In this document: in pieces, positions 1 through 37,668 of the stretch | Layout: each line of letters begins with the position of its first letter | How positions within the stretch are numbered: the stretch's first letter is position 1 | NCBI GenBank assembly: GCA_018402735.1 | Contig: JAGYIF010000004.1 | Coordinates: 1-37,668, forward strand | Reading direction: 5' to 3' | Length of the DNA stretch: 37,668 bases | Source: Pelagibacteraceae bacterium | GTDB taxonomy: Bacteria; Pseudomonadota; Alphaproteobacteria; Pelagibacterales; Pelagibacteraceae | The notes under the pieces: generated by a model | Database searches by the model: none | The model's input: the letters and a program-made list of their open reading frames with translations, nothing else | What the model was told of the DNA's origin: nothing | Program-made: the position numbers and the translations under genes

Positions 1-1
1 G

Positions 2-70
2 ACGCTAAGCACAAAAAACATGTCGAAATTTGAAGAAAAATCTAAGTATAGTGAAAAAAGTAAGTACTAA
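2..70 (+). CDS. Possible C-terminal end of an upstream gene (partial)
   Basis: The frame starting at base 2 is open for 22 codons and ends at TAA (68-70). The other two forward frames stop by base 33. The residues are mostly Lys, Ser and Glu, as in a hydrophilic protein tail, and no family can be recognised. It could be the end of a gene cut by the window edge, or chance. The context (a polysaccharide gene follows) would suit a glycosyltransferase or similar, but that is only inference. Confidence 0.3.
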   Translation, partial: TLSTKNMSKFEEKSKYSEKSKY

Positions 71-72
71 TT

Positions 73-99
73 TTGATTTAAACTTTAGTTTTGTATAGA
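73..99 (+). promoter_or_regulatory. Candidate promoter for the 4,6-dehydratase gene
   Basis: TTGATT at 73-78 and TATAGA at 94-99 are separated by 15 bases and lie about 30 bases before the start codon. The spacing is shorter than the usual 16-18 and AT-rich DNA gives many such matches, so support is weak. Confidence 0.25.
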
Positions 100-129
100 G
101 TAAATTTTTAATAAGGTTGAAGTTATATT

Positions 130-2109
130 ATGAGTATTAAGCAGCAGTTAACAGCAAGTGTTTTAGATTTGCCTCGTCCGGCAAAACAAACGATCGCTAT
201 GTTAAGCGATATGAGTTTGTGCGTAATTTGCGCAGTGGCTGCATTTTATTTAAGGTTAGAGCAATTTATTCCTTTAAAAGGACCGGTGATTACTGCAGCT
301 TTGGTCTCGGTTGTTTTAGCTATCCCGATATTTTGGCTTAGCGGATTATACCGAACTATTTTTAGATATTCAGGATCAAGTATTATTTTCTCTGTCGCTA
401 TTGCTGTTATAATTTATGGCTTATTATATTTTTGTGTATTTGGATTGTACCGAGTTGATGGGGTTCCAAGATCTATCGGAATACTTCAACCTATGCTTTT
501 ATTTTTTGCAGTTAGTGGTTCAAGGTTATGTGTAAAATTTATTTTAGGAACCTCTATTTCCAAAAAAAATAAGTCAACAAAAACTACATTGATTTATGGT
601 GCGGGCAGTGCAGGCCGTCAGTTAGCCAGTTCCTTAGATAATAGCATTGAATATAAAGTAGTTGGTTTTTTAGATGATGATGACAGATTACAGGGCCAAG
701 TGTTACAAGGACTGTCCATTTACAATATAAATCAGTTAGAAGAACTTATTCAGTCAAAAAATATTGAACTTGTGTTACTTGCCTTGCCATTGATTAATCG
801 TTTTAAGCGAAATCAGATTTTAGAAAAACTTCGCTCTTACAAATTAGCCGTTCAAACTTTGCCGTCGGTAACAGATATTATTGATGGGAAAGTGACTATG
901 TCGGATATTAGAGAGCTTGATGTGAATGATATTTTAGACCGCGAACCTGTTGCGCCAAAACAAGAATTGTTATTAAAATATATTAACAATCAAGTGGTGT
1001 TAGTGACGGGAGCGGGTGGATCTATTGGTTCAGAACTTTGCCGGCAGATTGTAAGATGCAAACCTAAAGCACTAATTCTTTGTGAACTTAATGAATTTTA
1101 TCTTTATAAAATTTATGAAGAATTAATAGCAATAAATCAAAAGATAAAAATTGTCCCGTTACTTGCAAATGTGCAAGATGAAAATAAAATGAATGAAATT
1201 TTACAAACATTTAATGTTGAAACCATTTATCATGCCGCAGCTTATAAACATGTACCTCTGGTTGAGGCTAATATTTGTGAAGGGATATTAAATAATGTTT
1301 TTGGAACTTATGCAGTTGTTAAAGCTGCAATCAAACAGCAAGTTTTAAATTTTGTTTTAATCTCAAGTGATAAGGCGGTACGGCCCACAAATATTATGGG
1401 GGCTTCAAAACGTTTAGCAGAACTTTGTGTTCAAGCTTTATATCATGAGCAGGCAAGTCATAAAATGAACATGTCAATGGTTCGCTTTGGTAATGTTTTA
1501 GAGTCTTCTGGTTCGGTAATCCCTAAATTTAAACAACAAATAAAACAAGGTGGCCCTATAACTTTAACTCATCCTGAAGTTACTCGTTATTTTATGACCA
1601 TCACGGAGGCGGCTCAACTTGTTATTCAAGCAGGTGCTTTAAGTAATAATTGCGATGTTTTTGTCCTAGATATGGGAAAGAGTGTCAAAATTAAAGATTT
1701 AATTTATCGTATGATTCAATTATCAGGACTAAGCGTTAAAGATGAGGAGAATTCAGAAGGAGATATTGAAATTAAAGTTGTAGGCCTTAGAGCTGGTGAG
1801 AAATTATATGAAGAATTATTGTTAGGCGATAATCCTCAACCAACAATCCACGAAAAAATTAAAAAAGCACAAGATCCTTTCATTCCGTTCAATCAATTAG
1901 AAAAAGATTTAAATGCCCTGCAATCATTATTAGTTGCTCATAAAGTTGCGGAAGTAAAAGCGATGTTAGAGAAAATAATAGATACCTATCAATCTGAATA
2001 TAAAATTGTTGATTATCTCTATACAGAGCAAGCGGGTTTAACAAAAGATGATGTTAAAAAAAGTCCTGAACTTAGTAGGTCCGGTAAAGTTATTAATATA
2101 AATAAATAG
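130..2109 (+). CDS. Membrane-bound nucleotide-sugar 4,6-dehydratase (CapD/WbpM/PglF family)
   Basis: This 659-residue protein should convert a UDP-N-acetylhexosamine to its 4-keto-6-deoxy derivative for surface-polysaccharide synthesis. Four hydrophobic helices lie at about residues 23-42, 54-72, 85-105 and 115-130. A first Rossmann-type domain follows with GAGSAG at 157-162, then the catalytic SDR domain with GAGGSIG at 294-300. The active site shows SSDK (412-415) and M-G-A-S-K (423-427). Met in place of the usual SDR Tyr is typical of the large membrane-bound members. Length matches that family. The closing nucleotide-sugar substrate cannot be told from sequence. A solitary 5S gene follows, which suggests this is the last gene of a variable surface-polysaccharide region. 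Confidence 0.9.
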   Translation: MSIKQQLTASVLDLPRPAKQTIAMLSDMSLCVICAVAAFYLRLEQFIPLKGPVITAALVSVVLAIPIFWLSGLYRTIFRYSGSSIIFSVAIAVIIYGLLYFCVFGLYRVDGVPRSIGILQPMLLFFAVSGSRLCVKFILGTSISKKNKSTKTTLIYGAGSAGRQLASSLDNSIEYKVVGFLDDDDRLQGQVLQGLSIYNINQLEELIQSKNIELVLLALPLINRFKRNQILEKLRSYKLAVQTLPSVTDIIDGKVTMSDIRELDVNDILDREPVAPKQELLLKYINNQVVLVTGAGGSIGSELCRQIVRCKPKALILCELNEFYLYKIYEELIAINQKIKIVPLLANVQDENKMNEILQTFNVETIYHAAAYKHVPLVEANICEGILNNVFGTYAVVKAAIKQQVLNFVLISSDKAVRPTNIMGASKRLAELCVQALYHEQASHKMNMSMVRFGNVLESSGSVIPKFKQQIKQGGPITLTHPEVTRYFMTITEAAQLVIQAGALSNNCDVFVLDMGKSVKIKDLIYRMIQLSGLSVKDEENSEGDIEIKVVGLRAGEKLYEELLLGDNPQPTIHEKIKKAQDPFIPFNQLEKDLNALQSLLVAHKVAEVKAMLEKIIDTYQSEYKIVDYLYTEQAGLTKDDVKKSPELSRSGKVININK

Positions 2110-2152
2110 GCATAACCAATACTTCAGTTTAACAGCCGCTATATTTAATGTT

Positions 2153-2180
2153 TTGACTATTATCTTTTTTTTAGTATAAA
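2153..2180 (+). promoter_or_regulatory. Promoter of the 5S rRNA gene
   Basis: TTGACT (2153-2158) and TATAAA (2175-2180) are near-consensus sigma-70 boxes with a 16-base spacer. Transcription would start around 2186-2187, which is where the mature 5S sequence begins. The 5S therefore looks like an independent transcription unit and not the tail of an rrn operon. Confidence 0.65.
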
Positions 2181-2184
2181 ACCT

Positions 2185-2303
2185 TGCCTGGTAATTATTG
2201 CGAAGAGGTCATACCCGATCCCATTCCGAACTCGGAAGTCAAGCTCTTCAGCGCCGATGGTACTTTGCCTTAAGGTATGGGAGAGTAGGTCGTTGCCAGG
2301 CTT
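2185..2303 (+). rRNA. rrf: 5S ribosomal RNA, solitary
   Basis: The terminal helix pairs GCCTGGT (2186-2192) with GCCAGGC (2295-2301). The interior carries the bacterial 5S signature, including the CCGATCCCATTCCGAACTCG-type loop B/C region (about 2215-2234), the GCGCCGATGGTA segment (2251-2262) and the GGGAGAGTAGGTC segment (2279-2291). Length is near 119 nt. No 16S or 23S sequence lies within 2.1 kb upstream and none downstream. I saw no clear terminator after it. Ends are estimated to within two or three bases. Confidence 0.95.
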
Positions 2304-2339
2304 AACAAACCTCTATACATAATTCTTAACATCATTTTC

Positions 2340-3239
2340 ATGAAAAATATTCTTGTTGTCACAGGCGGAGCTGGTTTTGTTGGATCAAATTTAATCGAAT
2401 TATTAATTCAAAAAACTAAATATAAGATTATCAGTATTGATAATTATTCTAGTGGGTCTAAACAAAATCATATTAGGAATAAGAGAGTAACTTACATTAA
2501 CTCTAATACGACCAATATAGATTCAGTATTAAAAGCTTATAGAAAAAAAATAAATGCCATATTTCACTTTGGTGAGTTTGCAAGAATTTATCAAAGTTTT
2601 TTAAAGTTTAATGAATGCTTTCATTCTAATTCGATTGGAACCAAAGCAGTATTTAAATTTTGCTTAGATCATAAGATTAAATTAATTTATTCTGCAACTT
2701 CAGCAAGTTTAGGTAATGGCGGAATGGACAAAAATTTATCACCCTATGCTTTTACCAAAGCTAAAAATTTAGAACTTTTAGAAAATTTAAGAACATGGTT
2801 TGATTTTAAATTTGAAGTTATTTATTTTTATAATGTGTATGGACCAAGACAAATTTGTAAAGGTGATATGGCGACGGTGGTTGGTATTTTTGAAGATCAT
2901 TATTTGCGTCAGCAACCATTACCGGTGGTTAGACCAGGAACACAAAGCAGAAAATTTACTCACGTCTTAGATACAGTTGAAGTATGTTATAAAGCATGGA
3001 AACAAAATAAAAATAAACATTATGCAATTGCTGCGGTGAAAAGTTATTCAATTATTAAGTTAGCAAAATTATTTCGCTCTAAGATTAAATATCTGCCTAA
3101 AAGACCAGGCGAGCGTTATGCTTCAGCACTTAATAGTATGAATTTAAATAATAAAATTCATAATAAAGTTGGTAGGATCACACTAGAGTCTTATGTAACA
3201 AACTTTTTACAAAAACATTCCTTTACAAAAAGTCGTTAA
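2340..3239 (+). CDS. NAD-dependent epimerase/dehydratase (extended SDR, GalE-like)
   Basis: A 299-residue extended short-chain dehydrogenase, probably acting on a nucleotide sugar for surface glycans. The N-terminus holds the cofactor motif GGAGFVG (9-15). The catalytic tyrosine motif appears as YAFTK at about residue 135 and NVYGPRQ lies near residue 165, both typical of UDP-hexose epimerases. It is somewhat shorter than GalE (about 330-340 residues) and basic toward the C-terminus. No clear Shine-Dalgarno precedes the ATG. Substrate is unresolved: UDP-glucose 4-epimerase, UDP-glucuronate epimerase or a relative. It starts 36 bases after 5S and is followed at once by rpmJ. Confidence 0.75.
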
Positions 3240-3258
3240 TTATATAATTGATCAGCCT

Positions 3259-3384
3259 ATGAAAGTTGTAAGTTCCTTAAAATCATTGAAAAAAAGAGAT
3301 ATTAATAACAAGGTCGTAAAACGCCGAGGCAAAATTTACGTTATTAATAAAAAAAATCCTCGTATGAAGGCAAGACAAGGTTAA
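3259..3384 (+). CDS. rpmJ: 50S ribosomal protein L36, zinc-ligand-free form
   Basis: A 41-codon gene in the small gap after the epimerase. It begins [14 protein letters not shown] and ends in NPRMKARQG, matching the 41-residue alphaproteobacterial L36. The four Cys/His zinc ligands of the canonical 38-residue L36 are absent, so this is the C-minus form. L36 binds 23S rRNA in the large subunit. It ends 9 bases before the next small gene and is probably co-transcribed with its neighbours. Start is the only ATG with the family N-terminus. Confidence 0.93.
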
Positions 3385-3393
3385 GCAGCCTAG

Positions 3394-3504
3394 ATGGATA
3401 TAGAAGAACAAAAAAAAACTTGGTCTAATTTTACTAAGTTAGTAGTTTGGGCATCACTTGGGGTGATTGTGGTTCTGGTTTTAATGGCAATCTTTTTGTT
3501 ATAG
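3394..3504 (+). CDS. Small membrane peptide, aa3-type cytochrome c oxidase subunit IV-like
   Basis: A 36-residue protein with a short acidic/basic head containing W-S-N-F-T-K-L, followed by a single transmembrane helix (about residues 15-36). This pattern fits the bacterial aa3-type oxidase subunit IV family (PF07835). In many alphaproteobacteria such a gene sits just upstream of pntA, as it does here (67 bases before pntAA). Sequence is very short, so the assignment rests on the motif plus position. Its partner is unknown in this window, since no oxidase genes are present. Confidence 0.7.
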   Translation: MDIEEQKKTWSNFTKLVVWASLGVIVVLVLMAIFLL

Positions 3505-3571
3505 TTTTTTAATCAACAAAATATTTCATTTTTTTTTTGCGAATAGTTACATCTCAAGGTAATAAGTTTAT

Positions 3572-4666
3572 ATGATCGTCAGTTCAATTTTAGAAAATAA
3601 TAAAGATGAAAAAAGAATTATATTTTCTCTTGATGTTATTAAAAAATATACCAAAAGCGGGATTGCTGTTCATTTACCTAAAGGTTATGGACTAGCTTCA
3701 AATATAAGTGATGAAGCTTTGCAACAAAGTGGAGCTAACATTGAATCCGAGGAGCAGATTTTAGCTAAAACGGATGTATTGCTCATGATCTCTTTAGATC
3801 AGGATAAGGTGAGCGATAAATTAAAAAAGAATGCAAGTATTGTAGTAACTGATTTTGATAAAAATAATAATAGCGTTATTAGTAAATTAAAAAATAAAGA
3901 AATTAATCTTTTTGCTCTTAATTATTTACCAAGAATTACCAGAGCGCAGTCTATGGATATTTTATCATCACAGGCAAATCTTGCAGGATATAAAGCGGTA
4001 ATCGATTCAACGTATGAATTTAATAAAGCAGTGCCGATGATGATGACAGCTGCAGGAACAGTATCTCCTGCTAAATTTTTTGTGGTGGGGGCAGGGGTTG
4101 CAGGTTTACAGGCTATAGCAACGGCAAAAAGATTGGGCGGAGTTGTTTCCGCAACGGATGTAAGACTTGCATCAAAAGAGCAAGTTGAAAGTTTAGGGGG
4201 AAGATTTGTGTTTGTGGAAGGTTCAGAAAATTTAGAAACTGCAGGAGGTTATGCAAAAGAGGCAAGTGATGATTTTAAAAAGAAACAAGAAGCATTATTA
4301 AAAGAGACGGTTAAAAAACAAGATATTATTATCTGCACTGCTTTAATTCCTGGTAAAAAAGCGCCAAGAATAATTACGGAAGAAATGGTATTATCCATGC
4401 AACCAGGATCAATAATTTGTGATTTAGCAGCAGCGCAAGGTGGAAATTCTGCTTTTTCTGAGCCAGGAAAAATAGTTGAAAAACAAGGAGTAAGAATAAT
4501 AGGTTATACTAATTTTGCCTCAAGAATTTCTGAAACAGCCTCAAATTTATTAGCAAAAAATATTTATAATTTTATTGAGCTTATGTACGATAAAGAGAAT
4601 AAATCAATTAAGATTGATCAAGAAGATGAAATTATTAAAAACGTACTTATGACAGGAGCAATATAA
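3572..4666 (+). CDS. pntAA: NAD(P) transhydrogenase, NAD(H)-binding alpha-1 subunit
   Basis: This 364-residue protein is the soluble NAD(H)-binding domain I of proton-translocating transhydrogenase, which uses proton motive force to reduce NADP+ with NADH. The nucleotide-binding loop GAGVAG is at 173-178, with the following acidic D196 and R198 of the adenosine pocket. An N-terminal alanine-dehydrogenase-like region precedes it. A split alpha subunit (AA and AB) is usual in alphaproteobacteria. AAGGT lies about 11 bases before the ATG. The TAA stop shares one base with the ATG of pntAB, indicating translational coupling. Confidence 0.95.
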   Translation: MIVSSILENNKDEKRIIFSLDVIKKYTKSGIAVHLPKGYGLASNISDEALQQSGANIESEEQILAKTDVLLMISLDQDKVSDKLKKNASIVVTDFDKNNNSVISKLKNKEINLFALNYLPRITRAQSMDILSSQANLAGYKAVIDSTYEFNKAVPMMMTAAGTVSPAKFFVVGAGVAGLQAIATAKRLGGVVSATDVRLASKEQVESLGGRFVFVEGSENLETAGGYAKEASDDFKKKQEALLKETVKKQDIIICTALIPGKKAPRIITEEMVLSMQPGSIICDLAAAQGGNSAFSEPGKIVEKQGVRIIGYTNFASRISETASNLLAKNIYNFIELMYDKENKSIKIDQEDEIIKNVLMTGAI

Positions 4667-4965
4667 TGGACATCGACCCGTTTGTATTTAGATTTGCAAT
4701 TTTTATACTTTCTATTTTTGTAGGTTATTACGTTGTATGGAGTGTTACTCCAGCATTACATACCCCTTTAATGTCGGTGACTAATGCTATTTCATCTGTG
4801 ATTATTGTGGGTGCATTAGTTGCGGTTGCAGTTTCAAATTCTGCAAGTTCAAGCATTTCCATGTGGTCTGGTTTTTTTGGAATTTTACTTGCAGCTATTA
4901 ATATTTTTGGTGGGTTTTTGGTTACAGCCCGAATGCTGAAAATGTACAAAAAAGGAAAGAAATAA
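4666..4965 (+). CDS. pntAB: NAD(P) transhydrogenase, membrane alpha-2 subunit
   Basis: A 99-residue integral membrane protein with three or four hydrophobic helices and the sequence [18 protein letters not shown] (about residues 27-44), which is highly conserved in domain II of transhydrogenase. It forms part of the proton channel with PntB. The ATG overlaps the stop of pntAA by one base and pntB starts 5 bases after its stop, so the three subunits form one operon with coupled translation. Confidence 0.95.
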
Positions 4966-4970
4966 TTACC

Positions 4971-6383
4971 ATGCTATCAGGAAATGTAACTGCCTCTTTA
5001 TATTTAGTATCAGGCATATTTTTTATTTTAGCCCTTCGAGGTTTATCATCTCCTGAAACTTCAAGAACAGGTAATTTATTTGGTATTATCGGTATGGCGC
5101 TTGCAATAGTGGTCACCCTTCTATCTGTTAAAGATCTTACAATTTTAATTAATAATTCTTTTTATATTTTAGTGCCACTTGTCATAGGAGGTTTTATTGG
5201 CGCTATGATTGCTGCACGAATTGCCATGACTTCCATGCCGCAATTAGTTGCAGGGTTTCATAGTCTTGTCGGTTTAAGCGCAGTTTTAATTGCAGTTTCG
5301 GCATTTTATAATCCAGATTCTTTTGGTATTGGAACTTTTGGTAATATTAAATTTGCATCCCTTATTGAAATGTCCATTGGGGTTTCGATTGGTGCCATAA
5401 CTTTTTCAGGCTCTTGTATTGCATTTTTAAAATTACAAGGACTAATGTCAGGATCACCAATTACTTTTAAAGGTCAGCATTTTATTAATTTATTAATTGG
5501 AATTACTATTATTGTTTTGATTGGATATTTAACAATCAATCAATCAGAAAATATATTTTGGACTTTAACCATACTCTCCATTGTTGTTGGTTTTTTAATT
5601 ATCATTCCAATAGGCGGCGCTGATATGCCGGTCGTTGTTTCCATGTTAAATTCTTATTCAGGCTGGGCAGCAGCTGGAATTGGATTTACTTTAGAAAACA
5701 CAGCTTTGATTATTACCGGTGCATTAGTAGGCTCATCTGGTGCAATTTTATCCTACATAATGTGCAAAGGTATGAATAGATCGTTATTCAATGTTATTTT
5801 AGGAGGATTTGGATCAGAAGGTGATACCGCAAGTGCATCTAAAAATAATCCAAACAAACCAGTTAAACAAGCAGGAGCAGAAGATGCAGCATTTTTAATG
5901 AAGAACGCGTCATCTGTTATTATTGTTCCAGGATACGGTATGGCAGTGGCGCAAGCGCAGCATGCTTTAAAAGAGATGGTTGATAAATTAAAAGCAAATG
6001 GTGTTAAAGTTTCTTACGCTATACATCCTGTTGCAGGACGAATGCCAGGTCACATGAATGTTTTATTGGCAGAAGCAAATGTTCCTTATGATGATGTATT
6101 TGAGTTAGAAAATATTAATAATGATTTTTCTAATACGGATGTAAGTTTTGTTATTGGTGCAAATGATGTGACTAATCCTGCAGCCAAAACTGATAAAACT
6201 AGTCCTATTTATGGCATGCCAATTCTTGATGTTGAGAAATCAAAATCGGTACTATTTGTTAAACGAAGTTTATCTTCTGGTTATGCCGGCGTAGATAATG
6301 AATTATTTTATAAAGATAATACGTTGATGTTATTTGCTGATGCCAAAAAAATGGTTGAAGAAATTTCTAAATCTTTAGATTAA
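4971..6383 (+). CDS. pntB: NAD(P) transhydrogenase, beta subunit
   Basis: A 470-residue protein with roughly nine membrane helices (residues 1-270) followed by the NADP(H)-binding domain III. Domain III shows [11 protein letters not shown] near residue 320, [20 protein letters not shown] near 346-365 and [10 protein letters not shown] near 395-404, all hallmark motifs of the family. It completes the proton channel and binds NADP(H). It is the last protein gene of the pnt operon. tRNA-Val begins only 11 bases after its stop, so the tRNA may be released from the same transcript. Confidence 0.96.
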
Positions 6384-6394
6384 ATATTAAACTA

Positions 6395-6469
6395 GGGACT
6401 GTAGCTCAATAGTAGAGTACTGCATTGACATTGCAGGGGTAGTTGGAGCGTAACCAACCAGTCCCACCA
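6395..6469 (+). tRNA. tRNA-Val (anticodon GAC) with aberrant D and T loops
   Basis: The cloverleaf is complete: acceptor GGGACTG/CAGTCCC with encoded CCA, D stem GCTC/GAGT, anticodon stem CTGCA/TGCAG around loop TTGACAT (anticodon 6427-6429, GAC) and T stem GTTGG/CCAAC. The D loop is AATAGTA, so canonical G18 is A. The T loop (6447-6453) is AGCGTAA in place of the near-invariant TTCRANN. The 54-58 pair becomes A-U in place of T-A, and 18-55 becomes A/G in place of G-pseudouridine, while G19-C56 is kept. Stems are intact, so it does not look decayed. It could be functional with a remodelled elbow, or an unusual pseudo-tRNA. Confidence 0.85.
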
Positions 6470-6488
6470 ATTCATTATTAAAAAAGTT

Positions 6489-6565
<77 letters not shown>

Positions 6566-6596
6566 ATATGAATTTATTATTAAATAGTAAAAAAAA

Positions 6597-6791
6597 TTAA
6601 AATCTAGCCTTAAGTTTTCTTAACTTCTTAACTCGTGCCATATTATCTTCTAATTCTCTCTTTTTTCGTTCAGAGGGCTTTTCGTATGTACTTTTAATTT
6701 TTAATAAACGAAACGTTCCTTCACGCTGAAGCTTCTTTTTAAGAACTCTTAACGCTTGTTCCAGATTGTCGTTTTTTACTTCTATTTTAAT
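6597..6791 (-). CDS. rpsU: 30S ribosomal protein S21, apparent AUU start
   Basis: A 64-codon frame encodes S21: after the start, KIEVKNDN then EQALRVLKKKLQREG and YEKPSERKKRE, aligning without gap to alphaproteobacterial S21. There is no ATG, GTG or TTG at the N-terminus. The family-aligned start codon is ATT (6789-6791). The frame is closed by TAG two codons upstream, leaving only GTT and ATT before the conserved N-terminal region. A full GGAGGT Shine-Dalgarno sits five bases before ATT. S21 joins the small subunit near the anti-Shine-Dalgarno and assists initiation. mrdA is divergent, and initiator tRNA lies 31 bases downstream in the same direction. The C-terminus is basic. Confidence 0.9.
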   Translation of the reverse strand: MKIEVKNDNLEQALRVLKKKLQREGTFRLLKIKSTYEKPSERKKRELEDNMARVKKLRKLKARF

Positions 6792-6796
6792 AACCT

Positions 6797-6802
6797 ACCT
6801 CC
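6797..6802 (-). promoter_or_regulatory. Strong Shine-Dalgarno site of rpsU
   Basis: GGAGGT on the minus strand is a six-base perfect match to the anti-Shine-Dalgarno, 5 bases before the ATT codon. Many genes in this window have weak or no such site, so this one helps decide that translation begins at the non-standard codon. Confidence 0.75.
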
Positions 6803-6825
6803 AAATAAGCGGCTGAATTAACATT

Positions 6826-6853
6826 TTGCAAAAAAAAAGTCCACCGTTATATT
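6826..6853 (+). promoter_or_regulatory. Candidate promoter of mrdA
   Basis: TTGCAA (6826-6831) and TATATT (6848-6853) are spaced by 16 bases. Transcription would begin around 6860, leaving only about 3 bases before the mrdA ATG at 6863, that is an almost leaderless message. TTGCAA is its own reverse complement. Sequence match only. Confidence 0.4.
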
Positions 6854-6862
6854 GGTTATTTA

Positions 6863-8698
6863 ATGAAATATTTCACGCCATCACCCAAAAAAGGATCAGA
6901 AAGCAAGAGCAAACTCATCTCAAGAAGAGCATTTGTTTTAACTTCTTTTAAGTTTGTGTTTCTTGCAACGATTATTTCCAGATTATTTTATATGCAGGTT
7001 GTAAAGAAAGATGAATACACTATTCGTTCTGATAAAAATAGATTTCGCAGCTGGAAATTAACTCCTTCGCGCGGTGTGATCTTAGATAAACATGATCATG
7101 TGATTGCTGATAATTTTCAAGTGTATAAAATTGCTCTCATTCCAAAAGAAATTAAATCAATTAATAATTTTTTTTCATCTCTTTCAGAATTAATACCACT
7201 GAACCAGGATGAAATTGATTTGTATAAAAAAAAACTAGTTAAATTTAATAAATACCAACCATTTGTTTTAAATAAAAATTTAAACTGGAAAGAATTTTCT
7301 AAATTAAATTATAATATTCAAAATCTACAAGGCGCCCAACCTTTTATTTCATATGAGCGAACTTATAAGTACCCCTTTGAATTCTCACATATTATTGGTT
7401 ACGTCAGTGCCCCAGATAAAAATGATCTGAATAGATTAGATTCTAATTTTAGAGAAGTGCCAAATTTGAAAATAGGAAAATTTGGTTTAGAAAAAAATTT
7501 AGATGATCAATTATTAGGCAGTCCAGGTTCAGCAACGTATGAAGTAAATGTGTTTGGCAAAAGAATTAAGCAAGTTGTGCATGAAGAAGGTGTAAATGGT
7601 AATCCGATAAAAATCACCATAGATAAAGATATTCAAACTTTTGCCCACCATAGGTTAAAAAATAATCCAGGTTCGATTGTTGTTATGGATATGCAAGGTA
7701 AAGTATTATGCTGCGCATCGAGCCCCTCTTTTGATTCAAATAAATTTACCTACGGCATGAGTGAAGATGAATTTAAAGCATTAAATAAAGATGAACAAAA
7801 ACCTTTAATCAATAAAGCTTTAACTACTGCATATCCACCAGCATCCACAATAAAAATGCTAGTGGCTCTTTCTGCGTTAGAAAATAAAATTATTACCAAA
7901 GATTTTAAGCACACGTGTAAGGGCGATGTAGAATTATATGATCATAAATATCATTGCTGGAAAGAAAAAGGGCATGGCAGAATAGGTTTGCATGAAGCAA
8001 TTAAACAATCGTGCGATATTTATTTTTATGAAGTGGCAAGACTTCTTGGTATTAACCGTTTGCAAGAAACGGCAATGAAATTTGGTTTAGGCGAAAAAGT
8101 GTTTCAAAATTTTATTGAAGAAAAAGAAGGTTTAATTCCTTCTACAACTTGGAAAAGAAAAGTATTAGGAAAACCTTGGTTTTTAGGAGAAACTATGATC
8201 GCTGGAATTGGTCAGGGTTATATGAAATCAACTAATGTGCAGTTGTGCAAAATGATGGCGCAGTTTGCTAATGGTGGTTACAAAATTTCTCCATCCTTTA
8301 TAGAAAATGAACAAACTGTATTAACCGAAAAAATTGTTAATGATGATGAATATGTTGGGTTATTATTAAAAAGCTTAGATGCTGCAACTAATGAACCAGG
8401 AGGAACTTCCTATGCATCAAGAATTATTGGAGCTAGGCAGTTTGCTGGTAAAACCGGAACAGCCCAGGTGCGACGAATATCTCAATTAGAAAGAGATCAG
8501 GATATAAAAAATAAAGATCTGCCTTTAAAATATAGAGACCATTCTTTATTTGTTGGTTTTGGCCCAACCGACAAACCAAAATACGCTATCACTGTCATAA
8601 TTGATCATGGTGGATCTGGATCTGCAGTGGCAGCACCAATTGCTAGAGATGTTATGAAAAACATTTTTGAAAAAGATGCAAAAGTAAATAATGTTTAG
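6863..8698 (+). CDS. mrdA: Peptidoglycan transpeptidase, penicillin-binding protein 2
   Basis: A 611-residue class B penicillin-binding protein that crosslinks lateral-wall peptidoglycan in the periplasm as partner of RodA. One membrane anchor lies at about 27-45. The dimerisation/pedestal region contains RGVILDKHD (70-78). The transpeptidase domain carries the three active-site motifs: S328-T-I-K331, S383-C-D385 and K530-T-G532. SCD, not SxN, is normal for PBP2. Length is as expected (about 600-630). Its last 8 bases overlap mrdB. It is divergent from rpsU. Confidence 0.96.
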   Translation: MKYFTPSPKKGSESKSKLISRRAFVLTSFKFVFLATIISRLFYMQVVKKDEYTIRSDKNRFRSWKLTPSRGVILDKHDHVIADNFQVYKIALIPKEIKSINNFFSSLSELIPLNQDEIDLYKKKLVKFNKYQPFVLNKNLNWKEFSKLNYNIQNLQGAQPFISYERTYKYPFEFSHIIGYVSAPDKNDLNRLDSNFREVPNLKIGKFGLEKNLDDQLLGSPGSATYEVNVFGKRIKQVVHEEGVNGNPIKITIDKDIQTFAHHRLKNNPGSIVVMDMQGKVLCCASSPSFDSNKFTYGMSEDEFKALNKDEQKPLINKALTTAYPPASTIKMLVALSALENKIITKDFKHTCKGDVELYDHKYHCWKEKGHGRIGLHEAIKQSCDIYFYEVARLLGINRLQETAMKFGLGEKVFQNFIEEKEGLIPSTTWKRKVLGKPWFLGETMIAGIGQGYMKSTNVQLCKMMAQFANGGYKISPSFIENEQTVLTEKIVNDDEYVGLLLKSLDAATNEPGGTSYASRIIGARQFAGKTGTAQVRRISQLERDQDIKNKDLPLKYRDHSLFVGFGPTDKPKYAITVIIDHGGSGSAVAAPIARDVMKNIFEKDAKVNNV

Positions 8699-9809
8699 AA
8701 CAATTAAAAAATCAATAATTCAACAAGCTAAAGAAAAATTTTTTATGTTTGATTGGTTATTTTTTTCACTAGTTGTTTTGCTTATTTGTGTTGGTTTGCT
8801 GACTATTTATTCAGTGGATAGGGTAGATACTAATTATTTAGTTAAGCACTCTTTGCGAATAGCTGTTTCGGTTAGTCTATTTTTTATAGTAGCTTTCACC
8901 AACATAAAATTTTGGTATCGCTATGCTTATGTATTTTATTTTATTGTATTAGGACTTCTTCTTTATGTTAGTTTGTTTGGTTTTTCTGCATTAGGAGCTA
9001 AAAGATGGATCAATCTTTATTTTTTTAATATTCAGCCCTCCGAATTAATGAAAGTTGCGGTTATCCTTGCTCTTGCAAGGTATTATCAGTTTATCAAAAT
9101 TGAAGATATAGATCGTCTTTCTAATTTAATTATTCCTCTTTTTATTATTATTATTCCCTTTTTTCTGGTGGCGAACCAACCTGATCTAGGTACAGGAATA
9201 TTTATTTTAATTGTGAGTATAGGAATGTTATGGCTGGCAGGATTAAATTTAAAAATTTTTCTTACAGGACTAGTCTCATTGTTTGTTTTAGCACCGTTTG
9301 TTATTTCTTTTTTAAAACCTTATCAGCAAAAAAGAATATTAACATTTTTAAATCCAGAAAATGATCCTTTAGGATCAGGATATCAAATTATTCAATCAAA
9401 AATTGCCATTGGCTCAGCTGGCTTTTTTGGTAAAGGTTTTAAACAAGGAACACAAAGTAATTTAGAATTTCTTCCTGAAAAACATACGGATTTTATTTTT
9501 ACTGTTTTTGCCGAGCAGTTTGGGTTTCTTGGTTCTTTATTATTAATTTTTATTTTTTTTGGAATTATTTTAACTATTTTAACTATTTCATTACAATCTC
9601 AGAATAATTTTTCAAGACTAGTTTGTTTTGGAATAGGTTTTAATATTTTTGTGTATCTTGCTGTAAATCTTGGAATGGTAACGGGATTACTACCAGTGGT
9701 TGGTGTGCCACTACCTATTATTTCTTATGGTGGAACGGCAATGCTCACAACTATGTTTGCCCTTGGTATTGTGATGAGCGCAAAAATACATAAAGAATAT
9801 AAGCTCTAA
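8691..9809 (+). CDS. mrdB: Peptidoglycan glycosyltransferase RodA
   Basis: A 372-residue SEDS-family polytopic membrane protein with about ten helices, which polymerises lipid II during cell elongation. Family motifs include GAKRWI with QPSELMK (about residues 103-123), NQPDLGTG (near 161), HTDFIFTVFAEQFGFLG (near 257-273) and PIISYGGTAM near 341-350. It overlaps the end of mrdA by 8 bases, so the transpeptidase and glycosyltransferase are made together. MreBCD, their cytoskeletal partners, lie about 20 kb downstream at 28557-30931. Confidence 0.95.
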   Translation: MFRTIKKSIIQQAKEKFFMFDWLFFSLVVLLICVGLLTIYSVDRVDTNYLVKHSLRIAVSVSLFFIVAFTNIKFWYRYAYVFYFIVLGLLLYVSLFGFSALGAKRWINLYFFNIQPSELMKVAVILALARYYQFIKIEDIDRLSNLIIPLFIIIIPFFLVANQPDLGTGIFILIVSIGMLWLAGLNLKIFLTGLVSLFVLAPFVISFLKPYQQKRILTFLNPENDPLGSGYQIIQSKIAIGSAGFFGKGFKQGTQSNLEFLPEKHTDFIFTVFAEQFGFLGSLLLIFIFFGIILTILTISLQSQNNFSRLVCFGIGFNIFVYLAVNLGMVTGLLPVVGVPLPIISYGGTAMLTTMFALGIVMSAKIHKEYKL

Positions 9810-9813
9810 ATTC

Positions 9814-10713
9814 ATGCAACATCAAAATCAATTTAAGGCATATGTTATGCTGATTCTTTGTACTGCATTTTGGTCTGGAAATTTTATTGTGGGAAAAGTT
9901 GCAACTTTTTTTGAAATACCTCCAATTACACTTAATTTTTATAGATGGGTATTTGCCTGGATACTTTTAGCTCCTTTTACAATCAAAGAAGCTCTTAATC
10001 ATCTTGGAATTATTAAAAATAATATGATCGCTATAATGATTATGGCATTCACTAGCATTTCTGTTTTTAATTCTGTCGTTTATTATGCTCTTAATTATAC
10101 GCAGGCACTAAACGGGGTTTTGATGATTTCTACTATACCGGTACTAATTATTTGTCTTGGATCAATTTTTAAAACGGAAAAAGCAAGTATGTATCAGATA
10201 GTTGGAGTAACCACTTCCTTACTTGGCGTCATGATTATTATTACAAAAATGGATTTACAACGACTAATACACTTACAACTTAACAAGGGAGATTTGTGGA
10301 TGTTAGTTGCGATGTTATCTTGGGCTATTTATTCTATAATAATAAAAGAAAAAAAAATTAACCTTAGGCCATTTGTATTACTCGAAGTATTGATCACATT
10401 TGGCGTTATATTTTTATTACCATTTTATGTATGGGAACTTATGTCAGGCAAACATTTGCCGATTAATATGCCAGTCCTGTTAACGATTGCCTATGTTGTA
10501 TTATTTGCAGGTATTGGAGCTTATATTTTATGGAATGGGGCGGTGATGATTATTGGTGCAAATAGAGCAGGAACTTTTCTCCATCTAATGCCAGTATTTA
10601 GTTCAATAATGGCAATTACTTTACTCGGTGAGACTTTTGCAATGTTTCATATCGTTGGAGCTTTATTTATTATTTCAGGAATAATTTTATCCTCAAAAAA
10701 AAAACTATCATGA
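9814..10713 (+). CDS. EamA/DMT-family transporter
   Basis: A 299-residue polytopic membrane protein with about ten helices and the internal two-fold repeat of EamA domains. The first repeat opens with AFWSGNFIVGK near residues 18-28 and the second with LSWAIYSIIIKEKK near 168-181. Family members export amino acids or other small metabolites, but the substrate cannot be inferred. It begins 4 bases after mrdB and overlaps msrA by 4 bases, so it appears co-transcribed with them without obvious functional link. Confidence 0.88.
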   Translation: MQHQNQFKAYVMLILCTAFWSGNFIVGKVATFFEIPPITLNFYRWVFAWILLAPFTIKEALNHLGIIKNNMIAIMIMAFTSISVFNSVVYYALNYTQALNGVLMISTIPVLIICLGSIFKTEKASMYQIVGVTTSLLGVMIIITKMDLQRLIHLQLNKGDLWMLVAMLSWAIYSIIIKEKKINLRPFVLLEVLITFGVIFLLPFYVWELMSGKHLPINMPVLLTIAYVVLFAGIGAYILWNGAVMIIGANRAGTFLHLMPVFSSIMAITLLGETFAMFHIVGALFIISGIILSSKKKLS

Positions 10714-11285
10714 AACAATTTATTTTTATTTTAGCAATTCTATGTTTCACAAACCTGGCCAGAGCAGAAAATTTACAAAAAGTATATTTTGCTGGAGGTT
10801 GTTTTTGGTGCATGGAAGAAGCTTTTGACAAAGTTATGGGTGTTAAAAAAACCACCTCAGGTTATTCGGGTGGTCATATTAAAAATCCAACATACGAGCA
10901 AGTAGTAAATGAAAATACGGGTCATTTAGAAGTGGTGGAGATTGTGTACGATTCTGATGTTATTTCATACCCATCCATTATGGACATTTTTTTTAAAAAT
11001 ATAGACCCTTTTGATGCTGCAGGTCAGTTTTGCGACAAAGGCGAAAGTTATAGATCTGCAATTTTTTATCAAAATGAAACACAAAAAAAAATAGCAGAGC
11101 AAAGTATTGAACAAATAGAAAAAAAATTTGATAAAAAAACATTTATTTTATTAAAACCATTTCAAGAATTTTATGAAGCAGAAGAGTATCACCAAGACTA
11201 TTATCAAAATAATTTTTTGAAGTATCTTGCTTATAAAAAAGCTTGTCAAAGAGAAGAAATTTTAAATAATATTTGGAAAAAGTAA
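10710..11285 (+). CDS. msrA: Exported peptide-methionine (S)-S-oxide reductase
   Basis: A 191-residue MsrA that reduces methionine-S-sulfoxide in proteins. The N-terminus looks like a Sec signal peptide (about residues 1-19, cleaved after ARA), so it probably acts in the periplasm. The catalytic motif GCFWC is at 30-34 with C31 the nucleophile. Other conserved stretches are GYSGG and EYHQDYYQ. Possible resolving cysteines include C34 and the one in KKACQRE near the C-terminus. The start overlaps the EamA stop (ATGA). Reducing power could come through CcdA, encoded at 13629-14345. Confidence 0.93.
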   Translation: MKQFIFILAILCFTNLARAENLQKVYFAGGCFWCMEEAFDKVMGVKKTTSGYSGGHIKNPTYEQVVNENTGHLEVVEIVYDSDVISYPSIMDIFFKNIDPFDAAGQFCDKGESYRSAIFYQNETQKKIAEQSIEQIEKKFDKKTFILLKPFQEFYEAEEYHQDYYQNNFLKYLAYKKACQREEILNNIWKK

Positions 11286-11333
11286 CATTATTTTTTAGTA
11301 TTTATAAACTTAATTAATTGATAGATTTATAAG

Positions 11334-12626
11334 ATGTTTTTGCACACCAAGCTTGAATCTAGAATTAACCCAATCAAAATAGCATTTATCGGATGTGGAA
11401 AATTTATTTCAATGTTTTTGTCTCAATACAACCACCTTCAAAAAATAGAAATTGACTCAATTGTAGATCTTAATATCGATCAGGCAAAAAAAAATTGCTT
11501 AAAAAGTGGATTGAGCACACTCACAGTAGAAAAAATTAATTTCGTAAACTCGTTAGATAAAATTATCGATAGGGATATTGAGATATTTATAGAAGCCACT
11601 GGTAATCCTGTACTTGGAACCGTTCATGCTTCTAAGATTATTAAAAAAAATAAACATATCATTTTAGTCAATGTGGAAGCGGATGTAACCTGCGGTAAGT
11701 ATTTGGCTGACTTGGCCAAACAGCACAACGTCATCTGCTCGATGGCTTACGGTGATCAACCCTCGCTTATTGTGGAGCAAGTTGAGTGGGCAAGATTAAA
11801 TGGATTTTTTGTTACTTGCGCCGGCAAAGGAACTAAGTATCACCCAACATTTGAATACTCAACTCCAGATACGGTTTGGGATCATTACGGTTTAACAAAA
11901 GAAAAAGCAGAAATAGAATCTGGAATGAATCCTAAAATGTTCAATTCATTTACCTGTGGTGATAAAAGCGCAATTGAAATGGCAGCGGTTAGCAATGCTA
12001 CTAATTTAAAATGTCCAGAAGATGGCTTAACATTTCCGCCAGTTGGTGTTTATGATATTGCAAAAAAACTTATACCCCGTTCAGAAGGGGGGTTAATTGA
12101 TTATGAAGGACAGGTAGAAGTTCTATCGAGTATGGATAGAAATAAAAAAGATATCCCTAATGATTTACGATGGGGAGTATACATAGTGATCAAAGCGCAA
12201 AATTCTTATGTTAAAAGTTGTTTTAGTGATTATGGAATGGTTACGGATCAATCAGGAACCTATTCCGCTATTTGGAGACCGTATCATTATATAGGTTTAG
12301 AACTTGCCCAATCTATATATTCTATTGCTCTTGATGCTAAAGCTACTGGTTATACTAAATATTATAATGCCGATGTAGCTTCGGTTGCTAAAAAAAATTT
12401 AAAGCGTGGAGAGGTTTTAGATGGAGAGGGAGGTTTTTGTGCACGAGGCCGATTAGTGACATCTAAAATATCTAAGGAGAAAAAAATATTATCCCTTGGC
12501 TTGTCAGATGGAGCAATCTTAAACAAAGACATACAAAAAGATGAAATCATTTGTTTACAGGATGTTGAGCTCAATCTTCCAGAAGAAGTTATAAAAGCTA
12601 GACAATATCAATACAGCCTTCTTTAG
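11334..12626 (+). CDS. Homoserine-dehydrogenase-like oxidoreductase with C-terminal SAF domain (COG4091 type)
   Basis: A 430-residue protein with a Rossmann domain (IAFIGCGKF at about 16-24) followed by a catalytic region like homoserine dehydrogenase/Gfo-Idh and a C-terminal SAF-type segment (about residues 340-420: KRGEVLDGEGG, ARGRLV, ILNKDIQKDEII). This architecture is that of COG4091, whose reaction is not settled in general; related proteins handle sugar acids or amino-acid-like substrates. The TAG stop overlaps the GTG start of azlC by one base, so oxidoreductase and exporter are translationally coupled. A role in modifying or detoxifying the exported compound is inference. Confidence 0.75.
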   Translation: MFLHTKLESRINPIKIAFIGCGKFISMFLSQYNHLQKIEIDSIVDLNIDQAKKNCLKSGLSTLTVEKINFVNSLDKIIDRDIEIFIEATGNPVLGTVHASKIIKKNKHIILVNVEADVTCGKYLADLAKQHNVICSMAYGDQPSLIVEQVEWARLNGFFVTCAGKGTKYHPTFEYSTPDTVWDHYGLTKEKAEIESGMNPKMFNSFTCGDKSAIEMAAVSNATNLKCPEDGLTFPPVGVYDIAKKLIPRSEGGLIDYEGQVEVLSSMDRNKKDIPNDLRWGVYIVIKAQNSYVKSCFSDYGMVTDQSGTYSAIWRPYHYIGLELAQSIYSIALDAKATGYTKYYNADVASVAKKNLKRGEVLDGEGGFCARGRLVTSKISKEKKILSLGLSDGAILNKDIQKDEIICLQDVELNLPEEVIKARQYQYSLL

Positions 12627-13321
12627 TGAAAAAAATAACAGTATTTAAAAAAGGTTTTATGGATGTAATTCCTTTAACGATTCCAGTTATTCCTTTTGGA
12701 ATTATTTACGGTGTTGTTGGTGTTGAGCTTGGCCTAAGTCCATTGGTTACTTTTGCAATGTCTTTTCTAATATTTGCAGGATCATCACAAATTGCATTTG
12801 CCCAACTATATACCGCCGGAGCATCGCCATTAGTTATGATTAGTTCGGTGTTAGCGATTAATTCAAGACATTTTTTATATAGCGCAGTGTTAGCTCAATA
12901 TTTAAATAAACTGAATTTGTACTGGAAGATTCTCCTTAGTTATTTAATGACAGATCAAGCTTTTAGTGTGTCGTTATCCTATTTTAAAAAAAATCAAAAA
13001 AAAACTTTCTCTCATTACCACATGCTTGGCTCTGGTTTTACTCTTTGGTTGTTATGGCAAATATCAACTTTATTAGGAATTGTTTTGGGAAATGTTATTC
13101 CAGAGGCTCTAGGTTTAGAGTTTGCGATACCTCTAACGTTTCTTTCTTTAATTATTGCTGAATTAAAAAAATATGATCATTTACTTATTATTATAATTTC
13201 CGGAGCTATTTCACTTGTAACTTACAATTTTCCATTGAAAGTTTATATCATTTTATCTGCATTTGTTGGCCTGGTAGCTGCTTTTATTTTAACCACGAAA
13301 TATAAAGAAATATCAGAATGA
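12626..13321 (+). CDS. azlC: Branched-chain amino acid export protein, large subunit
   Basis: A 231-residue membrane protein of the AzlC family with about six helices. The N-terminus carries GFMDVIPLTIPVIPFGIIYG (residues 9-28) and AGSSQIAF (about 51-58), both characteristic. With AzlD it forms an exporter for branched-chain amino acids or analogues. The start codon is GTG, overlapping the preceding TAG. It overlaps azlD by 4 bases. The ilv-leu genes 10 kb away make the same class of compounds. Confidence 0.9.
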   Translation: MKKITVFKKGFMDVIPLTIPVIPFGIIYGVVGVELGLSPLVTFAMSFLIFAGSSQIAFAQLYTAGASPLVMISSVLAINSRHFLYSAVLAQYLNKLNLYWKILLSYLMTDQAFSVSLSYFKKNQKKTFSHYHMLGSGFTLWLLWQISTLLGIVLGNVIPEALGLEFAIPLTFLSLIIAELKKYDHLLIIIISGAISLVTYNFPLKVYIILSAFVGLVAAFILTTKYKEISE

Positions 13322-13632
13322 TTTGGTTTTGGATTTTAATAGCAGGACTAGTTACTTTTTTTACTAGATATTCAATGATTAGCTTTATTAATCCAGGATC
13401 TTTAAGTAATAAAACAAAAAAAATATTAACCTATGTTCCTTCAGCAGTATTTCCTGCAATTATTTTTCCAGCTGTTTTTTTGGATAAACAGGGACTGCTT
13501 GTTACTGTCGATAACCCACAAATCTGGGCTTTTGGTATTGCAATTATCGTAGGATATTATTCTAAAAATATTATTTTCATCATAACTTCTGGCTTAGTTA
13601 GTTTTTGGCTCTTTAGTTATTTTATGAATTAG
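13318..13632 (+). CDS. azlD: Branched-chain amino acid export protein, small subunit
   Basis: A 104-residue protein with four hydrophobic segments, matching AzlD in length. Features include TFFTRYSMI (near 14-22) and the VPSAVFPAIIFPAVF stretch (about 40-54), which are typical. Its ATG lies within the end of azlC (ATGA overlap). Its TAG stop interlocks with the TAA stop of convergent ccdA: the two genes share four bases (13629-13632). Confidence 0.9.
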   Translation: MIWFWILIAGLVTFFTRYSMISFINPGSLSNKTKKILTYVPSAVFPAIIFPAVFLDKQGLLVTVDNPQIWAFGIAIIVGYYSKNIIFIITSGLVSFWLFSYFMN

Positions 13633-14345
13633 CCAAGTTTTGCCAAAAAGGGAAAAAAATCTAGAATATAAAAGCCTAAAGTTTGTAATTTTGAAGTAAA
13701 GATTAAAACACCTGTAATGATTAATACCACTCCAGATATTTTTTGTATGGTCATAATAGATTTTCTAGCTTTTTTTGAAAAAAGTAAAAAGTTTCCCATA
13801 TAGTATCCCGCCAGCATAAATGGAACTCCAAGGCCAATAGAGTACACTAGTAATAAAAAAATTCCCTGACTTAGAGAATTTTCTAAAGAGGCCAAGGCTA
13901 AAATAGAACCAAGAATTGGACCAATACAAGGGGTCCAGCCAAAAGCAAATCCCATGCCCACCACAAAAGGAAAAGAAAAATTATTGGAATATTTGGAAAT
14001 ATAAAATCTGAACTCATTATTAAAAAAATTAAAATTAATAATACCGGTTAAATACAAGCCAAAAATAATGATTATAACAGCAATAATATTAGAAAAAATT
14101 TGTGATTTTGCTAAGAAAAAAGATCCAAAAAAAGTTGATGATGCTCCAAGTAAAATAAAAATAAAAGAAAAACCAAGCACAAATAGAGCTGATTTTTGCA
14201 AAATAAAATATTTAGATTTTTTTTGTAAATTTTCTAGATCTGTTCCGCAAATAAATGAAAGGTAACCTGGTATTAAAGGTAGAACGCAGGGAGACAAAAA
14301 GCTTATCATTCCCGCAAAGAAACTTAAGAAAAAAAGAGACATCAA
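13629..14345 (-). CDS. ccdA: Cytochrome c biogenesis/thiol-disulfide transmembrane protein CcdA
   Basis: A 238-residue protein with six helices that carries electrons from cytoplasmic thioredoxin to the periplasm. The two active cysteines are visible in SPCVLPLIPGYLSF (near residue 19) and GWTPCIGPILG (near 136-146). The reduced periplasmic targets would be cytochrome c maturation proteins or MsrA-type enzymes. On the minus strand it is the last gene of a three-gene group and starts with no gap after the grxC stop. Confidence 0.93.
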   Translation of the reverse strand: MMSLFFLSFFAGMISFLSPCVLPLIPGYLSFICGTDLENLQKKSKYFILQKSALFVLGFSFIFILLGASSTFFGSFFLAKSQIFSNIIAVIIIIFGLYLTGIINFNFFNNEFRFYISKYSNNFSFPFVVGMGFAFGWTPCIGPILGSILALASLENSLSQGIFLLLVYSIGLGVPFMLAGYYMGNFLLFSKKARKSIMTIQKISGVVLIITGVLIFTSKLQTLGFYILDFFPFLAKLG

Positions 14346-14603
14346 TTATATTCCAAGTAACTTATCTAATTTTCCTTCAGAATTTAATTGATGGATAGTG
14401 TCGCAATCGCCAATGTAGTTATTCTTATAAAAAATTTGCGGAACGGTTCTGGCTCCATTTGATTTATTTACCATTTCCTCAAATTGCTCAGGATTATTAT
14501 TTAGATTAATTTCATTAAACTTAATTTTTTTCATGGTTAGTAGCGATTTTGCTTTTACGCAATATGGACAGTAATCTTTAGTATAAATGGTAATGTTGCT
14601 CAT
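14346..14603 (-). CDS. grxC: Glutaredoxin 3
   Basis: An 85-residue dithiol glutaredoxin with active site C-P-Y-C (residues 12-15). The TVPQIF segment (near 54-59) and GDCDTIHQL (about 66-74) form the glutathione-binding face. It reduces disulfides and glutathione mixed disulfides in the cytoplasm. It lies between the SUMF1-like gene (6-base gap) and ccdA (no gap), making a small redox cluster. Confidence 0.95.
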   Translation of the reverse strand: MSNITIYTKDYCPYCVKAKSLLTMKKIKFNEINLNNNPEQFEEMVNKSNGARTVPQIFYKNNYIGDCDTIHQLNSEGKLDKLLGI

Positions 14604-14609
14604 TATAAT

Positions 14610-15299
14610 TTATTTATCAAAAGCACATCTAAAACCAACATAAATCGCATAAAAATTTGATGGTTTATACTGAGCTCCAGATTTTTTTGTTTTTCCAGAA
14701 TCGTACCACCAGGAAGCACCAGCTGTTAAAGAATCATTATTTTTTGTATCTGCAATCCATTCCCAAACATTACCTCCCATAGCAACTAATCCATTAATTC
14801 CCTCTGGCAATTTTGTTACATCAGCATGTTTGTTGAAGGCTAACAAATCTTGGGTATTCATATGTTCTGCTTTAGCTCCGCTTGGATAGGTGTAAATTTT
14901 GTTAGTTTCAAATTTTTTTGACGGAAGTAATTGTTGGTAAGCAGCTTTAGTCCACTCATCAAAAGTTGGAAGCCTTCCATTAATAGATTTGCAATATTGT
15001 TCAGCCTCAAATCTATTTATGTGCACCGCAGGTTCTAATAAACTTTCTGGAGTTGATCCATAAGGAGTTCTAAAGTTCCAGCCATTTCTTTTTTCCCAGC
15101 CAGCTCCCCATTCATAACCACCTCCATTTAGTTCCGCTAATGTTTTGTAATTATTAGTATCCGCGTATGCTTGGAATTCTTGAATCGTAATTTCGTATTT
15201 ATTTATTAAAAAATTTCCAATTTTTATCTTTGTATTTTCAAATGAATGTACACCTGTGGATAAAAAAAGAAGAAAATAAAAACTAAAAAATATTTTCAT
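14610..15299 (-). CDS. Exported SUMF1/FGE-fold protein lacking the catalytic cysteine pair
   Basis: A 229-residue protein with a hydrophobic N-terminus like a signal peptide (about 1-19). The fold signatures of formylglycine-generating-enzyme proteins are present: GGNVWEWIADT near 176-186, GGRLPTFDEWTKAAY-like segment (N-G-R-L-P-T near 108-113) and the terminal VGFRCAF. The cysteine pair that binds copper in true FGE (the CxxxxC region before GFRC) is absent. No sulfatase is encoded in the window. It is therefore unlikely to make formylglycine and more likely a non-catalytic or differently acting exported member of the superfamily. First gene of the grxC-ccdA group. Confidence 0.78.
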   Translation of the reverse strand: MKIFFSFYFLLFLSTGVHSFENTKIKIGNFLINKYEITIQEFQAYADTNNYKTLAELNGGGYEWGAGWEKRNGWNFRTPYGSTPESLLEPAVHINRFEAEQYCKSINGRLPTFDEWTKAAYQQLLPSKKFETNKIYTYPSGAKAEHMNTQDLLAFNKHADVTKLPEGINGLVAMGGNVWEWIADTKNNDSLTAGASWWYDSGKTKKSGAQYKPSNFYAIYVGFRCAFDK

Positions 15300-15313
15300 A
15301 TAGAATAAAATAT

Positions 15314-15685
15314 ATGAGCAATTTTACTAAAGTCAAAGAATTCATGGAAACATTTGGTCAAGAAGTAAAATCCAAAGCTGCTTTTCCAGATCCTAAAATA
15401 CAAACTCTTAGATATGATCTTATACGAGAGGAGCTGGATGAATTAAAAGTTGCTCTTGATCAAAAAAATTTAAAAGAGGTGGCGGATGCACTTACTGACA
15501 TTCTTTATGTCACTTATGGCGCGGGGCATGCATTTGGAATCGATTTAGATAAATGTTTTAATGAAGTTCAGCAGTCTAATATGAGCAAATTAGGAGAAGA
15601 CGGAAAGCCGATTTATAATGAGCATGGAAAAGTAATGAAAGGACCTAATTATTTTCAGCCCAATCTTCAAAAATTTATTGAATAA
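15314..15685 (+). CDS. MazG-like nucleoside triphosphate/phosphoribosyl-ATP-type pyrophosphohydrolase
   Basis: A 123-residue all-alpha NTP pyrophosphohydrolase. The metal-binding pattern is visible as REELDEL (about 37-43) followed by EVADALTDILY (about 54-64), giving the ExxE...ExxD arrangement. Such proteins clean up non-canonical nucleotides, but the substrate is not predictable. A C-terminal KxGxDGKPIYNEHGKVMKGPNY-like tail is typical of this subgroup. Its start is only 14 bases from the divergent SUMF1-like start. A TAGAAT box at 15301-15306 would put transcription nearly at the ATG. Confidence 0.82.
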   Translation: MSNFTKVKEFMETFGQEVKSKAAFPDPKIQTLRYDLIREELDELKVALDQKNLKEVADALTDILYVTYGAGHAFGIDLDKCFNEVQQSNMSKLGEDGKPIYNEHGKVMKGPNYFQPNLQKFIE

Positions 15686-15704
15686 ATAGTGTAAGAAACA
15701 ACTT

Positions 15705-16769
15705 ATGAAAGAATATAAAATTGCATCCATAGCAGGCGATGGCATAGGAAAAGAAGTGGTGCCAGAGGGAATAAAAATATTAAAAAAAGTAGCTGAACAA
15801 TATCAGTTCAAAATTCATTTTGATGAATTTGATTTTGCTTCTTGTGATTATTATGCAAAGCATGGAACAATGCTTCCAGATAATTGGAAAAATCAAATTG
15901 GAAAGCACGATGCTATATTTTTTGGCGCTGTGGGAATGCCAGATCAATTGCCAGACCATATTTCTTTATGGGGCTCTTTATTAAAATTTAGAAGAGAATT
16001 TGATCAATATATAAATTTACGACCTGTAAAATTAATGCCTGGAGTTCCTTGTCCATTAGCTAATAAAAAACCTGGAGATATAGACATGCTTATTGTTCGG
16101 GAAAATACCGAGGGAGAATACTCTTCAGTTGGCGGCAGAATGTATGCTGGCACAGATAGAGAAATTGCAATTCAGGAAACAATCATGTCCAGACAAGGTA
16201 TTGACCGAGTTATGAAATATGCATTTGAATTGGCAAAAACTACAAAAAGAAAAAAAGTTACAAGCGCAACTAAATCAAACGGAATTTCAATTACAATGCC
16301 TTTTTGGGATGAAAGATTTAAAGAAATGAAAAAAAAATATCCAGAAATTACAACAGATGAATTTCATATAGATATTTTGGCTGCTAGATTTGTGTTAACT
16401 CCAGAATGGTTTGATGTTGTAGTTGCTTCTAATCTATTTGGAGACATACTTTCTGATCTAGGACCAGCATGCACTGGCACCATAGGAATTGCAGCGTCTG
16501 CAAATATAAATCCAGAAAAAAAATTTCCTTCTTTATTTGAACCGGTTCATGGCTCTGCACCAGATATTGCAGGAAAAGGAATTGCTAATCCAATCGGTCA
16601 AATCTGGTCTGGTGCAATGATGCTAGACTATCTTGGAGAAAAAGAAGCGGCAGATAATATTATCAAAGCAATTGAAAAAACATTATCTAACGAAGATACA
16701 CGAACTAAAGATTTAAAAGGTAATAGCAACACAAAACAGTGTGCTGACGCGGTCTTGGCAAATTTATAA
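15705..16769 (+). CDS. dmlA: D-malate dehydrogenase (decarboxylating) / tartrate dehydrogenase family
   Basis: A 354-residue beta-decarboxylating dehydrogenase. It follows DmlA/TtuC, not LeuB or Icd, through most of its length: GDGIGKEV (11-18), DHISLWGSLLKFRREFDQY (about 84-102), NLRPVKLMPGVPCPL, RENTEGEYSS, SATKSNG and NLFGDILSDLGPACTGTIG. These enzymes oxidise D-malate or tartrate to pyruvate/oxaloacetate-level products with NAD+ and divalent metal. The LeuB substrate-specific segment is replaced. The cognate regulator is not nearby. It ends 5 bases before ssrA, which is on the other strand. Confidence 0.88.
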   Translation: MKEYKIASIAGDGIGKEVVPEGIKILKKVAEQYQFKIHFDEFDFASCDYYAKHGTMLPDNWKNQIGKHDAIFFGAVGMPDQLPDHISLWGSLLKFRREFDQYINLRPVKLMPGVPCPLANKKPGDIDMLIVRENTEGEYSSVGGRMYAGTDREIAIQETIMSRQGIDRVMKYAFELAKTTKRKKVTSATKSNGISITMPFWDERFKEMKKKYPEITTDEFHIDILAARFVLTPEWFDVVVASNLFGDILSDLGPACTGTIGIAASANINPEKKFPSLFEPVHGSAPDIAGKGIANPIGQIWSGAMMLDYLGEKEAADNIIKAIEKTLSNEDTRTKDLKGNSNTKQCADAVLANL

Positions 16770-16774
16770 AATGA

Positions 16775-17040
16775 GAAGTGGGGCGTTCTGTTGCAAGGTG
16801 CCCCTGACCCCTGCTATTTAATTAACCGAAGTTAATTAAGCAGCAATAGCATAACTTTCGTTAGCATTTAAAATGTAGCCCGTCACAGCGGAACAATACT
16901 GAACGAAAGAAAAGCCTTTAGACATCTGTCGAGCCTATTTCACCCCCGTGAGTTGTACAATGGTGGAGGTGCAGGGTACCGCCCCCTGGTCCAAAATGTT
17001 TATTACGAATTTCGTTTATCGTTATAGTTGGAAAACCAAC
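16775..17040 (-). ncRNA. ssrA: Transfer-messenger RNA, circularly permuted two-piece form
   Basis: Read on the minus strand, the acceptor piece comes first (17040 to 16961): a GTTGG/CCAAC hairpin, T arm CAGGG-GGCGGTA-CCCTG (16972-16988) and 3' strand CACCTCC with A-CCA. After about 13 bases the coding piece begins at 16947 with GGGGGTG, which pairs with CACCTCC. The tag frame (16865-16836) is GCT AAC GAA AGT TAT GCT ATT GCT GCT TAA, giving ANESYAIAA. Its stop lies in a TTAATTAAC-TTCG-GTTAATTAA hairpin. A GGGGC/GCCCC stem closes the 3' end. The outer ends are estimates. Together with SmpB it rescues stalled ribosomes. Confidence 0.93.
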
Positions 17041-17046
17041 ATCAAT

Positions 17047-17074
17047 AATATAAAACTTTCAGAGACTGATTCAA
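17047..17074 (-). promoter_or_regulatory. Promoter of ssrA
   Basis: On the minus strand TTGAAT (17074-17069) and TATATT (17052-17047) are 16 bases apart. The predicted start is about 17040, exactly the first base of the GTTGG hairpin of the acceptor piece. It sits between ssrA and the divergent thyX start at 17088. Confidence 0.55.
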
Positions 17075-17087
17075 ACACAAATCTTAA

Positions 17088-18035
17088 ATGAAACTTACAG
17101 AGCAACAAAATCAAGAAATAGCTGAACAAAAAGCACAAAAATTCGAGACAAAAAGAGTAACCTCTCCTGAATTAGAAAAAATTTTATATGACGCCATTCC
17201 TATTTTAGATCACGGATTTGTTCGGGTTGTAGATTATATGGGCGATGACTCTTCTATCGTTCAATCGGCCCGAGTTTCATACGGCAAAGGTACAAAAAAA
17301 GTTTCAACGGATGAAGGTTTAATTAGATATTTAATGAGGCATTGGCATAGCACCCCTTTTGAAATGTGCGAAATAAAATATCACGTCAAATTACCAATAT
17401 TTATTGCCAGACAATGGATTAGACACAGAACAGCAAATGTAAATGAATACTCAGCTAGGTATTCAATATTAGATAAAGAGTTTTATATTCCGGCTAAAGA
17501 ACAGCTATCAGCACAAGCAACCAATAATAGACAAGGTAGGGGGGACTTAATTACAGGTGCACAAGCTGATGAAGTTTTAAAAATTTTAAAAGACGATGCT
17601 GTTAGAACGTATGATAACTATGAAAAAATGCTTAATGAAAGATTTGACGGAACAGTAATTGATGAAAATAAATCTGGTTTAGCAAGAGAATTAGCAAGAA
17701 TGAATTTGACTTTAAATTCATATACCCAGTGGTACTGGAAAACAGATCTACTTAATTTAATGAATTTTTTATTTCTGCGAGCAGATAGTCATGCTCAATA
17801 CGAAATCAGAGTGTATGCAGAAGCAATGCTAGAAACTGTAAAAAAATGGGTTCCTATTACTCACGCTGCATTTCTAGATTATAGAGTAGGGGCCGCTCAC
17901 GTTTCTGCTAAAGGATTAAAAATCGTAAAATCAATGATTAATGGCAAAAAAGTTTCTTATGAAGACTCTGGACTTGGAAAACGAGAATGGAATGAATTAA
18001 TGGAGACCTTAGAATTAAAAGATAAAGTTATTTAA
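17088..18035 (+). CDS. thyX: Flavin-dependent thymidylate synthase
   Basis: A 315-residue ThyX that makes dTMP from dUMP using FAD, NADPH and methylenetetrahydrofolate. The signature R112-H-R114 followed by S122 (RHRx7S) is intact within [20 protein letters not shown]. Length is greater than the 220-250 of many ThyX proteins but typical of alphaproteobacterial forms with an N-terminal extension. No classical ThyA is in the window. The end overlaps convergent mrp by 8 bases. Confidence 0.96.
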
Positions 18036-18858
18036 TTTTTTCTGATATTTTTTTTGCAATATTTATAATCTCTTTTCCAGCCACACTATCTTCAAAAAAT
18101 TCAGTATAGGGTTCTCCATGATCTGCTCCTTCTCTAAGCCCAATTTCAATGGGAATGGTACCCAGCAGATCAATATGTAAATTTTTAGACAAATTTTTTG
18201 CACCATCTTTTCCAAAAATAAAGTGCTCTGTCCCATCATCCGATGTAAAGCTACTCATGTTTTCAACTATACCAAGTATATTTACATTTAGTTTTTGAAA
18301 CATTTTAATTCCTCGGTTTGCATCAAGTAATGCAATTTCTTGCGGAGTAGAAATAATAACCACACCATCAATTTGAATTTGCTGGGAAAAAGTCATTAAG
18401 GCATCGCCAGTTCCAGGAGGTAAATCAACAACTAAATAGTCCACATCTTTCCACAGAACGTTACTAGTAAAAGTTCTTATAGCGCTAGACACCATTGGGC
18501 CACGCCAAATCATTGCTGTGTCTTGATCTACTAAAAATCCGATAGACATGCATTGTATTCCAAATTTAGTAATAGGAATTAAATTTTTGCCATCTTCACT
18601 TTTAGGTTTTTCAGATATTCCCAGCATTTTTGGAATAGACGGTCCAAAAATATCTGCATCAAGAATTCCAACTGTGTATTTTAATTTTTTTAAGGCAATG
18701 GCTAAATTGACTGAGATTGTCGATTTACCAACTCCTCCTTTAGCACTAGAGACAGCAATAATTCTTTTAACACCTGCAATTGGCAGTTTTAATTTGGTTG
18801 TACCTGGAGAAATTTTATCTACAAATTCTTTGCTTAAATTAACTTCCTTTGCGTCCAT
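18028..18858 (-). CDS. mrp: Mrp/ApbC-family P-loop ATPase lacking the CxxC motif
   Basis: A 276-residue MinD/Mrp-type ATPase with deviant Walker A K40-G-G-V-G-K-S46 and the VENMSSF motif near residue 198. Family members are linked to iron-sulfur cluster loading. Two family features are absent: the N-terminal DUF59 domain (the Walker A begins by residue 40) and the CxxC cluster-binding pair, which would follow VENMS but reads F-T-S-D-D-G-T. The only cysteine I see is in GIQCMSIG. I recall that other alphaproteobacterial Mrp proteins also lack this pair. Divergent from hflK with a 73-base gap. Confidence 0.88.
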
Positions 18859-18931
18859 TTGCTCTTGTTTTTTTCTTTTAAGTCCTTATCTTTATATGTA
18901 TTACTTACATCAATAAATTATAAAACTATCA

Positions 18932-20047
18932 ATGCTTAAAAATATATTAAATATGGTTCAATCGCCTTGGGGCAGCGGAGGAAATAGTGACAGTCCAAAT
19001 CAAGGATCTGGCGGTGGTGGAAAAAGACCACCCAATATTGATGATTTAGCAGGCCAGTTTCAAGATTCTTTAAAAAAAATGTTTCGAGGAGGCGTTAATA
19101 TTCCTGGTGGTAAAAAACCAATTGGATTATTTATCATTATTGCTGTCGCGCTTTACCTTGGTAGTGGATTTTATAGAGTTCTTCCCGATGAACAGGGTGT
19201 TGTTTTAAGATTTGGAAAATTTACCACTCTTACTCAACCTGGTCTAAATTATCATTTACCGTTTCCAATCGAGAGAGTTCTTACTCCTAAAGTTACTAGA
19301 ATTAATAGAGTAGATGTGGGTTATAGATCTGCAGCAGATACGGGAAGAGCAATGACTACAGTTGATGTTATAGAAGAAAGTTTAATGCTAACCGGGGATG
19401 AAAATATAGTGGACATAGATTATTCTGTGTTTTGGTTAATTAAAGATGGAGGAAAGTTTCTTTTTAACATTCAAGATCCCGAAGAAACAGTAAAAAGTGT
19501 TGCTGAAACTGCAATGCGAGAAGTAATTGCTCGAAACACAATTCAAACAGCGTTAACGGGAGGCCGAGCTCAAATTGAAATAGACACGCAAAAAATTATG
19601 CAAGAAATTTTAGATAATTATCAATCTGGAATTGAGATTACTCAAGTTCAAACTCAAAAAGCAGATCCGCCAAAAGAAGTCATTGATTCTTTTAGAGACG
19701 TGCAGGCAGCAAAAGCTGACAAAGAACGTGCACAAAATGAAGCAGAGGCTTATGCTAACGATATTATTCCAAGAGCGCGAGGAGAAGCAGCGCAAATTCT
19801 TCAGCAGGCTGAAGGTTATAAAAATCAGGTAGTTGCTTCTGCGGAAGGAGAGGCAAGTAGATTCCTTGCAATTTATAATGAATACAAAAACGCCAAAGCT
19901 GTAACCCAAGAACGTATGTATCTAGAGACTATGGAAAAAGTATTAGCTGGAATTGATAAAATTATTATTGACAAGAATTCAGGTGGAGGAGTAGTTCCTT
20001 ATTTGCCACTTCCTGAGCTGGGAAAAAAAACTGAAAAAGTAAATTAA
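18932..20047 (+). CDS. hflK: Membrane protease modulator HflK
   Basis: A 371-residue SPFH/band-7 protein. A Gly-rich, flexible N-terminus (residues 12-32) precedes a single membrane helix at about 65-82, then the band-7 domain (PDEQGVVLRFGKF, about 88-100) and a long helical region with repeated Ala/Glu/Gln. With HflC it forms a periplasm-facing cage around the FtsH protease and tunes membrane protein degradation. An internal ATG at codon 8 (18953) gives MVQSPWGSGG, closer to the usual HflK start, so the true start may be there. hflC follows after 2 bases. Confidence 0.94.
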   Translation: MLKNILNMVQSPWGSGGNSDSPNQGSGGGGKRPPNIDDLAGQFQDSLKKMFRGGVNIPGGKKPIGLFIIIAVALYLGSGFYRVLPDEQGVVLRFGKFTTLTQPGLNYHLPFPIERVLTPKVTRINRVDVGYRSAADTGRAMTTVDVIEESLMLTGDENIVDIDYSVFWLIKDGGKFLFNIQDPEETVKSVAETAMREVIARNTIQTALTGGRAQIEIDTQKIMQEILDNYQSGIEITQVQTQKADPPKEVIDSFRDVQAAKADKERAQNEAEAYANDIIPRARGEAAQILQQAEGYKNQVVASAEGEASRFLAIYNEYKNAKAVTQERMYLETMEKVLAGIDKIIIDKNSGGGVVPYLPLPELGKKTEKVN

Positions 20048-20049
20048 CA

Positions 20050-20928
20050 ATGAGTGAAAAAACATTAAAAATATTAATACCTGTTTTGGCTTTGCTTGGC
20101 TTTGTAGCGTATTCAAGTTTATTTACTGTCAACGAGATTCAAAAGGCTATCGTCTTACAATTTGGAGATCCTAAAAGAGTGATACAACAACCAGGACTTA
20201 ATATAAAAATTCCGTTCATCCAAAATGTAATATTAATTGATAAAAGAATTTTAAATTTAGATACTCCATCAGAAGAAGTTATTGCTAAAGATCAAAAAAG
20301 ATTAATCGTTGATGCATTTGCAAGATTCATCATCAAAGATCCGTTAAAGTTTTATATTTCAGTAGGAAATGAACGAGTGGCCAGATCAAGACTTTCAACT
20401 ATTATTAATTCTAGAATTCGAGGAGTTCTCGGTCAAGAAAATCTAGAAACTTTAGTTTCAAAAGAGCGATCAAGGTTGATGAATCAAATTACTAGAGATG
20501 TGAACACCGAAGCTGCCCAATTTGGTATTGAAATTATTGATGTTAGAATAAAGAGAGCGGATCTTCCCCAAGCTAATAGCGAGGCGATATATCAAAGAAT
20601 GCAAACGGAACGGACGAGAGAAGCAAAAGAATTTAGAGCTCAAGGTGCGGAAATAGCTCAAACCATCAGATCAACTTCTGATAAAGAAGTAACTATTATT
20701 TTAGCTGAGGCCAATAAAAATTCAGAAATTACTAAAGGAGAAGGTGATGGAAGAAGAAATAAAATTTTTGCAGATGCTTTTGGTAAGGATCCTGAATTTT
20801 TTAGTTTCTACCGCGCTATGCAATCATACGAAAAATCTCTTATTGGTGGAGAAACATCTTTAATTTTATCTCCAGATAGTGACTTTTTTAGATTTTTTGG
20901 AAAATCTGGCTTAAGTTTAATAAAATAA
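20050..20928 (+). CDS. hflC: Membrane protease modulator HflC
   Basis: A 292-residue SPFH protein, partner of HflK. An N-terminal membrane helix (about 7-25) is followed by the band-7 domain (VLQFGDPKRVIQQPGLNIKIPF, near residues 35-56), the RSRLSTIINSRIRGVLG segment and a helical region with ERTREAKEFRAQG. Length matches E. coli HflC closely. It is encoded 2 bases after hflK, and a DUF2065 gene and a DegP-family protease follow, making an envelope quality-control operon. Confidence 0.95.
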   Translation: MSEKTLKILIPVLALLGFVAYSSLFTVNEIQKAIVLQFGDPKRVIQQPGLNIKIPFIQNVILIDKRILNLDTPSEEVIAKDQKRLIVDAFARFIIKDPLKFYISVGNERVARSRLSTIINSRIRGVLGQENLETLVSKERSRLMNQITRDVNTEAAQFGIEIIDVRIKRADLPQANSEAIYQRMQTERTREAKEFRAQGAEIAQTIRSTSDKEVTIILAEANKNSEITKGEGDGRRNKIFADAFGKDPEFFSFYRAMQSYEKSLIGGETSLILSPDSDFFRFFGKSGLSLIK

Positions 20929-20940
20929 TTAACAATAAAA

Positions 20941-21126
20941 ATGAAAGAGTTGGGAGTAGCTATTGGTCTACTTTTGGTAATAGAAGGTTTACTTTATGCA
21001 ATGTTTCCAGGAGCTATGAAAAATATGTTAACTATAATGAAGGATATGCCGGCTCAAAAACTTAGGACCGGCGGACTTATTTTCGCCTTATTGGGGTTTA
21101 TTATAGTTTGGTATATAAAAAGATAA
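20941..21126 (+). CDS. DUF2065 (YjeT-like) small membrane protein
   Basis: A 61-residue protein with two transmembrane helices (about 3-21 and 43-59) linked by a short loop with MKDMPAQKLR. It matches DUF2065, a family regularly encoded next to hflKC in proteobacteria. Its role is unknown. Position between hflC and the DegP gene suggests a small partner in the HflKC/FtsH system, which is inference. Gaps are 12 bases before and 6 bases after. Confidence 0.85.
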   Translation: MKELGVAIGLLLVIEGLLYAMFPGAMKNMLTIMKDMPAQKLRTGGLIFALLGFIIVWYIKR

Positions 21127-21132
21127 AATCTA

Positions 21133-22578
21133 ATGAGATCATTTTTAGTAACAAAGATTTTTATTGTCGTACTTTTCCTCTCTCAATTTATGTATTCGGG
21201 TGTTTTTGCCAAAGAGACACCAGCGAGCTTTGCAGATCTTGCAGAAAAATTAATGCCGTCCGTTGTAAATATTTCTGCCACTAGAGTTGTAGAAACAAGA
21301 CCGCAAACACCTTTTCCATTTCAGTTTCCACCAGGCTCACCGTTCGAAGATTTTTTCAATGAATTTAATAGACAGCAACAAGCACCACAAAAAAGACAAT
21401 CAACCGCCTTAGGCTCAGGTTTTGTCATTAGTGCTGATGGTATTGTTATCACTAATAACCATGTAATCCAGGGATCAGAGGGAATTTTTGTAAAATTTAC
21501 CAATAATAAAGAATATGAAGCCAAAGTAATAGGAACAGATCCAGTTAGTGATATTGCTGTTTTGCAAATTCAATCAAAAGATAAATTTAAACCAGTTACA
21601 TTTGCAGACTCTGATAAGGCAAGAGTGGGTGAGTGGGTTATGGCTATTGGCAATCCATTTGGTTTAGGTGGTACGGTCACCTCAGGAATTATTTCTGCAA
21701 TTAATAGAGATATTCAAATGGGCAGATACGACAATTTTATTCAAACGGACGCTTCCATCAATCAGGGAAATTCAGGAGGCCCGTTATTTAATATGAATGG
21801 AGAAGTAGTTGGAATTAATACAGCAATTTTTTCTCAATCAGGAGGATCGGTTGGAATAGGATTTGCCATTCCTTCAACTTTTGCAAAAAATGTTATTGCA
21901 CAGTTAAGGGAGTTTGGAGAAACGAGAAGAGGTTGGTTAGGCGTTAGAATTCAAGAAGTCACAAAAGAAATTGCAGAAAGTTTGGGGATGAAAGAAGCTA
22001 TCGGTGCATTAGTAGCAGATGTTAATGACAAAAGTCCTGCAAAAACTTCTGGGGTGAAAGAGGGAGATGTGATTATTGAATTTAACGGAATAAAAATAGA
22101 TACCATGAGAAAACTTCCAAAAGTAGTAGCAGATGCTCCAGTTGGAAAAAAAGCTATATTTAAAATTTGGAGAGATAAAAAAATTATTGAAAAAACAATT
22201 GTGCTCGGAAGACTTGAAGATTCAGAGGAATTTAAAGAAAAAGTAGAGCCAAAAAAATTAGAAAAACAAGAGGACCTTTTATTAAAAAGTTTAGGGGCAA
22301 AAGTAAGAAATGTTAACGATCAAGATGTTAGTAGTCGCAAATTGCCTACGGGAAAAAATGGAGTTATTATTCAAGAAATCATTGAAGACGGGGCCCTGTT
22401 CGATTCCACTATCCAAGTAGGAGATGTAGTGGTTGCTTTACAAAATATAAAAATTATTAATGTTGCAGACTTCTCGGAAAAACTAGAAAAATTAATAAAA
22501 GCAGGAAGCAAATCTTTATTATTAACTGTTATAGATTCTCAAAATAGAAGTAGGTATGTTGGAGTGAAAGTTAAGTAA
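21133..22578 (+). CDS. degP: Periplasmic serine protease, DegP/HtrA family
   Basis: A 481-residue Do-family protease. A signal peptide covers about residues 1-26 (cleavage near VFA-KE). The catalytic triad is seen as His in ITNNHVI (about 111-117), Asp in DPVSDIAVL and Ser in QGNSGGPLFN (about 213-222). Two PDZ domains follow at about 260-350 and 390-480. It degrades or refolds misfolded periplasmic proteins. Whether it is orthologous to DegP, DegQ or MucD cannot be decided here. Co-transcribed with hflKC by position. Confidence 0.95.
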   Translation: MRSFLVTKIFIVVLFLSQFMYSGVFAKETPASFADLAEKLMPSVVNISATRVVETRPQTPFPFQFPPGSPFEDFFNEFNRQQQAPQKRQSTALGSGFVISADGIVITNNHVIQGSEGIFVKFTNNKEYEAKVIGTDPVSDIAVLQIQSKDKFKPVTFADSDKARVGEWVMAIGNPFGLGGTVTSGIISAINRDIQMGRYDNFIQTDASINQGNSGGPLFNMNGEVVGINTAIFSQSGGSVGIGFAIPSTFAKNVIAQLREFGETRRGWLGVRIQEVTKEIAESLGMKEAIGALVADVNDKSPAKTSGVKEGDVIIEFNGIKIDTMRKLPKVVADAPVGKKAIFKIWRDKKIIEKTIVLGRLEDSEEFKEKVEPKKLEKQEDLLLKSLGAKVRNVNDQDVSSRKLPTGKNGVIIQEIIEDGALFDSTIQVGDVVVALQNIKIINVADFSEKLEKLIKAGSKSLLLTVIDSQNRSRYVGVKVK

Positions 22579-22588
22579 TGCACGCCAC

Positions 22589-23506
22589 ATGCAATCGAAA
22601 ATTATCTTAATCTCCGGACCTACCGCATCAGGTAAATCAAAACTTGCAATTGATATTGCAAAAAAATTTAAAGGAGAGATTGTCAATGCGGACAGTATGC
22701 AAGTATATAAAGAAATAAAAATTTTATCAGCAAGACCAATTAGTTTCAAAAACATCAAGCATCATTTGTATGGATTTATTAGTGTTAAAAAAAAATTTTC
22801 AACTGGACATTGGATAAAATTAGTTAAAAAAAAAATTAAGCAAATTCAAAAAAAGAAAAAAATTCCTATTATTGTAGGAGGTACTGGTCTTTATTTTAAA
22901 TCATTAGTTCATGGAATGGTTAGTATACCTAAAATTTCAAACACCATTAGAAATAAAATAATTTATTTACACAAAAAATTAGGTAATGATCTTTTTTATC
23001 AAAAGCTAATTTCTTTAGATCCTAAAAGCAAATTTTTAATAAAGCCTACCGATCCACAAAGAATGATAAGAGCTTATGAAGTTTTTTATAAAACAAAAAA
23101 ATCTTTGCAAGATTGGCAACAAGAAACAAAGTCAAGTTTTGAAAATGATAATTTTATTAAAATTGCACTAAACCCAGACCGGGCATATTTGCATGAACGA
23201 ATTGTGAAAAGATCTAAAACCTTAGTATCTACAAAATCTATTAGCGAAGTTAAAAAATTTATTAAACTGAACGTTAATAAAAAACTACCTTCTAATTTTA
23301 TTATTGGAATTAAAGAAATTATTGAGTACTTAAGCAAAAAAATTACAAAAGAAGTATTAACAGAGACTATTATTATTCGCACAAGACAGTATGCAAAAAG
23401 ACAATTTACCTGGCAAAGAGGGCAAATGCAGGATTGGAAACTCTTTGAAGAACAAAACTATTCAAAATTATTAAAAAAAGTTTCATTATTCATATCTAAA
23501 ACTTGA
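22589..23506 (+). CDS. miaA: tRNA dimethylallyltransferase
   Basis: A 305-residue MiaA that adds the dimethylallyl group to A37 of tRNAs reading UNN codons. The N-terminal P-loop GPTASGKS (residues 9-16) is followed by NADSMQVYKE (about 32-41) and GGTGLYFKSLVHG (about 92-104). The C-terminal ARQYAKRQFTWQRGQ-like segment near 270-285 contacts tRNA. It begins 10 bases after degP. Its TGA stop lies inside the first arm of a hairpin that precedes ilvI. Confidence 0.94.
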   Translation: MQSKIILISGPTASGKSKLAIDIAKKFKGEIVNADSMQVYKEIKILSARPISFKNIKHHLYGFISVKKKFSTGHWIKLVKKKIKQIQKKKKIPIIVGGTGLYFKSLVHGMVSIPKISNTIRNKIIYLHKKLGNDLFYQKLISLDPKSKFLIKPTDPQRMIRAYEVFYKTKKSLQDWQQETKSSFENDNFIKIALNPDRAYLHERIVKRSKTLVSTKSISEVKKFIKLNVNKKLPSNFIIGIKEIIEYLSKKITKEVLTETIIIRTRQYAKRQFTWQRGQMQDWKLFEEQNYSKLLKKVSLFISKT

Positions 23507-23537
23507 CCATCTCTTTTAGATAGATAAATTCAAGTTT
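23499..23537 (+). promoter_or_regulatory. Hairpin in the miaA-ilvI junction
   Basis: AAACTTGA (23499-23506) and TCAAGTTT (23530-23537) form a perfect 8-bp stem enclosing 23 bases. A smaller ATCT/AGAT stem can form inside (23509-23521). The gene-proximal arm ends just before the GGGAGA ribosome-binding site (23539-23544) of ilvI. No T-run follows, so it is not a standard terminator. It might control ilvI translation or processing of the message. Confidence 0.4.
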
Positions 23538-23549
23538 CGGGAGATTTCT

Positions 23550-25309
23550 ATGAACACGGAACTGACCGGTGCAGAGATAGTTTTCAAAGCTCTGTCCGAT
23601 CATAATGTCGAATATATTTTTGGTTACCCAGGAGGTGCGGTGCTTCCTCTGTATGACCAGTTATTTAAGCAAAAAAAAATTAAACATATTCTGGTAAGAC
23701 ACGAACAAGGAGCGGGCCATGCCGCAGAAGGTTATGCAAGATCTTCAGGTAAGCCAGGAATTGTTTTGGTTACCTCAGGCCCGGGCGCAACCAATATGGT
23801 AACAGCGTTAACAGATGCGTACATGGATTCAATTCCTTTAGTGTGTATTACTGGACAAGTTCCCACGCATCTAATTGGTACGGATGCATTCCAAGAATGT
23901 GACACAACTGGAATTACTAGGCCATGCACAAAACATAATTGGTTAGTTAAAGATGTTAATCAATTAGCTGAAACAATTCACAAAGCTTTTCGTATTGCTA
24001 CTACCGGCAGACCCGGACCAGTATTGATTGATATTCCAAAAGATATTCAGTTTAAAAAAGGAACTTATAAGTCTAGCGAAACAATACGGATCGACAGTTA
24101 TCAAACAAACTTCAAAGGAGATCCAGTTCAAATTGAAAAAGCAGTAGAGCTTATTGCGAATTCTAAAAAACCAATTTTTTATACAGGAGGCGGCGTAATT
24201 AATGCAGGAGAAAAAGCATCCGAATCTCTAAGAGAATTGGTTGCGTTAACTGGATTTCCAATCACATCCACGCTTCAAGGATTGGGATGCTACCCAGGAG
24301 AAGATTCTCAATTTTTAGGAATGCTCGGAATGCACGGAACGTATGAAGCAAACAATGCAATGCATGACTGCGATTTAATGATTAACATTGGAGCACGATT
24401 TGATGATCGAATAACTGGAATGGTAAGCAAATTTTCTCCAGGATCAAAAAAAATTCACATTGATATAGACCCATCTTCGATCAATAAAGTTGTAAAAGTA
24501 GATGTGGCAGTTGTTGGTGACGCCCAAAGCACTATGAGTTCAATGATTGAAATTATCAAAAAAAAATATCCAGGCTTCAAAAGCTCTAATAAAGAAAAAA
24601 TTAGTGACTGGTGGAAACAAATTGAAACTTGGAGAGAAAAAAAATCACTTTCATTTAATCAAGGAAAAAAAATTATTTTACCTCAGCATGCAGTTCATAG
24701 ACTGTACGAGCTAACTAAAAATCAAGATACTTTTATTACAACAGAAGTAGGTCAGCATCAAATGTGGGCTGCGCAGCATTATAAATTTAGCAAACCTAAT
24801 AGATGGATGACTTCTGGAGGTCTGGGAACTATGGGCTATGGTTTGCCGGCAGCAATTGGGGTGCAAATTGCTCATCCAAAAAAATTAGTTATTGATATTG
24901 CTGGTGAAGCTTCAATTTTAATGAATATGCAAGAGCTATCAACTGCCGTCCAATATAGACTTCCGGTTAAAATATTTATTTTAAACAACGAATATATGGG
25001 AATGGTAAGACAGTGGCAGGAGTTATTACATGATAAAAATTATTCAGAAAGTTATTCGGAAGCTTTACCAGATTTTGTGAAACTAGCGGAAGCCTATGGA
25101 GCAGTAGGAATCAGGGCTAATAAGCCAGAGGAGTTGGATGAAAAAATTAAAGAAATGATCAGTGTAGATAAGCCAGTTATTTTTGATTGTGTAGTTAAAA
25201 AAGAGGAAAATTGTTTTCCAATGATTCCTTCAGGCAAAGCTCATAATGAAATGATTTTAGGACCGGATGAAAAAGAAAGTATTTCTGAAGAAGGAAAGGT
25301 TTTGGTTTA

Positions 25310-25310
<1 letters not shown>
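23550..25310 (+). CDS. ilvI: Acetolactate synthase, large (catalytic) subunit
   Basis: A 586-residue thiamine-diphosphate enzyme that condenses pyruvate to acetolactate (or with 2-ketobutyrate) in isoleucine/valine/leucine synthesis. The three domains are visible: GYPGGAVLPLYD with the catalytic Glu in RHEQGAGHAAEGYA (near residues 50-63), the central FAD-binding region, and the cofactor-binding part with TSGGLGTMGYGLPAA (near 424-438). The metal-binding motif reads IAGEAS (near 449-454), with Glu in place of the common Asp. The stop overlaps the ilvH start by one base, ensuring coupled synthesis of the regulatory subunit. Confidence 0.96.
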
Positions 25311-26886
<1,576 letters not shown>

Positions 26887-26922
26887 ATAAAATAAGACTT
26901 TTCTTTCTTTTTTTTATTAAAG

Positions 26923-26941
26923 TTGTAAAAGCAATTTACAA
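26923..26941 (+). repeat. Perfect inverted repeat upstream of leuA
   Basis: TTGTAAA and TTTACAA are 7-base arms separated by five bases (AGCAA), 50 bases before the leuA ATG and inside the only sizeable gap of the ilv-leu-mre stretch. No T-run follows, which speaks against a terminator. The shape suits a dimeric regulator's operator, but no regulator is identified. Confidence 0.5.
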
Positions 26942-26991
26942 TTAATGCGTTAAAAGTAGATTTCTGCTAGAAGCTTTATTAAATTAAAGAC

Positions 26992-29588
<2,597 letters not shown>

Positions 29589-29597
29589 AAAGGTTAA

Positions 29598-30419
29598 ATG
29601 CAAGCAGATAATAGTTGGTTTGATAAAAGTAATCTAAGAGTTTTTATAATTTTTCTTGTTTGTTTTGGTTTTATTTATTTAGACAGTATTAACCAAAAAT
29701 TATTTAGTAAAACAAAATCTATCATAAACGACGCGGTAGCATATACATCTTATGGCGTCACTTACCCGCTTAAAAAAATTGTGGCATTTCCTAGTTTTAT
29801 CAATGACACTATCAAACTCAAAGATCAACATCAGCAAATAAAAGTATTAGAAAATCAAATAGAAGAATTAACTGAACAAAATAAATTTTTAAAAAAAGAT
29901 TTTAAGAAATTTGAAACTTTTTTAAGTGAAGAAGATTCTGTTAAATTTGAAACAGTTAAGGCAAAAGTGTTAATCGATGCTAAAAATTTTATTTCAGATT
30001 CATTTGTTATAAACAAAGGATCAGAGAGTGGATTGCAAATAGGAAATCCAGTAATAAAAAATAATTATCTCATAGGTCAAATAACGGAAGTTAACCAAAA
30101 AACATCAAGAGGAATATTTTTAACAGATATTAATAGTAGAGTCCCAGTTCTGGTGGGGGAGAATCTTTATCAGGCAATTTTAATAGGAAGTCCATTAGCA
30201 ACAGGCAGATTATCATTAGAATTTTTACCAAAAAACTCCGAATTAAAAAATGGAGATATAATTTATACCTCAGAAATCGAGGGAATTCTGAAAAAAGGAA
30301 TTATTGTAGGAAGTATAATCAAGAATACTGAAAATGAAAAAAATATGAAGAATGCCTATAGCGTACAACAACGCTATGAAAAACTTGAGGTAGATTATGT
30401 TTCTGTTTTTATTAAATAG
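29598..30419 (+). CDS. mreC: Rod-shape-determining protein MreC
   Basis: A 273-residue bitopic protein of the elongation machinery. A short cytoplasmic end is followed by a membrane helix (about 13-29), a coiled coil (about 70-110, rich in Glu, Gln, Lys and Leu) and a beta-rich periplasmic domain with NKGSESGLQIGNPVI (near 136-150). It activates PBP2-RodA. It starts 9 bases after mreB and is followed by mreD after 2 bases. Confidence 0.93.
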   Translation: MQADNSWFDKSNLRVFIIFLVCFGFIYLDSINQKLFSKTKSIINDAVAYTSYGVTYPLKKIVAFPSFINDTIKLKDQHQQIKVLENQIEELTEQNKFLKKDFKKFETFLSEEDSVKFETVKAKVLIDAKNFISDSFVINKGSESGLQIGNPVIKNNYLIGQITEVNQKTSRGIFLTDINSRVPVLVGENLYQAILIGSPLATGRLSLEFLPKNSELKNGDIIYTSEIEGILKKGIIVGSIIKNTENEKNMKNAYSVQQRYEKLEVDYVSVFIK

Positions 30420-30421
30420 TT

Positions 30422-30931
30422 ATGTTGAGAGTTAAAAAGAATTATAACAATATAATAGCATTAAGTTTTTTTATTATATCAATTTTATTTAATTCTATTT
30501 TTAATGAATTTTCTTTCGATGTAAATTTAAATAAATACTTTAATATTCAGTATTTGCTTATTTATTTTTTTTCTTTCAATCGCTTTAGATTTTTTTCAAT
30601 TACAACTTTATTTTTTTTAGGATTGCTAAATGATAGTATTGCGGGAAGCCCATTTGGAATGTCCTCTTGCATTTATATATTAATCTATAAAATAGCAGTC
30701 TACCAAAACACAATAAAACTAAGATCTATTTTTAAAGCAGAATGGATAGCCTTTGGTATTTCCATTTTTGCTGCATATATTTTAGTCTTCATTATTTATT
30801 CATTAATAGAAAATATTTATGACTTTAGAATGTTCATTTATAATTTTTTTGGAACATTTTTTATTTATCCAATAGCGTGGATTTTTTTAAAATATATATT
30901 TTTAAAGATAGAGGTAGTAGGAAATGAATAA
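30422..30931 (+). CDS. mreD: Rod-shape-determining protein MreD
   Basis: A 169-residue polytopic membrane protein with five or six helices, consistent in length and position with MreD. GLLNDSIAGSPFGMSSCIY (about residues 68-86) matches the conserved GLLxD...GxxGLxxL-type region. Sequence similarity in this family is low, so the assignment relies on order (mreB-mreC-mreD) and topology. It overlaps the COQ9-family gene by 8 bases. Confidence 0.9.
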   Translation: MLRVKKNYNNIIALSFFIISILFNSIFNEFSFDVNLNKYFNIQYLLIYFFSFNRFRFFSITTLFFLGLLNDSIAGSPFGMSSCIYILIYKIAVYQNTIKLRSIFKAEWIAFGISIFAAYILVFIIYSLIENIYDFRMFIYNFFGTFFIYPIAWIFLKYIFLKIEVVGNE

Positions 30932-31553
30932 GCTTGAAAAAAAAAAAATATTAAATTTTTTACTAAAGAATACAGAGCAATTTTCTTTTTCAGAAATTAA
31001 GCAAACTAAAATATTTAAAAAAAATAAAACTTTTCGATATTCCCAAGATAAAGAGATATCCGAATCAATCATATCGTATTTTTTTGAACAGAATATAGAG
31101 AATTTGCTATCTCAAAGTGTTGGAATTAAAGAGATTAAAAGCATAACACTGAAAATAAAAAATTTATTAGAATACCAGCTACAAAATGATTTTGAAAAAA
31201 AACAATTTTTAAAAAAAGTTTTTTTATTTTTGATAACAGAGAAGAAATTTTCACAAATATTAGATTATTTTTTTAAAACAAGTAGCACGATGTGGAATAT
31301 TGCTGGCGATACTTCAGATGATATTAATTATTATACAAAAAGAATTATTCTATCATCTGTTTATTCTAAGATTTTTATAAAAATTATAAGCTGCTCTGGT
31401 TATGATAAAAAGGACATAATCAAAGATATTGATAATTCCTTAGACAAAGTTAGAAAATTTAATAATCTGAAATCAAAGCTCAACCTATCTAATATTCTTT
31501 CTGGATTGAAAAATTTTGACTTTGCTTCAAAAAAAACAGGACGAGGCTTTTAG
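30924..31553 (+). CDS. COQ9-family ubiquinone biosynthesis protein
   Basis: A 209-residue protein, lysine-rich at the N-terminus. The C-terminal half has the COQ9 signature: S-S-T-M-W-N-I-A-G-D (about 116-125), D-D-I-N-Y-Y-T-K-R (about 128-136) and the following VYS helix. COQ9 binds lipid-like molecules and aids hydroxylation steps of ubiquinone synthesis with COQ7. In alphaproteobacteria this family is often called 'rpsU-divergently transcribed protein'. Here it is far from rpsU and overlaps mreD by 8 bases. The N-terminal third is weakly conserved, hence some uncertainty. Confidence 0.8.
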   Translation: MNKLEKKKILNFLLKNTEQFSFSEIKQTKIFKKNKTFRYSQDKEISESIISYFFEQNIENLLSQSVGIKEIKSITLKIKNLLEYQLQNDFEKKQFLKKVFLFLITEKKFSQILDYFFKTSSTMWNIAGDTSDDINYYTKRIILSSVYSKIFIKIISCSGYDKKDIIKDIDNSLDKVRKFNNLKSKLNLSNILSGLKNFDFASKKTGRGF

Positions 31554-31568
31554 ATTTTTATAAGAAAT

Positions 31569-32624
31569 TTACTGCTTACTTATTAATGTAGTAATGTGAC
31601 CCATTTTTCTCTTACTTTTTATTTCTTTCTTCATATAATCAAAGAAAAATTCTTCATTCTTTAACTTTTTCTTTCTGTAGTTAGCAATATCAGCTCCTAT
31701 AATATTAATCATTTGTGCATTTGATTTTTTTTGGAGAGGAATATTATCAAGGTTGCAAACAGCTCTAATATGATTTTCAAACTGGCTAACGTTAAAAGCA
31801 TTTATTGTTAAATGACCTGAATTATGAACTCTTGGTGCAATTTCGTTTACGTATAGTTTATTATTATAGTCAATAAAGTATTCAACACACATAGTTCCAA
31901 TGTATTGTAATTTTTCCGAAATAATTTTTGCTATATTGTGGGCTTGATTAAATAATTCTTTAGAAATGTTAGCAGGTATAGTTGAACTTCTTAATATTTG
32001 TTCTTTATGAATATTTTCTATTGGTTCATAAATAGAACACTCTCCATTTTGAAATCGAGTGATAATAACTGATATTTCTTGTTTCAAATTAACAAATTTT
32101 TCTAAAATAAAATCTCCGGACAGCGGTAATTCTTTTTTTATATCTTCCATTGTATTAATCACAGATTGGCCCTTGCCATCATAACCAAGAAGGCAAGTTT
32201 TGAGTATTCCCGGAAGTAATTCTTTATTTTTTTCTATATCATTTTTTGTTTTAATAAATGCAAATTCTGTAGTTGAAATTCCCAGTGAATTTATGAAGTT
32301 TTTTTCAGAAAATCTATTTTGAACTATTTTGTTAATTTTAGGATCAGGTCGAACTTGTTTGATATTCGAGATTTCTTGTAATATTTCAAAAGGTATATTT
32401 TCAAATTCAAATGTAATAAAATTGCAAGAATGAGCAAATTTTTCAACCTCGCTCTTATTGCTATAGTTTGTGCATATAAAATCATTACAAAAATTTTGAG
32501 CAGGAGCGTCAGGATCGTCCGTTAGTATTATGGTGTAAATATCTAATTTTTTAGCAGCGTGGCAAAGCATGCTACCTAGTTGTCCTCCACCAATAATTCC
32601 AAGTATTGGCTTCATGTTACCCAT
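31569..32624 (-). CDS. purK: N5-carboxyaminoimidazole ribonucleotide synthase
   Basis: A 351-residue ATP-grasp enzyme that converts AIR, ATP and bicarbonate to N5-CAIR in purine synthesis. Visible motifs are GGGQLGSMLCHAA (about 12-24), KTCLLGYDGKGQ (near 141-152), EKFVNLKQEISVI (near 180-192) and NEIAPRVHNSGHLTINA (near 265-281). It lies 3 bases after purE, which makes the mutase for the next step. The alternative start at Met4 would remove three residues. Convergent with the COQ9 gene with a 15-base gap. Confidence 0.96.
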   Translation of the reverse strand: MGNMKPILGIIGGGQLGSMLCHAAKKLDIYTIILTDDPDAPAQNFCNDFICTNYSNKSEVEKFAHSCNFITFEFENIPFEILQEISNIKQVRPDPKINKIVQNRFSEKNFINSLGISTTEFAFIKTKNDIEKNKELLPGILKTCLLGYDGKGQSVINTMEDIKKELPLSGDFILEKFVNLKQEISVIITRFQNGECSIYEPIENIHKEQILRSSTIPANISKELFNQAHNIAKIISEKLQYIGTMCVEYFIDYNNKLYVNEIAPRVHNSGHLTINAFNVSQFENHIRAVCNLDNIPLQKKSNAQMINIIGADIANYRKKKLKNEEFFFDYMKKEIKSKRKMGHITTLISKQ

Positions 32625-32627
32625 CCG

Positions 32628-33125
32628 TTAATTAGGTTTTTTTTTAACAGATTGTGTTTGTTTGTTTCTCCATCTTATTAAATTAGCTTTAATTTTTTTA
32701 TTATTAAGAGCAATAATAGAGGCAGCTATAATACCCGCATTAATAGCTCCATCTTCGCCAATCGCAACTGTACCAACCGGTATCCCTTTTGGCATTTGCA
32801 CAATAGACAATAAGCTATCCAGACCTTTTAATTTTTTACTTTCAATAGGTACACCAATAACTGGAAGCGTGCTCATGGACGCTATCATTCCTGGTAGATG
32901 TGCAGCTCCTCCAGCTCCGGCTATAATGACAGAGTAATTTTCTTTTTCGGCAGTTTTTGCAAATTTGAACATTCGATCTGGAGTTCTATGAGCTGAAATA
33001 ATTTTAGCATCAAACCTAACTTGAAGCTTTTTAAGAGTGTCAGCACACCATTTCATGGTTGGCCAATCAGATTTGCTACCCATGACAATAGCTACTTTTT
33101 GCTGTGTGTTAGTTTTTTTTTTCAC
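32628..33125 (-). CDS. purE: N5-CAIR mutase, PurE class I
   Basis: A 165-residue PurE. The active-site GSKSDWPTM (about 17-25), SAHRTPDRM (about 44-52) and [12 protein letters not shown] (about 70-81) motifs are intact. It interconverts N5-CAIR and CAIR and works directly with PurK. The annotated start is GTG (33123-33125), as no ATG lies upstream of the conserved region apart from the internal one at VMGSKSD. It lies 12 bases downstream of the DUF1013 gene on the minus strand. Confidence 0.95.
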
Positions 33126-33137
33126 TAGAAAAATTTA

Positions 33138-33719
33138 TTATTCAGCGAGATTTGCTTGTTTTGCTTTTTCTTTTTTTTTCTCTTTTTCGACTCTCTCTTG
33201 TTTTCTCTTAGCTTTTTCAATTGCCTTAACAAGGTCGGTCTGTGTGCACAAATTAGCTGCAACAGGATCTTTAGGTGAAATATTTGACATATTCCAATGT
33301 TTTCTAGTTCTAATACCGACTACTGTATTTTTAGTAGTTCCAACTAGTTTGCATATTTGGCTATCAGCTAATTGAGGATAGTTTTTTGTCAACCATGCTA
33401 TAGCATTTGGACGATCTTCTCTTTTTGCTATAGGAGTATATTTAGTTCCGACCATTTTTTTAACCTCAATATCCATATTTTTTTGATTCATTTTGAGAGG
33501 TCTAGAAGGATCTTCGGAAGATAATTGAATCTCTTCTCTTGTAAGCTGGTTAGACAAAATAGGATTATATGCTTTAATTCCTACCGCAACATCTCCATCA
33601 GCTATCCCTTTAACTTCAAGTTCGTGTAAACCACAAAAATCTGCAATCTGTTTAAAAGTTAAAGTAGAATTGTCTATTAACCAAACAGCTGTCGCTTTTG
33701 GCATTAGTGGTTGATTCAT
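33138..33719 (-). CDS. DUF1013 / TrcR-like putative transcriptional regulator
   Basis: A 193-residue protein that starts MNQPLMPKATAVWLIDNSTL and has two similar helix-turn-helix-like segments (FKQIADFCGLHELEVKGI about 23-40, and ADSQICKLVGTTKNTVVGIR about 117-136). The tail (about 165-193) is a Lys/Glu-rich charged helix. This is the alphaproteobacterial DUF1013 family, named TrcR and linked to cell-cycle transcription in NCBI annotation. Its target here is unknown. Encoded 5 bases after rpmE. Confidence 0.82.
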   Translation of the reverse strand: MNQPLMPKATAVWLIDNSTLTFKQIADFCGLHELEVKGIADGDVAVGIKAYNPILSNQLTREEIQLSSEDPSRPLKMNQKNMDIEVKKMVGTKYTPIAKREDRPNAIAWLTKNYPQLADSQICKLVGTTKNTVVGIRTRKHWNMSNISPKDPVAANLCTQTDLVKAIEKAKRKQERVEKEKKKEKAKQANLAE

Positions 33720-33724
33720 AAAAA

Positions 33725-33946
33725 CTACGCCTTTTGTAAATTTGCAAATCGCTTATTAAATTTGCTTACTCGTCCTTTGTCTTGAAGTTTTTGAGTAACT
33801 CCCGTCCAAGCAGGATGTGATTTTGGATCGATATCAAGTTTCATAACATCACCCTCTTTACCCCATGTTGACATAGTTTCGAACTCCGTGCCATCAGTCA
33901 TTTGCACAGTAATTTTATGTAGGTTTGGGTGAACGTTTTTTTTCAT
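33725..33946 (-). CDS. rpmE: 50S ribosomal protein L31, zinc-ligand-free form
   Basis: A 73-residue L31 beginning [12 protein letters not shown] and containing STWGKEGD and HPAWTG. No cysteine is present, so the CxxC zinc pair of the classical L31 is missing. The pattern is the usual one for alphaproteobacteria. L31 bridges the ribosomal subunits. A promoter is visible upstream (33959-33986). It is the first gene of a group that continues with trcR-like, purE and purK. Confidence 0.95.
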
Positions 33947-33958
33947 AGTAAGATGGCT

Positions 33959-33986
33959 TTTATAGCAAATAAGTCAAAATAAACAA
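33959..33986 (-). promoter_or_regulatory. Promoter of rpmE
   Basis: On the minus strand TTGTTT (33986-33981) and TATAAA (33964-33959) are 16 bases apart, with the start expected near 33952, about 5 bases before the ATG. It lies in the 60-base gap after the MFS gene. Confidence 0.45.
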
Positions 33987-34006
33987 GGAACTATAATAAT
34001 TCCCTA

Positions 34007-35179
34007 TTAAAGGGTTTTTTCTTGTTTGAGGTTGTTTAAAAAATAAAAAAAGCCCAAAACAAACAAAAAAACAATATCAAAATAAAAAGGGTAATTTTTT
34101 CCCAAATGCAAAAACATAAGACCAGCTAAAGGTTGTCCAATAAACCTAGCGGCTGCCTGGGATGAGTAAGCCGAACCCATGGCAAGCCCCCTTATTTCAG
34201 AAGGTGAATTTTTAGATATGAGACTATTTAAGCACGGATTGGTAACGCCAATACCATAACACAAAAGAATTATGGCAACTGGCATAAGATAAATATTTGA
34301 AAAAGGAATTGTTAGAAATCCAAATATTAAAGATACGTAACCACTTCTTATCAGCTGTTTTTCATTATAGTATTTTAATAAAAATCTTAATAAACCACCT
34401 TGGACAAGTATTTGAGTTAAACCAGCTAATAGCATAACAAAGCCAATTTCTTTAGGACCCCACTCAAACGTTTCTCTTCCCCACATTGCAATGGTTCCTT
34501 CCATTCCAGAAAAAGTTAAATGAATACAAAATATTAATATGAAAAAAGGAAAAAGACTTTTATTTGCTACAATTTCTAGCTGAGACTTAAATTGTTCAAT
34601 TGAGTATTTGATTTTATAATCTTTTTTATTTTTTAAACTTTCATCTAAAAAGAACAAAACAAAAAAAAGATTGATTAAATTGATTATACAAGCAAACCAA
34701 GCAACATTGCTTAATGATTTAAGCGTAAAATCAGAACCTGCAATCAAACCACCCATCAATGGACCCAAAGTAAAGCCTAAACCAAAGGCAACACCAAACA
34801 TCCCCATCCCTTTTGCTCTATTTTTATCATCTGTGATATCAGCGATGTAGGCTGTTCCAACAGAAACGTTAGTTTTAAATAACCCAGCTATTATTCTAGA
34901 TATAAAAATAACTATTAGAGATCCGCTTAGTGCCAAAATAGTATTAGCAACTAATTCTGCAATACAATTCATGATTAATAATGGTTTTCTTCCTAATTTA
35001 TCTGACAAACCACCCCAAAACGGAGACACAAAAAATTGAAAGAAGGAAAAAGAACCAAATGCTAGAGTAATGATAAATATGTCACCTCCATAACTATGAA
35101 TTAGGAATGGCAAGGTTGCTATAAGAATTCCACTAAATGCAACTACATCTAGGAATAGAAAAAAAACAAATTTTATCAT
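34007..35179 (-). CDS. Major facilitator superfamily transporter (TetA-like)
   Basis: A 390-residue membrane protein with 12 predicted helices. The loop 2-3 motif is visible as GGLSDKLGRKPLL (near 56-68), and the TetA-type GMGMFGVAFGLGFTLGPLMGG follows (near 123-143). Such proteins export drugs or metabolites, and no specific substrate can be stated. The ATG overlaps the suhB stop by one base, so it belongs to the efp-suhB group. Confidence 0.88.
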   Translation of the reverse strand: MIKFVFFLFLDVVAFSGILIATLPFLIHSYGGDIFIITLAFGSFSFFQFFVSPFWGGLSDKLGRKPLLIMNCIAELVANTILALSGSLIVIFISRIIAGLFKTNVSVGTAYIADITDDKNRAKGMGMFGVAFGLGFTLGPLMGGLIAGSDFTLKSLSNVAWFACIINLINLFFVLFFLDESLKNKKDYKIKYSIEQFKSQLEIVANKSLFPFFILIFCIHLTFSGMEGTIAMWGRETFEWGPKEIGFVMLLAGLTQILVQGGLLRFLLKYYNEKQLIRSGYVSLIFGFLTIPFSNIYLMPVAIILLCYGIGVTNPCLNSLISKNSPSEIRGLAMGSAYSSQAAARFIGQPLAGLMFLHLGKNYPFYFDIVFLFVLGFFYFLNNLKQEKTL

Positions 35180-35970
35180 TAAATTGATGATAAAATTTTC
35201 ACTGTCTCAGAATCAAGCCTTGAATTAGTTGCGAGCAATTCTTTATTGTTTAAATCGAATGTTTTACCTTTAAAGTCAGTAATTGTGCCACCTGCTTCTT
35301 TGACAATAATCAACCCTGCAGCAATATCCCAATATTTTAAATTTTTATGCCAAAAAATTTCAGCTCTTCCAGCTGCGACATATGCCAAATCTAAAGCAGC
35401 ACTGCCTAATTTTCTTACTTGATGACAATGATTACTCATTGCTATGTATTCATTATAGAAATTTTGTTTATTCTCTTCTGCAAAAGCAGGACCACCTGTT
35501 AAGGCTACCGAGTCACCTATAGTATTGCGAGAAGATACTCTAATTCTTGTGTTGTTTAAATAAGCGCCCCTACCTTTTTCTGCGTAAAACATTTCATTTT
35601 TAATAGGATCAAAAATAATTCCGACAATTATTTCTCCATTTTTTTCTAGTCCTATAGAGATAGCGAAATGAGGAATACCATGCATAAAATTAGCAGTTCC
35701 ATCGATTGGATCAATAATCCATGTAAATTCACTTTTTTTTTCTTTAGTAGTTCCCCCTTCTTCAGCTAAAAAATTATAACCAGGCCTTGCTCTCTCTAAT
35801 TCTTCAATAATAATTTCTTCAACTTTTTGATCTGTTTTAGTAACGAAGTCACCAGGTCCTTTTTTGGACACTTGAAGTTTTTCTATTTCTCCAAAATCTC
35901 TAATAATAGTTTTAGATGCTTTAATGCATATTTTTTCTAAAACGTTAATTTCTGGCGATAGTAGAGGCAT
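35179..35970 (-). CDS. suhB: Inositol-1-monophosphatase family protein
   Basis: A 263-residue Mg-dependent sugar phosphatase fold protein. The metal site is shown by EEGG (about 67-70), WIIDPIDGTANFMHG (about 83-97) and WDIAAG (about 218-223). Substrates may be inositol phosphates or other sugar phosphates. In E. coli SuhB also supports rRNA transcription, but that is not known here. It follows efp with no gap and overlaps the MFS gene by one base. Confidence 0.93.
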   Translation of the reverse strand: MPLLSPEINVLEKICIKASKTIIRDFGEIEKLQVSKKGPGDFVTKTDQKVEEIIIEELERARPGYNFLAEEGGTTKEKKSEFTWIIDPIDGTANFMHGIPHFAISIGLEKNGEIIVGIIFDPIKNEMFYAEKGRGAYLNNTRIRVSSRNTIGDSVALTGGPAFAEENKQNFYNEYIAMSNHCHQVRKLGSAALDLAYVAAGRAEIFWHKNLKYWDIAAGLIIVKEAGGTITDFKGKTFDLNNKELLATNSRLDSETVKILSSI

Positions 35971-36534
35971 TTAATTTGCCTTCTTCACATACTCTCGAGT
36001 TTCAGAATCGATCACAATTTTATCACCCTGATTGATGAACGGTGGAACTTGAATTTTTATATTATTTTTAATGACGGCTGGCTTGTAAGAACTTGATGCT
36101 GTTTGTCCTTTTACTACTGCATCTGTTTCTAAAACGTCAAATTCTAGGTGTTTTGGCAAAGTAACTTTTAAAGGTTTTTCATCATAAAATTCTATAACCA
36201 CGTCTAAATTTTCTGTCATTAAATGCTCATCTTCACCCACCAATTCTTTAGAAATAGTAATTTGTTCATAGTCTTTAGTATCCATAAAAAATAAACTTTG
36301 ATCGTCGCTATAAAGATATTGATAGTTTCGTTCATCAAGAGATGCTTTCTCAACAGTCTCGTCTGATCTGAAACGTTCGTTTAATTTTGTACCTTTGGTA
36401 ATACTTTTTAATTCTACCTGGTTGAACGCCCCACCTTTTCCTGGCTTAACATGCTGTGCTTTAAGACAAAGCCACAAATCTTTCTCATGTTCAATTATTG
36501 TACCTGGCTTAATTTCGATAGCTGTAATTTTCAT
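35971..36534 (-). CDS. efp: Translation elongation factor P
   Basis: A 187-residue EF-P with the expected three-domain length. It relieves stalling at polyproline stretches. The tip loop reads HVKPGKGGAFNQVE (about residues 29-42); the Lys in the PGKGG tip matches the site that EpmA lysylates in enterobacteria. The modification enzymes are not in this window. The C-terminal domain shows VKGQTASSSYKPAVI (near 144-158). suhB follows directly. Confidence 0.96.
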   Translation of the reverse strand: MKITAIEIKPGTIIEHEKDLWLCLKAQHVKPGKGGAFNQVELKSITKGTKLNERFRSDETVEKASLDERNYQYLYSDDQSLFFMDTKDYEQITISKELVGEDEHLMTENLDVVIEFYDEKPLKVTLPKHLEFDVLETDAVVKGQTASSSYKPAVIKNNIKIQVPPFINQGDKIVIDSETREYVKKAN

Positions 36535-36571
36535 ATCGCAGGGTAATACACCTTTTTTGACATGAAATAAA

Positions 36572-37177
36572 TTACTTTAATTTTTTTAACGCTTGTAATG
36601 GGTTATATTTCTTATTTTTCCATACAAAACTTGAGCAAGCTATTAAGTTAGCTCCATTATTCAACAAGGTTTTGTAGTTTTCGTCGTTAATTCCTCCTAT
36701 GGCAACAACTGGCTTTTTAATTTTATTTTTAGCCCATCTTAATAATGATAGATTTGCTTTAAATTTTACTTTTTTTGTTGAAGTTTTAAAAAAAGATCCA
36801 AAGGCAACATAAGAGGCTCCTTTTTTAATAGAGTTTAAGGCTAGCTTCTTTGAGTTGTGGCAAGTGGCTCCTATAATTTTAAGATTCTTAAATTTATTTT
36901 TAACCAATTGTAATTGAGGATCTTCTTGACCAAGATGACATCCGTCGCATTTCAGTAAATCAGCAATGTCTGGAAAATCATTAATAATAACTTTTGTTTT
37001 ATTACGTACAATTTTGTTTATTTTTTTAATTTCTTTAATTAGTTTATTCCTTGAAAGGTTTTTTAAGCGCACCTGAAGATAAGCAATTCGGTTTAATTTT
37101 AATAATTTGGGAAGAAAATGATAAAATGATCTATCTAGAGTATTTGGCGTGATTAAATAGATATTTTTCTTCGGCAA
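36572..37177 (-). CDS. thiE: Thiamine-phosphate synthase-like protein
   Basis: A 201-residue TIM-barrel protein of the ThiE/TenI superfamily, which joins HMP-diphosphate to thiazole phosphate. Expected residues are retained: Q-V-R-L-K (near 35-39), I-N-D (near 64-66), GCHLGQED (near 77-84) and FKTSTK (near 128-133). The motif NDR is NDF here, losing an Arg, and the SxH segment reads GATCHN. It is lysine-rich. Function is likely ThiE, but TenI-like roles cannot be excluded. It begins 1 base after the aldolase stop. Confidence 0.8.
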   Translation of the reverse strand: MPKKNIYLITPNTLDRSFYHFLPKLLKLNRIAYLQVRLKNLSRNKLIKEIKKINKIVRNKTKVIINDFPDIADLLKCDGCHLGQEDPQLQLVKNKFKNLKIIGATCHNSKKLALNSIKKGASYVAFGSFFKTSTKKVKFKANLSLLRWAKNKIKKPVVAIGGINDENYKTLLNNGANLIACSSFVWKNKKYNPLQALKKLK

Positions 37178-37178
37178 T

Positions 37179-37668
37179 CTAAATGGTCACTTCTTTATTA
37201 CTATCCCATTTGCCCATAGCAGCAAGACTATTCATCCATGCTCTTTGATCAAATACAGCTTGGGCAGACTCTGTATCTTCAATATTTTGCGCCCATTTTT
37301 TTAAAGCGCTTTGTTGCAAAGCTCTTCCATAAGAAAAAGTAAATACAAATTTAGTATCATTAATTTTGTTAATTTCATTTAGGTTTTTAGTAGCATCAAG
37401 CTCGCTTTGACCACCAGAAAGGAATGCAATACCAGGAACTTCTTTAGGGACATTATGTGTTAAGCATTTTAAGGTTTTTGCTGCTACTTCAGAAGTTTCG
37501 TTCGTTATTCCAGACTCAGAACCATTTAAGATCATATTTGGCTTTAAAACAATACCTTTAAGATTTACTCCTGCAATTTCTAATTGATGAAAGCATTCTT
37601 GCAATACGGAGGAGGTTGCATCAAAGCATTTATTTATGTCGTGTGCTCCATCCATCAAAACTTCTGGC
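37179..37668 (-). CDS. Class I fructose-bisphosphate aldolase (partial, N-terminus outside window)
   Basis: The frame runs off the window end. At least 162 residues are seen, starting P-E-V-L-M-D-G-A-H-D. Class I aldolase motifs include LKPNMILNGSESG (about 45-57 of the visible part), with the Schiff-base Lys, PGIAFLSGGQSE and FSFGRALQ-like FSYGRALQQSALKKW. It reversibly cleaves fructose-1,6-bisphosphate. A TTG at 37656-37658 is internal (the Leu of EVLMDG), not the start. The stop is 1 base before thiE. Confidence 0.93.
   Translation of the reverse strand, partial: PEVLMDGAHDINKCFDATSSVLQECFHQLEIAGVNLKGIVLKPNMILNGSESGITNETSEVAAKTLKCLTHNVPKEVPGIAFLSGGQSELDATKNLNEINKINDTKFVFTFSYGRALQQSALKKWAQNIEDTESAQAVFDQRAWMNSLAAMGKWDSNKEVTI

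Follow-up and report, generated by a model that had tools for sequence, protein, structure and literature searches.

The gene for ribosomal protein bS21, rpsU, very probably begins at AUU in a SAR11 bacterium of the Pelagibacteraceae and in its relatives. The window, by which we mean the whole 37,668-nucleotide stretch of DNA analysed, carries this gene behind a strong Shine-Dalgarno (SD) sequence and just ahead of an initiator tRNA gene. AUH start codons are regarded as very rare, with infC as the best-known case. In the Pelagibacterales one is conserved at the head of a ribosomal protein gene in every sequence read from the two sampled families. We argue, with modest confidence and from comparison of sequences, that AUU would act as a brake on bS21 synthesis in a unit built around rpsU and the initiator tRNA, and that this brake is probably sensitive to IF3.

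The features of the locus are collected in Table 1. All of them lie on the minus strand, and the sequence-only reading from which this work started gave no strand. The product is bS21, scoring 51.5 bits against TIGR00030 (cut-off 28.95) and 51.2 bits against PF01165 (cut-off 27). Among the matches listed, from which the window's own records were perhaps left out, the closest named relative is Pelagibacteraceae bacterium isolate CP.15, with 95% identity in bS21. The sequence-only reading held that the frame lacks a canonical N-terminal start and is closed by TAG two codons upstream, that GGAGGT stands five bases ahead of ATT, and that alignment makes ATT the first residue. Each of these points holds. 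No ATG, GTG or TTG occurs in the window between the upstream TAG and the conserved N-terminus of bS21. A single GTT codon (6794-6792) stands between TAG and ATT, the ATT matches Met1 of other alphaproteobacterial bS21, and the frame ends in TAA (6599-6597). In the window's genus rpsU therefore has a start of the infC type, that is, one other than ATG, GTG or TTG and with no canonical alternative in frame. Gene finders restricted to those three codons are expected to miss this start or to misplace it.

Table 1. Coordinates of the rpsU locus in the window
Feature	Position	Strand	Remarks
Predicted -35 element TGGACT	6838..6843	minus	motif TRGAC-N14..18-TGNTA
Predicted extended -10 element TGTTAATTC	6815..6823	minus	same motif
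Shine-Dalgarno GGAGGT of rpsU	6797..6802	minus	5-nt spacer AGGTT, then ATT
In-frame TAG closing the rpsU frame	6795..6797	minus	shares one base with the Shine-Dalgarno
ATT start codon of rpsU	6789..6791	minus	would initiate with fMet on the AUU-start reading
rpsU (bS21)	6597..6791	minus	64 codons and stop, read from ATT
Initiator tRNA-fMet	6489..6565	minus	C1-A72 mismatch; anticodon stem with A29-U41

The codon is conserved across the family. We gathered 115 family loci (5 from the first matches, 30 of 118 matching genomes and the best 80 of at least 438 relatives), which reduce to 109 distinct rpsU sequences. They were lined up on a pattern that demands AT as the opening bases and AA in codon 2. 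This pattern allows ATG and matched all 115 loci. The start is ATT in 108 of the distinct sequences and ATC in the remaining one, and none of the 109 has ATG, GTG or TTG at this position. The second family of the order was sampled by its 30 best matches plus 10 more loci. These 40 loci (32 distinct upstreams) show ATA at the apparent start in 39 cases and ATC in one. The sequence-only reading had proposed that relatives with ATG at this position would mark a sequence error in the window. We looked for such an ATG, and it is absent from the 109 family sequences and from the 40 loci of the second family. ATT is one base away from ATG, and still ATG is never present in the family sequences read. 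Comparison confirms that the observation on the start codon is more than chance, and AUG has probably been selected against at this start. The independence probability for the conservation of ATT (P = 3e-19) ignores relatedness and is not literal.

A sequence or assembly error has practically no chance of being the explanation, since the same codon recurs in independent metagenome-assembled, single-cell and single-contig genomes. The window's genus has six genomes, counting its own, and an rpsU match is present in four. All four carry an identical TAG-GTT-ATT, and one of them is a single-contig genome. Three other family genomes, each at least 94% complete, have no S21 match, through either an assembly gap or real loss. 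One further genome (G113, contig 1, 103914-104070) shows S21 split into two partial matches that overlap, one of them containing a TAA, which is perhaps an assembly frameshift.

The rest of the gene gives a scale for this conservation. It is 64 codons long in 115/115 family loci. Isoleucine is encoded at codon 29 by ATT in 36, ATA in 15 and ATC in 4, and at codon 30 by ATA in 45, ATT in 27 and ATC in 6. Strong conservation is also seen at codon 3 (ATA 100, ATC 5 and ATT 3 of 108), so the ATT start is not the sole conserved isoleucine codon. ATT makes up 65% of the isoleucine codons in the 38 window ORFs taken as genes. The bases on either side of the start are invariant in 109/109 family sequences, position -1 being U and position +4 being A. 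These could extend the pairing with the anticodon loop of the initiator. Such extended pairing of start-codon flanks is an idea that Esposito is said to have put forward in 2003.

It is worth considering whether translation starts elsewhere. Many marine SAR11 sequences have an in-frame TTG that overlaps the rpsU SD (TTGGAGGTAGTTATT), and about 30 nt upstream in the window there is an in-frame ATG, which is followed by the TAG. One could imagine initiation at the TTG, or at the ATG with readthrough, or some form of frameshifting. We find all of these very improbable. The TTG is missing from the window's genus, from genus g2 and from others, and where it is present it would lie only a few bases from the predicted end of the RNA. 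The ATG is separated from rpsU by the TAG in the window and sits inside the predicted extended -10 element. Across the family, the residues that would be encoded ahead of ATT show no conservation at the protein level. The codon before ATT can be GTT, TTT, CTT, ATT, AAT or TAT. The sites that close the upstream frame are many and differ in place, and in several lineages they lie within or beside the SD. An upstream ORF or stop readthrough was also tried and rejected, since ATG...TAG is kept in the genus but not in other genera, and again its ATG falls in the predicted -10 element. Three second-family loci have an in-frame upstream ATG too, within or just past the promoter motif. Initiation at AUU itself is the reading that we carry forward.

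A set of 80 other alphaproteobacteria was drawn from 227 matching genomes, mostly by best score and with divergent lineages outside the sample. Their rpsU starts with GTG in 45, TTG in 14 and ATG in 12, and shows ATC or ATA at this position in 9. The last nine come from 6 families and comprise eight ATC and one ATA. In five, the stretch read (up to 14 codons) contains no canonical codon, and the other four have a GTG a few codons upstream, inside an SD-like stretch. In the second family ATA or ATC is followed by GTT, GTC or GTA. It is conceivable that one of these codons is the start instead of ATA or ATC, both there and in the nine other alphaproteobacteria. Outside the Alphaproteobacteria, the best-scoring loci have ATG in 23 of 24 and TTG in one. 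For the control gene rpsO, which gave 56 matches, 30 alphaproteobacterial loci were read and all have ATG.

One could also argue that the lineage tolerates AUU-like starts broadly and that rpsU is nothing special. Its initiator tRNA might help, since A29-U41 replaces one of the three initiator G-C pairs in 66 of 115 class genomes (the GGG/CCC form is found in 0/115 and neither pattern in 49), and this might relax selection. A genome-wide control makes broad tolerance as improbable as we judged a start elsewhere to be. We compared 400 kb of the window genome with 400 kb of the single-contig genome of its genus, about 30% of each. This yielded 306 conserved ORF pairs, which were ranked by how clearly they lack a canonical codon near the start, and we read the top 45. 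The only gene among them that has none is infC; there it reads AGAGGTATCCTT-ATT-AAT. The remaining high-ranked pairs have an ATG or GTG further in, run into upstream or tRNA sequence, or look antisense, and the 7 antisense-looking ORFs checked all lie under longer frames on the opposite strand. This control is blind to AUH genes in which a canonical codon follows within a few residues. Among the 38 window ORFs that we took as genes, ATG is the start of 34, GTG of 2 and TTG of 2. Since infC, which starts with ATT, is the only other conserved gene found with a non-canonical start in the compared portion, the link between rpsU and IF3 that the sequence-only reading suggested is strengthened.

This link is not a simple one. 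We considered AUU to be universal in SAR11 infC and dropped the idea. The 30 Pelagibacteraceae infC loci start with GTG directly after TAA in 20 cases and with ATT in 6, all of the latter from the Fonsibacter-like genus g6, and 4 have an ATG. Sequence comparison suggests that the lineages with GTG seem to have lost an AUH-type infC start. Rather more than half of the infC loci thus have GTG while rpsU of the family keeps AUU or AUC, so the two codons are not always linked. For alphaproteobacterial infC our reading gives ATA (24) or ATC (6) where the start is expected, in 30/30 loci. No canonical codon lies within 20 codons of the GPRxN motif in 19 of them. The other 11 have ATA or ATC behind a GGAG- or GGA-type stretch, and in 5 of these there is a canonical codon upstream.

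The SD of rpsU is predicted to be among the strongest of those scored in this genome. With an assumed anti-SD its predicted pairing is -10.7 kcal/mol, which ranks third of 271 starts scored. Only 2 of the 270 other sampled starts match or beat it, and GGAGG occurs in 3 of the 270. These comparison starts (ATG 224, TTG 35, GTG 11) were chosen by script for 270 of 305 ORF pairs and some are probably wrong. The 16S 3' end that carries the anti-SD was not found by exact pattern in the window genome, nor in the further stretches examined. The strongest SD of the 270, at -14.1 kcal/mol, belongs to a minus-strand ORF of locus L303 (10642-11416) and reads TTATTGGAGGTGGTTAATTC-ATG.

A promoter is predicted close upstream. 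The motif TRGAC-N14..18-TGNTA, which was chosen after viewing the sequences, is found in 107/107 distinct family rpsU upstreams, where 2-mer block shuffles average 0.3. With a slightly looser -35 it is found in 32/32 distinct upstreams of the second family. A generic sigma-70 score of the rpsU upstreams is not above that of shuffles (mean 8.60 vs 8.55), so the predicted promoter rests on this post hoc motif. The motif would place the start of the RNA near 6808, for a leader of roughly 15-17 nt. We tried and rejected a structured leader, because about 15 nt is too short and the leader region of the window folds no better than shuffles (z +1.17). Rfam gave four matches in 6300-7000, and only two tRNAs were above the gathering score.

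The initiator tRNA is the usual downstream neighbour of rpsU in this family. In the window tRNA-fMet begins 31 nt past the rpsU stop, and it is the only copy matching the initiator pattern in the window genome, which is 96.8% complete. It lies downstream of rpsU on the same strand in 99/115 family loci, with a gap of 0-12 nt from the stop in 75 of them. The linked copies have A29-U41 in 99/99 and C1-A72 in the 98 that are full length. We rejected A29-U41 as a SAR11-specific feature, as it is widespread in the Alphaproteobacteria in the counts given above. No tRNA-Met follows rpsU in 14/115 family loci that have at least 767 nt of room (11 from genus g6, 2 from g8 and 1 from g10), and two further loci are too short to judge. 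Nor is there one beside rpsU in 30 second-family loci or in 30 class loci scanned. The tRNA-less loci of the family and the loci of the second family keep AUH, so linkage to the tRNA is not the sole reason for the codon. Elsewhere in the window ARAGORN places a tmRNA at 16745-17055, where it shares 25 bases with the end of the convergent ORF 15705-16769.

We argue that these features are best read together. A promoter, a leader of about 15 nt, the AUU-initiated rpsU and the initiator tRNA gene would form one compact unit, with rpsU as its leading cistron. In the window bacterium and its relatives bS21 would be initiated at AUU by fMet-tRNA, which the strong SD in a very short leader would place on that codon. 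The supply of initiator tRNA would demand strong transcription of the whole unit. If the unit is strongly transcribed for the tRNA, AUU would therefore serve as a brake on bS21. A weak codon against which IF3 discriminates would hold the output of bS21 low. This is the simplest form of our reading, and sensing of IF3 or of subunits that lack bS21 would be a further step. Whether AUU is accepted would be set by IF3 and by the state of the 30S platform, so the brake would most likely also sense the ratio of IF3 to 30S. bS21 synthesis would then respond to that ratio or, in a homeostatic loop, to subunits lacking bS21. Excerpts of PMC4611024 state that IF3 discriminates against AUU, AUC and AUA, and that AUG, GUG and UUG escape. 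The same excerpts note that bS21 would clash with the SD helix seen in ribosomes lacking it, unless bS21 moves. By analogy with infC and sigR, sensitivity of the rpsU AUU to IF3 is a somewhat better than even prospect. Feedback of bS21 on its own synthesis through AUU is possible but doubtful.

The main competitor accepts AUU as the true start and holds that it merely fixes a low rate of translation, with no sensing of IF3 or the 30S subunit. This is plausible enough to be taken seriously, and we consider it rather unlikely. Since rpsU stands ahead of the initiator tRNA in most family loci, high transcription and weak translation would suffice. Alphaproteobacterial rpsU also generally avoids ATG, and 59 of the 80 genomes from the rest of the class use GTG or TTG, which lie outside IF3 discrimination and so count against an IF3 reading. 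However, a fixed low rate could be had from GTG or TTG with a weaker SD. What is found instead is a strong SD paired with a codon that IF3 discriminates against. ATT, ATC and ATA interchange, and ATG never appears among the distinct family sequences or the second-family loci. This argues against a brake that is simply slow.

If the brake does respond to the state of IF3 and the 30S subunit, it would be a compact circuit in streamlined cells, joining the fidelity of initiation, the completeness of ribosomes and the supply of initiator tRNA. One can take this further and imagine that bS21 across the order is made only when initiation makes a "mistake" at AUU, AUA or AUC. Its level would then read out initiation fidelity, meaning IF3 per 30S or the 30S subunits lacking bS21. 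The tRNA circuit would belong to most of one family, and other alphaproteobacterial lineages would have converged on the same device. We offer this extension as speculative and regard it as unlikely. Viruses bear on the same subject. Among 54 viral contigs related to a pelagiphage copy of S21, the nearest start is ATG in 50 and TTG in 4. The copy in the Mosig EXVC030M phage has AAGGAGGT and TTG. A phage bS21 started in this way would bypass the brake at the rpsU start codon.

In the literature searched, which we judged by titles and abstract openings and which left subscription papers mostly outside, we found no report of an AUU start in SAR11 rpsU. There are three known systems to set beside it. 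The first is infC, which is autoregulated through AUU or AUC. The likeness is an AUH start together with an SD-like sequence, and infC of the window genome has ATT as well. The differences are that rpsU encodes bS21 and not IF3, so any control by IF3 would be in trans, and that infC has GTG in most of the family loci read although rpsU keeps AUU or AUC.

The second is sigR of Streptomyces, which starts with GTC and extends IF3 control beyond infC, as described in excerpts of PMC5472188. From infC and sigR together, those excerpts indicate, a start codon of this sort can place a gene under the influence of IF3. Like rpsU, sigR is a gene other than infC whose non-canonical start is conserved and is preceded by an extended SD. 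Unlike rpsU, which is known from comparison, its control was shown with infC mutants according to the same excerpts. Moreover, rpsU is a ribosomal protein gene and its codon is AUU, not GTC. Annotation had misplaced the sigR start to a canonical codon (PMC5472188, in the excerpts used), and by analogy annotation has likely done the same to rpsU.

The third is rpsU of Flavobacterium, which excerpts of PMC9976891 describe as autoregulated through a strong SD that is read best by ribosomes lacking bS21. It is the same gene, and in SAR11 too its predicted SD may stand out, since few of the genes sampled carry such a sequence. The Flavobacterium mechanism, again going by those excerpts, depends on an extended SD with pairing below -13 kcal/mol, together with sequestration of the anti-SD by bS21 until bS21 is missing. 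Our value of -10.7 kcal/mol was obtained with an assumed anti-SD whose length differs from that in the excerpted paper, which qualifies any comparison with this threshold. The SD of SAR11 rpsU is ordinary in length, and its oddity is the start codon. What appears to be new, as far as sequence comparison can carry it, is a start of the infC and sigR type in a ribosomal protein gene, present in each of the two families sampled from the order and in most cases linked to the initiator tRNA in the Pelagibacteraceae.
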